From positions 1 through 57,125 of the forward strand of contig JAOPXN010000104.1 of NCBI GenBank assembly GCA_025965155.1: a stretch of DNA of 57,125 nt, read 5' to 3'. Position 1 is the stretch's first letter; the number at the start of each line of letters is the position of its first letter. This DNA is from Propionibacteriaceae bacterium. Lineage in GTDB: Bacteria; Actinomycetota; Actinomycetes; Propionibacteriales; Propionibacteriaceae. Below the pieces are notes generated by a model, which saw only the letters and a program-made list of their open reading frames with translations, did no database searches and was not told the origin of the DNA. Positions 1 through 57,125 of this stretch are shown here, piece by piece. A program made the translations under genes and the position numbers.

Positions 1-97
1 CCAACGACACCACCAACCACCCACGCCGCGGCGCCGCAAACGGCCAGAACCGCCGAAAAATATCCCGGAACGCCACCTCCCGCGGAAACACAAACAC
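1..97 (-). CDS. Possible N-terminus of an ABC-exporter-like membrane protein, cut by the window edge
   Basis: Reading the minus strand from a GTG at 97 gives 32 open codons to the edge, with a motif RDIFRRFWPFAAPRRGWL followed by the start of a hydrophobic stretch. A basic, aromatic amphipathic segment just before the first membrane helix is typical of ABC exporter half-transporters. That family call is inference from about 30 residues. A GGAGAGGG ribosome site (108-115 on the complement) sits 10 bases before the GTG; a TTG at 103 is an alternative start. Too little is present to exclude another membrane protein. Confidence 0.35.
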   Translation of the reverse strand, partial: MFVFPREVAFRDIFRRFWPFAAPRRGWLVVSL

Positions 98-207
98 GAT
101 CAAGAAACCCTCTCCGCTACCACAACGCTGGAATCAACAACGATGCAAGGCTGGCTGAGTCTGCGCCGACCCTCCACTGGCCTACCTCACCGCTCTTGGA
201 CGCCCGC

Positions 208-236
208 GTGGGTGGGCACCTCAGGTGCCCACCCAC
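208..236. repeat. Perfect 29-bp palindrome (14-bp arms, 1-bp centre)
   Basis: GTGGGTGGGCACCT at 208-221 is matched exactly by its reverse complement at 223-236, with a single C at 222. There is no T-tract on either side, so a classical intrinsic terminator is not supported. A protein-binding site or cruciform is possible. The symmetry is seen directly; function is unknown. Confidence 0.8.
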
Positions 237-334
237 ACGGTCTACCTCGGTCTGCTCAGTCGTCGTGACCGTGACGGTGATTGCTGTGACTGTGGCTACG
301 GCTACGGCTACGGCGATTGCGACGGTGGTGCCGG

Positions 335-370
335 TCGTCGTGGTGGTCGTCGTGGTGGTCGTCGTGGTGG
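335..370. repeat. Three perfect tandem 12-bp units
   Basis: TCGTCGTGGTGG is repeated three times without mismatch. It follows a run of GGCTAC units (about 293-313). One plus frame reads a Gly-Tyr/Arg-Gly-Gly rich peptide ending at a TGA at 390-392. That frame has no convincing start or ribosome site, so I treat it as a simple repeat rather than a gene. Confidence 0.7.
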
Positions 371-708
371 TCTCTGTTGTCGTACCCCTTGAATGACATA
401 TCTCCTCCTCGAGATGGTCATGCGGAAGGCTCGGACGCTGGTTCGGCGGCGCCTGTCGTTCCTGCGAGCTCGTCCCCCTTGGGACCGTTTGTCCCCCACC
501 ACCACACTCAGCCAAGTCTCAGGATTAGTGAACCCCCCATTAGTGGGTATATAGTTTTAGTATCTTATTAACATGTCCGTAACAATTTTTCCTGTGCTGG
601 GAAGGTTTTTGACCAGCATCGGGATCTGCCCCGGTACGACTCTGGCCCGACCCTGAACCATGCTCGGGTCCGATGCGTGATGGGTCCGGTTGTAGGACGC
701 TGGATGGC

Positions 709-966
709 ATGAGTTCTCCTGCAGTACTGCCGCGGCACAGTCGCCAGGCGGTGCTCCGCCGTGTGCTCGCCGCCGTGTTGCTGCTGGTGGTTTTACTGGC
801 CTCAGTCGCCTTTGTCTCTGTCGCCAGCGAGCGGATGCTGCAGGCCCACCATGAGTCGTCGGGCTCGAGCAGCGCTCGGACTGTTACCAGCTATGGCTGG
901 TCCTGGTGGCCTGCCGGGGTCCGGACGATGTACGCCGACGGTACGGAGTCAGTCACTCTCTGGTGA
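709..966 (+). CDS. Small single-pass membrane protein, function unknown
   Basis: Predicted protein of 85 residues. After a short basic N-terminus (about 1-20, with RHSRQAVLRR) there is one long hydrophobic segment (roughly residues 21-43, rich in Leu/Val/Ala). A polar extracytoplasmic tail follows with Ser-rich and Trp-containing stretches. The ATG at 709 was chosen over an ATG at 673 because the shorter form begins close to the membrane anchor; an AGGA lies 11 bases before it. It ends 46 bases before the NUDIX gene and may be cotranscribed with it. No family is recognised. The N-terminal hydrophobic segment is the main support for its being real. Confidence 0.45.
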   Translation: MSSPAVLPRHSRQAVLRRVLAAVLLLVVLLASVAFVSVASERMLQAHHESSGSSSARTVTSYGWSWWPAGVRTMYADGTESVTLW

Positions 967-1012
967 ACCCGCGTATTCGGCCAACACCGGCCAAGCATGG
1001 GAGTTGCGCCGG

Positions 1013-1729
1013 GTGTCCGTGGTTGAGGTCGGCCATGATGATCAAGTGAGAATCGTCGGGATCAGCGACCAGCACGGCGCAGAGGTTTTCGAGCATTCGT
1101 TGGCCCACGGCGAGGACCCCACGGCGGCCCCGTCCTGCTACGGCTACCGTACTGTCCGGCCGCTTGCGGCCCGGCTCGCTGACTCCAAGATTGAGCTGAC
1201 TCTGTTGGTCGCTCCGCTGAGTTCGAAGTCTCGGCTTGAACGTCGACCGCCGGGTCGCGACTTTGACCTTGTGCTGGCACCCGATGAGGTGCCTCGGATG
1301 TATCAGCGGATCGCTGCCTATGCGGTCGTCACATCACGCTGCGGTGTCCTGGCCACCGAGTACTCCGATCGGACCGGGGCTCCCGGCCGGTGGGGGCTGC
1401 CCGGCGGCGGCATCGATCCGGAGGAGGATCCCACGTCGGCGGTGCTCAGGGAGGTGGCCGAGGAGACCGACCAGGCCGTCGAGCTCGGCGACCTGATCGC
1501 AGTGCACAGCGGCCACTGGATCGGCCGCAGCCCACGCGGGGACGTCGAGGACTTCCACGCCGTACGGCTGGTGTACGCCGCCGAATGTGCTCACCCGACG
1601 ACGCCGCGGGTACTCGACGTCGGCGGCACCACCGAGTCGGCGCGCTGGGTCCCGATGGCCGAGTGGAGCCGGGTCCGCTGGACCTCGGGCTGGCGTGAGG
1701 TGCTCGGTCAGCTGCTGCCGGTCAGTTGA
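1013..1729 (+). CDS. NUDIX hydrolase-domain protein
   Basis: Predicted 238-residue protein. The C-terminal half carries a NUDIX box: the stretch GGGIDPEEDPTSAVL is followed by REVAEETD, fitting GX5EX7REUXEEXG except that the last Gly is Asp. The catalytic glutamates of the REXXEE core are present. NUDIX enzymes hydrolyse nucleoside diphosphate derivatives; the substrate here is unknown. The N-terminal ~100 residues match no domain I recognise. The GTG start at 1013 follows a GGAG (999-1002) by 10 bases; a second GTG lies at 1019. The gene ends head-to-head with cbs, the two stops overlapping over 8 bases (1722-1729). Confidence 0.75.
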   Translation: MSVVEVGHDDQVRIVGISDQHGAEVFEHSLAHGEDPTAAPSCYGYRTVRPLAARLADSKIELTLLVAPLSSKSRLERRPPGRDFDLVLAPDEVPRMYQRIAAYAVVTSRCGVLATEYSDRTGAPGRWGLPGGGIDPEEDPTSAVLREVAEETDQAVELGDLIAVHSGHWIGRSPRGDVEDFHAVRLVYAAECAHPTTPRVLDVGGTTESARWVPMAEWSRVRWTSGWREVLGQLLPVS

Positions 1730-3092
1730 TGTCGCCCAGCAGGTCCTGTCGGGTCAGCACCCCGGCCGGCTTGCCGTCGTCGAGAACGAGCAGGGCGTCG
1801 GCGTCGACCAGTACGGCGACCGCGCTGGAGACCGGCTCGGAGGCGCCGAGCGTCGGAAGCGGCGGTTCCATCACCGACTCGACCGCGTCGGCCGGTCGGG
1901 CGGCGCGCCCGAACAGGGAACCGAGCAGCCCGCGTTCGCTGACCGACCCCACCACCTCGGCGGCCATCACCGGCGGCTCGGCCCGGACCACCGGCATCTG
2001 TGAGACGCCGTACTCCCGCAGGATCTGCACCGCCTCCGCGATGGTCTCGCCGGGATGGGTGTGCACCAGCGAGGGAAGGTCCCCGGACTTCTCCCGCAGC
2101 ACGTCACCGATCACCCGGACCGACCTGTCGGGACGCGGGGCAAAACCGTACCGGGTCAGCCATTCGTCGCTGAAGACCTTGGTCAGGTAGCCGCGCCCGG
2201 AGTCGGGCAGCAACACCACGATGACGGCGTTGGGGTCGTCGATCTCGCGTGCCAGCCTGGTCGCCGCCGCGACCGCCATACCTGAGGAACCGCCGACCAG
2301 CAGCGCCTCCTCGCGTGCCAGCCGCCGGCTGTAGGTGAAGGAGTCTCCGTCGGAGACCTCGATCACCCGGTCACAGATCGTCTTGTCGTAGTTGGCCGGC
2401 CAGAAGTCCTCCCCCACGCCTTCGACCAGGTACGGCCGGCCGGTGCCGCCGGAGTACACCGAGCCGCTCGGGTCGGCGCCGATCACCTGGACGCGGCCTT
2501 CGGAGACCTCCTTGAGGTACCGACCGGTGCCGCTGATCGTGCCTCCGGTACCAACACCGGCGACGAAGTGGGTGATCTTGCCCTCGGTCTGCTGCCAGAT
2601 CTCCGGACCGGTGGTCTCGTAGTGGCTGGCCGGGTTGTTCGGGTTGCTGTACTGGTCCGGCTTCCAGGCGCCTTCGATCTCACGGACCAGCCGGTCCGAC
2701 ACGGAGTAGTAGGAGTCGGGGTGCTCAGGTTCGACCGCGGTCGGGCAGACCACGACCCGCGCCCCGTACGCCGCTAGAACGTTGCGCTTGTCCTCGCTGA
2801 CCTTGTCCGGGCAGACGAAGACACACTTGTAGCCACGGGCCTGCGCCACAATCGCCAGCCCGACACCGGTGTTGCCGCTGGTCGGTTCCACGATGGTGCC
2901 ACCCGGCTTCAGCTTGCCCTCCCGCTCGGCGGCGTCGATCATCTTGACCGCGATCCGATCCTTCACCGACCCGCCCGGGTTGAGGTGCTCCAGCTTGGCC
3001 AAGATCGTCGGCTTCGCGCCGTCGGTCACCCGATCCAGCTTCAGCAGCGGGGTGTGGCCGACCAGGTCGATAAGCGAGTTCACGTAGTGCAC
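1722..3092 (-). CDS. cbs: Cystathionine beta-synthase (PLP domain plus CBS pair)
   Basis: A 456-residue cytosolic enzyme. The fold-type II PLP domain (about 1-320) has the Schiff-base lysine in GGSVKDR (K44), the SGNTGVGLA substrate loop and the GVGTGGTISG phosphate-binding loop. A C-terminal tandem CBS-domain module (about 330-456, with THPGETIAEAV and PAGVLTRQDLLG) separates it from plain cysteine synthases and matches mycobacterial Rv1077-type CBS. It condenses serine and homocysteine to cystathionine in transsulfuration; O-acetylserine sulfhydrylase activity is possible in this family. There is no heme N-terminus, as expected in bacteria. It stands alone, convergent with the NUDIX gene. 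Confidence 0.92.
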   Translation of the reverse strand: MHYVNSLIDLVGHTPLLKLDRVTDGAKPTILAKLEHLNPGGSVKDRIAVKMIDAAEREGKLKPGGTIVEPTSGNTGVGLAIVAQARGYKCVFVCPDKVSEDKRNVLAAYGARVVVCPTAVEPEHPDSYYSVSDRLVREIEGAWKPDQYSNPNNPASHYETTGPEIWQQTEGKITHFVAGVGTGGTISGTGRYLKEVSEGRVQVIGADPSGSVYSGGTGRPYLVEGVGEDFWPANYDKTICDRVIEVSDGDSFTYSRRLAREEALLVGGSSGMAVAAATRLAREIDDPNAVIVVLLPDSGRGYLTKVFSDEWLTRYGFAPRPDRSVRVIGDVLREKSGDLPSLVHTHPGETIAEAVQILREYGVSQMPVVRAEPPVMAAEVVGSVSERGLLGSLFGRAARPADAVESVMEPPLPTLGASEPVSSAVAVLVDADALLVLDDGKPAGVLTRQDLLGDIN

Positions 3093-3115
3093 GGATTGAC
3101 TCTAATGCGTGTTCC

Positions 3116-4375
3116 TCAGCCGGCCACCGGAAGACTCAACGGCCCATGGATGGCGGTGGACCGACGCATGATGACCGGGCCGACCCGGTGCAGGTCGGGT
3201 AGCCGCTCGGCGAGGATCCGGAACGCTGCTGCGAGCTCCAGCCGGGCGAGCGGCGCGCCGAGGCAGTAGTGGACACCGCCGGAGAAAGCCAGGTGCTCCG
3301 CACTGGAGCGACGCCCAATGTCGAACCGGTTGGGATCTTCGAAGACCGCGGGGTCGCGGTTGGCGCCGGCGATCAGGGCCACCACCCACTGGTTCCGCCG
3401 CACCTGCACTCCACCCAGCTCCAGGTCGGCCAACGCGACCCGGGCTGTCACCTGAACGGGCGGGTCGAGTCTCAGCACCTCCTCGACGGCTTCCGGGGCC
3501 CGGCTGGGGTCCTGGACGAGGAGCCGCCACTGCTCCGGGTTAGCGAGAAACGCTCGTACTCCGTTCCCGATGGCGTTCACGGTGGTCTCAAACCCGGCTA
3601 GCAACAGTAGCCGGCACAACGGCATCAGCACGTCGGCGGTGATCTCGTCGTCCTGCTGGGCCGCGAGGGCTGAGACTAGGTCGTCGCGCGGCTCTTCTCG
3701 CCGAAGCCGGAAGAGGTCGTCGAAGATGCGGGTGAGCTGGTTCTGAGCGTGTATCAGCCGTCGCAGGTGCCCCACAGATCTGACGCCGTCCAGGGCACCG
3801 GCAATCGTGGCCCCATACCGGGCGAAGGCGTCGGAGTCGACATCGGGGACTCCCAACAGCTCGGAGATGACCGCGATCGGAACTGGGGTCGCGAAGTCGG
3901 CGACCAGGTCGAACCCGTTCCGGGTATCCGCTCCGTCGAGGATGGTACGCATCCGCTGGTCCACCAGCGCCTCGTACACGGCCATCCGGCGCGGTGTGAA
4001 CGCAGGAGCCACCAGCCGGCGGAGGCGCGTGTGTTCGGGTGGGTTCAGAGCCAGTAGGGACAGGTCGAGCATGTCCCGCGGCACCGGGTCGTCGCCGCTT
4101 GGCTCCTCCCCCTTGACCGCGAACTGACGGCTCCGCAGCACCTGCTGGCAGACCGGATGGCTAGCCGAGACCCAGTTGCCCAACCGAGTGGTCTCCATCG
4201 GTCCCCGGTCCCGCAGTAGGTCGTAGATGGGGTACGGGTCGGCCTGGTGAGCCGGCAGCCCGAGCCGGGCCAACGGGTCTTTCTTGATGTGTGCGGCATA
4301 AGCCGAAACCGCCCGCTCCCGATAGATCCCCGCCACAAAGCGGCCACCCGACACAGCAGCTCGAAATCGACTCAC
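3116..4375 (-). CDS. Cytochrome P450
   Basis: About 419 residues, soluble. The I-helix motif LLLAGFETT has Phe where the family usually has His or Glu/Asp (AGHETT/AGxDTT). The K-helix ExxR is in EEVLRLDPP, and the heme loop FSGGVHYCLGAPLARLE carries the Cys thiolate ligand near residue 371. It resembles actinobacterial P450s of secondary metabolism or xenobiotic oxidation. No ferredoxin or reductase gene lies nearby, so electron donors must be encoded elsewhere. The start is uncertain: GTG codons at 4375, 4354 and 4336 are all in frame without a strong ribosome site. Longer upstream translation runs into a DNA repeat and is rejected. Substrate unknown. Confidence 0.88.
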   Translation of the reverse strand: MSRFRAAVSGGRFVAGIYRERAVSAYAAHIKKDPLARLGLPAHQADPYPIYDLLRDRGPMETTRLGNWVSASHPVCQQVLRSRQFAVKGEEPSGDDPVPRDMLDLSLLALNPPEHTRLRRLVAPAFTPRRMAVYEALVDQRMRTILDGADTRNGFDLVADFATPVPIAVISELLGVPDVDSDAFARYGATIAGALDGVRSVGHLRRLIHAQNQLTRIFDDLFRLRREEPRDDLVSALAAQQDDEITADVLMPLCRLLLLAGFETTVNAIGNGVRAFLANPEQWRLLVQDPSRAPEAVEEVLRLDPPVQVTARVALADLELGGVQVRRNQWVVALIAGANRDPAVFEDPNRFDIGRRSSAEHLAFSGGVHYCLGAPLARLELAAAFRILAERLPDLHRVGPVIMRRSTAIHGPLSLPVAG

Positions 4376-4571
4376 GCAACCACCCAAACACAACATCGCC
4401 CCCGCCATGCCGCCGGCAAGACAACCGGGCGGAGAGGTCGGCATGACGGCGCCAGTCGATGCACCAAAAAACCCAACCACCGGCCCACCCGGATCACGCG
4501 CCGATGTCTGGAGGCGGATGTGGTGAAACACGCTCTTCGTTTCACCACAACCGCCGAAGACACCGGGATCG

Positions 4572-4635
4572 AGCGTGATCCGCGCGAGCGGAGCGAGCAG
4601 AGTGCACAGCGTGATCCGCGCGAGCGGAGCGAGCA
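4572..4635. repeat. 28-bp direct repeat, two exact copies
   Basis: AGCGTGATCCGCGCGAGCGG followed by AGCGAGCA occurs at 4572-4599 and again, identically, at 4608-4635, 36 bases apart start to start. The inner GCGAGCGGAGCGAGC is itself a repeat of GCGAGC around GGA. Related GC-rich hexamer repeats occur upstream of the F420 enzyme gene (22770-22825). Confidence 0.85.
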
Positions 4636-4647
4636 AATAGATATGGC

Positions 4648-4681
4648 GAAGGCCGCTGCTCCCGTCGGAACAGCGGCCTTC
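4648..4681 (-). terminator. Likely intrinsic terminator of the Bax inhibitor-like gene
   Basis: An 11-bp perfect stem, GAAGGCCGCTG / CAGCGGCCTTC, with a 12-base loop lies 50 bases beyond the stop of the minus-strand gene ending at 4731. The trailing T-tract is weak, as is common in GC-rich actinobacteria. It is also positioned upstream of the P450, so it would insulate the two genes. Confidence 0.6.
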
Positions 4682-4730
4682 AAGTGGTGCAGCGAGGTTT
4701 TGGGACCTGCCAAAGCTATCTAGGAGATGA

Positions 4731-5576
4731 CTACCTACGGATGTAGGAGATCAGGCGCAGCATCTCAATGTACAACCAAACCATCGTGACCGTCAGGCCG
4801 AAGGCGCCACGCCACGACTCACGAGCGGGAGCGCCCATCTGGACACCCTTCTCGATGTAGTCGAAGTCGAGCACCAGGTTCAGCACGGCGAGCACGATCG
4901 CAATAGCCGAGATACCCAGGGCCAGCGGGCTGACCGGGCCAACGATGCCACCCCGCAGGCCGGGGCCACCGGTGATGAGGCTGAAGATGAAGTTGGCCAA
5001 CATCAGGGCAGCGAAGGCGATGGTGGAGATGATCACGATCTTCTGGAACTTGGCCGTGACGCGGATGTTGAAGAACTTGTACGCGGCTAGCGTCGCACCA
5101 GCGGCGAAGAAGGTCGCCACCACTGCCTGGGCCACGATTCCGGTGTACTGGGCCTCGAAGACCTTGCTGATCATGCCAATGAAGACGCCCTCAATCGCGG
5201 CGTACGCCAGCACCAGCGGCGGGCTGACCACCCGACGGAAGGAGACGATCATGACGACCACGAAGCCGACCAGACCGGACAAGATCATGCCCGGGAAGTA
5301 CAGGCTCGGCGGGATCAGGTTCCAGGCCAGTGCAGCAGCCAGGACCAGGACAACCATGGTGACCGCTGTCTTGGTGACCACGTCATCGAAGGTCATCCGA
5401 CCTTCGGGCGCCTTGGTGGGGGCTTGACCGTAGGGATCTGTATAGCCCTGCTGGCCGGGATACTGGGCAAAGCCCTGGCCCGGGCCATACTGGGCCGACC
5501 CCCGCTGACCATACTGGGGCGCTGCGGGAGTGAACGCGTCCTGCTTAGAGAGGATCGGGTTCGAACTGCGCAACAT
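4731..5576 (-). CDS. Bax inhibitor-1/YccA-family membrane protein
   Basis: A 281-residue protein with a cytoplasmic N-terminal tail of about 60 residues rich in Gln, Tyr, Gly and Pro (PQYGQRGSAQYGPGQG), then about seven hydrophobic helices and an ending typical of the family (LDFDYIEKGVQMGAP, then YIEMLRLISYIRR). YccA/BI-1 proteins are inner-membrane proteins linked to calcium leak and to protease modulation; the role in actinobacteria is not established. The ATG at 5576 has an ideal AGGAGG nine bases upstream, so a longer form starting at 5603 is rejected. A TAGAAT -10-like element lies at 5625-5630 on the complement. Confidence 0.88.
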   Translation of the reverse strand: MLRSSNPILSKQDAFTPAAPQYGQRGSAQYGPGQGFAQYPGQQGYTDPYGQAPTKAPEGRMTFDDVVTKTAVTMVVLVLAAALAWNLIPPSLYFPGMILSGLVGFVVVMIVSFRRVVSPPLVLAYAAIEGVFIGMISKVFEAQYTGIVAQAVVATFFAAGATLAAYKFFNIRVTAKFQKIVIISTIAFAALMLANFIFSLITGGPGLRGGIVGPVSPLALGISAIAIVLAVLNLVLDFDYIEKGVQMGAPARESWRGAFGLTVTMVWLYIEMLRLISYIRR

Positions 5577-5597
5577 ATGAATGTTCCTCCTCGAAGA

Positions 5598-5616
5598 GCG
5601 CACCCAGGCGGTGCGC
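5598..5616. promoter_or_regulatory. 7-bp inverted repeat between sugar-type operon and Bax inhibitor-like gene
   Basis: GCGCACC / GGTGCGC with a 5-base loop lies downstream of the isomerase stop and immediately upstream of the ribosome site of the next minus-strand gene. It may end the catabolic operon or affect translation of the membrane-protein gene. No T-tract follows, so the role is undecided. Confidence 0.4.
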
Positions 5617-5674
5617 CGGATTACATTCTACGTAACGCCGCAACGGTAGTCGTTTCTTCCGGCCTGGGAATCGG

Positions 5675-6619
5675 CTAAGAAGCGCCTCCGGTTGACCCCA
5701 GATACGGCTCGACCAGCTCGACGTATCGCCGGGCCGAGGTGGCCAGCGCCTGGGCCGGATCGGCTGCCCACAGGTCGGCGTTGAAGATCTCCACTTCGAC
5801 GTCGCCGGCGTAGCCGGCCTGGGCGACGGCGCGGGTGAAAGCGGCGAAGTCGATGTGCCCGTCGCCCATCATGCCTCGCGCCAGCAGTGTGTCGGCCGGC
5901 AGCGGAGTGATCCAGTCGCAGACCTGATAGCTGACGATCCGCTCCCCGGCCCTGGCAATCTGGTCGGTGACGCCTGGCTCCCACCACAGATGAAAGGTGT
6001 CCACGACCACGCCCACGACGGCGTAGTCGAAGTTCTCGGCGATGTCGAGAGCCTGGCCCAGGGTCGACACCACCCCGCGATCGGCGGCGTAGATGGGGTT
6101 CATCGGCTCAATCCCGAGGACAACCCCGTGTTGCTGCGCGTACGGCGCCAGCCGCTCGATAGCACGGACCGCGCGCTCCCGAGCGGCGGCGAGATCCCGG
6201 TCGCCGGCCGGCAGACCGCCGGGAACCAGGACCAGGGTCGCCGCGCCGAGAGCGGCCGCCTCCTCGATCGCAGCCCGGTTGGAGCGGTACGCCGCCTCGG
6301 CCTCCTCGGGGTCGGCGACTGTGAAGAAGCCGCCGCGGCACAGCGACGACACCCGCAACCCTGCCTGCTGGATCCAACCGGCAGCCGTGGCCAACCCGAC
6401 TTCGGCGACGGGTTCCCGCCACAGGCCGATCGAGGAAAGGCCAGCCGTGACTGCTCCGTCGATGGCCTGGCGCAACGACCAGGAGGCGGTGGTCCGCTGG
6501 TTCAGCGAGAACCGGCGCAACCGCTGGTCGCCAGGACCCGGGGTCGGCACGGTGGCCGGCCGGCCGCTCGGTACGTCCACTAGCGCGAGCGGGGCGGAGG
6601 GCGAATCTACGGCGGTCAC
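5675..6619 (-). CDS. Sugar phosphate isomerase/epimerase-type TIM-barrel protein
   Basis: A 314-residue protein with the xylose isomerase-like TIM-barrel pattern: SLNQRTTASWSLRQAID near the start, the GIEPMNP strand and VVVDTFHLWWEPG metal-site region mid-protein, DGHIDFAAFTRAVAQAGY, and VEIFNADLW near the end. Acidic and His residues in these strands typically bind a divalent metal and support keto-aldose isomerisation or epimerisation. The GTG start at 6619 overlaps the TGA of the upstream DUF993 gene (GTGA), indicating translational coupling, so longer in-frame versions are rejected. Third gene of a three-gene operon under the LacI-type operator. Substrate unknown; IolE-like dehydratase chemistry is an alternative. 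Confidence 0.85.
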   Translation of the reverse strand: MTAVDSPSAPLALVDVPSGRPATVPTPGPGDQRLRRFSLNQRTTASWSLRQAIDGAVTAGLSSIGLWREPVAEVGLATAAGWIQQAGLRVSSLCRGGFFTVADPEEAEAAYRSNRAAIEEAAALGAATLVLVPGGLPAGDRDLAAARERAVRAIERLAPYAQQHGVVLGIEPMNPIYAADRGVVSTLGQALDIAENFDYAVVGVVVDTFHLWWEPGVTDQIARAGERIVSYQVCDWITPLPADTLLARGMMGDGHIDFAAFTRAVAQAGYAGDVEVEIFNADLWAADPAQALATSARRYVELVEPYLGSTGGAS

Positions 6620-7776
6620 CGGCTCAGTCCGGCTGTCGTCAGCACCAGCCCGAGCCGGTGGGCGGCCAGCTCGGGATCGGGCAGCAGCCTGGCGTTGTTG
6701 GCGAGCTCGAAGATCCGGGCCAGGTGCACCGGCGAGCGGGCCGCCTGGAGTCCGCCGATCATGGTGAATCCCTCTTGCAGGCCGCTCAGCCACGCCATGA
6801 AGGCAATCCCGGTCTTGTAATAGAACGTCGGCGTCCCGAAGATGTGCCGGGACAGCTCAAGGCTGGGTGCGAGCTCGGTGTCGTACAGCTCGAGGTCGCC
6901 CTGGTCGAGGGCCGACAGCGCCGCCGCCGCGGCGGGGGCGATCGCCGCGAAGGCCCCCAGCAGCGCGTCGGAATGGCAGCGGCCGTCGCCGCGGATCAGC
7001 TCCGGGTAGTTGAAGTCGTCGCCGGTGTAGAGGCGTACGCCTGGCGGGAGGGAGGCGCGCAGGCCGATCTCGTGCTCGGCTGACAGCAGCGACACCTTGA
7101 CCCCGTCCACCTTGTCCGGATGCCTACGCACCAGCTCGAGGAACGTTGCGGTGGCGGTATCGACATCCGTCGAGCCCCAGTACCCGCGCAGCTGCGGGTC
7201 GAAGACCTCACCCAGCCAGTGCAGCACCACCGGCTCGCGAACCTGGCTCAGCACTGCGTCGTAGACCCGCAGATAGTCCTCAGCGCTGCGAGCCACCGCG
7301 GCCAGGTGACGCGATGCCATCACGATCACCTGGGACCCTGCCGCCTCGACGAACTCGACCTGCTCGAGGTAGGCGGCCGTGACATCGTCGATCGTCCCCA
7401 GGTGAGTCCGGTGGTCGGTGCCAGCGCCGGAGGCGATCCGCGCCCCGTACTCCTTGGCCTGGTCGGCGCTGCGGGTGATCAGCTCCTGGACCGCCGGCCA
7501 GTCGATACCCATGTTGCGCTGCGCGGTATCCATGGCCTCGGCCACCCCGAGGCCATAGCGGAACAAATGCCGGCGGAAGGCCAAGGTGGCGTCCCAGTCC
7601 ACGGCGGCCGGGGCTCCGGGCACGTTCTCGCCCCAGGGATCGGCCACCACGTGCGCCGCGGCGAAGGCGACCCGACAGGTGAAGGGCTGAGGGTGTTCGG
7701 CCCAGATCCTCGGTTCCTGGAGCTTGATCCGGCGCCACTCCCCACCGGGAGTCGGGATATCCACCGCGGTGTTCAC
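6616..7776 (-). CDS. DUF993 protein, dihydrodipicolinate synthase-like TIM barrel
   Basis: A 386-residue protein matching the DUF993 family, distantly related to class I (Schiff base) aldolases such as dihydrodipicolinate synthase. Recognisable stretches are VVLHWLGEVFDPQLRGYWG, DKVDGVKVSLLSAEHEIGLR (with a candidate Schiff-base Lys in GVKVS) and LYTGDDFNYPELI. The GTG start at 7776 overlaps the TGA of the upstream oxidoreductase gene by the GTGA arrangement, and its own end overlaps the isomerase the same way. This is a tightly coupled operon. Biochemistry of DUF993 is not established to my knowledge. Retro-aldol cleavage of a keto-sugar acid is inference from fold and neighbours. Confidence 0.85.
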   Translation of the reverse strand: MNTAVDIPTPGGEWRRIKLQEPRIWAEHPQPFTCRVAFAAAHVVADPWGENVPGAPAAVDWDATLAFRRHLFRYGLGVAEAMDTAQRNMGIDWPAVQELITRSADQAKEYGARIASGAGTDHRTHLGTIDDVTAAYLEQVEFVEAAGSQVIVMASRHLAAVARSAEDYLRVYDAVLSQVREPVVLHWLGEVFDPQLRGYWGSTDVDTATATFLELVRRHPDKVDGVKVSLLSAEHEIGLRASLPPGVRLYTGDDFNYPELIRGDGRCHSDALLGAFAAIAPAAAAALSALDQGDLELYDTELAPSLELSRHIFGTPTFYYKTGIAFMAWLSGLQEGFTMIGGLQAARSPVHLARIFELANNARLLPDPELAAHRLGLVLTTAGLSR

Positions 7777-8924
7777 CCTCTCACCCGCTCGATCTCGACC
7801 CGGCGTCCCTCGCCGGAGGAACGGAGCCCGGCGTCAACGAGCTGGAGGCCACGGACACCGGCGGCCAGGTCGTACCGATGCTGGCGGCCCGCGTCGACAT
7901 CGGCGAGGAACTGTTCCCACTGCGCTCGGAAGCCGTTGCCGAACTCGGCGTTGTCCGGCACCTGCTCCCACTGGGCGCGGAAGTCGTCCTCGGTGGGGAG
8001 ATCTGGGTTCCAGACCGGCTTCGGGGTACGCACCCGGTGCTGGATCCGGCAGCCGAACAGCCCGGCCACCGCCGAGCCGTGGGTACCGTCCACCTGGAAC
8101 TCGACCAGCTCGCCGCGGTCCACGCGGACCGCCCAGGATGAGTTGATCTGGGCGATCACTCCACCGTCCAGCTCGAAGATGGCGTACGCAGCGTCGTCGG
8201 CGGTGGCGGCGTACTTGCGGCCCTGCTCGTCCCAGCGCTCCGGGATGTGGGTGACTGCCTTCGCCATCACTGCGTCGACCCGCCCGAACAGGTTCTCCAG
8301 GACGTAGTTCCAGTGGCAGAACATGTCCAGCACCATGCCGCCTCCGTCCTCAGCCCGGTAGTTCCAGCTCGGTCGCTGGGCCGGCTCCAGATCGCCCTCG
8401 AACACCCAGTAGCCGAACTCGCCGCGGACCGACAGGATCCGGCCGAAGAAGCCGGAGTCGATCAGCCGTTTCAGCTTCAGCAGGCCCGGCAGATACAGCT
8501 TGTCGTGCACCACGCCGTGGATGATCCCTGCCTCACGGGCCGCGTCCACCAGCTCGATCCCGTCGGACACCGACTCGGCGATCGGCTTCTCGGTATAGAT
8601 ATGCAGGCCGCGGTCGATGGCCTTCAAGATGGCCTTCTTGCGTTCCGAGGTCACCTGGGCGTCAAAGTAGACCGAGGCGGTAGGGTCCGCGAGCGCCGAG
8701 TCCAGGTCCGTGGTGAAGTCAGCCACGTTGTGCTGGGCCGCCAGGCGGGCGAGCTTCTCCTCGCTGCGACCGACCAGGATCGGTTCCACCTGGATCCTGT
8801 CCCCGTCGGGCAGCAACACCCCGCCGTCGTCCCGGATGGCCAGGATTGAGCGCACCAGGTGCTGGCGGTAGCCCATGCGTCCCGTAACGCCATTCATGAT
8901 GATCCGGATCTTGCGCTCCGCCAT
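7773..8924 (-). CDS. Gfo/Idh/MocA-family oxidoreductase
   Basis: A 383-residue NAD(P)-dependent dehydrogenase. The N-terminal Rossmann domain begins KIRIIMNGVTGRMGYRQHL, with GVTGRMG in place of the usual GxGxxG, and carries the family EKP motif in HIYTEKPIAES with the catalytic Lys. The C-terminal alpha/beta domain includes GGGMVLDMFCHWNYVLENL, with the conserved Asp and His expected for substrate binding. The ATG at 8924 was chosen because GAAGAGG lies just upstream; an earlier ATG at 8954 would fall next to the operator. First gene of the minus operon, so it probably catalyses the first oxidation of the sugar or polyol. Confidence 0.9.
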   Translation of the reverse strand: MAERKIRIIMNGVTGRMGYRQHLVRSILAIRDDGGVLLPDGDRIQVEPILVGRSEEKLARLAAQHNVADFTTDLDSALADPTASVYFDAQVTSERKKAILKAIDRGLHIYTEKPIAESVSDGIELVDAAREAGIIHGVVHDKLYLPGLLKLKRLIDSGFFGRILSVRGEFGYWVFEGDLEPAQRPSWNYRAEDGGGMVLDMFCHWNYVLENLFGRVDAVMAKAVTHIPERWDEQGRKYAATADDAAYAIFELDGGVIAQINSSWAVRVDRGELVEFQVDGTHGSAVAGLFGCRIQHRVRTPKPVWNPDLPTEDDFRAQWEQVPDNAEFGNGFRAQWEQFLADVDAGRQHRYDLAAGVRGLQLVDAGLRSSGEGRRVEIERVRG

Positions 8925-8957
8925 GTCGCACCTCTTCGGGTTCCGAGTAGTCAAATA

Positions 8958-8983
8958 CGTAAGCGCTTTCGCAAGCGCTTACG
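8958..8983. promoter_or_regulatory. LacI-type operator (perfect 11-bp arms)
   Basis: CGTAAGCGCTT and its exact reverse complement AAGCGCTTACG flank a 4-base spacer TCGC. Each arm includes the AAGCGCTT core typical of LacI/CcpA-family sites. The element lies in the divergent region between the oxidoreductase operon (start 8924) and the LacI gene (start 9075), close enough to control both. This is the expected autoregulatory site; the symmetry is observed, the binding partner inferred. Confidence 0.8.
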
Positions 8984-9074
8984 CTACTGTAAGGTGAAAT
9001 CCGATCGGCGGCAAGTCCCAGCCGGCCGGTGCGGCACCCGCCGCCAGAAATGGTCAGTTCACGAGGAGCCGCTG

Positions 9075-10148
9075 GTGCCGAAGTCTCGCGCAGCCCCGCG
9101 GCTGCTCGACGTCGCCGAGGCAGCCGGGGTCTCGCTGGCCACCGCCTCCCGCTCGCTCAGCGGGCAGAGTGGCGTCAGCGAGGCAGTCGCCCAGCGCGTG
9201 CGCGGCGTTGCTCAGTCGTTGGGATACGTGGCGAACGTGCACGCGCGGACGTTGGCCGGCGGTCTCACCTCGATGATCGGCCTGATCGTGCACGAGATCG
9301 ATGATCCGTACTTCTCCGAGATCGCCAGCGGCGTGGTGCATGCGGCTACCAGCCACCAGCGTCTGGTGCAGATCTCCCACTCGGGCCGGGATCCGGAGCA
9401 GGAGCTGCGGCAGATCCGCGCGCTGATCGCGAGCCGGGTGGATGCCATCATCATCGCCGGCTCGGGCTACACCGACCCGACGGCACAGCAGGAGTCCAGG
9501 CTGCTGCTGGCCCGGTACGCCGACAGCGGCGGCCGAGTCGCGGTGATCGGCCGGCACGAGCTGGCGGTCGACGCCGTACTGCCGGCCAACAAGGAGGCCG
9601 GCGCCGCAATTGCCGAACACCTGATCTCCCTGGGCCACCGCCGGATCGCGATCGCGGCAGGTACCGAAGGCCTGACCACCGTCGAGGACCGCCTGACCGG
9701 TCTTGCTGATGGCTTCGGCCAGGCTCACCCGCCGGTGACAGCGACAGCAGTCCGATCCGACTTCACCCGCGAAGGCGGCCGTTTGGCCGCCGAGCAGATC
9801 ATCAGCGACCATCCCGAGGTGACGGCGATCATCGCGCTCAACGATGCGATGGCTATCGGGGTCCTCGCTGCCCTGCGCAGCCATCGGATCGCGGTCCCGG
9901 ACCAGATGTCGGTGGTCGGGTTCGACGACGTGTCGGTGGCGGAGGCGCTTGCCCCGAGCCTGACCACCGTACGGCTTCCGATGGCGACCATGGGCCAGCT
10001 GGCCCTCGAGATGACCCTGAAACCGCCGGCCGCCGAACCGCGCCGCAAGGCCACCAGCCATCAGCTGATGGTGCGTGACTCCACTGCTGCTCCCCGGAGC
10101 CTCGGCGAGGAGACTCCCCTGCTGCGTGACAACGAGAGGAATGTTTGA
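9075..10148 (+). CDS. LacI-family transcriptional regulator
   Basis: A 357-residue regulator. The N-terminal helix-turn-helix and hinge read LLDVAEAAGVSLATASRSLS; a periplasmic-binding-protein-like effector domain follows (IGLIVHEIDDPYFSEIA; RRIAIAAG; VVGFDDVSVAEALAPSLTTV). The GTG at 9075 is preceded by GAGGAG at 9063-9068, six bases away, so upstream in-frame extensions through the operator are rejected. The last ~30 residues are a non-family extension. The stop overlaps the start of the aldolase gene (TGATG), placing both in one transcript. The effector is probably an intermediate of the pathway encoded by the divergent operon. Confidence 0.92.
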   Translation: MPKSRAAPRLLDVAEAAGVSLATASRSLSGQSGVSEAVAQRVRGVAQSLGYVANVHARTLAGGLTSMIGLIVHEIDDPYFSEIASGVVHAATSHQRLVQISHSGRDPEQELRQIRALIASRVDAIIIAGSGYTDPTAQQESRLLLARYADSGGRVAVIGRHELAVDAVLPANKEAGAAIAEHLISLGHRRIAIAAGTEGLTTVEDRLTGLADGFGQAHPPVTATAVRSDFTREGGRLAAEQIISDHPEVTAIIALNDAMAIGVLAALRSHRIAVPDQMSVVGFDDVSVAEALAPSLTTVRLPMATMGQLALEMTLKPPAAEPRRKATSHQLMVRDSTAAPRSLGEETPLLRDNERNV

Positions 10149-10930
10149 TGATGTCTGCCCTCCGGCGCCAGTTCGACTCCGGCGACCCGACCGTCAACGG
10201 CTGGCTCTCCGCCGACAGCCCGTACCTGGCGGAGGTCATGTCCTGGGCGGGGTACAACTCGGTGACCGTGGACGTGCAGCATGGGATGTTCGATCTCGGC
10301 GGGGCCATCCACCTCATCCAAGCCGTCAGCGCAGGGCCGGCCGTGCCGCTGGCCCGGGTGCCTCGGCTGGACGCGGCACTCATCGGCAAGCTGCTCGACG
10401 CCGGCGCGGAAGGGATCATCTGCCCAGCCATCGATGACGCAGCGCAGGCGGCCGCCTTCGTCGCGATGTGCGCGTATCCGCCGGTCGGCGTCCGCAGCTT
10501 TGGCCCGGCCCGCGCGAATGTGGCCGGTCTCACCGACTACGTCGAGCAGGCCGACGTAATGACCTGGGCGATGATCGAGTCGCGACCGGGTCTTCACCAC
10601 CTCCGCGAGATCGTGGCCACGCCGGGACTGGACGGCGTGTACGTGGGACCGAACGACCTGGCCCTCGCCCTCGGGGAGGTGGCCGGCTCCACCCGTCCGG
10701 GGCCGCTGGTGGACGCCGCTCTTGACCAGATCGTCGCAGCCGCCAACGACGCCGGCATCCTGGCGGGCGTCTTCTGCCCTAACGGTGAGGTGGCGCGGGA
10801 GATGGCCGAACGCGGCTTCCGGTTGGTCACGCCCGGCAACGACATGGCCCTGCTGCGCGCCGCCGTTCAGCGGGAGATCTCCGCTACCCGGGGACTCCCA
10901 TCCGTGGTGCGACAGTCGAGCGGGTACTAG
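10148..10930 (+). CDS. HpcH/HpaI-family aldolase
   Basis: A 260-residue class II (metal-dependent) pyruvate aldolase-like protein. Family motifs are VDVQHGMFDL (general-base His), LARVPRLD, DAGAEGIICPAIDD, a PVGVRSFGPAR arginine loop, MIESRPGL (metal-ligand Glu) and VYVGPNDLALALG (metal-ligand Asp). The family cleaves 2-keto-3-deoxy acids or 4-hydroxy-2-ketoacids into pyruvate and an aldehyde. The ATG at 10148 shares a base with the lacI stop, with GAGAGGA seven bases upstream; ATG 10151 is the alternative. With the divergent oxidoreductase, DUF993 and isomerase genes it suggests degradation of a sugar acid or keto-sugar ending in aldol cleavage. Confidence 0.88.
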   Translation: MMSALRRQFDSGDPTVNGWLSADSPYLAEVMSWAGYNSVTVDVQHGMFDLGGAIHLIQAVSAGPAVPLARVPRLDAALIGKLLDAGAEGIICPAIDDAAQAAAFVAMCAYPPVGVRSFGPARANVAGLTDYVEQADVMTWAMIESRPGLHHLREIVATPGLDGVYVGPNDLALALGEVAGSTRPGPLVDAALDQIVAAANDAGILAGVFCPNGEVAREMAERGFRLVTPGNDMALLRAAVQREISATRGLPSVVRQSSGY

Positions 10931-10964
10931 GGGGCCGTCTGCCTGCCGACTGCACCGGCCGGGG

Positions 10965-11037
10965 TGCCCCCGATGGGATTCGAACCCATACTGGAGCGGG
11001 TTTAAGCCGCCTGCCTCTGCCATTGGGCTACGGGGGC
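10965..11037 (-). tRNA. tRNA with UAA (Leu) anticodon, short variable loop
   Basis: The minus strand folds as a cloverleaf: acceptor GCCCCCG/CGGGGGC with discriminator A, anticodon arm GGCGG-CTTAAAC-CCGCT giving anticodon UAA, and T-arm ATGGG-TTCGAAT-CCCAT. CCA is not encoded. The variable loop is only about five bases, whereas leucine tRNAs normally carry a long type II variable arm. So the codon read is clear from the anticodon, but the amino acid charged is less certain. It lies alone between convergent genes. Confidence 0.8.
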
Positions 11038-11080
11038 CGGCCGACGCGGCTGGCATCGAGATACTAGTGCCCGGCCCGGT

Positions 11081-12769
11081 TCAGCGGGGGGTCGGCGTCG
11101 CCGTCGGTGAGGCACCGCTGAGTTCGACTCGAGTCTCCGACGGCAGGGCCGACAGGTCTCCGGTCTGGATCCGTTCGTCCACCACGACGTCGGCGTTGGG
11201 CAGGAAGTGCACCGGCTGTACCCCGGTGAACAGTCCGGTGGCATTGTCCCGGAAGTAGAAGTAGACGTCCGCGCTGGTCAGCGGCGGCGAGAAGGGCGTG
11301 CTGAACGATGTGATCATTGGCTGTTTCACACCGCCAGCGGTTCCCTGCTGCATGCCGACCGTCCAGGACCCGTCGTCATGCCTGACGACCGTCGGGCCCT
11401 GCTGTGAGTGGAAGTGGCCCCACAGCACCAGCCGGGCCGGGATGTTGGGGGTGTTCATGATCACGACGGACGCCGCGGGCTGATGGACCAAGATCACGTC
11501 CGTCTTCTTGGCTGCGGCGGTGTCCACCATCCGCTGCCCGAGCTGCTCGTTGGTCTCGGGCCTGTCGGTCAGCCGTTCGATGCTGAAGGGGACCTGCCGT
11601 TCGGGATCGTCGTCACCGACCACGGCCAGACCATCGGAGTCGACCACGTCGCCGTCCAAGGCGACCATGCCGGCGTTCTTCATCTGGGTCTCGGTGACGT
11701 CGGAGTCATGGTTGCCCGTGCTGACCAGGAATGGCGCATCCCCGGCAATGCGGGCCTCGCGGTTGATGCAGCCCCGTTCGGCTGCAGTCCCGTTGACGGT
11801 GTCGTCCCCGGAGTCGAGGATCTGGGCCGGTTCGGTAATCGCCGCCAGACGCTTGATCAGCTCGGTCGTCGCCTGGTTACAGTGCAGGTCGCTGAACCCG
11901 AGGTACATCGTCTCGCCCTCGGCCGCCCGCGGGAGCTCGCTGAACTGCAGCAGCATCTGCTCGGCGGCGGAGTCGATGTAGCGCTGGACCGCCTTCTGCT
12001 GCCGATCGCTCAGCACGGCGATGCCCTTGATGCCGCGGTCCAGCAGGTCCGACAGCACGAAGCTATCCACACTCAGCCCCTCAAACTGCGTGCCGTCAGC
12101 CACCGCGACCGGGATGCGGACCGGATGCTGCCGGTGTACGGGCGCGAGAATCGACCCGACGGCGAGCACCACAACGGTTGCGTAGACCACGGCCGTGCGG
12201 CGCAGGGAGGTGTGCCGGACAATGGCCGGTGACAGCACCTGCCGGCGCAGCACCCAGACGGCAAAGGCCAACATCAAGACCACCTCGGCCCGCATCGATT
12301 CAGCCACCATGTCGGCGACCAGCCGGTCGACGATGCCGGCCACCGCCTCCTCAGGGTCGGCGAACAGCGAGGTATAGGCGGTCAGTGTCTCCTCGGAGAA
12401 GAACCCGGTGCCCGCGGTCCCGCCGACACCCCCGACGGTGACCTTCAGGCCGACCGGGGCTGACGGACTGGGCAGGTATGCGTGGCCTAGTGGCCCGAGG
12501 TCGATCTCGACCTCGCCGTCGTAGCTGGAGGCGAACTCGACTGCGTGCGGCCCAAGATAGTCCTGGACGCTGGCATGGCCGATCCCCCACGCCAGAGCGA
12601 GGGGGGCCGCCAGTCCTGCTGCGAGCAGGGTGAGCCCGAGGCTCCGGAGCAGCCGTGGGATCAGGTCTGCCGAGGTCATCCGTGACCACCGCGGAACGCT
12701 GCGACCGAAGAGGCGCTGGAGCGCGCCGGCCCACAGCGGGCGCTGCGGCGAGGTGGGTGGCGCGCTCAT
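11081..12769 (-). CDS. Membrane-anchored metallophosphoesterase
   Basis: A 562-residue protein. The N-terminal ~235 residues contain at least three hydrophobic helices (LGLTLLAAGLAAPLALAWGI; VVLMLAFAVWVL; VVYATVVVLAVGSILAP). The C-terminal part is a calcineurin-like phosphoesterase with all metal motifs in order: FSDLHCN (DxH), DSGDD (GDxx), STGNHDS (GNHD), LVHQP and GHFHSQQG (GHxH). The active domain is predicted outside the membrane or at its face; the substrate is unknown. It reads from the same strand as def, starting 13 bases after def ends. A Pro/Thr-rich C-terminus (TATPTPR) ends the protein. Confidence 0.85.
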   Translation of the reverse strand: MSAPPTSPQRPLWAGALQRLFGRSVPRWSRMTSADLIPRLLRSLGLTLLAAGLAAPLALAWGIGHASVQDYLGPHAVEFASSYDGEVEIDLGPLGHAYLPSPSAPVGLKVTVGGVGGTAGTGFFSEETLTAYTSLFADPEEAVAGIVDRLVADMVAESMRAEVVLMLAFAVWVLRRQVLSPAIVRHTSLRRTAVVYATVVVLAVGSILAPVHRQHPVRIPVAVADGTQFEGLSVDSFVLSDLLDRGIKGIAVLSDRQQKAVQRYIDSAAEQMLLQFSELPRAAEGETMYLGFSDLHCNQATTELIKRLAAITEPAQILDSGDDTVNGTAAERGCINREARIAGDAPFLVSTGNHDSDVTETQMKNAGMVALDGDVVDSDGLAVVGDDDPERQVPFSIERLTDRPETNEQLGQRMVDTAAAKKTDVILVHQPAASVVIMNTPNIPARLVLWGHFHSQQGPTVVRHDDGSWTVGMQQGTAGGVKQPMITSFSTPFSPPLTSADVYFYFRDNATGLFTGVQPVHFLPNADVVVDERIQTGDLSALPSETRVELSGASPTATPTPR

Positions 12770-12781
12770 GATCCTCCGAGG

Positions 12782-13330
12782 CTAACCGTGGTCCGGCGAG
12801 CCCAAGTACACCTTGCGAGTGTGGATGGCGTGGGCTCCGGCGACCCGGTCGAGAAACAGCAGGCCGGTGCAGTGGTCGATCTCGTGCTGCAAGGCGCGCG
12901 CCTCGAACGCGTCGGCGCTGATCTCGACCGTCTCCCCCGTTCCCGGCAGCTGGCCTCGTACGGTGACCCGGGTGGCGCGCTTGACGTCGCCGGTCAGGTC
13001 AGGAACCGACATGCAGCCCTCCCGGGCCTTTTCGTTGCGACTGGCATCCATCACCACTGCGTTGACGAGCACGATCAGACCGTGCTTGCTGCGGGCCTTC
13101 GGATGCTCGGTGACATCCACGCAGAACGCCTGGGCGGCCACCCCCAGCTGCGGCGCGGCCAGTCCGACGCAGCCCGGGGACACGCGCATGGTGGCCACCA
13201 GGTCGGCGCACAGCTGGAGCACCTCGGGTGCTGCTGGGTCCACGACCGGCCCGGCCTGGGACAGCACTGGCGCCGGAGCGCGTACGACCTCGAGCACTCG
13301 CCCCTCGGGCAGTGCCACTTTCAGATCCAT
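12782..13330 (-). CDS. def: Peptide deformylase
   Basis: A 182-residue enzyme that removes the formyl group from nascent N-terminal methionine at the ribosome. The three signature motifs are present: CVGLAAPQLGV (GxGLAAPQ, first Gly replaced by Cys), EGCMSVP (metal-binding Cys; Leu replaced by Met) and QHEIDH (HExxH metal site). These substitutions point to a less typical, possibly secondary deformylase. The ATG at 13330 overlaps the stop of the ACT-domain gene (TGATG); a GTG at 13333 is the alternative. It is probably cotranscribed with the ACT gene upstream and the phosphoesterase downstream. Confidence 0.9.
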   Translation of the reverse strand: MDLKVALPEGRVLEVVRAPAPVLSQAGPVVDPAAPEVLQLCADLVATMRVSPGCVGLAAPQLGVAAQAFCVDVTEHPKARSKHGLIVLVNAVVMDASRNEKAREGCMSVPDLTGDVKRATRVTVRGQLPGTGETVEISADAFEARALQHEIDHCTGLLFLDRVAGAHAIHTRKVYLGSPDHG

Positions 13331-13848
13331 CACAGCTCGTCGCGCTCCACCGGACGCAGGCTGGCATCGACGCCGAGCGATCCGGCCACCTCGGCGATCT
13401 GGCCGGACAGCGTCTCGACGTCGACGTCGGCCGGCAGGTCGACCTCAGCGGCCAGGACGTACAGATCTCCCGCCAGCCGGGTGGTGAGGTCGGTGATGTT
13501 GCCGCCGGCCTCGGCGACCACCCCGGCCAGCCGGGCGACGATCCCCAGCCGGTCGGCCCCGTGCACGGTGATCAGGTACGGGTTGCCGAGCGCCGGATGG
13601 GCTGACTCGTCCGGAACCTCACGGACGCTCACCGTCAGGGTGCCGTCGTCCAGCAGCGGCGACAGGGCGCGTTCAATCTCGTCCGTCCCAGCCTCGCCGG
13701 CGCAGATCAAGGTCATCGCGAACTGCCCGCGAAGCAGCGTCATCGATGAGTCCTCGAGGTTCATGCCGCATTCCGACAGGGCCTCGGCAGCTTGGGCGAT
13801 GATGCCCGGACGGTCGTGTCCGAGCACGGTGATGGCGAGGTAGGTCAC
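13330..13848 (-). CDS. Double ACT-domain protein (GcvR-like)
   Basis: A 172-residue protein made of two ACT domains, the first beginning YLAITVLGHDRPGIIAQAAEAL and the second YLITVHGADRLGIVARLAGVV. Both keep the Gly-rich turn after strand 1 (HDRPGI, ADRLGI) that binds amino acids. This layout matches glycine cleavage regulator-like proteins of actinobacteria, which lack a DNA-binding domain and are presumed to sense amino acids. Its end overlaps def by one base, so the two are coupled. The specific ligand cannot be read from sequence. Confidence 0.85.
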   Translation of the reverse strand: MTYLAITVLGHDRPGIIAQAAEALSECGMNLEDSSMTLLRGQFAMTLICAGEAGTDEIERALSPLLDDGTLTVSVREVPDESAHPALGNPYLITVHGADRLGIVARLAGVVAEAGGNITDLTTRLAGDLYVLAAEVDLPADVDVETLSGQIAEVAGSLGVDASLRPVERDEL

Positions 13849-13860
13849 TGCGGCATTGTG

Positions 13861-14787
13861 TCAGGAGTTCAACAGCTCGAGCGCGATCCCGTCCAAGATG
13901 TCGGACTCGCTCACCAACAGCGCGTCGGTGGAGATCCGTCGAGCGATCCGACCGACGATCAGGGCACCGGCGGTGATCACGTCGGCCCGCTTGGGGTGCA
14001 TGGATGCGATGGCGCGGATCTCTTCAACGGTGCTGCTGGCGAGCATCGCGAGCAGGTCGCCGATCGCCGGAAGAGGAATCGTTGAGCGGTGCACCCGGGA
14101 CCGGTCGTACTCGTCCAGCTCCAGGTACACCCCGGCCAGGGTTGTGGCCGTGCCGGCCACACCGATCCAGGTCCGGACGTGGCCGAAGTCGGCGCCGGAC
14201 GCGTCGAGCAGCTCATCGACGTAGCCGGCCGCCGCTCCCAGCTGCTCCGGACCTGGCTGGCCATCGGGCCAGAACCGCTCGGTCAGCCGGACCGAGCCGA
14301 TATCCAGGGACCGCGCGAAGTCGATCTCCCCGGCGGCGGAGCCGATGATCAGCTCGGTGGAGCCGCCGCCGATGTCCATCACCAGAACCGGCTCAGCAAC
14401 ATCGCCCGCACCGCTCAGCGCACCGATGAACGACAGGTGCGCCTCCCGTTCGCCGGTGATCACGTCGGGTTCGGTGCCGAGCCGGTCGCGGATCCCGGCG
14501 AAGAACGCCTCCCGGTTGCCTGCGTCCCGAGCTGCCGAGGTGGCCACGAAATGGATCTTGTCCCTCGGCACCCCGGCAGCGCGGACAGCCTCCGCGTACT
14601 GGTCGACCGCGGCGAAGGTCCGCTCGAGCGCGGCTGGATGGAACTCCCCGGTCGCATCGATCCCCTGCCCGAGCCGGACGATCTCCAGTCTGCGGTCGAG
14701 CTCGACCAGATCGCCGTCGGGGCCACGGTCGGCGATCAGCAGCCGGATCGAGTTGGTGCCGCAGTCGATAGCCGCTACGGGGGTCAT
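13861..14787 (-). CDS. Exopolyphosphatase/pppGpp phosphohydrolase family (Ppx/GppA)
   Basis: A 308-residue ASKHA-fold protein. The N-terminal VAAIDCGTNSIRLLIAD is the phosphate-1 loop, the VLVMDIGGGSTELIIG segment the phosphate-2 loop, and GVAGTATTLAG the adenosine-like motif. It is of the short actinobacterial form (Rv1026-like), lacking the C-terminal domains of E. coli Ppx. It hydrolyses polyphosphate and/or pppGpp; which is not decided here. The ATG overlaps the stop of the DUF501 gene by four bases. Gene order eno-ftsB-DUF501-ppx is conserved in actinobacteria. Confidence 0.92.
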   Translation of the reverse strand: MTPVAAIDCGTNSIRLLIADRGPDGDLVELDRRLEIVRLGQGIDATGEFHPAALERTFAAVDQYAEAVRAAGVPRDKIHFVATSAARDAGNREAFFAGIRDRLGTEPDVITGEREAHLSFIGALSGAGDVAEPVLVMDIGGGSTELIIGSAAGEIDFARSLDIGSVRLTERFWPDGQPGPEQLGAAAGYVDELLDASGADFGHVRTWIGVAGTATTLAGVYLELDEYDRSRVHRSTIPLPAIGDLLAMLASSTVEEIRAIASMHPKRADVITAGALIVGRIARRISTDALLVSESDILDGIALELLNS

Positions 14788-15296
14788 CTGGAGATCTCCT
14801 CTTCTGCTGCGTCCGCGGGCGCTTCCAGACAGGGGTGTGCCCAGAACGCGCCGATTGAAGCCAGCGCCTCGTCACCGAGCGGGTTCACTCCGGGGCCGGC
14901 AGCGAGAGCATGGGCCACCAGCACATGCAGGCACTTGACCCGGGTCGGCATCCCGCCGGCGCTGACACCGGCGATCTCGGGAACCTCCCCGAGGCGCTCC
15001 CGATCCGCCAGGTACGCCTGGTGCGCCCGCTGGTACGCCGCCGCAAGCTCGGCCTCGGTTTCCAGCCGCTCCGTCATCTGGGCCATCACCCCGAGCGACT
15101 CCAGGGTTGAGCAGGCCGAGGTTGCCCGCGGGCAGGTCAGATAGTAGGTGGTCGGGAACGGGGTGCCGTCGGGCAGCCGGGGAGCGGTGGCGACCACGGC
15201 CGGCTTGCCGCACGGGCACCGGTATGCCACCCCGACCACCCCACGTGCTGGTCGCTGCAGCTGGCTGCTGACGGCAGCGTCGTCCTCGGTGCTCAT
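14784..15296 (-). CDS. DUF501 family protein
   Basis: A 170-residue protein with the family features YRCPCGKPAVV, PFPTTYYLTCPRATSACSTLES and GMPTRVKCLHVLVAHALAAG. The several Cys residues (CPCG, TCPRATSAC, KCLH) could bind a metal; this is inference. Function is unknown, but the position between ftsB and ppx/gppA is strongly conserved in actinobacteria. The ATG at 15296 was preferred to a GTG at 15308. Translationally coupled to ppx/gppA through a four-base overlap. Confidence 0.88.
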   Translation of the reverse strand: MSTEDDAAVSSQLQRPARGVVGVAYRCPCGKPAVVATAPRLPDGTPFPTTYYLTCPRATSACSTLESLGVMAQMTERLETEAELAAAYQRAHQAYLADRERLGEVPEIAGVSAGGMPTRVKCLHVLVAHALAAGPGVNPLGDEALASIGAFWAHPCLEAPADAAEEEISR

Positions 15297-15338
15297 CGGC
15301 TCGTACACGACGCTAGTGTCTCAGCAACACAGCGCAGG

Positions 15339-15982
15339 TCAGCGTGGCGTGGACGACGCTGACGGGGTGGTGTCGACCGTGATAGGCGGCGCCGGCTTCT
15401 CCTTCTGCTTCTTGGGTGCCGGCCTGTCAGCCGCCTCAACCGAACCCCAGAGCTTGGACCACCAGGCGTCCTTCACCGGCTTCGGCTCGGTTCGCGCCGC
15501 GTTGATCTGAGCTCCGCCATCGATCGGGTTGCCGTCGGCGTCGACCACCTTGTATCCCGTCTCACCCGGCATCACCCAGCCGAGCCGGGCCCGCGCCTGC
15601 GTCCTCACGTACGCCGCGTCGTCCCATCGCGCCAGCTCGGCCTGCAGGCCGGCGATCCGTTCCTCGCGTTGGCTGATCTCCACCCGGGTGCTGGCGATCT
15701 CCTGTCGCTGGGCGAAGTAGATCCGCAGGCTGGAGGCGTAGGAGATGGTCAGGATCAGCACCACCACCGCCAAGGCGATTGCCCGGGTGGTCAGGTTGGA
15801 TGCCAGCCGGCCGACGACCGCCGGCGTGACCCGCTCCGCCGGCTCGGACGTCGGCTGGCCGGTGGAAGCGGCCGTGGCGGCACTGCTGCTCGCCGCCGGC
15901 TTCTTCGCCGGGACCCGGGTACGCGGCTTTCCGCGCCCAGGCCCTGCGCCTGGGCGAGCGGTGGGCCGTGGACCCGGCGGCA

Positions 15983-15983
<1 letters not shown>
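15339..15983 (-). CDS. FtsB/DivIC-family septum formation initiator protein
   Basis: A 214-residue bitopic membrane protein. A long cytoplasmic tail rich in Pro, Ala, Arg and Ser (about 1-65) precedes a single helix (RAIALAVVVLILTISYASSL), then a coiled-coil stretch (RQEIASTRVEISQREERIAGLQAELARW) and a conserved GWVMPGETGY region. FtsB bridges FtsL and FtsQ in the divisome. A C-terminal low-complexity tail rich in Lys/Pro/Thr is lineage-specific. The ATG at 15983 overlaps the TGA of eno (TGATG), fixing the start and linking the two genes in one transcript. Confidence 0.88.
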
Positions 15984-17293
<1,310 letters not shown>

Positions 17294-17411
17294 TCAGATG
17301 ATGCAGGCTGGCCCATTCCAGGGCAGCCACCAAGAGACTGTTGTGGATCCACACTAACGGCGATCCAGGACCATCCGTCCACTCGCCACCCCATCGTCCC
17401 GGCTTTTCGTA

Positions 17412-17888
17412 CTAGCGACGTCGGCGACCCAGGCCCGCTGCGACGTTCACTCCGACGATGCCTGCCCAGGCAACGGCCAGTCCGAGCAGCCCGGGTTCAA
17501 CGACCGAACCACTGATGGCGGTGATCGGGATGCCGGCTCCGAGAGAGACGATGCCAAGCACGAACCGCTGCCGCTGGCTGGTCCGCTCGGCGGCGTCGGC
17601 ACCCTGGGTCACCTCGGCGGCGCGCCGCAGCTCGGCGGTCCGCATCGCTGCGAGCTGCTCGATCCGGTCGGCCAGCCCGGCTGCGACATGCTCGTTGTAC
17701 TCCGCCCCGAGCTCGGCCCGAGCCGCTAAGGCGGCGGCCACGTCACGCCGGGTCTCGGCATCGCCGTACGGAGCGGGAGCGCGACCGCCCCAGGAGGGGT
17801 CGGCCTGCCGGTACGGCTGCGCGGGCTCCTGCCGGTACGGCTGCGCGGGATCATACGGCCGGTACGGCGGCGGCGACTGCTCCGACAT
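17412..17888 (-). CDS. Hypothetical membrane protein with Pro/Tyr-rich N-terminus
   Basis: A 158-residue protein. Residues 1-40 contain two near-identical AQPYRQ repeats (PAQPYRQEPAQPYRQADP). A central amphipathic Ala/Glu/Arg-rich region (about 45-105) may form coiled coil. Two hydrophobic helices at the end (FVLGIVSLGAGIPITAI and GLLGLAVAWAGIVGVNVAAGL) finish in RRRR. The ATG at 17888 is 58 bases after mazG ends. No characterised family is recognised. The pattern suggests a membrane protein with cytoplasmic N- and C-termini. Confidence 0.65.
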   Translation of the reverse strand: MSEQSPPPYRPYDPAQPYRQEPAQPYRQADPSWGGRAPAPYGDAETRRDVAAALAARAELGAEYNEHVAAGLADRIEQLAAMRTAELRRAAEVTQGADAAERTSQRQRFVLGIVSLGAGIPITAISGSVVEPGLLGLAVAWAGIVGVNVAAGLGRRRR

Positions 17889-17946
17889 GAGGTCAGCGTA
17901 GACCTCTGACCTCGGTCGCACCCATCGCAGCCCGATGTCGATCCTG

Positions 17947-18573
17947 TCACGCCGACTCCGCCGCCTGCACCTGGCGCTCCAGGTCACGGACGGCATCCCT
18001 CACCGCCTGGTCCGGGTCGATGCCACAGGCATGGGCACGGGCGGTCAGGGACAGCACCTGCCGGCCGACCTCTTCTGCGGTGATCGGCTGGTCGTCGAGC
18101 GGCAGGTCGACCCGGCGGGACCGAGCCCGGCTGATGATCTTGGCCGCTCGGGCCAGCGCGGACAGCTGCTCGGGGATTCCTTGCAGCACGGAGCGCCGGC
18201 CCTTCTCCACTGCCTTGCGCTGCTCCCAGCTGCCGTGCAGGTCCTCGGGGGTCTGGTCGCCGGCGAAGACGTACGGATGTCTGCTGATCAACTTGTCCGC
18301 GACGCCACGGGCCACGTCCTCGATGTTGAATCCGTCCGGCTCCTCGGCGGCGATCCTGGCATGGAAGACCACCTGCAGCAGCAGGTCACCGAGCTCCTCA
18401 CGGAGGTGGGTCCGGTCGCCGGACTCGATCGCCTCGACCGTCTCCATTGCCTCCTCCACCAGGTACTGCACCAGCGACCGGTGGGTCTGCTCGGCATCCC
18501 AGGGGCACTTCACCCGCAGGGTCGCCATCACCTCGATCAGGCGGCTGAGCTCGGGGTTGCGGTCGGCGCCCAC
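17947..18573 (-). CDS. mazG: MazG-type nucleoside triphosphate pyrophosphohydrolase
   Basis: A 208-residue protein with the MazG metal site: EEAMETVEAI (ExxE) followed by REELGDLLLQVVFHARIA (ExxD). CPWDAEQTHRSLVQYL is the typical start of the domain. A second part (ISRHPYVFAG onward) corresponds to the rest of the domain. These all-alpha pyrophosphatases hydrolyse NTPs, including damaged ones, to NMP and pyrophosphate. It lies between a SurA-like lipoprotein gene and a hypothetical gene, matching the mycobacterial Rv1021-Rv1022 order. Confidence 0.9.
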   Translation of the reverse strand: MGADRNPELSRLIEVMATLRVKCPWDAEQTHRSLVQYLVEEAMETVEAIESGDRTHLREELGDLLLQVVFHARIAAEEPDGFNIEDVARGVADKLISRHPYVFAGDQTPEDLHGSWEQRKAVEKGRRSVLQGIPEQLSALARAAKIISRARSRRVDLPLDDQPITAEEVGRQVLSLTARAHACGIDPDQAVRDAVRDLERQVQAAESA

Positions 18574-18574
18574 C

Positions 18575-19105
18575 TCAGGGGGTCTGGACGGCGGCAGGCT
18601 GTGACAGCGAGCCAGCTTCGCCGTTCAGGATCGACCCATCGGTGGTGTCGGGGTTCCAGACGCCATATCGAGGGTTGACCTCGACCGGAGTCGCCTTCAC
18701 CTCGGCCAGGAAGGCCTCGGACCCTAGCTTCTGCTGCACGATCAGTGAGTCGGCCAGGTCGAACGCGACCGCCTTAGCGGCCGGGATGTTCAGCAGTGTC
18801 GGGTTCGTCTCGGCGGCCCGCTGGGCCTCGGTGATGACGATGTTCTTGCGCGCCGCGATCTGCGCCGACACCTCCCCCAGCACCATGGCGGTAATGACGT
18901 CCTGTCGCGGCACCGGGCTCTCCTGGCCGATGGCGGCGTTGACCCCATCGACCGCCTCGTTGAGCTGGCGATCGGAGATCTGCTGGTCACCGACGTACGC
19001 GGCCACTCCGGGCGACTTCTGCGCGCAGCCGGAGACCGCGATGGTCGCCAGCACGGCGACCGCCACTGCTGCCCGCCGCAGGTGTTTGCCCTGCATCACT
19101 GTCAT
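18575..19105 (-). CDS. Lipoprotein with SurA N-terminal-like domain
   Basis: A 176-residue predicted lipoprotein. The basic start (MQGKHLRR) precedes a hydrophobic segment ending in a lipobox AVSGC, with lipidation at Cys near residue 27. The mature part resembles the N-terminal helical chaperone region of SurA/PrsA foldases (VAAYVGDQQISDRQLNEAVDGV), without a parvulin catalytic domain. The ATG at 19105 was chosen from the AGGA nine bases upstream. A genomic neighbour of mazG and mfd, as in other actinobacteria. It ends one base before mazG's start region (18573), so the two are likely cotranscribed. Confidence 0.78.
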   Translation of the reverse strand: MTVMQGKHLRRAAVAVAVLATIAVSGCAQKSPGVAAYVGDQQISDRQLNEAVDGVNAAIGQESPVPRQDVITAMVLGEVSAQIAARKNIVITEAQRAAETNPTLLNIPAAKAVAFDLADSLIVQQKLGSEAFLAEVKATPVEVNPRYGVWNPDTTDGSILNGEAGSLSQPAAVQTP

Positions 19106-19154
19106 CGTCACCCGTCCTCGATCCAAGATTCACCGCGATCCTACAGGCGCGACG

Positions 19155-22100
19155 TTAGGCGAAGATGTCGCTGACCACCCGGGCGCACCAGTCCAGCAGG
19201 TCGGTGTCGCGTACCGGTTGGCCTCCGATCGGGGCGGTGGTCGGGCGTGGCACCAAAATGATCTTGGCCGCTTCCTTCACCACCGCACCGGGATAGAGCC
19301 GTTTCAGCCGCATCATCTTGGACTCCAGCAGGTCGGCAGGCCCGAAGCGGATGAAGTTCCCTTGCGAGACCACCTCGGTCACCCCCGCCGACCGGGCCAC
19401 CAGCCGGAAACGAGCCACCGCCAGCAGGTTCTCCACCTCCGGCGCCGGCTTGCCGTACCGGTCGACGAGCTCGGCGACCAGCGCGTCGATGTCTGCCTCG
19501 GTCCGCACCTGTGCCAACCGCTTGTACATCTCCAGCCGCAGCCGTTCCGACTCGACGTAGTCGGTGGGCAGATGCGCCTCCACCGGAAGCTCGATCCGCA
19601 TCTCCGGCTCCGGCTCGGTGTCGGTGCCGCGGTAGTCCGCCACGGCCTCGCCGACCAGCCGGATGTAGAGGTCGAACCCGACGTCGGCGATGTGGCCGGA
19701 CTGCTCACCGCCCAGCAGGTTGCCGGCGCCACGGATCTCCAGGTCCTTCATCGCGATCGCCATCCCGGCGCCGAGGTCGGTGTGTGCGGCGATGGTCGCG
19801 AGCCGGTCATGCGCCGTCTCGGTCAGCGGCTTCTCCGGCGGGTACAGGAAGTAGGCGTAGCCGCGGTCCCGGCCACGCCCGACCCGGCCACGAAGCTGGT
19901 GCAGCTGGGACAGGCCCAGCAGGTCGGACCGCTCGATCAGCAGCGTGTTGGCGGTGGAGATGTCCAGGCCTGCCTCGACGATGGTGGTGCAGACCAGCAC
20001 GTCCGCACGGCGTTCCCAGAAGTCGACCATCACCTGCTCCAGCCGATGCTCCCCCATCTGACCGTGTGCGGTCACCACGCGTGCCTCCGGCACCAGGTCG
20101 TTGATCTTCTTCGCCACCTTGTCGATGCTCTGCACCCGGTTGTGCACGTAGAAGACCTGCCCCTCACGGAGCAGCTCGCGACGAATCGCCGCGGTCACCT
20201 GGGCGTCGTCGTACGGACCGGCGAAGGTCAGCACCGGGTGCCGTTCCTCCGGCGGGGTCGCGATGGTGCTCATCTCCCGGATGCCGGTGACCGCCATCTC
20301 CAACGTCCTCGGAATCGGCGTAGCCGACATGGCCAACACGTCTACCGAGGTCCGCAGCCGCTTCAGCTGCTCTTTGTGCTCGACGCCGAAGCGCTGCTCC
20401 TCGTCGATAATCACCAGGCCAAGGTCGGAGAACTCCACCTCGCCCGACAGCAGCCGGTGGGTGCCGATCACGACATCGACGGTGCCCGCCTTGACCGCCT
20501 CCTTGGTGGCCTTGGACTCGGCCTCGCTCTGAAACCGGCTCAGCGGAGCAACGGTGACCGGGAACCCGGCGTACCGGTCGGCGAAGGTGGCGTGATGCTG
20601 CTGGACCAGCAGCGTGGTCGGCACCAGCACCGCCACCTGCTTGCCGTCCTGGACAGCCTTGAAGGCGGCCCGGACAGCGATCTCGGTCTTGCCGTAGCCC
20701 ACGTCGCCACAGATCAGCCGGTCCATCGGCACGACCTGCTCCATGTCCTTCTTGACCTCTTCGATGCAGGCCAGCTGGTCCGGGGTCTCGACGAAGTTGA
20801 ACGCGTCCTCGAGCTCCCGCTGCCAGGCGGTGTCGGGAGAGAAGGCGTGGCCGCGGCTCGCCTGGCGGGCGGCGTACAGCTTGATCAGCTCGGCGGCGAT
20901 CTCCCGGACCGCCTTGCGGGCACGGCTCTTGCGTTTGGCCCAGTCACCGCCGCCCATCTTGTCCAGCGTCGGGTTCTCGCCGCCGACATAGCGGGTGACC
21001 TGGTCCAGCTGGTCCATCGGGACGTAGAGCCGGTCACGGGGCTGGCCGCGCTTGGACGGGGCGTACTCGATCACCAGGTACTCCCGGGTCGACCCCGCCA
21101 CCGCGCGCTGCACCATCTCCACATAGCGGCCGACGCCGTGCTGCTCGTGCACCACCGCGTCACCGGTTGCCAGCTCAAGGGGGTCGATCTGGTTCTTCCG
21201 TCGGGCCGGCATCTTGCGGCTGGACTTGTCTGCGGCCCGCTGCCCGGACAGGTCACTGGCCGTGAACACGGCGAGCTTGACCGAATCAACCGAGAACCCG
21301 TGCTGCAGTCCACCGACACTGATCGAGGCAACCGACTCGATCGGCACCTGGGCCAGATCGGGCAGTACCCGGGCGGGGATCTCATGCTCGCTGAGCACCT
21401 CCGCCATCCGGGCGCTGAGACCCTTGCCCTCCGACAGGAGCACCACCCGCCAGCCCTCTCGGACCCGCCGGCCGATGTCGCGCACCGCCGCCTCGGTGTC
21501 CCCTCGGTACGTCTCCCCGGTGTGACCGGCGACGGTGCGTGACTCGACGCCCCGGCCACTGACCACGGTCTGGAAGTCGATCAGCTCCCCGTCCTCGGTC
21601 CGCACCTCGGTGTCGGTCGGAGCGGGCCCGGCGCTGAAGGGCGACAACGTCCACCACGCCATGCCGCGGTCGATCGCGGCCTGGCGTACCTCTGCCAACG
21701 GCTGGTACGCCGAAGCGCCCAGGTCGATCGGAGCCTTGCCGCCACCGGCGGCCGCGGCCCAGGATGCCTGCAGGAACTCCTGGCTGGTGGTCACCAGGTC
21801 GATGGCCCGACCACGCACCAGCTCGGGGTCAGACACCAGTACGTGGGTGTCGGCGGGCATCAGGTCGACCAGCAGCTCCATGCCGTCGACCAGCGCCGGC
21901 GAGAGCGCCTCCATGCCATCCACAGCGTGGCCCTGGGCGATCTTCTCCAGCATCTCGATCAGCTCGGGGTGCTGCTGGGCCAGCGTCGCGGCCCGCTGCC
22001 GTACCTCGTCGGTGAGCAGCAGCTCACGGCACGGCGAAGCGATGATCTCCTTGACGGTCAGGTCGCTGGAGCGCTGGTCCGCCACCGAGAAGTACCGGAT

Positions 22101-22742
22101 CTCCTCCACCGTGTCGCCGAAGAAGTCGACCCGCAGCGGATGCTCCTCGGTCGGCGGGAAGACGTCGACGATCCCGCCACGGACGGCGAACTCGCCGCGC
22201 CGCTCCACCAGGTCGACCCGGATGTAGGCAGCGCCGACCAGCGCCGCGGACAGGTCGCCGAGGTCGAAGTCCTCACCCACCGCCAGTCGGACCGGCTGGA
22301 GATCTGCGAGTCCCTTCACCTGGGGTTGCAGCACGCTGCGGACCGGCGCCACGACGATCTTCGGCGGACGTTCCCCGTCTGCCGTGTTAGCCAGCCGGCG
22401 AAGCACGGCGAGGCGACGACCCACCGTGTCCGAACGTGGGCTGAGCCGCTCATGCGGCAGCGTCTCCCAGGCGGGGTAGTAGGCGACCTCGTCCTCACCC
22501 ATCAGCGACTGCAAGGTGGCGGTGACGTCCTCGGCCTCGCGGTAGGTGGAGGTGACCAGCAGGACCGGGCGGCCGGCGCCGCCCCGGTCAGCGGAGGTGG
22601 CCAATGCAGCGGCGATCAGCGGACGCATCGGCGGCGGGGCGGTGATGTCGAGCGCCGTCAGGGCGCGCGAGCGCGCATCGCCGACGGCTTCGGCGATGGT
22701 GGGGTCTTGGGTAATAAGGTCAACAAGTCCCGACAGGCTCAC
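19155..22742 (-). CDS. mfd: Transcription-repair coupling factor
   Basis: A 1195-residue ATP-dependent DNA translocase that removes stalled RNA polymerase and recruits UvrA. Domain order fits the family: UvrB-like N-terminal module (about 1-400), RNA-polymerase-interacting CarD-like domain ([17 protein letters not shown]), RecG-like helicase motor with Walker A in [15 protein letters not shown] box in [20 protein letters not shown], and motif VI in [18 protein letters not shown]-terminal TRCF regulatory domain follows. Length is normal. Flanked downstream by the lipoprotein-mazG pair, upstream by GC-rich repeats and the divergent F420 enzyme gene. Confidence 0.96.
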
Positions 22743-22769
22743 CGCACAAATCTACAGCTCGGTCCAACT

Positions 22770-22825
22770 GCGCTCCGCGCCGTACCACAGCGCGCTCCGC
22801 GCCGTACTAACAGCGCGCTCCGCGC
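22770..22825. repeat. Three spaced copies of GCGCTCCGCGC
   Basis: The 11-mer occurs at 22770-22780, 22792-22802 and 22815-22825; the first two are followed by CGTAC, giving a longer unit of about 18 bases. Period is 22 then 23 bases, two helical turns. The block sits in the divergent gap between mfd and the F420-dependent dehydrogenase gene. A regulatory array or degenerate small-repeat element are both possible. Confidence 0.7.
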
Positions 22826-22904
22826 GGGCCGACCTCACCAGCCGGGGGGCCGTCGGCTCATAATGGCAGTCGTATAGCGACGGCAACCAGGGAAGTGGGC
22901 ATTG

Positions 22905-23891
22905 ATGAGCCTGACCATCGGCTACGCGGCCATGCTGGAGCAGTTCCACCCGCTCGAGGTAGTGGACTACAGCGCCTATGCGGAGAGCAAGGGGTTCTCG
23001 GGGGTGATGGCCGCCGACCACTTCCAACCGTGGGTTCCGCAGCAGGGGCAGTCAGCCTTCGTCTGGAATGTGCTGACCGCACTCGGCGAACGTACCAAGG
23101 GCGACATCGGCCCTGGGGTGATCGCGCCGCACTTTCGCAACCACCCAGCCGTGGTGGCCCAGGCGTCGGCGACGCTGGCGGCCATGTACCCGGGGCGGCA
23201 CTGGCTCGGCCTCGGGGCCGGTGAGGCGCTGAACGAGCATGTCGTCGGCGGCTACTGGCCGGAGGCAGCGGAACGGTCGCACAAGATGTTCGAGGCGGTG
23301 GAGATCATCAAGAAGCTCTTCACCGGCAAGGACGTGAAGCACAAGGGTGAGCACTTCACGATGGAGACGGTCCGGCTGTGGACCATGCCGGAGACCCCGC
23401 CGGAGATCTTGATCGCCACGGCAGGGCCGTTCAACGCCAAGCGCACCGGACGGTTCGCTGACGGGATGATCACCGTCGGGGCACCGCTGGAGAAGATCTC
23501 GATGCTGTTCGACAAGTTCGCTGAGGGCGCGAGGTCAGCCGGGAAGGACCCGGACGTCATGCCGAAGGTTCTGCAGCTGCACATGTCCTGGGCGGCGAGC
23601 GACGAGGAGGCGCAGCGGAACGCCCTGGTCGAGTGGCCGAACGGAGGGATGCGTTTCCCCAAGGCCGATATCCGCTCGCCGTTCGACTTCGCCGAGATGG
23701 CGAAGCTGGTCAGGTTGGAGGACTTCGACGGCCGGATGGTCATCTCCTCCGACCCGGACCAGCATCGTGCCTATATTCAGAAGTTCGTGGACCTCGGCTT
23801 CGACCGGATCTATCTGCACAACGTAGGCCGCAACCAGAAGGAGTGGATCGACGTGTTCGGCTCCGAGGTGTTGCCGAAGCTCACCCGCTGA
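22905..23891 (+). CDS. F420-dependent glucose-6-phosphate dehydrogenase-family oxidoreductase
   Basis: A 328-residue luciferase-like TIM barrel closely patterned on actinobacterial F420-dependent glucose-6-phosphate dehydrogenases: the DHFQPW motif (active-site His and Trp), LGLGAGEALNEH (acidic residue and F420 contact), SDPDQHRAYI and a C-terminal LPKLTR. In that family the enzyme oxidises glucose-6-phosphate and reduces coenzyme F420. Substrate specificity here is inferred only. The ATG at 22905 follows a TTG at 22902 and a GGGAAG further upstream. It converges with pth, stops 7 bases apart. Implies the host makes F420. Confidence 0.83.
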   Translation: MSLTIGYAAMLEQFHPLEVVDYSAYAESKGFSGVMAADHFQPWVPQQGQSAFVWNVLTALGERTKGDIGPGVIAPHFRNHPAVVAQASATLAAMYPGRHWLGLGAGEALNEHVVGGYWPEAAERSHKMFEAVEIIKKLFTGKDVKHKGEHFTMETVRLWTMPETPPEILIATAGPFNAKRTGRFADGMITVGAPLEKISMLFDKFAEGARSAGKDPDVMPKVLQLHMSWAASDEEAQRNALVEWPNGGMRFPKADIRSPFDFAEMAKLVRLEDFDGRMVISSDPDQHRAYIQKFVDLGFDRIYLHNVGRNQKEWIDVFGSEVLPKLTR

Positions 23892-23898
23892 CGCGTGG

Positions 23899-24483
23899 TC
23901 AGGAGTTGAAGGCGCTCTGGGTGTTTTCCAGCCCGACCTTGGTCAGCGACTCGACGGCATCCGCGGCGCGACTGACCTCGATCCCGAGGTCAACCCGTTC
24001 AGCAGCGGTGAAGTTGCTGAGCAGGAAGTCGGCCGGCTCCTGTCGCCCCGGCGGGCGACCGACGCCCACCCGTACCCGGTAGAAGTCCCCAGTGGACAAG
24101 GACTTTCGGATCGACTTCAGGCCGTTGTGCCCGTTGTCGCCACCGCCGAACTTGACCCGAATCTGACCGGGGTCGATGTCGAGCTCGTCGTGGATGACGA
24201 TCAGGCGGTCGGGACTGATCTTGTGGTAGCCCAGCAGCTGCGCCACCGAGCCGCCAGTCTCGTTCATGAAGGTGCGCGACTTCATCAAGACAGCGCGAGG
24301 GACGTCGGCACCGGGTGGGCCGAACCGTCCGTCGGCGACCTCGGCGCGCATGCCACGGGGGGCCGAGAACTTCGCTCCCAGGCGCGCAGCCAGCTCCTCG
24401 ACCACCAGATAGCCGACGTTATGCCGGTGGGATGCGTAGGTTGGGCCCGGATTCCCGAGCCCAACCACAAGCCACATCTGCAT
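23899..24483 (-). CDS. pth: Peptidyl-tRNA hydrolase
   Basis: A 194-residue enzyme that cleaves peptidyl-tRNA released from ribosomes. Signature motifs: WLVVGLGNPGPTYASHRHNVGY (includes the catalytic His), KSRTFMNETGG, IHDELDIDPGQIRVKFGGGDNGHNGLKSI and YRVRVGVGRP. The ATG at 24483 gives MQMWLVVGLGNPG, matching the family start; an upstream in-frame extension overlaps rplY and is rejected. It starts ten bases after the rplY stop, an arrangement conserved in actinobacteria. Confidence 0.95.
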   Translation of the reverse strand: MQMWLVVGLGNPGPTYASHRHNVGYLVVEELAARLGAKFSAPRGMRAEVADGRFGPPGADVPRAVLMKSRTFMNETGGSVAQLLGYHKISPDRLIVIHDELDIDPGQIRVKFGGGDNGHNGLKSIRKSLSTGDFYRVRVGVGRPPGRQEPADFLLSNFTAAERVDLGIEVSRAADAVESLTKVGLENTQSAFNS

Positions 24484-24493
24484 TACGCCAGGC

Positions 24494-25156
24494 TTACGCT
24501 TCGCCGGCGCTCTCCGCCGACCCCTCGGTGGAGGCACCCTCGCCCTCGTCGGCCACGGTCGGCTCGATGCCGGCCTCGGCCTCGGCCTCGGCAAGCTGCG
24601 CTTCGGCGGCCGCCTCGGACTGCGCCTGGGTGATGTTGACGATCAGCACGTCGGGGTCGATCGCGAGGGCGGAGCCTCGCGGCAGCACCAGATCGCTGGC
24701 CAGGATCTGCGACCCGGCCCGCAGACCATCGATGGAGACGACGATCTCCGTCGGGATGTGGGTGGCTTCGGCTTCGAGAGCGACCGACGTACGGTCGACG
24801 ACAACCAGGGTCTCGGGGGCTGCGTCACCCTCGACGTGGATGCCGACGTCGACGGTGACCTTCTCGCCGCTGCGGACCAGGACCAGGTCAACGTGCTCGA
24901 TGGTGTGCTTGAGCGGGTCACGCTGGACCTGCTTGGGCAGCGCGAGCTGCGAGTCGGCGCCAGCGATGTCGATGGAGAGCAGTGCGTTGGCGGTACGCAG
25001 CGCCAGCAGGGTCTCGTGACCCGGCAGGCTGATATGGATCGGATCGGTGCCATGGCCGTACAAGACGGCGGGAACCTTGTTCGCGCGACGGATCCGGCGG
25101 GCAGCGCCCTTGCCGAACTCGGTACGCAATTCGGCGGTGAGCTTAACCTCGGCCAC
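24494..25156 (-). CDS. rplY: 50S ribosomal protein L25/general stress protein Ctc
   Basis: A 220-residue protein of the long L25/TL5/Ctc type. The N-terminal 5S-rRNA-binding domain has EFGKGAARRIRRANKVPAVLYG and DPLKHTIEHVDLVLV; a beta-rich C-terminal domain follows (IPTEIVVSIDGLRAGSQI). The acidic Glu/Ala-rich tail (about 185-220) is typical of actinobacterial members. GTG start with GAGGAG eight bases upstream. It precedes pth and is followed upstream by prs, as in M. tuberculosis Rv1014c-Rv1017c. Confidence 0.95.
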   Translation of the reverse strand: MAEVKLTAELRTEFGKGAARRIRRANKVPAVLYGHGTDPIHISLPGHETLLALRTANALLSIDIAGADSQLALPKQVQRDPLKHTIEHVDLVLVRSGEKVTVDVGIHVEGDAAPETLVVVDRTSVALEAEATHIPTEIVVSIDGLRAGSQILASDLVLPRGSALAIDPDVLIVNITQAQSEAAAEAQLAEAEAEAGIEPTVADEGEGASTEGSAESAGEA

Positions 25157-25282
25157 GAAACTAACTCCTCAAACTTCGAAAACATGATGGGGATGATGCT
25201 CGGTGAGGAGTCAGCAGGTTCGCTTCAACCTTGTCGATCACGGTCCGCTGGTGACCCTCGCCGAGGCAACCTGACAACCCTA

Positions 25283-25317
25283 GCCCAGCCAGACCTGCGA
25301 GGGAAATTCCCCTGGGC
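25283..25317 (-). terminator. Possible weak terminator or leader structure between prs and rplY
   Basis: GCCCAG (25283-25288) pairs with CTGGGC (25312-25317) and encloses the palindrome GGGAAATTCCC (25301-25311). It lies just after the prs stop on the minus strand. No T-run follows, so it may be an mRNA processing or attenuation structure instead. Confidence 0.3.
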
Positions 25318-25324
25318 CGGATTC

Positions 25325-26302
25325 CTAGCTCTGGCCGCCGAACAAGCTCGTCACGGACCCGTCCTCGAAGACCTCGTGGATCGCCCGGGCGATCAACGGG
25401 GCAATGGACAGGACTGTCAGCTGGTCGAACCGGCGTTCTGCGGGAATCGGCAGCGTGTTGGTGACGATGACCTCTTCAAAGGCAGAGGCCCGAAGCCGAT
25501 CGATCGCAGGGCCGGACAGCACCGGGTGCGTTGCGGCGGCGATGACCGACTTGGCGCCGCGGGACATCAGCGCCTCGGCCGCCTGGCAGATGGTGCCGGC
25601 CGTGTCGATCATGTCGTCGACCAGCAGACAGACCCGGCCCTCGACGTCGCCCACCACCTCGTGCACCGCGACGGTGTTCGCCACGTTGGGGTCGCGGCGC
25701 TTGTGGATGATCGCCAGCGAGCAGTTCAGCTTGTCGGTCCACAGGTCCGCCAGGCGCACCCGGCCGGCGTCCGGGGACACCACAGTCATCTCGCTGGTGT
25801 CGTACTTGGACTGGATGTAGTCCGACAGCACCGGCAGGGCCCATAGATGGTCCACCGGCCCGTCGAAGAAACCTTGGATCTGGGCCGCGTGCAGATCGAC
25901 CGACATCAGCCGGTTGGCGCCGGCCGTCTTGAACAGGTCGGCGATCAGCCGGGCCGAGATCGGCTCCCGGCCGGCGTGCTTCTTGTCCTGGCGGGCGTAC
26001 GGGTAGAACGGGGCGACCACGGTGATCCGCTTCGCGGACGCGCGCTTCAACGCGTCCACCATGATCAGCTGCTCCATCACCCACTCGTTCACCGGAGCCG
26101 CGTGGCTCTGGATGACGTACGCATCGCTGCCGCGGACGGATTCCTCGAACCGGACGTAGATCTCGGAGTTGGCATAGTTCAACGCACGCGTCGGAACCAG
26201 CCCAACGTCCATCAGCTCGGCCACCTCCTTGGCCAGCTCTGGGTATGCCCGGCCGGAGAAGAGCATCAGGTGCTTCTCGTTGGGTTTCTTGACCCCGGTC
26301 AC
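25325..26302 (-). CDS. prs: Ribose-phosphate pyrophosphokinase
   Basis: A 325-residue enzyme making PRPP from ribose-5-phosphate and ATP for nucleotide, His and Trp synthesis. Family motifs: FSGRAYPELAKEVAE, RFEESVRGSDAYVIQS, FYPYARQDKKHAGREPISARL (flexible ATP loop), DLHAAQIQGFFDGPVDHL and the PRPP-binding LLVDDMIDTAGTI. The GTG at 26302 overlaps the glmU stop (GTGA) with GAGGAG upstream inside glmU, so translation is coupled; the longer in-frame version is rejected. Confidence 0.96.
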   Translation of the reverse strand: MTGVKKPNEKHLMLFSGRAYPELAKEVAELMDVGLVPTRALNYANSEIYVRFEESVRGSDAYVIQSHAAPVNEWVMEQLIMVDALKRASAKRITVVAPFYPYARQDKKHAGREPISARLIADLFKTAGANRLMSVDLHAAQIQGFFDGPVDHLWALPVLSDYIQSKYDTSEMTVVSPDAGRVRLADLWTDKLNCSLAIIHKRRDPNVANTVAVHEVVGDVEGRVCLLVDDMIDTAGTICQAAEALMSRGAKSVIAAATHPVLSGPAIDRLRASAFEEVIVTNTLPIPAERRFDQLTVLSIAPLIARAIHEVFEDGSVTSLFGGQS

Positions 26303-27855
26303 GCTTGCTCCTCTTCCACCGATGTCACGGTGTCGGTGGTTCCCGCGGCGGCTGCCGCTGCTGCTGCTCCCGCGGCGGCTGCCGCATCGGCGGTTTTGGT
26401 GCCGCCCCGTTTGCGCGCCACCCAACCGTTGATATTGCGCTGCTGGCCGCGAGCGACCGCCAGCTGACCGGAGGCGACGTCGCCGGTCACCGTCGACCCG
26501 GCGGCGACGTACGCTCCGTCCCCGATCACGACCGGCGCCACCAGCACCGAGTCGCTGCCCACGAAGCTGTACCGGCCCACCTCGGTGGTGGACTTGGTGA
26601 CGCCGTCGTAGTTCGCGAAGATCGTACCGGCGCCAATGTTGGCACCCTCACCGATCAGCGCATCGCCGGCATACGTGAGATGCGGAACCTTGGCACCGGC
26701 TCCGATTCTGGCGTTCTTGGTCTCCACGAAGGTGCCGATCTTGCCTGCGTCGCCGAGGACGGTGCCCGGCCGCAGGTACGCGAACGGTCCGACGGCGGCG
26801 TCGGCGCCGATGATGCTGAGGGACGCGTGGGTACGGGTCACAGTGGCCCGCTCCCCCACCTCTACATCGACCAGCGTGGTGTCCGGGCCGATCACCGCAC
26901 CACTGGCCACCGACGTGGCACCCTCCAGCGACGTACCGGGCAGCAACGTGACGTCGGTGGAGAGATCGACCGTCGCGTGCACCCAGGTAGTGGCGGGATC
27001 GACCACGGTGACACCGGCCCGCATCCACCGATCCAGGATCCGCCGGTTCATCTCTGCGTTCATCCGGGACAGCTGGACGCGGTCGTTGACGCCCTCGGTC
27101 TGCCAGAGGTCGTCGATCAGGTGGGCGCCGACGGGACGGCCCTCGGCTCGCGCCACACCGATGATGTCGGTGAGATAGAGCTCGTTCTGAGCATTGTTCG
27201 GGGTGATCTGGGTCAGGCCGTGGCGGAGCGCATCCGCGTCGAAGACATAGATGCCGGAGTTGATCTCGGCGATGGCGCGCTCGTCCTCGGAGGCGTCCTT
27301 GTGCTCGACGATCTTCAGTACTGAGTCGTAGGCGTCCCGGACGACGCGGCCGTACCCGGTGGGGTCGGACGCCGTCGCTGTCAGCACCGTCACCGCGTTG
27401 GCGGCGGACCGATGCGCCAACACCAGCTCGGTCAGCGTCTCCGCCGTCAACATCGGTACGTCTGCGTAGGTCACCACGACCTCCCCGTGCAGCTCGCCGA
27501 GACCCTCCAGGCCGCACTGGACGGCGTGAGCGGTTCCCCGCTGCTGATCTTGCACAGCGGTCTGCGCGTGCGGTGCGATCTCGCCCAGGTGCGCCTCCAC
27601 CTGCTCACGCTGGTGCCCGACGACCACAACGAGGTGTTCGGGCTGCATCGCGGTAGCGGCGCTGACCGCGTAGCTCAGCATCGAGTGCCCGGCGACCTCA
27701 TGCAGCAACTTCGACCTGCTGGACTTCATCCGGGTGCCACCGCCCGCGGCGAGCACCACAACTGCGGCGACCTGCGCTTCGGCGGCCCCGGCTGGTGATG
27801 GGCTGTCGGAGGCCGGGGTGGGCTGAACCTGGTTCTGGTCCTGCGGTGCAGACAA
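26299..27855 (-). CDS. glmU: Bifunctional UDP-N-acetylglucosamine pyrophosphorylase / GlcN-1-P acetyltransferase
   Basis: A 518-residue enzyme making UDP-GlcNAc for peptidoglycan. The N-terminal uridyltransferase begins after a ~30-residue Pro/Gln/Ala extension with LAAGGGTRMKSSRSKLLHEVAG; QRGTAHAV, YADVPML and EINSGIYVFD follow. The C-terminal left-handed beta-helix acetyltransferase has FAYLRPGTVLGDAGKIGTFVETKNA, HLTYAGDALIGEGANIGAGTI and NYDG. A C-terminal tail with two alanine runs makes it longer than the usual ~450-495. The TTG at 27855 has GAGGAG six bases upstream; the TTG at 27858 is only three away. Same strand as the tRNA-Gln just upstream. Confidence 0.94.
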   Translation of the reverse strand: MSAPQDQNQVQPTPASDSPSPAGAAEAQVAAVVVLAAGGGTRMKSSRSKLLHEVAGHSMLSYAVSAATAMQPEHLVVVVGHQREQVEAHLGEIAPHAQTAVQDQQRGTAHAVQCGLEGLGELHGEVVVTYADVPMLTAETLTELVLAHRSAANAVTVLTATASDPTGYGRVVRDAYDSVLKIVEHKDASEDERAIAEINSGIYVFDADALRHGLTQITPNNAQNELYLTDIIGVARAEGRPVGAHLIDDLWQTEGVNDRVQLSRMNAEMNRRILDRWMRAGVTVVDPATTWVHATVDLSTDVTLLPGTSLEGATSVASGAVIGPDTTLVDVEVGERATVTRTHASLSIIGADAAVGPFAYLRPGTVLGDAGKIGTFVETKNARIGAGAKVPHLTYAGDALIGEGANIGAGTIFANYDGVTKSTTEVGRYSFVGSDSVLVAPVVIGDGAYVAAGSTVTGDVASGQLAVARGQQRNINGWVARKRGGTKTADAAAAAGAAAAAAAAGTTDTVTSVEEEQA

Positions 27856-27887
27856 CAAATTCTCCTCGCGAGTCGATTCGACAACCG

Positions 27888-27966
27888 CTCCCCGGGTAGG
27901 AGTCGAACCTACGTCGCTAATCCTGATTCAAAGTCAGGCGGGCCCTGCCGACAGACCAACCGGGGA
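27888..27966 (-). tRNA. tRNA-Gln (anticodon UUG)
   Basis: Cloverleaf on the minus strand: acceptor TCCCCGG/CCGGGGA with discriminator G, D-arm GGTC/GGCC, anticodon arm CCTGA-CTTTGAA-TCAGG giving UUG, and T-arm GTAGG-TTCGACT-CCTAC. CCA is not encoded. The length of about 79 nt reflects two bases before the anticodon stem and about nine in the variable region, more than usual for tRNA-Gln. It lies about 30 bases upstream of glmU and may share its promoter. Confidence 0.88.
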
Positions 27967-28096
27967 ATGCATGACCACGTAGATCTCTGCCTCCCCGCGG
28001 AGGTGAGTTTCTGCTGTGGCACGCACGGCCGAACCGGCGATCGGCCAGTGACCAGAGTACGCATCACAAGATTCGCGTGCACCTCGGCTTGTAACC

Positions 28097-28123
28097 TACG
28101 GAACCGTAACCTACGCTTGCGTA
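28097..28123. promoter_or_regulatory. Twin palindromic operator upstream of desaturase gene
   Basis: TACGGAACCGTA (28097-28108) and TACGCTTGCGTA (28112-28123) are each perfect 5-bp-arm palindromes with a 2-base centre, 15 bp apart start to start. A direct repeat GTAACCTACG (28091-28100, 28106-28115) underlies them. They lie 42 bases before the desaturase start. The likely ligand is the TetR regulator encoded just downstream (inference). Confidence 0.65.
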
Positions 28124-28164
28124 AGCAAGGACAACGACAGCTCAACGATGGGAACCCCCAAAAA

Positions 28165-29124
28165 ATGACGCACGCCTCACTTGCCGCACCCGACCTCGAC
28201 GACTCCCTCCTCGCCGCAGAGCCCGAGGAGCGGCTGGGACGGGGAGCCCAGTTCGCCCTGGGCGTTTTCATCATCATCCCGTTTATCGCCCTACTGGGTG
28301 CGATTCCTGCCGCCTGGGGCGGCTGGCTGGGCTGGCGTGACGTAGTTATCTTCACCGTGTTCTACATGGTCTCCGGCATGGGCATCACCGTTGGGTTCCA
28401 TCGCTACTTCACCCACAAGTCCTTCAAACCGAACCGCGGACTGAAGATCGCGCTCGCGATCGCCGGCAGCCTGGCGATCCAGGGCCCGGTGATCCGATGG
28501 GTGGCCGACCACCGCAAGCACCACAAGTTCTCCGACCGGGACGGCGACCCGCACTCCCCTTGGCGCTACGGCACCGACGTCAAGTCGCTGACAAAGGGGC
28601 TGCTCTACGCGCACATGGTCTGGATGTTCAACCCGGAGCAGACTCCCAAGCGGCAGTACGCCCCTGACCTGATGAAGGACAAGGACCTGGTCCGGATCGA
28701 CAAGGCCTTCCCGCTGATTCTGGCCTTCTCGCTGCTGGCGCCGGCCATCATCGGCGGCCTGTGGACGATGAGCTGGCAGGGCGCGCTGACTGCCTTCTTC
28801 TGGGGTTCCCTGGTCCGGATCAGCCTGCTGCACCACGTGACCTGGTCGATCAACTCGATCTGTCACACCTTTGGCGCCCGGCCTTTCAAGAGCCGGGACA
28901 AGTCGGGCAACGTCTGGTGGCTGGCCGTGCTCAGCCACGGCGAGAGCTGGCACAACCTGCACCACGCCGACCCGACCTGCGCGCGCCACGGCGTGCTGCC
29001 CGGTCAGGTTGATACCTCGGCTCGGATGATCTGGCTGTTCGAGAAGTTCGGTTGGGCCCGCGACGTCCGCTGGCCGGTGGCGGAGCGGGTGGCGGCCCGG
29101 CGGGTGGCCAACACTCTTGGCTGA
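28165..29124 (+). CDS. Membrane acyl-CoA desaturase (DesA3-like)
   Basis: A 319-residue integral membrane di-iron enzyme. The three histidine boxes are intact and in order: HRYFTH, HRKHH (in ADHRKHHKF) and HNLHH (in SWHNLHH). Hydrophobic pairs of helices separate them (FALGVFIIIPFIALLGAIPAAWGG; VVIFTVFYMVSGMGITVGF; AFPLILAFSLLAPAIIGGLW). The family introduces a delta-9 double bond into stearoyl/palmitoyl-CoA, using an oxidoreductase not present here. The ATG at 28165 is the first in-frame methionine fitting the family; its ribosome site is weak. The downstream TetR gene follows immediately and probably regulates it. Confidence 0.9.
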   Translation: MTHASLAAPDLDDSLLAAEPEERLGRGAQFALGVFIIIPFIALLGAIPAAWGGWLGWRDVVIFTVFYMVSGMGITVGFHRYFTHKSFKPNRGLKIALAIAGSLAIQGPVIRWVADHRKHHKFSDRDGDPHSPWRYGTDVKSLTKGLLYAHMVWMFNPEQTPKRQYAPDLMKDKDLVRIDKAFPLILAFSLLAPAIIGGLWTMSWQGALTAFFWGSLVRISLLHHVTWSINSICHTFGARPFKSRDKSGNVWWLAVLSHGESWHNLHHADPTCARHGVLPGQVDTSARMIWLFEKFGWARDVRWPVAERVAARRVANTLG

Positions 29125-29158
29125 GGCACACTCTGCTGGGAAGGCAGGCGCAGCTCGG

Positions 29159-29815
29159 GTGGTGGAACCGCGCGAGCCGACCCGAGCCCGCCGACCTGGA
29201 CGGGTCCGGATGACGAGTGCGGAACGCCGGGAGCAGCTGATCGCCGTCTCGCGGTCCCTGTTCGCCGAGAGGGGCTTCGAAGGCACCTCGGTCGAGGAGA
29301 TCGCCGCCAAGGCGGAGGTCAGCAAGCCGGTCGTCTACGAGCACTTCGGCGGCAAGGAGGGCCTGTATGCGGTGGTGGTGGACCGCGAGGTACGCACCAT
29401 GCTGGACGGCATCCGCGGCTCGCTGACCTCCGGCCGGCAGCGGGAGCTGATCGAGCAAGCAGCGCTGGCGCTGCTGGACTACATCGAGAACAACACAGAC
29501 GGGTTTCGGATCCTCGTCCGCGACTCCTCGGTGGGCAGCGCCGGCGGGTCCTTCGCCAGCATCCTCAGCGACGTGGCCTCCCGGGTTGAAGGCATCCTGG
29601 TCGACGAGTTCAAGAAACGCGGCCTGGACCCGAAGACGGCTCCCATCTACGCGCAGATGCTGGTCGGAATGGTCGCGCTGACCGGGCAGTGGTGGCTGGA
29701 CGCCCGCCGGCCCAAGAAGCCGGAGGTAGCAGCCCATCTGGTCAACCTGGCCTGGAACGGCTTGTCCCACCTCGAGGCCAAGCCTCAGCTGTTGACCAAC
29801 CCCGGCAAGCGGTAA
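29159..29815 (+). CDS. TetR-family regulator, probably of fatty-acid metabolism
   Basis: About 218 residues. A basic N-terminal tail (EPTRARRPGRVR) precedes a canonical TetR helix-turn-helix: ERREQLIAVSRSLFAERGFE, then TSVEEIAAKAEVSKPVVYEHFGGKEGLY. The C-terminal ligand domain resembles mycobacterial FasR (Rv3208) in TDGFRILVRDS and in the final WNGLSHLE region. Starts at GTG 29159/29162, ATG 29210 or TTG 29117 (overlapping the desaturase stop) are all possible; none has a strong ribosome site. Position directly after an acyl-CoA desaturase and the twin palindromes before that gene suggest it senses acyl-CoA and controls desaturation (inference). Confidence 0.82.
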   Translation: MVEPREPTRARRPGRVRMTSAERREQLIAVSRSLFAERGFEGTSVEEIAAKAEVSKPVVYEHFGGKEGLYAVVVDREVRTMLDGIRGSLTSGRQRELIEQAALALLDYIENNTDGFRILVRDSSVGSAGGSFASILSDVASRVEGILVDEFKKRGLDPKTAPIYAQMLVGMVALTGQWWLDARRPKKPEVAAHLVNLAWNGLSHLEAKPQLLTNPGKR

Positions 29816-29884
29816 GGGCCACCCCGGCTCGCTCGGACCACGGTTCGGCTGCTGGAGTTGCACCCGCCCGGACAATCGCCTTAT

Positions 29885-29920
29885 CGTTCTTCTAGAACGT
29901 TTTAGTAAATCGATCTAGAA
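29885..29920. promoter_or_regulatory. Paired TCTAGAA sites upstream of MFS gene
   Basis: CGTTCT-TCT-AGAACG (29885-29899) contains the 8-bp palindrome TTCTAGAA (29890-29897); TCTAGAA recurs at 29914-29920, 23 bases on. The AT-rich region ends 9 bases before the MFS start at 29930, so these sites overlap its promoter. The binding protein is unknown; the TetR upstream or MarR downstream are candidates. Confidence 0.5.
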
Positions 29921-29929
29921 AAGACGCCG

Positions 29930-31132
29930 ATGACTGCTCTCATCACTTCCCCTGCCACCCAGGCTCCACTCGGCAGCCGCCTGTCCGCAGGTGCGGTGAC
30001 CACGATGTTCGCGGTCAACGGCATGCTGCTCGGCGGGTACGGAGGCTCCCTCCCCTCGCTCCGGGAACGCCTTGACCTCACCGCCACCCAGATCGCGTTG
30101 ATGCTCTTCTGCGGTGGCGTGGCAGGCATCGTCTCAATGCAGATCGGCGGCCGGCTGGCCGACGCTGTCGGCGCGCGGAAGATCGCCCTGGTCGGCCTGC
30201 CGGTGATCATCGCCGCCTGCGTCACCATCGGGCTCGCACCCAGCTTTGCTCTGGCCGTGGTGGGTTCCGTCCTCATCGGCCTCGGGAACGGGGCGATGGA
30301 TGTAGCGATGAACGCGCTCGGCGTACAGGTCGAGCAGGCCCGTCGCAAGCCGATCATGAGCTTCTTCCACGCCTTCTTCTCCCTCGGCAACTTCGCCGGA
30401 GCCGGAGCCGTCCTGCTGATCGCGCTGGCGTTCTCCATCACGGGTGCCGACATCGTTCTGCCTGTCATGATCAGCTTGTCTGTGGTCGCGCTGGGGGTGC
30501 TGGGTCTACTGGTCAAGATCACCCCGGAAGCCGCGGTGGTCGAGCACACAGTGGACGGCGTACGGCGCCGCATCCCGCGGGTCGCCTGGGTGCTGGGCGC
30601 GATGGCGCTGGCATTCGGCCTGGCCGAAGGCACCGCGGTGGACTGGTCCTCGCTGCACGTCACCGACGTCGCCTCGGTTGACTCGACCACCGGCTCGCTC
30701 GGGCTCATCGCAGTCAGCGGCTTCATGGTGGTGATCCGACTGCTCGGCGACCGGCTCGTCACCCGCTTCGGCCGACGCTCAGTGGTCCGCTTCGGTGGCA
30801 TCTGTGCGGCTCTGGGATATCTCGCCGTGACGCTGGTCAGCAGCCTGCCGCTGCTCATCGCTGGCTGGGCCCTGGTCGGTTTCGGGGTCGGCATGATCGC
30901 GCCGCAGGTGTACGCGGTCGCGGGCCACATCGGTGGCGGCCGGGTCCTGGCCGTTGTCGTGACCTTCGGCTACGCGGCGTTCCTGATGGGTCCGGCCGTG
31001 ATCGGCTTCCTCGTTGACCACCTGGGCATTCACCACGCCATGGCTGTCCCCGCGGCACTCAGCGCCGGCATCATCGCACTGGCGGCGACCATGCCGAAGA
31101 GCGACGACGACCTGCACTCCACCGCCAGCTAG
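29930..31132 (+). CDS. MFS transporter
   Basis: A 400-residue protein with about 12 hydrophobic helices and the loop 2-3 MFS motif GGRLADAVGARK. It resembles YbjJ-like major facilitator proteins (GLGNGAMDVAMNALGVQVEQ; SFFHAFFSLGNFAG; GTAVDWSSLHV). The substrate is unknown, probably a small molecule exported or imported by proton coupling. The ATG at 29930 lies directly after paired palindromic sites. The MarR-family gene 50 bases downstream on the same strand suggests drug or metabolite-responsive expression. Confidence 0.82.
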   Translation: MTALITSPATQAPLGSRLSAGAVTTMFAVNGMLLGGYGGSLPSLRERLDLTATQIALMLFCGGVAGIVSMQIGGRLADAVGARKIALVGLPVIIAACVTIGLAPSFALAVVGSVLIGLGNGAMDVAMNALGVQVEQARRKPIMSFFHAFFSLGNFAGAGAVLLIALAFSITGADIVLPVMISLSVVALGVLGLLVKITPEAAVVEHTVDGVRRRIPRVAWVLGAMALAFGLAEGTAVDWSSLHVTDVASVDSTTGSLGLIAVSGFMVVIRLLGDRLVTRFGRRSVVRFGGICAALGYLAVTLVSSLPLLIAGWALVGFGVGMIAPQVYAVAGHIGGGRVLAVVVTFGYAAFLMGPAVIGFLVDHLGIHHAMAVPAALSAGIIALAATMPKSDDDLHSTAS

Positions 31133-31148
31133 CCTCCGCTTCAAACTC

Positions 31149-31176
31149 TCGACATCAAGAGTCTTGACGTTAGACT
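31149..31176 (+). promoter_or_regulatory. Leaderless promoter of marR with palindromic operator between -35 and -10
   Basis: TCGACA (31149-31154, one mismatch to TTGACA), a 16-base spacer and TAGACT (31171-31176) end six bases before the GTG at 31183, so the transcript probably starts at or next to the start codon. The spacer contains the palindrome TCAAGA-G-TCTTGA (31155-31167). A repressor bound there would block RNA polymerase. Confidence 0.65.
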
Positions 31177-31182
31177 TGGGCC

Positions 31183-31719
31183 GTGGCCGAACGGAATGTG
31201 CCCGACCAGGGCCCGCTCGATGAGGTCGACAGCCTCGTCGCGGCTTGGCAGCGGGAACGGCCCGACCTGGACATCGCCCCAATGCAGGTGCTGTCCCGGG
31301 TCACCCGGCTAGCGCACCACCTGGACCGGCGGCGGCGACTGGCCTTCAGCGCCCACGGCCTGGAGTCGTGGGAGTTCGACGTACTGGCAGCTCTGCGCCG
31401 GGCAGGTGCGCCGTACCAGCTGTCCCCCGGTCAGCTGCTCCGGGAGACCATGGTGACCTCGGGCACGATGACCAACCGAGTGGACCGGCTGGCTGCACGC
31501 GGTCTGGTCGGGCGGGAGAACCACCCCGACGATCGGCGTGGGGTCCTGGTGACCCTCACCTTGGCCGGCAAGGCAACGGTGGACGCGGCCTTCTCCGATC
31601 TGATCGCCGCCGAGCATGCCATCCTCGCCGGGTTGCCCGAGGTCGAGCAGGCGTTTTTGACGGGCTGCCTGCGGCAGCTGCTCGCACCCTATGACGAGCG
31701 GGCCACCGGTCAGTTCTAG
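31183..31719 (+). CDS. MarR-family transcriptional regulator
   Basis: A 178-residue regulator. The winged helix-turn-helix is visible: ESWEFDVLAALRRAG, LSPGQLLRETMVTSGTMTNRVDRLAARGLVGRE, and the wing motif HPDDRRGVLVTLTLAGKA. The GTG start follows a TAGACT -10 element by six bases with no ribosome site, indicating a leaderless mRNA. Probably autoregulated through the palindrome in its promoter and linked to the MFS gene upstream. Its TAG stop shares the palindromic CTAG with the stop of the convergent LtrA-like gene. Confidence 0.88.
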   Translation: MAERNVPDQGPLDEVDSLVAAWQRERPDLDIAPMQVLSRVTRLAHHLDRRRRLAFSAHGLESWEFDVLAALRRAGAPYQLSPGQLLRETMVTSGTMTNRVDRLAARGLVGRENHPDDRRGVLVTLTLAGKATVDAAFSDLIAAEHAILAGLPEVEQAFLTGCLRQLLAPYDERATGQF

Positions 31720-32963
31720 CGATCCGCTGGGCTGGCGGGGCTCGCAGGCGTCGCTGGGCTGGCAAGGCCGGCTGGCCCGGCGAAGCCGGCCACGCGTACC
31801 TCAACGGCCACCAGGCAGGCACACACCAGGCCGGCGAGGATCTCCGGCCAGGGCGTGACAGTGGAAAGCAAGATCAACACGACGGCCGCACCGAACGGTA
31901 CGATCGTCCGCGCCGACGGGTCGTGCTGGCGCAGGCTGATCAGCCAGAGTGCCGTGAGCAGCACAGCGGTGGGCGCCGTCACCGCAGCGGCGGACACCCA
32001 GCCGGGAACCTCACTGTGGTGGGTCCAGTAGTCCACCCGCGCCGCCAGCCCGGCACCGATCGCTGCGGCGGCGGCGAAGATGAAGTAGTGCCCGAAACCC
32101 CACATGTAGTCCCCGGCCGAGCCTGCCTCCTTGATCCGCGCAAGCAGGTCGCCCGAGCTGCGAGCGAAGTAGATCCACCACACACTGAAGACGATCAACA
32201 GCCCTGCGACGACGACTTGGAAGACCCCGCGGGTCGCAGTCTGATCATCGTTGAAAGCCTGACTGATCGCCGTAGTGGAGGACAAGATCGTCTCGCCTAG
32301 AACGATGATGTAGAACAGTCCGTACCGCTCGGCGATGTGGTACGGGTGCCACGGAGTCTCACCGGCCCGCTCAGCGAAGATGGGTACCAGCAGCTCGCCC
32401 ACCACCAGCAGCACGAACAGCGGTACCGGCATGGTGTCGAAGAAGACCAACAGCATGGTCCAGCCGACCTGGATGATCACGATGCCGACGGCGTACCGAA
32501 GGCAGGTGACCCGCCGCTGGCGATCATGCCGGGCGGCCCGCAGCCACTGCAGCACCAGCGCGAACCTCATGATCAGATAGCCGATCACCCCGAGCTTGAA
32601 GTCACCGTCGAACATCTCGGTGATCCCGGCCGCCAGCACCAGCGAACCGAAGATCTGCACGATGGTGAGCAGCCGGTAGATGACGTCGTCGTTGTCGTAG
32701 GCGGACGCGAACCAGGTGAAGTTCAGCCACGCCCACCAGATCGCGAAGAACGCCATCGCAAACCCCTGGACGCCCTGGCCGACATGGTTCTCGCTGACGG
32801 CGTGGTGCAGGCCGAGCGCCGCCTGGGCGACGGCGACCACGAAACAGAGGTCCGTCAGCAGCTCCAGTGGCGAAACCGCCCGATGACTCTGGTTCGGGTC
32901 GCGGGGGCGCATAGCCCGTACGATCCGGGCAGAATGCGCGGCGGCAGAGCCCGAGCTGGTCAC
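31716..32963 (-). CDS. Low temperature requirement protein A (LtrA)-like membrane protein
   Basis: A 415-residue polytopic protein with about ten or more hydrophobic helices. Family hallmarks are SPLELLTDLCFVVAVAQ near the N-terminus, FAIWWAWLNFTWFASAYDNDD and HIAERYGLFYIIVLGETI. The function of bacterial LtrA homologues is poorly defined; the Listeria founder was linked to growth at low temperature. The C-terminal tail is low-complexity (GLASPATPASPASPADR) and arises from a local DNA repeat (about 31720-31795). GTG start at 32963. Its stop overlaps that of marR inside CTAG. Confidence 0.85.
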   Translation of the reverse strand: MTSSGSAAAHSARIVRAMRPRDPNQSHRAVSPLELLTDLCFVVAVAQAALGLHHAVSENHVGQGVQGFAMAFFAIWWAWLNFTWFASAYDNDDVIYRLLTIVQIFGSLVLAAGITEMFDGDFKLGVIGYLIMRFALVLQWLRAARHDRQRRVTCLRYAVGIVIIQVGWTMLLVFFDTMPVPLFVLLVVGELLVPIFAERAGETPWHPYHIAERYGLFYIIVLGETILSSTTAISQAFNDDQTATRGVFQVVVAGLLIVFSVWWIYFARSSGDLLARIKEAGSAGDYMWGFGHYFIFAAAAAIGAGLAARVDYWTHHSEVPGWVSAAAVTAPTAVLLTALWLISLRQHDPSARTIVPFGAAVVLILLSTVTPWPEILAGLVCACLVAVEVRVAGFAGPAGLASPATPASPASPADR

Positions 32964-33050
32964 TTCAGCAGCGTAACCAGCGCTCCCCGACCGGTCACCG
33001 GCGCCGCGACACGCCGCCCGGAGGCGGGAGGAGGGACCAGTCGGCGGTTG

Positions 33051-33983
33051 TTAGGTGATCAGGCGGGCGCCGGGGACTGGGCCGACCACGCGCCGGACTG
33101 CCCGGCAGACGCCGTCGGCACTGAGGGCGACGCTGAGGTCGACGGCCGCGGTCTCGCTTGCCACCAGGAACGCGCAGGTCGGTCCGGACCCGGAGACGAC
33201 GGCACCCAGCGCGCCGTACTCCATCCCGGCGTCGAGGACCTGCTGGAGCCTCGGCTGCAGATTCAGCGCTGCCGGCTGCAGGTCGTTCACCAGCTCGGGG
33301 CCGACCTGGGTCGCGTCACCGCTGCGCAGCGCGTTCATCAGGCCGGCGGGTACCTCCAGCGGATGGGTCCCTGACGGCTGGAGCTCGTCGAACCGCCGGT
33401 AGACCGCCGGCGTGGACAGCCCGTGGTGACCGAAGGCCAGCACCCAGTGGTAGCTGCCGCGGGCCAGGGCGGGTACGAGCTCCTCGCCCCGGCCACTGCC
33501 TACCGCGGTCCCGCCCAGCATGGCGAACGGCACGTCGCTGCCCAGCTCCGCAGCGAGCTCCCGCAGCTTCGCGGGAGGGAGGTCGAGGTCCCACAGGACG
33601 GCGCAGGCCACCAGCGCGGCCGCTCCGTTGGACGACCCACCGGCCAGGCCGCCGGCCACCGGGATGGACTTCTTGATCGACAACGCCACCCCGAGGGAGT
33701 CCTGCTGACCGTACGTATCGGCCAGCAGGCGCGCGGCCCGGATGGCCAGGTTCTGATCGTCGAGCGGGACGGTGTCGGCGCCTTCACCGGACACGGTGAC
33801 CTCGAACCGGTCGGGTTCGGCCCATTCGGCTTGGACCTCGTCAAATAGCGACACCGCCTGGAACACCGTGGCCAGCGGATGGAACCCGTCGTCTCGCGGC
33901 GGGCCGACCTTCAGGGCCAGGTTGATCTTCGCCGGCACCCGGACACGGACGGAGACGGGGTTCGGTGGGACGGGAGCAACCAC
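33051..33983 (-). CDS. ispE: 4-diphosphocytidyl-2-C-methyl-D-erythritol kinase
   Basis: A 310-residue GHMP kinase phosphorylating CDP-methylerythritol in the MEP isoprenoid pathway. Motifs: VRVPAKINLALKVG at the start, the ATP loop PVAGGLAGGSSNGAAAL, GSDVPFAMLGGTAVGSGRGE and the C-terminal GAVVSGSGPTCAFLV. Length is normal. It follows ksgA on the same strand with an 18-base gap, in the conserved rpfB-ksgA-ispE order of actinobacteria. GTG or ATG at the predicted start gives MVAPVPPNPVSVRV. Confidence 0.94.
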   Translation of the reverse strand: MVAPVPPNPVSVRVRVPAKINLALKVGPPRDDGFHPLATVFQAVSLFDEVQAEWAEPDRFEVTVSGEGADTVPLDDQNLAIRAARLLADTYGQQDSLGVALSIKKSIPVAGGLAGGSSNGAAALVACAVLWDLDLPPAKLRELAAELGSDVPFAMLGGTAVGSGRGEELVPALARGSYHWVLAFGHHGLSTPAVYRRFDELQPSGTHPLEVPAGLMNALRSGDATQVGPELVNDLQPAALNLQPRLQQVLDAGMEYGALGAVVSGSGPTCAFLVASETAAVDLSVALSADGVCRAVRRVVGPVPGARLIT

Positions 33984-34000
33984 CCCCCGAGGCTATTGCC

Positions 34001-34909
34001 TCACCGGGTACGTGGCGAGCCACCCCTGCCGGGCTGCTCGTCGGAGCCGCGGAAGATCTGCTCGGCGACGCGGGCGAACTGGTGCACATCGAGTACCTCG
34101 CCACGAGTCTGCGGATCCACACCGGCTGCTTCCAGCAGAGTGCTGGCCGCCGCGGAGGAGCCGGCCAGACCGGACAGGGCCGACCTGAGCATCTTGCGGC
34201 GCTGGGCGAACGCGGCGTCGATCACGGCGAACACCTGCTCCCGGCTGGCTGAGGTCTCCGGCGGCGGCCGCCGGATGATCGAGACCAGCCCGGAGTCGAC
34301 ATTGGGCACCGGCCAGAACACTGTGGGCGGGACGGTGCCGACCCGGGTGCTGGAGGCGAACCAGGCCATCTTGACCGAGGGGACGCCGTAGATCTTCGAC
34401 CCGGGCTTGGCCACCAGCCGGTCTGCCACCTCGGACTGCACCATCACCAGTCCACGCTGCCACGAGTCGAAGGTGACCAACAGATGCAACAGCACCGGAA
34501 CCGACACGTTGTACGGAAGGTTCGCCACCACCACCGTCGGCGGATGCGGCAGCTCGGCGATGCGCATCGCGTCACCGGTGATCACCGTCAGCGCCCCGGC
34601 CCGTGCCGGCATCCGCTGCGCCACCGTGGCCGGGAGCGCGTCGGCCAGCAGCTCGTCGATCTCCACCGCCAGTACGCGTTCAACCGACTCGAGCAGACCC
34701 AGGGTCAGCGACCCGAGCCCTGGGCCGATCTCCAACACGGTGTCGGCGGCGCCGACAGCGGAGGAGGCAACGATCCTGCGTACGGTATTTGCGTCGGTGA
34801 CGAAGTTCTGCCCGCGCTGCTTGGTGGGCCGCAGACCGAGCCGGCCTGCCAGGGCCCGAATGGAGCTCGGGTCCAGCAGGCCGCTTCCGGTCGGCGCGTC
34901 AGTGCTCAG
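34001..34909 (-). CDS. ksgA: 16S rRNA dimethyladenosine transferase (KsgA/RsmA)
   Basis: About 302 residues; dimethylates two adenosines near the 3' end of 16S rRNA during 30S assembly. SAM-binding motif I is [12 protein letters not shown], motif IV is [16 protein letters not shown] (NLPY), and [18 protein letters not shown] and [12 protein letters not shown] are family signatures. No ATG, GTG or TTG is in frame near the expected N-terminus. The best start is CTG at 34909, whose last two bases overlap the TGA of rpfB (CTGA), mimicking the GTGA couplings elsewhere in the window. Longer frames run inside rpfB and are rejected. Confidence 0.92.
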
Positions 34910-36021
34910 CGAATGCCTAGCTTGGAGGTGCAGGCGGGCCAGGCACCCCAGCCCTGGCTGGCCTGGACCCGCTTGCCGACGGCGATCTGGGTTTCGCGAC
35001 TGGCGTTGTGCGGCATCCCCGAGCCGCCGTTGGCACGCCAGGTGCTCAAGGTGAACTGCAGCCCACCGTAGAAGCCGTTGCCGGTGTTGATCGACCAGTT
35101 GCCGCCGGCCTCGCACTGCGCCAGCCGGTCCCAGACGCCGCCAGAGGCCACGCTGGGCGCGGATCCCGATGAGGAGCCGGCCGCGGCAGGCTTCTTCTTG
35201 GTACCAACCAGGATGACCCGGGTCCGTGGCTCGGCGGTGACCTTAGACTTGATCTTCTTGGTGGTCTTCACCTTGCCGTTGTGCAAGGTCTGCTTGTAGG
35301 TGGTGGTCCGGACACCGTCCTTACCGGTGACGTCCACCAAGGTGGTGCCCTTGGTCAGCTTGCGGCTGTTCTTGTGGACGGTGCTGTAGCCGACATCGCT
35401 CTTCTTGGTGACGGTCTTGACGTCCACCTTGGTGTAGGTGATGGCACTTCCGTCGGTGATCTTGGTGTTCTTGCTCACATTGAGCTTGTCGTTGGAGTCG
35501 ACTTTGATCTTGGCTGCTGCGAGAGCCCCGGCGACGGTCTGAGCGGTGGTCTTGATCTCGCGCTTCTTGCCGGCTGCGTTGATCTTGACCACCTTCTCGG
35601 TGGCGACGTCCAGGCTGAGACCCTGGCGGCCGATGGCGGAGCTACGGCTGGTGGACAGATCCGCTCCGGCGGTGCTGATGCCGAGCGCGTTGAGGGCATC
35701 CCCGACGCTCGTCGCGGTGGTCCAGTAGGCCTTCGGTTTCCCGTCGACGTTGACCGTCACCTGACGTCCGTACTGCACCGCGATCAGGGTTCCGTCGGTC
35801 ACCTTGTCGTCAACGGCCGGAGCGACCACGTCGTGCTCGCCGACCGTGATGCCCTGGCCAGCAAGGACGTCACCGACCGTGCCCGACAGGGTGCTGACCT
35901 CGGTGGTGGCACCCTCGACCGAGAGCATCACGTCCTTCTTGGCGGTGGCGTAGCCGAAGGTTCCGCCGGCTAAGGCCAGAGCCGTGGCGCCAGCAACGAC
36001 AACAGGGATAATCTTTCGCAC
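34906..36021 (-). CDS. rpfB: RpfB-type resuscitation-promoting factor
   Basis: A 371-residue exported cell-wall hydrolase. Signal segment [20 protein letters not shown], without a lipobox; then about three DUF348 repeats (residues ~30-200), a G5-like domain with a run of Lys/Thr (about 205-275), a Ser/Ala/Gly linker and the C-terminal transglycosylase-like Rpf domain ([19 protein letters not shown], with the catalytic Glu; then [17 protein letters not shown]). RpfB cleaves peptidoglycan and promotes exit from dormancy. GTG start with GGAG upstream. Followed by ksgA and ispE as in M. tuberculosis. Confidence 0.95.
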
Positions 36022-36106
36022 AGTTCTCCAAAGTGGCCCAGACTACGACTCGGGCCTACGCTGATTCGGGAGGTCGAGCCGGTCAAGCCGCCTCTTCGGT
36101 CACGAA

Positions 36107-36136
36107 ATCATAACGTTGATACCCGACACGAGCCAA
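36107..36136 (-). promoter_or_regulatory. Candidate rpfB promoter
   Basis: On the minus strand, TTGGCT (36131-36136) and TATGAT (36107-36112) are separated by 18 bases, leaving a leader of about 75-80 bases before the rpfB GTG at 36021. The -10 is good, the -35 only fair. I looked for the ydaO-type c-di-AMP riboswitch often found before rpf genes and did not recognise it here. Confidence 0.4.
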
Positions 36137-36156
36137 AACGGTGCGAAATGCACCGA

Positions 36157-36798
36157 TCAGGAGGGCTCGTGTGCTGTACCGGCCGGCCCGACGGGGTGCC
36201 ACCGCCCACGATGCACCAGGACGGCTGGATCACGACGCCGACCCCGGGCAGCCGACCCACTCCGGACGGCGGCCGGGTCGGGGTATCCAAGGCTGACCAC
36301 GCCGACCGAGAGCTGTTCTGCTGGAACCCCAAACGCCTCCCGGACTGCGTCGACTCGGTCGGGCGGCACTCCGAAGAAGCAGGCGGCCAGCCCGCCGTCG
36401 ACAGCCGCAAGCAGGGCCGACATGGCGGCCATGCCTCCGTCAACGAACCAGTACGGCGCCGACCACCGGTTCTCATCCCGGTCGGTCCAGCCCTTGTCGG
36501 GCTCGGCGTACCGGTCAAGGTAGGCATCGCGGCTGGTCCAGACCAGCAGCAGCACCGGGGCGGTGCTCATCCCGCGCAGCCACGCGGAGCGTTCCGACGG
36601 CTTCGAGGTCAACCGCCAGAAGCGGGACCGGTCGTCCACCGTCTCCAGCACGAGCAACGACACGCCCTGGGTGAACCCGGCAGTCGGCGCCCGCAGAGCC
36701 GAACGGATCACAGCGGCCAGTGTCTGGTCCGAGACCTTGAGCGAAGGATCGTAGGCACGAACCATCCGCCTCCGGCGGACCACGTCGGCGAACTCCAT
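36157..36798 (-). CDS. Nitroreductase-family protein
   Basis: A 213-residue FMN-dependent oxidoreductase-like protein. It starts MEFADVVRRRRMVRAYDP, the typical FMN-phosphate-binding RRRxxR region, followed by APTAGFTQGVSLLVLE; a later GGLAACFFGVPPDRVDAVREAFGVP matches the family dimer/FMN region. It is related to F420- or FMN-using nitroreductases of actinobacteria. The ATG at 36798 lies one base after the tatD stop, so it is cotranscribed. It interrupts the usual tatD-rpfB adjacency. The C-terminal ~20 residues are basic and low-complexity. Confidence 0.82.
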   Translation of the reverse strand: MEFADVVRRRRMVRAYDPSLKVSDQTLAAVIRSALRAPTAGFTQGVSLLVLETVDDRSRFWRLTSKPSERSAWLRGMSTAPVLLLVWTSRDAYLDRYAEPDKGWTDRDENRWSAPYWFVDGGMAAMSALLAAVDGGLAACFFGVPPDRVDAVREAFGVPAEQLSVGVVSLGYPDPAAVRSGSAARGRRRDPAVLVHRGRWHPVGPAGTAHEPS

Positions 36799-36799
36799 G

Positions 36800-37699
36800 T
36801 CAGCCCCAGGACCCGCCAAAAGCGGCGTCAGCGTTGTCGCTCAACGCCCGGCAGACGACCTCCAGGTCCTCCTCGAGCACGGCGGCGATGCGCCGCACGG
36901 TGTGCGGAACCAGGTAGGAGGCGTTCGGTCGCCCGCGGTACGGCGCCGGGGTGAGGTAGGGAGCATCGGTCTCGGTGAGTACCCGGTCGAGTGGGGTGAT
37001 TTCCAGCGCGGCGCGAAGGTCGTCGGCGTTCTTGAAGGTGACCGGGCCGGCGAAGGACAAGTGGGCCCCGCGGTCCAGACACTTGCGGGCGAAGTCGGCG
37101 TCGCCGGAGAAGCAGTGCATCACAATCCGGTCCGGCGGACCCTCCGCGTCCAAGACGTCGAGCACTGCGTCGTGGGCGTCCCGGTCATGGATCACCAGGG
37201 TCTTGCCATACCGCTTCGCCATCGCGATGTGGGCCGCGAACGACTCCCTTTGACGCTGCTGCCCGGCGACGTCGGTGGTCCGGAAGAAGTCCAGCCCGGT
37301 CTCCCCCACCCCCCGGACCTCCCGGTGCTGCGCCAGCTCCTCGATCCCGGCCAGCGCCCTGGGCAGCCCCGGGCCCAGCCGGGCCGCGTCGTTGGGGTGG
37401 ATGGCGACCGACGCCACCACGCTGTCCCAACGCTTCGCGGCCGCGACCGCCCACCGAGAGCCATCGAGATCGCAACCGACCTGGACGATCCGGTGCACGC
37501 CGACCGACGCCGCCAGCTGGATCGCCTCCGCCGGAGCGAGGTTGGAGCTGCCATCGGCCACGTCGAGGTGGCAATGCGTGTCCACCACCGGCGCAGGCAA
37601 CGGCTCGGGCAGCTGCGGCCGCTCCAGGTTGCGGCGCTGACCCTGTTCGGTGATCTCGGCGCGCTGCTCCCGCACGGACAAGGGCTCGGTTCCGCTCAC
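36800..37699 (-). CDS. TatD-family metal-dependent deoxyribonuclease
   Basis: A 299-residue TIM-barrel hydrolase. A ~35-residue N-terminal extension precedes the metal motif VDTHCHLD; ETGLDFFR, VIHDRDAHDAVL, VMHCFSGD and the final LTETDAPYLTP supply the remaining metal-binding Glu, His and Asp. TatD enzymes are 3'-5' DNases implicated in DNA quality control. Position upstream of rpfB-ksgA-ispE matches M. tuberculosis Rv1008. The expected neighbouring metG is absent between rsmI and tatD here. Confidence 0.93.
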   Translation of the reverse strand: MSGTEPLSVREQRAEITEQGQRRNLERPQLPEPLPAPVVDTHCHLDVADGSSNLAPAEAIQLAASVGVHRIVQVGCDLDGSRWAVAAAKRWDSVVASVAIHPNDAARLGPGLPRALAGIEELAQHREVRGVGETGLDFFRTTDVAGQQRQRESFAAHIAMAKRYGKTLVIHDRDAHDAVLDVLDAEGPPDRIVMHCFSGDADFARKCLDRGAHLSFAGPVTFKNADDLRAALEITPLDRVLTETDAPYLTPAPYRGRPNASYLVPHTVRRIAAVLEEDLEVVCRALSDNADAAFGGSWG

Positions 37700-37787
37700 G
37701 GCCCCACCTTAGGCGCCCTCAACCAACCCAGAAACGTCACACCAGCTAGGCACGACCGACCCTTCGCGCGTACGCGGAAACGGCGGG

Positions 37788-38663
37788 TCACTGCGTCGAC
37801 GGGTGTGACATTTCCGGTCGACCCCTGGCAACGAGCACGGCCTCGTACAGCTGGTTCTTGGCGAGGCCGTGCTCGGCGGCCACCTCGGCCACCGCCGGTT
37901 TCAGCTTGACGCCGTCGGCCACCAGCGTCTGCACCTGCCCGACGGCGGCGGCGAGGTCGCCGCTGCGACGGACGACTCCGGCGACGACGATCGTCACCTC
38001 CCCGCGGACTCCGGAGGCAGCCCACTGAGCCAGCTCGGCCACCGGGCCACGGCGTACTTCCTCGTAGGTCTTGGTCAGCTCGCGGCAGACAGCAGCGTGC
38101 CGCTCGGGTCCCCAGACCTCCGCCATGGCCGTCAGCGCCTCGGCTGTCCGATGCGGGGCCTCGAAGAAGACCATCGTCCTCTCCTCCAACGCCAGGTCCT
38201 GCAGCCGACGACGTCGTTCGCCCGCCTTGCGGGGCAGGAACCCTTCGAAGCAGAACCGGTCGACCGCCAGCCCGGACACCGCGAGCGCGGTCAGCACTGC
38301 TGACGGCCCGGGCACCGCGGTGACCCGGATCCCGCGCTCCACCGCAGCGACCACCAGCCGGTACCCCGGGTCGGAGACCGACGGCATCCCGGCGTCGGTC
38401 ACCACCACCACGGTGCGTCCGTCGGCGAGCTCGTTGAGCAGCTCAGGGGTCCGGGCCGCCTCGTTGCCCTCAAAGTAGGAAACCACCCGTGCCGCCGTCT
38501 GTATCTCCATCCGCTCCAGCAGCCGACGGAGCCTCCGGGTGTCCTCAGCGGCGATCACGTCCGCCGTCTGCAAGAGGGCCAGCAGCCGGGGCGAAGCGTC
38601 CGCAACGTCGCCGATCGGAGTGCCCGCCAGCACCACTACGCCCTCTGTTGCCTGGTCAGTCAC
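37788..38663 (-). CDS. rsmI: 16S rRNA 2'-O-ribose C1402 methyltransferase
   Basis: A 291-residue SAM-dependent tetrapyrrole-methylase-fold enzyme. Motifs: VVLAGTPIGDVADASPR, AAEDTRRLRRLL, VSYFEGNEAART, VVTDAGMPSVSDPGYRLV (SAM site), AVPGPSAVLTALAVSGL and EAPHRTAEAL. It modifies C1402 at the ribosomal P site. Divergent from the mannosyltransferase gene with an 83-base gap, as rsmI and pmt are arranged in mycobacteria. Confidence 0.94.
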   Translation of the reverse strand: MTDQATEGVVVLAGTPIGDVADASPRLLALLQTADVIAAEDTRRLRRLLERMEIQTAARVVSYFEGNEAARTPELLNELADGRTVVVVTDAGMPSVSDPGYRLVVAAVERGIRVTAVPGPSAVLTALAVSGLAVDRFCFEGFLPRKAGERRRRLQDLALEERTMVFFEAPHRTAEALTAMAEVWGPERHAAVCRELTKTYEEVRRGPVAELAQWAASGVRGEVTIVVAGVVRRSGDLAAAVGQVQTLVADGVKLKPAVAEVAAEHGLAKNQLYEAVLVARGRPEMSHPSTQ

Positions 38664-38734
38664 GAGATCCAGCCTGACAGACGCCTGCTCCGAACCGCGC
38701 GCTCCGCGTCACCAGAGCCGTGATCCGTCCCACC

Positions 38735-38740
38735 TAGTAT
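38735..38740 (+). promoter_or_regulatory. -10 element of an apparently leaderless promoter
   Basis: TAGTAT ends six bases before the GTG start at 38747, with no purine-rich ribosome site in between. This spacing places the transcription start at the start codon, as is common in actinobacteria. No clear -35 hexamer is seen. Confidence 0.5.
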
Positions 38741-38746
38741 TGGCGA

Positions 38747-40420
38747 GTGACTCGCGAGGTACTCGAGGTCGGCGCCGCCGGCAGCCAGCCGGCTCCCAGC
38801 ACCGATTTTGGGTTCGATACCTCCACCGATGCGGTGCTCTCGGCCTCAGGTCCACCCCCACCGAGCCGGATCCTCAGCACCGTCGAACGGCTTCGGGCAC
38901 CGACGCCAAGCGACCGGCTGGTTGGCTGGGTGGCCGCCGGGGTGATCACCCTGATCGCCTTCCTGATCAGACTTGTCTATCTCGACCGGCCCGCCAAGCC
39001 GGTCTTCGACGAGACCTACTACGCCAAGGACGCCTACTCGCTGCTCAAGTTCGGCTATGAGCGGGCCTGGCCGGACTCGGCCAACAACTCCATCGTGGCC
39101 GGGCGACCGGACGTGATGCAGGACAACGCCGCCTTCATCGTGCACCCACAGATCGGCAAATGGCTGATCGCCGGCGGCGAGCACCTGTTCGGGATGAACT
39201 CGTTCGGGTGGCGCTTCCCCTCGCTGATCTTCGGCACGCTGCTGGTTCTGGTCACCATCCGGCTGGTCCGCCGGGTTTCCCGCTCCACGGTGATCGGGTG
39301 CCTGGCCGGGCTGCTGCTGACCTTCGACGGCCTCGCCTTCGTGATGTCGAGGACCGCGCTGCTCGACATCTTCCTTGCCTTCTTCCTGGTGTCCGCGGTG
39401 GCCTGCCTCGCGGCCGACCGGGACTGGTTCCGCAACCGACTAGCCGACCACCTGGACCGAACCGGCCTGCCGGACCTCGGCGGGCGGTTCGGACCCGCCC
39501 TGATCGTGCGGCCGTGGCGGATCGCCGCCGGTCTCTGCTTCGGCCTGGCGCTGGGCACCAAGTGGAACGCGTTGTATGTGCTGGCCGCGTTCTCGCTGCT
39601 GTCACTGGCCTGGGACATCGGAGCCCGCCGGCTAGCGGGGGCCAACCGGAACGCCTACTCGGGGTTGCTGCGCGACGGCGTGCCCGCCTTCGTCTCCCTC
39701 GTGGTGCTGAGCGTCCTCGTCTACGTCGCCAGCTGGGCGAGCTGGCTGGCAACCTCAGGAGGCTGGGACCGTGACTGGGGCGCGAAACATCCAGAGGCCA
39801 CCTCGGTCAAGGTGCTGGGCGAGGGGCTGGCTTCGCTGCTCCACTACAACATCGAGATCTGGGACTTCCACAACGGCAGCTTCATCAACAACGCGACCCA
39901 CACCTACGACGCCCACCCGGCCGGGTGGCTGGTCCTGGCCCGCCCGATCGGCATTGACGCGGTCAATGACATCAAGCCGGGCAGTCCCGGCTGCCCCGGA
40001 CCGGAGACCTGCCTCCAGGTCATCAGCGGCATCGGGACTCCGACCCTGTGGTGGGCGGCAGTCATTGCCCTGGTCGCCGCCGCGGTCTTGTGGGTCGGCG
40101 CCCGGGACTGGCGCTTCGGCATCCCGGTCGTCGGCGTGCTCAGCGCCTGGCTGCCCTGGTTCTCCTACACCGACCGACCGCTGTTCTTCTTCTATGCCAT
40201 CACGGTCATCCCGTTCTCGGTGATGGCGGTAGCACTGTGCATCGGCCGGCTCCTCGGGGCCGCCGACGGGAGCGACAGACGAATGGTCGCAGCCATCGGT
40301 GCGGGGGTCTTCGTCGCTTTGGTGGGCGCCAACTTCGCCTTCATCTACCCGATCCTGACCGATGAGGTACTGCCCCGACCACAGTGGCTGGCCCGGATGT
40401 GGTTCAGGAGCTGGATCTAG
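38747..40420 (+). CDS. pmt: Dolichyl-phosphate-mannose--protein mannosyltransferase (GT39)
   Basis: A 557-residue polytopic membrane glycosyltransferase. An N-terminal cytoplasmic tail of about 60 residues leads into the first helix and the catalytic loop FDETYYAKDAYSLL, whose Asp-Glu is the GT39 active site. About ten further helices follow, with family motifs HPQIGKWLIAGGEHLFG, LTFDGLAFVMSRTALLDIFLAF and GTKWNALY. It O-mannosylates exported proteins from polyprenyl-phosphomannose, coupled to Sec export. Corresponds to M. tuberculosis Rv1002c, divergent from rsmI. Probably leaderless, with TAGTAT just upstream of the GTG. Confidence 0.93.
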   Translation: MTREVLEVGAAGSQPAPSTDFGFDTSTDAVLSASGPPPPSRILSTVERLRAPTPSDRLVGWVAAGVITLIAFLIRLVYLDRPAKPVFDETYYAKDAYSLLKFGYERAWPDSANNSIVAGRPDVMQDNAAFIVHPQIGKWLIAGGEHLFGMNSFGWRFPSLIFGTLLVLVTIRLVRRVSRSTVIGCLAGLLLTFDGLAFVMSRTALLDIFLAFFLVSAVACLAADRDWFRNRLADHLDRTGLPDLGGRFGPALIVRPWRIAAGLCFGLALGTKWNALYVLAAFSLLSLAWDIGARRLAGANRNAYSGLLRDGVPAFVSLVVLSVLVYVASWASWLATSGGWDRDWGAKHPEATSVKVLGEGLASLLHYNIEIWDFHNGSFINNATHTYDAHPAGWLVLARPIGIDAVNDIKPGSPGCPGPETCLQVISGIGTPTLWWAAVIALVAAAVLWVGARDWRFGIPVVGVLSAWLPWFSYTDRPLFFFYAITVIPFSVMAVALCIGRLLGAADGSDRRMVAAIGAGVFVALVGANFAFIYPILTDEVLPRPQWLARMWFRSWI

Positions 40421-40590
40421 TCACCCGAGCTCCGCCGACGCATCAGGCCCGTCGGTGTTGCGAGAAGGTGACGGTCCAGGCCCTGGATGTGTCGCTCGGT
40501 TGAGTCCGGGGTTAGAGTCACCGCAGTACCGGTTCTCACCACAGTCCACCGGCCTGGACCCATTACCCCTGGGGAAGGAAGCTAGTTCGA

Positions 40591-41571
40591 ATGGGCAAAT
40601 ATCTGCTGCGCAGGCTGCTGAACTACGCGATTCTGCTCTTCATCGCCGTCACCTTGACCTACTTCCTCGCAGCCACCCAGCTGAACCCCCGCGGCCTGTT
40701 CGAGGTACGGAACCCTCCGCTGGACCCCGCATCGATCGAGGCAACCCTGCTGCAGTACAACCTCAGCGACCGCGTTCCGATCATGGAGCGCTGGTGGACC
40801 TGGTTCACCGCCGTCCTGCAGGGCGACTGGGGCTACACCGTCGACGGCGGTCACGTGAACGACGAGATCGCCCGACGGATGTGGGTCAGCCTCCGGCTGG
40901 TCACGGTCGGCTCAATCCTCGGCATCGTGCTCGGAGTCGCTCTTGGCGCCTGGACCGCAACTCGGCAGTACAAGGCCTCAGACCGGGCCGCCACGTTCGG
41001 CTCGCTCCTCATCCTCGCCACTCCCATCCTGGTCATTGCCACGATCCTGACCATCCTCGCCACCAAGTTCAACCAGGCCACTGGCGTGAGAATGTTCGAG
41101 TTCGTCGGTGAGACCGGGGACCGCGGCGGTTACCCGCTGGCCGGCCTGGTGGACCGCGGGCAGCACCTCCTGCTGCCGACCATCGCGTTGACCCTGGTCG
41201 GCATCGCCAGCTACAGCCGGATCCAGCGGAACCTGATGCTGGACACCCTGGGGGCGGACTACGTACGCACCGCGCGCGCCAAGGGCCTGCGCAAGCAGCG
41301 GGCCGTGATGAAACACGCACTGCGGACCGCCCTGATCCCGACCGGCACCTACTTCGCCTTCAGCGTCGCGACCCTCTTCACCGGCGCCACGGTCACCGAG
41401 CAGATTTTCACCTTCCACGGCATGGGGATCTATGGCGTGCAGGCGATCCAGCAGCAGAACGTCCATGGAACCGTCGCAGTGACGGCGTTCGCCGGTGTCT
41501 GCACGCTTACCGGTGCCGTCCTTGCCGACATCATGGTCGCCATCCTTGATCCACGCGTGCGGCTGAGCTGA
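40591..41571 (+). CDS. ABC transporter permease, dipeptide/oligopeptide type (DppB-like)
   Basis: A 326-residue inner-membrane permease with an N-terminal helix (LLNYAILLFIAVTLTYFLA), a large extracytoplasmic loop and five further helices. The EAA-type cytoplasmic loop reads ADYVRTARAKGLRKQRAVMKHALRTAL, which contacts the ATPase. First gene of a four-gene operon (permease, permease, fused ATPase, binding protein). An AAGGAAG lies upstream of the ATG at 40591. The 170-base gap before it should hold the operon promoter, which I could not place confidently. Confidence 0.9.
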   Translation: MGKYLLRRLLNYAILLFIAVTLTYFLAATQLNPRGLFEVRNPPLDPASIEATLLQYNLSDRVPIMERWWTWFTAVLQGDWGYTVDGGHVNDEIARRMWVSLRLVTVGSILGIVLGVALGAWTATRQYKASDRAATFGSLLILATPILVIATILTILATKFNQATGVRMFEFVGETGDRGGYPLAGLVDRGQHLLLPTIALTLVGIASYSRIQRNLMLDTLGADYVRTARAKGLRKQRAVMKHALRTALIPTGTYFAFSVATLFTGATVTEQIFTFHGMGIYGVQAIQQQNVHGTVAVTAFAGVCTLTGAVLADIMVAILDPRVRLS

Positions 41572-41583
41572 GAGGATCCCCAC

Positions 41584-42564
41584 ATGTCTGACCAGCTTGG
41601 CAACAAGATCCTGATGGACTCCGAGGTCGAGTCGGCCATCGAAGAGGTCGGCTCCGGGGACGCCCAGCGTCCGGGCGACGTCCGGCCTACTACCAAGCGG
41701 CTCACCCGCCGCCGGCTGATCCTGCGCCGGTTCCTGCGCAACAAACTCGCGGTGGCCGGTGTCGGTGTGTGGATCTTCCTGATCTTGCTCGCGCTGGTGG
41801 GCCCGATGGTCTCGCCGTGGGCGTTCAACGACGTGGATCGGCGCGCCTACCTCAAGCCACCGTCACAGCAGCACTGGTTCGGCACGACGCAGAGCGGCAG
41901 GGACGTACTGGCGCTGACCATGCAGGGACTGCGCAAGTCGTTGCTGATCGGTCTGCTGGTCGCCCTCATCTCCACCACCATCGCCGCTCTGGTCGGCTCG
42001 TTCGCGGCCTACTTCGGTGGCTGGACCGAACGGGTCGCCTTGTGGGTGGTCGACCTGCTGCTGGTCATCCCCAGCTTCTTCCTGATCGCCATCCTGGTCA
42101 CCGGAGGTCCGCAGGGAAGCAGCTCCTGGCTGCTGCTGGTGCTCCTGCTCGCCGCGTTCGGCTGGGTGCTTTCCGCCCGGGTCGTCCGCAGCCTCACCTT
42201 GTCGGTGAAGGAGCGGGAGTATGTGCTGGCCGCCAGGTTCATGGGACTGGCCGCGCCCAAGGTGATCATCCGGCACATCCTGCCCAACATCTCGTCGCTG
42301 TTGATCATCGATGCGACGCTGGGCATCGGTGGTGCGGTGCTGGCCGAGACAACGCTGGCGTTCTTCGGCTTCGGCGTCCAGCCACCCGACACCTCCCTCG
42401 GTACGCTGATCGCAGAGGGTCAGCGGCTGGCGACCACGTTCCCCTGGATCTTCCTCGCGCCGGCCACCGTGCTGGTGATCATGGTCCTCAGCGTCAACGC
42501 CATCGGCGACGGTCTGCGTGACGCCCTCGACCCGAACTCCCAATCTGGAGGCAAGGCCGCATGA
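41584..42564 (+). CDS. ABC transporter permease, dipeptide/oligopeptide type (DppC-like)
   Basis: A 326-residue partner permease. The cytoplasmic N-terminus is long (about 50 residues, Arg-rich just before the membrane: KRLTRRRLILRRFLRNK), then about six helices. The family loop WFGTTQSGRDVLALTMQGLRKS follows the first helix, and the EAA loop is REYVLAARFMGLAAPKVIIRHILPN. It starts 12 bases after the DppB-like gene and its stop overlaps the start of the ATPase gene by four bases. Confidence 0.92.
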   Translation: MSDQLGNKILMDSEVESAIEEVGSGDAQRPGDVRPTTKRLTRRRLILRRFLRNKLAVAGVGVWIFLILLALVGPMVSPWAFNDVDRRAYLKPPSQQHWFGTTQSGRDVLALTMQGLRKSLLIGLLVALISTTIAALVGSFAAYFGGWTERVALWVVDLLLVIPSFFLIAILVTGGPQGSSSWLLLVLLLAAFGWVLSARVVRSLTLSVKEREYVLAARFMGLAAPKVIIRHILPNISSLLIIDATLGIGGAVLAETTLAFFGFGVQPPDTSLGTLIAEGQRLATTFPWIFLAPATVLVIMVLSVNAIGDGLRDALDPNSQSGGKAA

Positions 42565-44669
42565 GCCTCGATCTCAACCCCGACCACAAGGTCCGCCGCA
42601 CCCAGTCCGGCACCGTCTTGTCGGTGCAGGATCTGCACGTCAGCTTTCCCAGCGAGGCGGGACCGGTGCGGGCGGTTCGCGGTCTGAGCTTTGACCTGGC
42701 TGCCGGTGAGACGATGGCGATCGTCGGCGAGTCAGGGTCGGGCAAGTCGGTGACGTCTTTGGCGATCATGGGCCTGCACCCGGACTCGGCGCGGATCACC
42801 GGGTCGATCAAGCTGCATGGCGAAGAGCTGCTGGGGCGCAGCGACGCAGCGATGTCGAAGATCCGTGGCAACGAGCTCGCGATGATCTTCCAGGACCCAC
42901 TGTCGGCACTGACTCCCGTCTACACCATCGGCGACCAGATCACCGAGACGATCCAGATCCACCGCAACGTCAGCCGTGCGGCCGCTACCAAGCAGGCAGT
43001 CGAGCTGCTCGACCTGGTCGGGATTCCCAGCCCCCATCTGCGGGTGAAGTCCTTCCCGCATGAGTTTTCCGGCGGTATGCGGCAGCGGGCCATGATAGCG
43101 CTGGCCATTGCCAACGACCCAGACGTGATCATTGCCGACGAGCCCACGACGGCGCTCGATATCACCATCCAGGCCCAGGTACTGGACGTGCTGAAGAAGG
43201 CGCAGCGGGAGACCGGGGCCGCGGTCATCATGATCACCCACGACCTCGGCGTGGTCGCCGGGGTGGCTGACCGGGTCACCGTGATGTACGCAGGTCGTCC
43301 GGTCGAGCAGGGCACGGTGGACGAGATCTTCTACAGCCCGCGGATGCCGTACACGATCGGCCTGCTTGGTGCCGTGCCACGGCTGGACGCGGATGTGAAG
43401 GAGCCGCTGGCCACCTTGGAAGGCAACCCGCCGTCGGTGGTCAGCCTGCCTCCGGGGTGCCCCTTCGCTCCCCGCTGCCCGATGGTCCAGGACAACTGCC
43501 TGACCATCGAGCCGGCGCTGGCGCCCACCGACAAGCCCCTGCACACCGCCGCTTGCCTCTACTCTTCCGACATTGCGGCGGAGAACCGTACCTATCGCGA
43601 CATTTTCCCGATTCCGGCGATCCCGGCATCCCCGCTGGAGCGGCTGCCGCGCGAGGAGCGTCGCAGCGTGCTGCGACTGGAGCAGATGCAGCGGCACTAC
43701 CCGCTGATGAAGGGGGCAGTGTTCCGTCGCCGGGTCGGCACGGTGTACGCGGTCGACGGTATCGATCTTGAGATCAAGGAAGGTGAGACGCTCGGACTTG
43801 TCGGCGAGTCCGGCTGCGGCAAGAGCACAACGATCTTGGAGGTGCTGAACCTCAAGCCGCCCACCGGCGGCACTGTGGTGGTGTTCGGCAAGGATGTCCG
43901 AGACATCGGCAGCGGGCGTGAGCGGAAGACCATGCGACGCGACATCCAGGTTGTGTTCCAAGACCCGATGGCGTCGTTGGACCCGAGGATGCCGGTGTTC
44001 GACATCATCGCCGAGCCGATGGGCGTGCACAAAGTGCCCAAGGCAGAGGTGGAGCGCCGTGTGGAGGAGCTGCTCAGCCTGGTCGGGCTCGAGCCGTCGC
44101 ACGCCAGCCGGTTCCCGCAGCAGTTCTCCGGTGGCCAGCGGCAGCGCATCGGTATTGCCCGCGCGCTGGCTCTGGAACCGAAGTTGATCGTGCTGGACGA
44201 GCCGGTCTCGGCCCTGGACGTCTCCATCCAGGCCGGAGTGATCAACTTGCTGGACGAGCTGAAGGCGAAGATGGGTCTGTCCTACCTCTTCGTCGCCCAC
44301 GATCTTGCTGTGGTGCAACACATCGCCGATCGGGTGGCGGTCATGTACCTCGGCAAGATCGTCGAGATCGGCGAGGTCTCGGAGGTCTTCCGGCACCCGA
44401 CCCATCCCTACACCCAGGCGCTGCTGTCGGCCATCCCGATTCCCGACCCACACAAGGAGCGGAGCCGGGAACGAATCCTGCTCAAAGGTGACCTCCCCAG
44501 CCCGGCGAACCCGCCGTCGGGGTGCAAGTTCCGGACCAGGTGCCAGCGGTTCGCCACCCTCAGCGAGGGCGAGCAGCAGCCATGCCTGGAGACGATGCCC
44601 GAGCTGTATGTCGTCGGACAGGACCACCATTCGGCCTGCCACTACAACCGGGAGCGGCAGGTTGTCTGA
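42561..44669 (+). CDS. Fused double ATPase of a peptide-type ABC importer (DppD-DppF fusion)
   Basis: A 702-residue protein with two complete nucleotide-binding domains. Domain 1 (about 1-335): Walker A GESGSGKSVTS, signature FSGGMRQRAMIA, Walker B DVIIADEPTTALD, and a Cys-containing oligopeptide C-terminal motif GCPFAPRCPMVQDNC. Domain 2 (about 370-702): Walker A GESGCGKSTT, signature FSGGQRQRIGIA, Walker B LIVLDEPVSALD, and GCKFRTRCQRF. Each Cys-rich tail can bind an iron-sulfur cluster in related proteins. The fusion replaces the usual separate DppD and DppF. Coupled to the DppC-like gene by a four-base overlap. Confidence 0.93.
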   Translation: MSLDLNPDHKVRRTQSGTVLSVQDLHVSFPSEAGPVRAVRGLSFDLAAGETMAIVGESGSGKSVTSLAIMGLHPDSARITGSIKLHGEELLGRSDAAMSKIRGNELAMIFQDPLSALTPVYTIGDQITETIQIHRNVSRAAATKQAVELLDLVGIPSPHLRVKSFPHEFSGGMRQRAMIALAIANDPDVIIADEPTTALDITIQAQVLDVLKKAQRETGAAVIMITHDLGVVAGVADRVTVMYAGRPVEQGTVDEIFYSPRMPYTIGLLGAVPRLDADVKEPLATLEGNPPSVVSLPPGCPFAPRCPMVQDNCLTIEPALAPTDKPLHTAACLYSSDIAAENRTYRDIFPIPAIPASPLERLPREERRSVLRLEQMQRHYPLMKGAVFRRRVGTVYAVDGIDLEIKEGETLGLVGESGCGKSTTILEVLNLKPPTGGTVVVFGKDVRDIGSGRERKTMRRDIQVVFQDPMASLDPRMPVFDIIAEPMGVHKVPKAEVERRVEELLSLVGLEPSHASRFPQQFSGGQRQRIGIARALALEPKLIVLDEPVSALDVSIQAGVINLLDELKAKMGLSYLFVAHDLAVVQHIADRVAVMYLGKIVEIGEVSEVFRHPTHPYTQALLSAIPIPDPHKERSRERILLKGDLPSPANPPSGCKFRTRCQRFATLSEGEQQPCLETMPELYVVGQDHHSACHYNRERQVV

Positions 44670-44895
44670 CCGCTGAGCAGGTGCGGCATCGCCAGGCCAG
44701 GAGGCAGGCTTTCACCTCAGGCCGTGCCGCGGCGGACAATCTTGCTGCGTATGTAACGTGTCCGTCATCAAAATCGTGGATTCGTTAGCAGGATGTGACC
44801 GAATGGGCGGGGTTCGGCCGCTGATCGGTCGTAAGGTTTTTTCTATTGTCGGCGACCCACCGGTTGCCGTTGACTTTTATTCCACTGGAGGGAAT

Positions 44896-46575
44896 GTGAA
44901 GGCTCGCAAGTTATTAGCCGTCCCGCTCCTCGCTGTTGCCATGGCCATGAGCGCTTGCAACACCGGGGACACCGGAGCCGGCACTGATCAGCCGAGTCAG
45001 GCGGCGATCAGCGCGCAGGACATCAATCCGCAGGACCGCGGATCGCTCCAGCAGGGCGGCACACTGCGTCAGGCAGTAAGCGACTTCGGCAACAACTGGA
45101 ACCCGATGAACGTGAACGGCAACAACGCCGACCTGACGTCCGTCCGGGCGCCCATGTCGGTCACCAGCTTCGACTACAACGCCGAGGGGACGCCGACGCC
45201 CAACCCGAACTTCCTCACGTCGATCTCCGACAACGGGGCGACCCCGCTGGTGGTGACGATGAAGCTCAACCCCAAGGCAGTCTGGGGTGACGGGTCACCG
45301 ATCGACGTGGACGACTGGATCGCCACCGTCAAGGCCTGCAACGGCGAGGACAAGTCCTTCCAGTGCGCAACGACCCAGGGCTACGACTCGATCGCCAGTG
45401 TCAAGGCCGGCGCCGACAAGTTTGAGGTCATCGTCACCTTCAAGGCCGCCTACCCTGACTACACCCAGGTGCTGTCGACGGTGAGCAAGGCCGAGAGCGT
45501 CGCAGACGCCAACACCTTCAACAAGGGCTGGACCCAGCTGAAGAACGAGTGGTTCACCGGACCATACAAGCTCGACAAGTACGACGCCACCCAGAAGATC
45601 GTCACCTTGATCCCGAACGACAAGTGGTGGGGCGACAAGCCGCTGCTCGACAGCATGGTCTACCGGGCCATCGACCCCAGCGCGACCGCCCAGGCGTACG
45701 TGAACAACGAGCTGGACACCTTCGACATCGGTCCGGACCCCGACGCCTTCGCCAAGGCGAAGACCGTCACCGACGGCACGATCCGCAAGGCCGCCGGTCC
45801 GAACTTCCGTCACTTCACCTTCAACACCAAGGCCGGCGTGCTGAAGGACAAGGTCGTTCGTCAGGCCATCGTCCGCGGTCTGGACCGTCAGTCCATCGGC
45901 GAGTCCGACCTGGCCGGCCTTGACTGGCCCGCCGCGCCGCTGAACAACAATGTCTTCGTCAGCACCCAGGAGGGCTACGAGGACATGGCCAAGGCCACCG
46001 GCATCGACTTCGACGTCGAGAAGGCCAAGTCGGACCTGGACGCCGCCGGCTGGAAGGCGGGCGCCGACGGTATCCGCGAGAAGGACGGCAAGAAGCTTGA
46101 GGTCAAGTTCGCCCAGCTCGCCGGTGTGCCGGTCTCGGAGAACGAGGCACTGCAGGCGCAGAAGCAGCTGGCCGACATCGGCGTCAAGGTGAACATCGTG
46201 TCGGTCCCGATCTCGAAGTTCCAGGACGGAACGCTGCTGAGCAACCACGAGTTCGAGCTGGTCGCATTCTCCTGGATCGGCACCCCGTACCCGTTCGGTG
46301 GGATCAAGCAGATCTACGGCAGCGGCGCGGAGTCGAACTACTCGCAGGCATCCATCCCCCAGGTCGACGAGCTGATCAAGCAGATCGACGTGGAGAACGA
46401 CCGTGCCAAGCGGGCTCAGATGGCCAACGAGGCCAACAAGCTCATCTGGGAGGAGGTCATGACTCTGCCGCTGTACCAGCGTCCGGAGCTGATCGCCGCA
46501 AAGACCAAGCTGGCCAACTTCGGCGCAGTGGGCCTGAGCACGCTGCGCTACGAGAACATCGGCTACCAGAGCTAG
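44896..46575 (+). CDS. Solute-binding lipoprotein of the peptide-type ABC importer (family 5)
   Basis: A 559-residue extracellular binding protein. The signal peptide KARKLLAVPLLAVAMAMSAC ends in a lipobox with the lipidated Cys near residue 21. The family 5 pattern is clear in GGTLRQAVSDFGNNWNP, LNPKAVWGDGSPIDVDDW and ADKFEVIVTFKAAYPDY. It delivers peptides, nickel or other solutes to the DppB/DppC-type permeases encoded upstream; specificity is unknown. The GTG at 44896 is preceded by GGAGG four bases away; upstream in-frame ATGs lack one. A 226-base AT-richer gap separates it from the ATPase gene and may hold a separate promoter, allowing higher expression of the binding protein. Confidence 0.9.
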   Translation: MKARKLLAVPLLAVAMAMSACNTGDTGAGTDQPSQAAISAQDINPQDRGSLQQGGTLRQAVSDFGNNWNPMNVNGNNADLTSVRAPMSVTSFDYNAEGTPTPNPNFLTSISDNGATPLVVTMKLNPKAVWGDGSPIDVDDWIATVKACNGEDKSFQCATTQGYDSIASVKAGADKFEVIVTFKAAYPDYTQVLSTVSKAESVADANTFNKGWTQLKNEWFTGPYKLDKYDATQKIVTLIPNDKWWGDKPLLDSMVYRAIDPSATAQAYVNNELDTFDIGPDPDAFAKAKTVTDGTIRKAAGPNFRHFTFNTKAGVLKDKVVRQAIVRGLDRQSIGESDLAGLDWPAAPLNNNVFVSTQEGYEDMAKATGIDFDVEKAKSDLDAAGWKAGADGIREKDGKKLEVKFAQLAGVPVSENEALQAQKQLADIGVKVNIVSVPISKFQDGTLLSNHEFELVAFSWIGTPYPFGGIKQIYGSGAESNYSQASIPQVDELIKQIDVENDRAKRAQMANEANKLIWEEVMTLPLYQRPELIAAKTKLANFGAVGLSTLRYENIGYQS

Positions 46576-46582
46576 TCGCTGT

Positions 46583-46610
46583 GGAGCTGGCCCGTTCGCG
46601 GGCCAACTCC
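46583..46610 (+). terminator. First hairpin after the ABC importer operon
   Basis: GGAGCTGGCCCG and CGGGCCAACTCC pair over 12 bp with one mismatch around a TTCG tetraloop, seven bases beyond the binding-protein stop. The stable UUCG-type loop supports an RNA structure. It lacks a strong T-tract, so it may protect the 3' end or act with the next hairpin. Confidence 0.7.
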
Positions 46611-46616
46611 CAAATC

Positions 46617-46659
46617 ATGCAAAGAGGGGCTGGTGTGATCCACCAGCCCCTCTTTGCAT
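46617..46659. terminator. Strong 19-bp perfect-stem terminator
   Basis: ATGCAAAGAGGGGCTGGTG is matched exactly by its reverse complement after the loop TGATC. The A-rich start and T-rich end of the stem (CTCTTTGCAT) give a U-containing 3' side, so it can act in either direction. It closes the ABC importer operon and shields it from the minus-strand TolB-like gene that ends at 46865. The rest of the gap to 46864 shows no gene. Confidence 0.85.
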
Positions 46660-46864
46660 GCCCCGCTGAAGGAGCTCGAACAATGTAACGCTCCGGGGAG
46701 GAAGTTGTGTGCCCCCGAGCCACCAGAACCAAGTCAGCCCGCAGGACCAACCGTGCGATCCCCCTGGTCACCAATCAGCGGACACGATAGGCGGGACTCG
46801 TTCGGTGCGACGCGAGCAATGTACACCGTTTCGTTACATTCGTACAGTGTTGGATCGTGTCGGA

Positions 46865-47734
46865 TCAGCGGGGATAGCTGACGTAGGCGAAGCGGTCGGA
46901 GTCCGGCGCCCAGCTGTTCACGTTGATGGTGCCCTGGCCGCCCTGCAAGGCCACGACGTCGGTGATGTCCTGCCCGTCCGGGGTCATGGTCCGCAGCACG
47001 ACGTCGCGGTCGCTGGGGTGCCCTTCGGTGCCGGGCGGGAAGCTCAGGTAGAGGATCCGGGTGCCGTCGGGCGAGACATGCGGGAACCAGTTCACCCGCT
47101 CATCGAACGTCATCTGGGTCAGCTCCGAGCCGTCGGTACGCATCCGGAAGATCTGCGCATGCCCCGGCCGCTGAGCCCCGTGCTCGGAGTTGAACCAGAT
47201 CCACTGCCCGTCGACGGAGAACTCCGGCCCGTCCGCTGCGGCCGGGCTGTCGGTGAGCTGGATGTCGGCGCCGCCGGCGGCCGGGATGGTGAAGACGTTG
47301 CGGTACATCCCCGGCACGCCCTGGTACGGCTGCACGCCGACGTAGGCCAGGGTGCCGCCGTCCGGAGACACGCCGTGCAGGTAGTGGTGAAAGTCGGGTC
47401 CGCGGTCGTTGGTGATGCGGCGCGGCTCCCCGCCCGCAGCTGCGACCGAATACAGATGGCCGTCGTTGGATGACAGGTAGATGGTGGCGCCGTCCGGGGA
47501 CAGCACGTGATCATTGTTGAGGTCGGCCAGCTGTCCGGTCGGGATCTGCTCCAACTCGCCGCCCACCGCGGGGATCCGGTACAGCGACCCGTCGGCGTTC
47601 AGCACCAGCGAGTCGCCGTCGGGGGTCCAGTTGGGCGCCTCGATCCACTGGCTGGTTGTCTCCAAGATCAACTGCGACTCGCCCGTCGACAGGGTATGGG
47701 TCCACAGCTGACAGGATCTCGGTACGGGGGTCAT
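46865..47734 (-). CDS. TolB-like WD40/PD40 beta-propeller protein
   Basis: A 289-residue protein of repeated PD40-type blades: WTPDGDSLVLNADGSLYRIP, LSPDGATIYLSSNDGHLYSV, VSPDGGTLAYVGVQPY, FSVDGQWIWFNSEHG and VSPDGTRILYLSF. There is no signal peptide and no catalytic domain, so it is predicted cytosolic. Related proteins are annotated as TolB-family or oligogalacturonate-lyase-like propellers; function cannot be assigned. It is divergent from the CynX-type transporter, and the 7-bp inverted repeat in between may control both. Confidence 0.82.
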   Translation of the reverse strand: MTPVPRSCQLWTHTLSTGESQLILETTSQWIEAPNWTPDGDSLVLNADGSLYRIPAVGGELEQIPTGQLADLNNDHVLSPDGATIYLSSNDGHLYSVAAAGGEPRRITNDRGPDFHHYLHGVSPDGGTLAYVGVQPYQGVPGMYRNVFTIPAAGGADIQLTDSPAAADGPEFSVDGQWIWFNSEHGAQRPGHAQIFRMRTDGSELTQMTFDERVNWFPHVSPDGTRILYLSFPPGTEGHPSDRDVVLRTMTPDGQDITDVVALQGGQGTINVNSWAPDSDRFAYVSYPR

Positions 47735-47775
47735 TCGCCGACTCTAGCCACTCGGTTCGTCTCTGCGCGACAGAT

Positions 47776-47794
47776 CCGATAGTCTTGCTATCGG
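47776..47794. promoter_or_regulatory. Inverted repeat between TolB-like and MFS genes
   Basis: CCGATAG / CTATCGG with a TCTTG spacer lies in the 111-base divergent gap. Symmetry and position suggest an operator for both genes. No regulator gene lies next to it, so the binding factor is unknown. Confidence 0.5.
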
Positions 47795-47845
47795 CTAGCA
47801 GAGACGCGGCCCTCCACACCTCGGGCGAGACTGAGGTGGCCGCCA

Positions 47846-49162
47846 TTGAGAAGAAACGGATCTCTGCGGATGCATCGGCATCGTCCCACAGCTGCATTCA
47901 GCTGGTTGGTGCTGGTCAGCGTCATCGCAATCGGGCTGAACCTGCGTGGCCCCATCGTCGCCGTGGCTCCGGTGATCGACGTGATCAGTCACGAGCTGAC
48001 CATGTCCGCGGCGCAGGCGGGGCTGCTGACCAGTCTTCCCGTGCTGTGCTTCGCCCTGTGCACTCCGCTGGCGTCGTTCGTCGTCGGACGTGCCGGACCT
48101 GACGTCGCCGTGACCCTCACTCTTGCCGGTGTGATGCTCGGTACCATTGTCCGCTCCGGCGGAGCTGGCTCCGCAACGATCGTCGGCACGGTGATCATCG
48201 GCGTCTTCGTCACCGTGGGCAACGTTGTGGTGCCGGTGGTGATCAACCGTGATGTGCCGCCGCACCGGGTCGGCATCGCGACCGGTGCCTACACCGCAGC
48301 GCTTAACGTTGGTTCAACCCTTACGACGCTGGGCACCGCCCCACTGGTGGGATGGGTCGGCTGGCGCACGGCACTCGACTTGTGGCTGGTGCTGGCCGCG
48401 GCGGCCATCATCATCTGGGTCTATGCCGTCGGCGGGCGCCGAGCGCTCGGCCTGCCCGCCCTGACCGGGGCCGCCGGTTCGAGCGGTGTTGGCAGCCCTA
48501 CGGGCGTCGACGGGACGGACCCGCTGCTCCGGCCACAGACCCCGGACGTGCCGCCTCGGCTGCGCGGGATAGCCGTGCTCTTGTCCCTCGCCTTCGCTGG
48601 TCAGGCCTTCGGCTACTACGGCCTGACCGCGTGGCTCCCCCAGCTTCTGGCGCAGGACGCTCAGCTGTCCCGCTCGCTCGCCGGCGCCAGCTCGTCGTTG
48701 TTCCAGCTGGCGGCGGTGGTCGGCGCGCTGGGCGTTCCGCTGCTGGCGCACCGGATCGGAGCGACCAGGACCGCCATGATCGTCGGTCTGCTGTGGGGCA
48801 GCGTCCCGCTCGGGCTGATCTTCGCACCAGGGCTGTGGGCAGCGTGGGCCGTGTTCGGCGGCATCGCGCAGGGCGGCGGCATCACCATCGTCTTCATGTT
48901 GGTGGTGACGGTCACCCGAACCGGGACCCAGGCCCGCCGGCTCTCAGCCCTGGTGCAGGGCGTCGGCTACAGCCTGGCCGCAGCCTCCCCCGCCGTGCTC
49001 GGTGCAGCTCATGACATCTCCGGCGCCTGGACGTTGCCCGTGGCAGTGGTCGGAGCGGGCGTCGCAGTGTTCATCGTCTGCTCCGTCTGGGCTGCCCGCC
49101 GCAGCACCATGATGCCGGCCAGCCGGCCGGTGGAGGCGCCGGAACCGGCCCTCCAGCGCTGA
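47846..49162 (+). CDS. MFS transporter, CynX/NimT family
   Basis: A 438-residue transporter with about 12 hydrophobic helices. LNLRGPIVAVAPVIDVI is the family's first-helix signature (cyanate transporter CynX / nitroimidazole transporter NimT group), and NRDVPPHRVGIATGAYTAALNVG the helix 4-5 region. The TTG at 47846 is preceded by AGGTGG six bases away, better than the ATG at 47870. Proton-coupled transport of a small organic anion or export of a drug is likely; the substrate is unknown. Confidence 0.85.
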   Translation: MRRNGSLRMHRHRPTAAFSWLVLVSVIAIGLNLRGPIVAVAPVIDVISHELTMSAAQAGLLTSLPVLCFALCTPLASFVVGRAGPDVAVTLTLAGVMLGTIVRSGGAGSATIVGTVIIGVFVTVGNVVVPVVINRDVPPHRVGIATGAYTAALNVGSTLTTLGTAPLVGWVGWRTALDLWLVLAAAAIIIWVYAVGGRRALGLPALTGAAGSSGVGSPTGVDGTDPLLRPQTPDVPPRLRGIAVLLSLAFAGQAFGYYGLTAWLPQLLAQDAQLSRSLAGASSSLFQLAAVVGALGVPLLAHRIGATRTAMIVGLLWGSVPLGLIFAPGLWAAWAVFGGIAQGGGITIVFMLVVTVTRTGTQARRLSALVQGVGYSLAAASPAVLGAAHDISGAWTLPVAVVGAGVAVFIVCSVWAARRSTMMPASRPVEAPEPALQR

Positions 49163-49224
49163 CCTTTCGGCGACCGTCACACCTCTAGGTTGACCAGCAC
49201 GCGAACGTGTGTTCGAATCGCCGG

Positions 49225-50265
49225 GTGAGGTGGAGCGGGCAGGAAGTACGCGGCGACCGGCCGGAAGGGCTTCCCGGCCTCCCCGGCTTGGATGAGCTGG
49301 TCCGCAGCGTCACCACACCAGAGTTCGCCGGCGTGACCTTTCATGAGGTGCTCGCCAAGTCGGCTCTCAACCATGTGCCGCCCAGCAGCCGCCCGATGGC
49401 TGACGCCTGGACCATCAACCCGTACCGGGGTTGTCAGCACGCCTGTGTGTACTGCTTCGCCCGGACCACGCACACCTACCTGGACCTGGATGCGGGGAAG
49501 GACTTCGACTCTCAGATCATCGTCAAGATCAACGTGGCGGAGATCGTCGCAGCGGAACTGCGCCGCATGGGCGACCGCGTTCCATCGGTCAACCTGGGTA
49601 CCAACACCGATCCGTACCAGCGGGCCGAGGGGCGGTACCAGTTGTTGCCGCCGATCATCCGGGCGTTGGCGGCGCGGCAGAAGCCGATCTCGATCTTGAC
49701 CAAGGGCACCCTGCTGCGCCGCGACCTGCCGCTGCTAGCCGAGGTGAACCAGCAGGTGCCGGTGCGGCTGGCGATGTCGATCGCCATCTTCGACGACGAG
49801 CTGCAGCATTCGGTGGAACCGGGCACGCCTTCCACCGCCGCACGGCTGGCCACCGTACGGGCCGCTAAAGACCACGGCCTGCCCTGCGGCGTCTTGCTGA
49901 TGCCGATCCTGCCGTACCTGACCGACTCCACCGAGCACCTGGATCGGGCACTGTCTCGGCTGGCCGACGCCGGTGCCGACTGGGTGCAGTGCTCGGCGTT
50001 GTATCTCCGGCCGGGCGTCAAGGAATGGTTCATGGCCTGGTTGGGTCGGACCCACCCGGAGCTGGTCGGCCGGTATACCGAGCTGTACGCGAATGGGTCC
50101 TACGCTCCGAAGGCGTACCGGACCTGGTTGACCGAGCGGGTACGGCCGCTGACCCGGGCTTACCGGCTCAGCCCGGGTCCGGGTCGTCGACGGGCCGAGC
50201 CGGCGCGGCGTACCGAGCCGAAACCGCTGCCGAGCCCCGCCGCGCCCCAGCAGACGCTGTTCTGA
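49225..50265 (+). CDS. Radical SAM protein, Rv2578c family
   Basis: A 346-residue protein. The iron-sulfur motif is NPYRGCQHACVYCFARTTHTY, a CxxxCxxC that binds the 4Fe-4S cluster for SAM cleavage (SplB/Rv2578c group). Family stretches include GTNTDPYQRAEGRYQL, ISILTKGTLLRRDLPL and GVLLMPILPYLTDS. The start at GTG 49225 gives a protein beginning RWSGQ, as in Rv2578c; a GTG at 49207 is in frame but extends it. The family is annotated as deazaflavin- or photolyase-like by some databases, and its reaction is unknown. The C-terminal tail is basic and Pro-rich. Confidence 0.88.
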   Translation: MRWSGQEVRGDRPEGLPGLPGLDELVRSVTTPEFAGVTFHEVLAKSALNHVPPSSRPMADAWTINPYRGCQHACVYCFARTTHTYLDLDAGKDFDSQIIVKINVAEIVAAELRRMGDRVPSVNLGTNTDPYQRAEGRYQLLPPIIRALAARQKPISILTKGTLLRRDLPLLAEVNQQVPVRLAMSIAIFDDELQHSVEPGTPSTAARLATVRAAKDHGLPCGVLLMPILPYLTDSTEHLDRALSRLADAGADWVQCSALYLRPGVKEWFMAWLGRTHPELVGRYTELYANGSYAPKAYRTWLTERVRPLTRAYRLSPGPGRRRAEPARRTEPKPLPSPAAPQQTLF

Positions 50266-50276
50266 GGTTCCGCTGA

Positions 50277-51191
50277 TCAGCCGAGGTGGGTGTTGAACCA
50301 GCCGGTGAGCTTCTCGTACGCGGCTGCCGCGGCGGTCGCGTTGTACCGCTGACCGGTGTCGTTGAAGAAGGCATGGCCGGCATTCGGATAGGTCACGATC
50401 TCGTGCGTCAGGCCGGCCTTCTCCAGCGCCTGCTTGGCCGCGTCCCGGGTGGCATTAACCCGTTCGTCCTGCTCGCCGTAGACGCCCAGGACGGCGGCGT
50501 TGGGCGAGCCGGCGAAGTCGGCGCCATCAGGCAGCGGGCCGTAGAACGGGGACGCCGCGGCCAACCGGGGTTCTCCTGAGGCCAGCAGCGTCCAGACCAT
50601 GCCGCCACCGAAGCAGAATCCGACGGCACCGATCTTCGCCTCGGGCGTACGCCGTTGGAGCTCACCGACCGCGGCCTTCATGTCGGCCACGAACCGGCTG
50701 TCCGGCGCGTTGTTCAGCGCCGCGGTGACCTCGCCCTCGTCGTTGAACGACGCCGTGCCACCTTCTTCGGACAGCAGGTCGATGGCGAGCGCCGAGAAGC
50801 CGCTCGCTGCCAACCGACCGGCCACCGAACGGATGTGGTCGGTGAGCCCACGGTTCTCGTGCACCACCAGCACCGCACCGCGCGGCTGGTCCGCGGCCGC
50901 CCAGGCGCCCTGCAGCTCGCGGTTGTCGGGCCCTTTGAACGTGATGGCCGCGGCCGGCAGCGGCGACGGACCGGCGGGGGTCGCACTGGCGGAGCTCGGA
51001 TCGGCGGGGCCAGCCGTCGTCGGTCCGGCGGGCCCCTGTCCCGCGGCATCGCAGGCTGCCAGCAGGGGCACGGCTACGGCCGCCGCAACACCGAGCAAGG
51101 CGAGCCGGCGCAGCGCCTCCCGGCGGGTGATGATGCCGTCGGAGTAGTCCTCGACAACCTCTTCAGTCAGGTACTGATCGAACTGGCTCAT
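50277..51191 (-). CDS. Exported dienelactone hydrolase-family lipoprotein
   Basis: A 304-residue alpha/beta hydrolase. The N-terminus carries TRREALRRLALLGVAAAVAVP and a lipobox LLAAC, resembling a twin-arginine lipoprotein signal. The catalytic triad of dienelactone hydrolases is present: Cys in GAVGFCFGGGM, Asp in YGEQDERVNA and His in YPNAGHAFFND, with the Glu of VLVVHENRGL near the active site. It probably cleaves ester or lactone substrates outside the membrane. The ATG at 51191 has AGGGTG upstream. Divergent from the EamA-type exporter gene. Confidence 0.9.
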   Translation of the reverse strand: MSQFDQYLTEEVVEDYSDGIITRREALRRLALLGVAAAVAVPLLAACDAAGQGPAGPTTAGPADPSSASATPAGPSPLPAAAITFKGPDNRELQGAWAAADQPRGAVLVVHENRGLTDHIRSVAGRLAASGFSALAIDLLSEEGGTASFNDEGEVTAALNNAPDSRFVADMKAAVGELQRRTPEAKIGAVGFCFGGGMVWTLLASGEPRLAAASPFYGPLPDGADFAGSPNAAVLGVYGEQDERVNATRDAAKQALEKAGLTHEIVTYPNAGHAFFNDTGQRYNATAAAAAYEKLTGWFNTHLG

Positions 51192-51310
51192 AAACGACAC
51201 CCTAAGTCGAATAAAAGTGTTGAGGGCGTGGTGCCGGAATTCGGCACCGTTGCGATCGAGTTGTTGTGACGTCCATATCGGCCTATCTATGCTGCTCCGG
51301 TGAGTCTCAG

Positions 51311-52369
51311 ATGTGCGGCAGCAATCCCGTGACTGCGCTACGCAATCGCGGCGTTCAAGCCGCCTTGTTGTCCGCGGTGCTGTTCGGAGCGGGCACACCG
51401 TTCGCGAAGATGCTCCTGGGAGACATCAGCCCCTGGCTACTCGCTGGGCTGCTCTACTGCGGCTCAGGCCTCGGCCTGGGTCTGGTCCGAGTCGTTCGCC
51501 GGCATCCCCGTGTTCGGTTGCAGCGCCGGGAGTTAGCGCCATTGGCGGGAGCAATCGTCTCCGGCGGCGTACTAGGGCCGGTTCTGCTGATGGTTGGGTT
51601 GTCCGACCTGCCGGCTTCTGGCGCGTCACTGCTGCTGAATGCCGAAGGCGTGTTCACCGCGCTGCTCGCTTGGTTTGTCTTCAAGGAGAACGTCGACCGA
51701 CGCATCGCTTCGGGGATGCTCGCCATCGTCGCCGGCGCCGTGATCTTGAGCGTCCCGTCCGGCGCGAACTTCGGCAGCCCCTGGCCATCGCTGGCGATTC
51801 TCGGCGCCTGTCTGTGCTGGGGCTTGGACAACAATCTCACCCGCAAGATCGCCCTCACCGACGCCACCTGGCTGGCCGCTGTCAAAGGGTCAGTTGCAGG
51901 ACCGGTCAACCTTGTTCTGGCGGTCGCGCTGGGCGCACACCTACCTCTGGCCTGGAACGCCGCCGCCGCCCTCGTCGTAGGTTTCTTCGCCTACGGCGTC
52001 AGTCTGGTTCTGTTTATCGTCGCGATGCGGCACGTCGGCACTGCGCGCGCCGGCGCCTACTACTCCGTCGCACCGTTCTTCGGAGCACTCATCGCCATTG
52101 CATCAGGTGACAAGATCAGCTGGCCACTCCTCAGCGCAGGCGCCCTGATGACGCTGGGCGTCTGGCTGCACCTGACCGAGCGCCACGAGCACCAGCATGA
52201 GCACCAAGCGCAGCGGCACGACCACTCGCACACCCATGACGAGCACCACCAGCACCACCATCGAGAACCCATCCCGGCGGGAACGCGGCACGCTCACGAA
52301 CACACCCATCAGCCGATCAGGCACTCCCACGTGCACTACCCCGATGCGCACCACCGGCATTGGCACTGA
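51311..52369 (+). CDS. EamA/DMT-family transporter with histidine-rich C-terminus
   Basis: A 352-residue membrane protein. Two EamA repeats of five helices each are visible (ALLSAVLFGAGTPFAKMLLGD opens the first; AILGACLCWGLDNNLTRKIAL the second). The last ~65 residues contain about 25 His, in clusters such as HDHSHTHDEHHQHHH, predicted cytosolic and able to bind Ni, Co or Zn. Such tails are typical of metal efflux systems, so a metal-related exporter is plausible, but DMT members usually move organic metabolites. The ATG at 51311 follows GGTGAG by six bases. Divergent from the DLH lipoprotein. Confidence 0.85.
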   Translation: MCGSNPVTALRNRGVQAALLSAVLFGAGTPFAKMLLGDISPWLLAGLLYCGSGLGLGLVRVVRRHPRVRLQRRELAPLAGAIVSGGVLGPVLLMVGLSDLPASGASLLLNAEGVFTALLAWFVFKENVDRRIASGMLAIVAGAVILSVPSGANFGSPWPSLAILGACLCWGLDNNLTRKIALTDATWLAAVKGSVAGPVNLVLAVALGAHLPLAWNAAAALVVGFFAYGVSLVLFIVAMRHVGTARAGAYYSVAPFFGALIAIASGDKISWPLLSAGALMTLGVWLHLTERHEHQHEHQAQRHDHSHTHDEHHQHHHREPIPAGTRHAHEHTHQPIRHSHVHYPDAHHRHWH

Positions 52370-52553
52370 CGGGTGAGGCAAGGCACGACGGTGCCACTGG
52401 AGTGCTGGGTGCAACGAACCAGGTACTGACAGACCCTCCCCGCGGCGCAGGCTGGGCACCTAATGTCGTTGCACAGATGGCGTATCAGCATGCAGAGAGG
52501 ATCCAATAGACCGTGCTAGGCCTGGGAGACCAAGTTGTCGTCACGGCGGGCGC

Positions 52554-53747
52554 GTGCTGATCCGGTCCGCGGCGCTGCTGTGGGGGCTGCAGTTCGCCTT
52601 CCTTAACCCGGCCCTGGCCTTGGTGCTGGTGGAGCTCTTCGGCGCCACGGCCGCAGAGGTCGGCTTGGTGCTTGCCGTCTACAACGCCAGCGGCTTTGTC
52701 GCCTCGCTGGTGCTACCGGCCTACGCCGACCGCAAACGGGACTATCTCCGGCCCATGCTGGCCTGCGGGCTGCTGACCCTGGCGCTTGCCCTCCTGTTGA
52801 CGGTGGCTACCTCGCTTCCGATGGCGCTGATCGGCCTGGTGTTGCTTGGCGGGCCCGCTGGGGTCGGCAGCTCCCTGCTCTTCGCCCACCTCAAGCACTC
52901 GGGCGCCAAGCCAGCTGACATCGTCCATACGCGGGCGATCGTCTCCGTCGCCTGGGTCGCTGGACCACCGTTAGCCGCATTTATCATCGGTTCCTTTGGC
53001 AACAGCGCCATCCTGCTGGCGATTGCCGCGGTAGCAGCCCTCAACATCGCCACCACCGCCGTGATGCTCGCTCAGCGAGCCCGACCGTCTGCAGCAGCGG
53101 TGACGCCGGCCCAGGTAGGCAGCGATCTACCGATGTCGAGAGTCAATATTGCAGTGATCGTTGCTGCCTTTATCGCCTTGCAGGCCACGAACAGCACCGT
53201 GGTGTCGATCATGAGCCTGTTCGTCACGAGGGCCCTGAGCCTCGACGTGATGTGGGCCGGAGTTGCACTTGCAGTCGCCGCGGGACTGGAGATTCCAGCC
53301 TTGCTGTTGATCGGGCGGCTCAGTCAGCGTTTCTCCAGTCTTGGCCTGATCGCCTCCGGATGCCTTGCCGGGATCGTCTACTACGTCGCCATGGCGTTCG
53401 TCTCCGGCCCCGTCGCGCTCCTCGGCCTGCAGGTGCTCAATGCCTGGTTCTTCGCCACCGTGGCGGGCACCGGACTAGCGTTGTTCCAGCAGATCATCCC
53501 GCGGCCCGGCCTTGCCTCGGGCCTGTACGCCAACACGCGTCGGCTCGGCGCCATCGTCTCCGGACCGATCATTAGCTTCGGCTCTTTTACTCCACTCGGA
53601 TACAGCGGCATCTTTGTCGTCTGCGCACTCTTGACGGGGTTCGCCCTGATCATGATCGGCGTGGTCAGCCGGGCGACGAGGCGCAAAGGCTTGCCGATCG
53701 TCGGCGATATTTGCGTTTCCGAGGCCACACAGACGCGGCGGCAGTAG
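52554..53747 (+). CDS. MFS sugar-efflux (SetA-like) transporter
   Basis: A 397-residue protein with about 12 hydrophobic helices. The pattern fits the SetA/sugar efflux group of MFS: VLVELFGATAAEVGLVLAVYNASGF, ADRKRDYLRPMLACG after helix 2, and IIPRPGLASGLYANTRRLGAIVSGP near the C-terminus. The GTG start at 52554 lacks a strong ribosome site. The stop lies one base before the patatin-like gene, so the two are coupled. Exports sugars or analogues in the family; the substrate is unknown here. The 184-base gap upstream shows no other gene. Confidence 0.8.
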   Translation: MLIRSAALLWGLQFAFLNPALALVLVELFGATAAEVGLVLAVYNASGFVASLVLPAYADRKRDYLRPMLACGLLTLALALLLTVATSLPMALIGLVLLGGPAGVGSSLLFAHLKHSGAKPADIVHTRAIVSVAWVAGPPLAAFIIGSFGNSAILLAIAAVAALNIATTAVMLAQRARPSAAAVTPAQVGSDLPMSRVNIAVIVAAFIALQATNSTVVSIMSLFVTRALSLDVMWAGVALAVAAGLEIPALLLIGRLSQRFSSLGLIASGCLAGIVYYVAMAFVSGPVALLGLQVLNAWFFATVAGTGLALFQQIIPRPGLASGLYANTRRLGAIVSGPIISFGSFTPLGYSGIFVVCALLTGFALIMIGVVSRATRRKGLPIVGDICVSEATQTRRQ

Positions 53748-53748
53748 C

Positions 53749-55944
53749 GTGTCGAGGATGGAAAACCTCGCATGGGTGCGCACCGAGGGTGACCCTGAGG
53801 GGGTCGGAATCTGCCTCTCCGGCGGCGGTGTCCGGGCCGCTGCGTTCGCCCTCGGAGCGATACAGCACCTCCAAGCAGAGCGAGGACTGCTGTACGGCCC
53901 CAGCGCTGCGCGCTACCTGGTCGGCGTCTCCGGAGGTGCGTACACCGCCGCAGCGAGCACGATCAACGCCGACGCGCTCCGCAAGGCGGACCAAGACGGG
54001 CCACCTCCCTTGGCGCCTGGCTCACCGGAGGAGAAGCACATCTTGGGCCATGGTCGGTACCTGTTCAGTCGTACCCAGACGTGGGGCATGCTCATGTTCG
54101 CCGAACTCGGAAACTTCCTCCAGATCCTCACCATGTTTTTGATCAACCTGATGGCGTTACCCATTCTGCTGTTGTGGGTCGGCTTCATTGCGGGCGCCGC
54201 ATCCTGGCTGGTCGCCCGATATGGGCTACCCCTGGTCACCGCTGCTCCCATTGACCAGATGCCTCCATGGGTGGGAGTGACGGCGGTGGCAGTGGCCGCC
54301 TGCGGGTTCTGGGTCATCGGGCGCGGGCTGTACCTTGACTCCCTGCGCCGGGGCCGCAGGCTGAAAGCCGCAGGGCTTGGCCTGCTTGTCCTGGCCGGTG
54401 CGATTGCCGTCGGTCGGGTCGAGCAGTATCCCCTGCTGTCGCAGTGGGCAGCTTGGTGGTGGCGCCCCCTAGCCGGGGTGGTTGTGATCGTCATTGCAGG
54501 CGTCGTTCTCTTCTGGGGCGCTCTGTTCTTACCGGGCGCGAGCAGGAAGCAGCGTCAAGCCGTCGCCCGGTGGGTTGTCCTGGTCAGCGTCTGGACCATC
54601 CGGATTGCTGGCGCTGTCCTGGTCTGCCTCGCCGTCACGCAGGGCTACCGATGGATGAAAACCGCTGCGACCGGCGATATGGCGGCGACCATTCTCATCT
54701 TGGTCATCCTCCTGATCGGCCTTTTCATGGGGTATGTCACGGTGCGCGTGTCTCCGCACCGGTGGAATCGGAAGCAGATCTCCTCCGCCTTCGCCATCGA
54801 GCGGGAACAAGGCCACGTCAACTGCCTAGATCCCACGGAGACGCCGCTCAGCGGTTTGGCGCCGCCGGTCGCCGGCTCCAGCCACTCCTTTCCGCAGTTG
54901 CTGATTAGCGCCACCGTCAATATCCGCCACAAGTACGCCGGCAAGGCAGACACCAAGCCTGCTGTCCGAGGGTTCGCCCCGTTTGTGTTTTCACACGACC
55001 GCTGCGGCATCCCCGACATTCCGGGCGCATCGTTTGACACCACAGTTCTTGAACGGGGACGGGTACCTTCCGGGGCGCTGCCGCGCCGAACACAACCCCT
55101 ACTCACCCTGATGAGTGCGGTTGCCTGCACGGGTGCTGCGGCCTCACCAGCCATGGGAAGGTTCGAGGACAAGATTCCCCCAGCCGTGCGCACGATCCTC
55201 ATGCTGCTCAACATCCGCCTCGGCACCTGGCTACCGAACCCGCTCAGCAGCATCATGCGTGCGGACATCACGGCGCAGACGGGCGACTGGGACCTCAGCC
55301 AGCACCAAGGGCTTGGCGGCGGATACGACGAGTTCGTCCCCGAACTGCTCGCACTACACCGCAGCGACGCCGCGCGGTCGTACATAAGCGACGGCGGCCA
55401 CTACGACAACCTCGGGCTGACCACGCTCATCCGGGCGCGCTGCGCCACCATCTGGTGTGTCGACTCTCAAGCCGACAAGAGCGGCAAAGCGACCCAGCTC
55501 AGGCAGGTCACCGAGCTTGTACGAGAGCTCGGGGTCGAGATCGTCGGTATGGACCCGACACACTTCGTTGGCAGCAACGGGATCCTCAAGAACTGCCACG
55601 CCATCGCTACGATCCGGTACCCCGGCACCGACAAGGTGGGCACGCTCGTGGTGATCAAACTCGGCATGGCAGCAGGCGAAAAGTACCAAGACCTCAAGAA
55701 ATACCAAGAGCGGGACGACCATAGCTTTCCATTTCACGGCACGTTCACACGGATGGCATTCGGGCCGGAGCGAATGGACGCCTACTGTGCGCTTGGCAGG
55801 CTGAACGCATCGGCAGCGGTCGCCGCCTGGAGTGACGAGCGGCAACAAGGCGCGGCGGAGCCATTCGTCCAGACCCCCGGAACGACGACATCAACCTCTC
55901 TTCCCGGTCATCCACCTGCAGGTGTCAATACGGTTCTCCATTGA
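53749..55944 (+). CDS. Patatin-like phospholipase-type protein with an inserted membrane block
   Basis: A 731-residue protein. The patatin catalytic elements are present but widely separated: oxyanion loop CLSGGGVRAA (about 23-31), nucleophile elbow GVSGGAY with Ser61, and catalytic Asp in SDGGHYDNLGL (Asp548). Between them, about residues 124-355, lie roughly six hydrophobic helices. The fold is therefore a hydrolase interrupted by, or anchored through, an integral membrane module. Expected activity: acyl-ester hydrolysis of membrane lipids. The GTG at 53749 is one base after the SetA-like stop. No known family with this exact layout is recalled; a bacterial membrane patatin is the best description. 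Confidence 0.8.
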   Translation: MSRMENLAWVRTEGDPEGVGICLSGGGVRAAAFALGAIQHLQAERGLLYGPSAARYLVGVSGGAYTAAASTINADALRKADQDGPPPLAPGSPEEKHILGHGRYLFSRTQTWGMLMFAELGNFLQILTMFLINLMALPILLLWVGFIAGAASWLVARYGLPLVTAAPIDQMPPWVGVTAVAVAACGFWVIGRGLYLDSLRRGRRLKAAGLGLLVLAGAIAVGRVEQYPLLSQWAAWWWRPLAGVVVIVIAGVVLFWGALFLPGASRKQRQAVARWVVLVSVWTIRIAGAVLVCLAVTQGYRWMKTAATGDMAATILILVILLIGLFMGYVTVRVSPHRWNRKQISSAFAIEREQGHVNCLDPTETPLSGLAPPVAGSSHSFPQLLISATVNIRHKYAGKADTKPAVRGFAPFVFSHDRCGIPDIPGASFDTTVLERGRVPSGALPRRTQPLLTLMSAVACTGAAASPAMGRFEDKIPPAVRTILMLLNIRLGTWLPNPLSSIMRADITAQTGDWDLSQHQGLGGGYDEFVPELLALHRSDAARSYISDGGHYDNLGLTTLIRARCATIWCVDSQADKSGKATQLRQVTELVRELGVEIVGMDPTHFVGSNGILKNCHAIATIRYPGTDKVGTLVVIKLGMAAGEKYQDLKKYQERDDHSFPFHGTFTRMAFGPERMDAYCALGRLNASAAVAAWSDERQQGAAEPFVQTPGTTTSTSLPGHPPAGVNTVLH

Positions 55945-56259
55945 ACATGGAACAATTTCCCCTATTCAGGCTTCCACTGGTCCTAGCGGGCAAGCGCACG
56001 GCACTCCCGACCAGGTTCTATCGACGCTCGCATTGCCTTATTTTATCCCGTTTCAGCGCTGAAGATGGCCAATTTCGACCGCGCCAGATGGGCTACATTA
56101 TCCGTTGACAGCGGCCGAGGCAGCGAGCATGCTTTTACTCGTATCGCGCCGAAGGGGCCCCGTTAATCTACGCGCGACTCGAACGTAAAGGGACTCAGCA
56201 TTGGGTCCAATTTACGCACGCCATTAACTAACGTTGCACAACGACTTTGGGGGTTAATT
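55945..56259. other. Gap with candidate promoter of the secreted protease
   Basis: A 315-base stretch, more AT-rich than its surroundings in places. It contains the promoter candidate at 56105-56133 and a leader of about 120 bases before the protease start. No open frame in it is convincing and no RNA gene is recognised. Confidence 0.5.
56105..56133 (+). promoter_or_regulatory. Candidate sigma-70-type promoter of the protease gene
   Basis: A consensus TTGACA (56105-56110) is followed after 17 bases by CATGCT (56128-56133), a partial TATAAT match. It would give a leader of about 120 bases before the TTG at 56260. Confidence 0.4.
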
Positions 56260-57107
56260 TTGTCTGCCAGAAGAACGACGATCCCACAACTACGCAAGTG
56301 GCTTTTGCCCATAGTGGCGCTGGCTGTAGTCGGTGCCGCGGCACCGACGGCCTCGATGGCTGCGCCGACTGGCCCGGCGCAGGATGCCACCCCAGCCACC
56401 AAAACGAGCATGGCCAGCGCCATGGCGCCGGTGAAGTTGCCTGGCCAGAAGGTGGCCCATACCTACACGCCGGCCGAGGTGAGGGCTTTCGAGCGCACCG
56501 GCGGCGACCCAGCGGTGCTGGCGTACTGGACGCCGGCGCGAATGAAGGCGGCCAAGCCGCTCGACATGCCGGGAGACGCGAAGGTCGTCGACCAGACCGT
56601 GCGGGCCGTCACCAGGAACCTGCCGGAGGTTGTGACCAAGCCCGCGCCGAGCAAGCTCGCCTCGACGGTGAAGAACTTCCCGGCGCCGGTGACGAACTTC
56701 TCGATCACCAACGGCAAGCTGTTTATCGACGGCTACGAGAGCGGCTCATGGTGCTCGGCGTCGGCGATCAACACGGCCTCCCGACGGGTGCTGCTCACCG
56801 CCGGCCACTGCGTCCACTCCGGCAGCGGCGGCGACTGGCGTAGCAACCTGGTCTTCGTGCCGGGTTACAACGCCTTCAACGCCGACCACGCCCCGGTGGG
56901 CATGTTCCAGGCCTTCTGGCTGCGCACCTTCGGCGAGTGGACCAACAACAGTGATCCGAACCGTGACATCGCCTTCGTCACCACCTGGGACGGCGGTGAC
57001 TGGGGCGGGCGCGTCGTTGACACCGTCGGTGGCCACGGCTGGGTGACCAACGGCGGCACTGACTTCGACGTGTCGATCTTCGGCTACCCCATCAACCGCG
57101 ACGACGG
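56260..57107 (+). CDS. Secreted trypsin-like serine protease, truncated at the contig end
   Basis: Open from a TTG at 56260 to the end of the window; GGGGG lies six bases before the start. A signal peptide (RRTTIPQLRKWLLPIVALAV, cleavage near ASMA/AP) is followed by a ~100-residue pro-region and a chymotrypsin-fold domain. Catalytic His183 is in LLTAGHCVHS, Asp236 in NRDIAFVT; Cys165 and Cys184 could form the usual disulfide next to the His. The catalytic Ser is beyond the break. The family includes secreted glutamyl endopeptidase-like enzymes. The reading frame continues through 57108-57125, but those bases are sequencing adapter and are excluded. Confidence 0.85.
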
Positions 57108-57125
57108 AGATCGGAAGAGCACACG
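57108..57125. other. Illumina adapter sequence at contig end (artefact)
   Basis: The last 18 bases, AGATCGGAAGAGCACACG, are identical to the start of the Illumina TruSeq read-1 adapter. A chance match of this length at the very end of the sequence is very unlikely. True genomic sequence therefore ends near 57107. Confidence 0.95.

Follow-up and report, generated by a model that had tools for sequence, protein, structure and literature searches.

We conclude that a Gfo/Idh oxidoreductase, a DUF993 protein and a TIM-barrel protein form a real, widespread three-enzyme module, and on balance we favor the interpretation that it serves to oxidise and cleave a sugar acid or keto-sugar under LacI repression, with DUF993 as a predicted Schiff-base lyase. 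The window, which is the whole stretch of 57,125 nucleotides from a Propionibacteriaceae bacterium (contig JAOPXN010000104.1), contains the following features.

5675..6619, minus strand: TIM-barrel protein, xylose isomerase-like (PF01261); its GTG start overlaps the DUF993 stop
6616..7776, minus strand: DUF993 protein (PF06187), divergent enzyme of the NAL/DHDPS fold with invariant K227
7773..8924, minus strand: Gfo/Idh/MocA-type dehydrogenase, first gene of the operon
8958..8983, no strand assigned: putative double LacI operator, cores 12 bp apart, 24/26 palindromic
8986..9014, minus strand: promoter-like TTGCCG-17-TACAGT of the minus operon, with the -35 at 9009-9014 and the -10 at 8986-8991
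9075..10148, plus strand: LacI-family regulator
10148..10930, plus strand: HpcH/HpaI-family aldolase, taken to be accessory to the module

The initial annotation gave the five genes and their overlaps correctly, with the minus-strand triad joined by two GTGA overlaps and lacI joined to the aldolase gene by TGATG, and Pfam agrees with the family assignments. The DUF993 protein matched PF06187 over residues 6-383 (E 8.7e-176; 584.9 bits, cut-off 24), the TIM protein matched AP_endonuc_2 (E 5.1e-39), Gfo matched GFO_IDH_MocA_C3 (E 2.2e-26), the regulator matched PF00356 (N-terminal HTH; E 1.2e-12) and the sugar-binding domain PF13377, and the aldolase matched HpcH_HpaI (PF03328; E 2e-31; 109.5 bits, cut-off 25). 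The closest solved structures are 7vpf, 3ju2 and 3qc0 for the TIM protein and 3oqb (E 2.8e-147) for Gfo, whose EKP motif is kept in at least 97% of 42 aligned sequences.

DUF993 was found in 23 of 147 genomes of the window's family, in 120 of 394 sampled genomes of its class and in 147 plasmid records, mostly rhizobial. Its neighbors were called by tblastn (at least 65 bits) in 91 loci besides the window, comprising 28 loci from a genome collection, 20 of the 22 further genomes of the family in which DUF993 was found, 23 plasmid loci hand-picked from the 147 records with annotated ones preferred, and 20 loci picked for spread from the class genomes with a match. Two loci (L007 and L055) are apparently one contig, and no other DUF993 pair in the 90-row set is more than 97% identical. 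The search for recurrent partners that the initial annotation had proposed placed Gfo within 400 bp of DUF993 in 74/91 loci (26/28, 17/20, 12/23 and 19/20 in the collection, family, plasmid and class sets, respectively) and TIM in 80/91 (25/28, 17/20, 18/23 and 20/20), which implies that Gfo-DUF993-TIM is a real module. For Gfo and TIM, this outcome speaks for the initial annotation, which would have been refuted had DUF993 never adjoined these partners. A lacI gene lay within 8 kb in 57/91 loci (16/28, 19/20, 5/23 and 17/20). Some loci count as lacking a partner because the contig ends there (Gfo in L011; TIM in L007/L055 and L023).

In loci without Gfo, an SDR dehydrogenase gene can directly precede DUF993 (Sinorhizobium M103, S. 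meliloti p_1, Caballeronia, Paraburkholderia 22B1P and Rhizobium anhuiense), and such loci often carry a CoA-transferase with an enoyl-CoA hydratase, or an acyl-CoA dehydrogenase with ETF. A second cluster type (L075, L077, L078, L081, L103 and L111) combines DUF993 with a CoA-transferase and often also with enoyl-CoA hydratase, acyl-CoA dehydrogenase/ETF and glycerate kinase, which suggests a CoA-dependent branch. Separately, an enolase-like gene was seen 5' of Gfo in L074 (positions 6345-7733), L080, L108 and L112; the L074 protein, annotated as enolase, matched no Pfam or NCBIfam family at the applied thresholds, and its PDB matches were only at E 0.6.

The DUF993 protein looks like a divergent Schiff-base-type lyase that is predicted to act through a lysine. 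Like DapA, MosA, YagE and KdgD of the DHDPS/NAL group, it is a (beta/alpha)8 barrel; K227, within strand 223-228 of the structure model, aligned with the strand-6 Schiff-base lysine K161 of DapA and is Lys in 90/90 sequences, and the GDD motif aligned as well. The sequence-only profile match to DapA was weak (probability 17%, E 0.0014, one template) and became weaker with shallower alignments, implying that kinship to DHDPS/NAL rests mainly on structure; PF00701 did not match the window protein at E <= 0.01. In the DHDPS family, a GTTGE-type loop binds the carboxylate of the 2-keto acid, and Y133 of DapA is the catalytic tyrosine. By contrast, a GTTGE-like motif (G[TSGA][TNS]GE) was absent from 90/90 DUF993 sequences, His186, which is His in 90/90, takes the place of Tyr133, and the protein has 386 rather than 292 residues. 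R87-N88-M89-G90 fell on DapA G43-G46 by a weak profile alignment. The NAL-superfamily fold and the invariant lysine thus make the original assignment of DUF993 as an aldolase or lyase likely.

Judging from the upstream sequences, the module is very probably LacI-repressed. The operator at 8958-8983 had been called a perfect palindrome, which is not quite so, as 24 of its 26 bases equal the reverse complement; it is made up of two LacI-type cores (AAGCGCTT) side by side, 8961-8968 and 8973-8980, at a spacing of 12 bp. Candidate operator cores occur upstream of the module more often than expected by chance: in a survey of 41 upstream regions, which includes the window and counts L022 twice, 34 regions had the core AANCGNTT no more than 320 bp upstream of the first gene, compared to 2.4% of mononucleotide-shuffled regions; the 7 regions in which no core was found by the pattern used weigh against the LacI interpretation. 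Of the 34 core-bearing regions, 31 had a TTGnnn-16..19-TAnnnT pair upstream of the core at a distance of at most 55 bp, compared to 0.3% of shuffled 57-bp stretches. The pair in the window, TTGCCG-17-TACAGT at 9014-8986, has the operator immediately downstream, so that the operator would cover the transcription start. No promoter was listed between 5500 and 11100 in a scan with a stricter consensus.

A spacing of exactly 12 bp between two cores was seen in 12/41 regions (the window, L004, L005, L006, L008, L010, L012, L013, L019, the transporter side of L022, L028 and L061). The lacI genes of these regions, where found, are 53-64% identical to that of the window; L005 and L006 had no lacI in the stretch examined. 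Against a strict link between LacI and spacing, the cores of L053 (lacI 58%) are 13 bp apart, and L056 and L057 (lacI 55% identical) have one core by the pattern used. A wider regulon in the window's own genome was considered and rejected, as the double operator, allowing up to 3 mismatches, was confined to this locus; the reversed pattern, used as a control, occurred in 5 places per strand. Among the literature matches listed for tandem LacI operators, nothing concerned the site in the window.

The initial annotation placed all five genes in one LacI-controlled pathway, in which the HpcH aldolase would carry out a necessary step that yields pyruvate plus an aldehyde. This version would be consistent with the overlap of lacI and the aldolase gene, which face the triad across the operator, and the GarL- and HpaI-type NCBIfam matches of the aldolase, although all below cut-off (GarL equivalog, 2-dehydro-3-deoxyglucarate aldolase, 123.6 bits, not reaching 406.75), would suit the C3 theme developed below. 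However, the aldolase gene was found by tblastn within 8 kb of DUF993 in none of the 91 other loci, and the stretch between the triad and tRNA-Leu varies among relatives, which makes the five-gene pathway improbable. The triad occupies one common site in the window, L002, L003 and L058, with tRNA-Leu(taa) on one side and, by eye, genes for a YccA-like protein and cystathionine beta-synthase on the other; tRNA-Leu lies 2.0 kb from Gfo in the window (lacI and the aldolase gene) and 5.2 kb from it in L058, whereas L002 and L003 have <0.2 kb there. The L058 stretch, which corresponds to 8925-11037 of the window, contains ORFs that appear Gfo- and TIM-like by eye.

Other genes also stand behind lacI: a glycerate kinase gene in four Nocardioides loci (L008, L013, L019 and L028; the L019 protein was Pfam-tested) and a ThuA-type gene in L056, L057 and L061 (the L056 protein was Pfam-tested). 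The closest aldolase match outside the window's own genome was 43% identical among 147 family genomes, the two non-self matches at E <= 1e-60 among 396 phylum genomes were 45-46% identical, and the best of the plasmid matches listed was 48% identical; no close orthologue was found in the family and phylum genomes searched. We therefore retain the LacI-controlled catabolic locus but not the aldolase as a step of one conserved five-gene pathway. The aldolase is taken to be an accessory add-on in a variable place, and pyruvate plus an aldehyde would be at most a possible add-on route in the window strain, the aldolase not being conserved with the module.

Most of the gene neighborhoods would fit the breakdown of a sugar acid or keto-sugar acid to C3 acids. 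Glycerate kinase was encoded within 8 kb of DUF993 in 19/91 loci (4/28, 1/20, 11/23 and 3/20 in the collection, family, plasmid and class sets) and its absence from this range in 72/91 counts against the favored interpretation; it recurs in actinobacteria and in alpha- and gammaproteobacteria, and three genes for it lie elsewhere in the window's own genome. Directly behind TIM in L120 are a KdgD-subfamily protein (398 bits, cut-off 278), which stays below the cut-off of the KdgD equivalog, and a protein resembling talarate/galactarate dehydratase (below its cut-off); homologues of these lie directly behind the triad in L122 and L124 and, in Palleronia (L083), 2.5 kb past TIM. Several triads have tripartite tricarboxylate or TRAP transporters as neighbors. 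The earlier statement that no transporter is encoded here is correct for the window locus; a number of relatives have transporter genes next to the triad. Together, the glycerate kinase, KdgD-like enzymes and organic-acid transporters of some relatives favor a sugar acid.

In one actinobacterial group, a Liv-type ABC transporter lies beside the triad, and secreted GSDH-domain proteins come after. A secreted GSDH plus Laminin_G protein was observed behind the triad in L013 (12122-15223), L004, L005, L008, L010, L019, L022, L028 and L130, along with a 233-aa secreted protein that has no Pfam match; in L022, both are behind the transporter. By eye, the 233-aa protein of L013 resembles a domain of the 3-keto-disaccharide-hydrolase type, but it gave no Pfam or NCBIfam match. 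The L013 binding protein had two matches in the window's own genome, 23-27% identical and neither close, and a Liv transporter elsewhere in that genome was dropped as a candidate. Deducing the substrate from a recurrent transporter was also abandoned, because the types (Liv, TTT, TRAP, NMT1-type, CUT1, CUT2 and MFS) are too diverse; this diversity counts against our favored interpretation, in that it fits several substrates as well as one.

The lower pathway of galactarate and glucarate comprises GarL-GarR-GarK and KdgD. It is resembled by the HpcH aldolase of the window and by the glycerate kinase and KdgD-like enzymes of relatives, but the conserved part here is Gfo-DUF993-TIM, and the score of the window aldolase fell well short of the GarL cut-off (124 vs 407 bits). 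In a pathway for cyclitols (inositol-type), Gfo would form an inosose, and TIM and DUF993 would dehydrate it and open the ring; this is quite unlikely, as no gene annotated iolB, C, D or J appeared in the gene tables of annotated relatives, which are incomplete, and enzymes of C3 acids recur instead. A search for a deoxyribonate-type pathway gave no matching paper in the open-licence literature.

The main rival explanation, which we consider unlikely though less so than the five-gene and cyclitol pathways, is that the triad belongs to a 3-keto-glycoside or anhydrosugar pathway resembling levoglucosan degradation or phlorizin deglycosylation, in which Gfo would oxidize C3, and TIM or DUF993 would carry out beta-elimination or hydration. 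The ThuA genes, secreted GSDH proteins and levoglucosan-dehydrogenase-like Gfo fit this chemistry as described in the available parts of PMC10628242, PMC7676230 and PMC10066097, and to that extent also count against our favored reading. The Gfo protein scored 62.3 bits against the NCBIfam levoglucosan dehydrogenase equivalog, below its cut-off of 650. In the available parts of their descriptions, the levoglucosan LgdA-B1-B2-C and Agrobacterium OGE operons resemble the triad by combining Gfo/Idh-type oxidoreductases with TIM barrels of the sugar phosphate isomerase/epimerase type, but differ in having two TIM barrels and a final reductase, with no DUF993 noted there. The published pathways, as far as those sources describe them, end in reduction to free sugar; the main text of PMC10628242 does not contain "DUF", nor that of PMC10066097 "dihydrodipicolinate"; and the recurrent neighbors of the triad are instead glycerate kinase, KdgD-like enzymes and organic-acid transporters. 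OGE/LgdB beta-eliminases were not named among the structural matches listed for the TIM protein, a result that excludes nothing.

In the oxidise-and-cleave module that we favor, LacI without inducer would occupy the pair of neighboring cores directly after the -10 box and block the Gfo-DUF993-TIM operon, as the conserved site layout suggests. Gfo/Idh, by its family, would oxidize one hydroxyl group of a polyhydroxy compound, giving a ketone, and the TIM barrel, of a metal-dependent epimerase type, may epimerise or isomerise the keto compound. K227 of DUF993 would form a Schiff base with the ketone, followed by cleavage or elimination; the fold and lysine are established, and the chemistry is predicted from them. 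Judging from neighbors in relatives, the substrate would most likely be a sugar acid or keto-sugar acid converted to C3 acids at the glycerate level. The HpcH aldolase, regarded as an add-on of the window strain's lineage, may handle an intermediate or a second substrate.

In S. meliloti, SMc04130 (3qc0, 3ju2) and SMc04132 (4dnh), with locus tags two apart, are solved relatives of TIM and DUF993, respectively, and the structure titles give as function only "sugar isomerase" and "hypothetical protein". A table in PMC12542648 contains SMc04132/33/35/38, and SMc04134 is named in the network lists of PMC11387232. The open-licence PubMed Central literature gave no match for DUF993, PF06187 or 4dnh and nothing related on 7vpf, 3qc0, 3ju2 or 3oqb. 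Every module enzyme has a solved relative (4dnh, 3oqb, 3ju2/3qc0/7vpf) whose name assigns no substrate, and the conserved partners, invariant residues and operator make the "unknown function" of DUF993 directly testable. We propose tentatively, with somewhat less confidence than in the favored interpretation, that DUF993 may represent a new reaction type in the class I lyase fold, in which the 2-keto-acid carboxylate loop is lost, His186 and Arg87 are candidate replacements for Tyr133 and GTTGE, and keto-sugars or keto-sugar acids would be cleaved or undergo elimination. This would define a new oxidise-isomerise-cleave pathway in 30% of the sampled class genomes.
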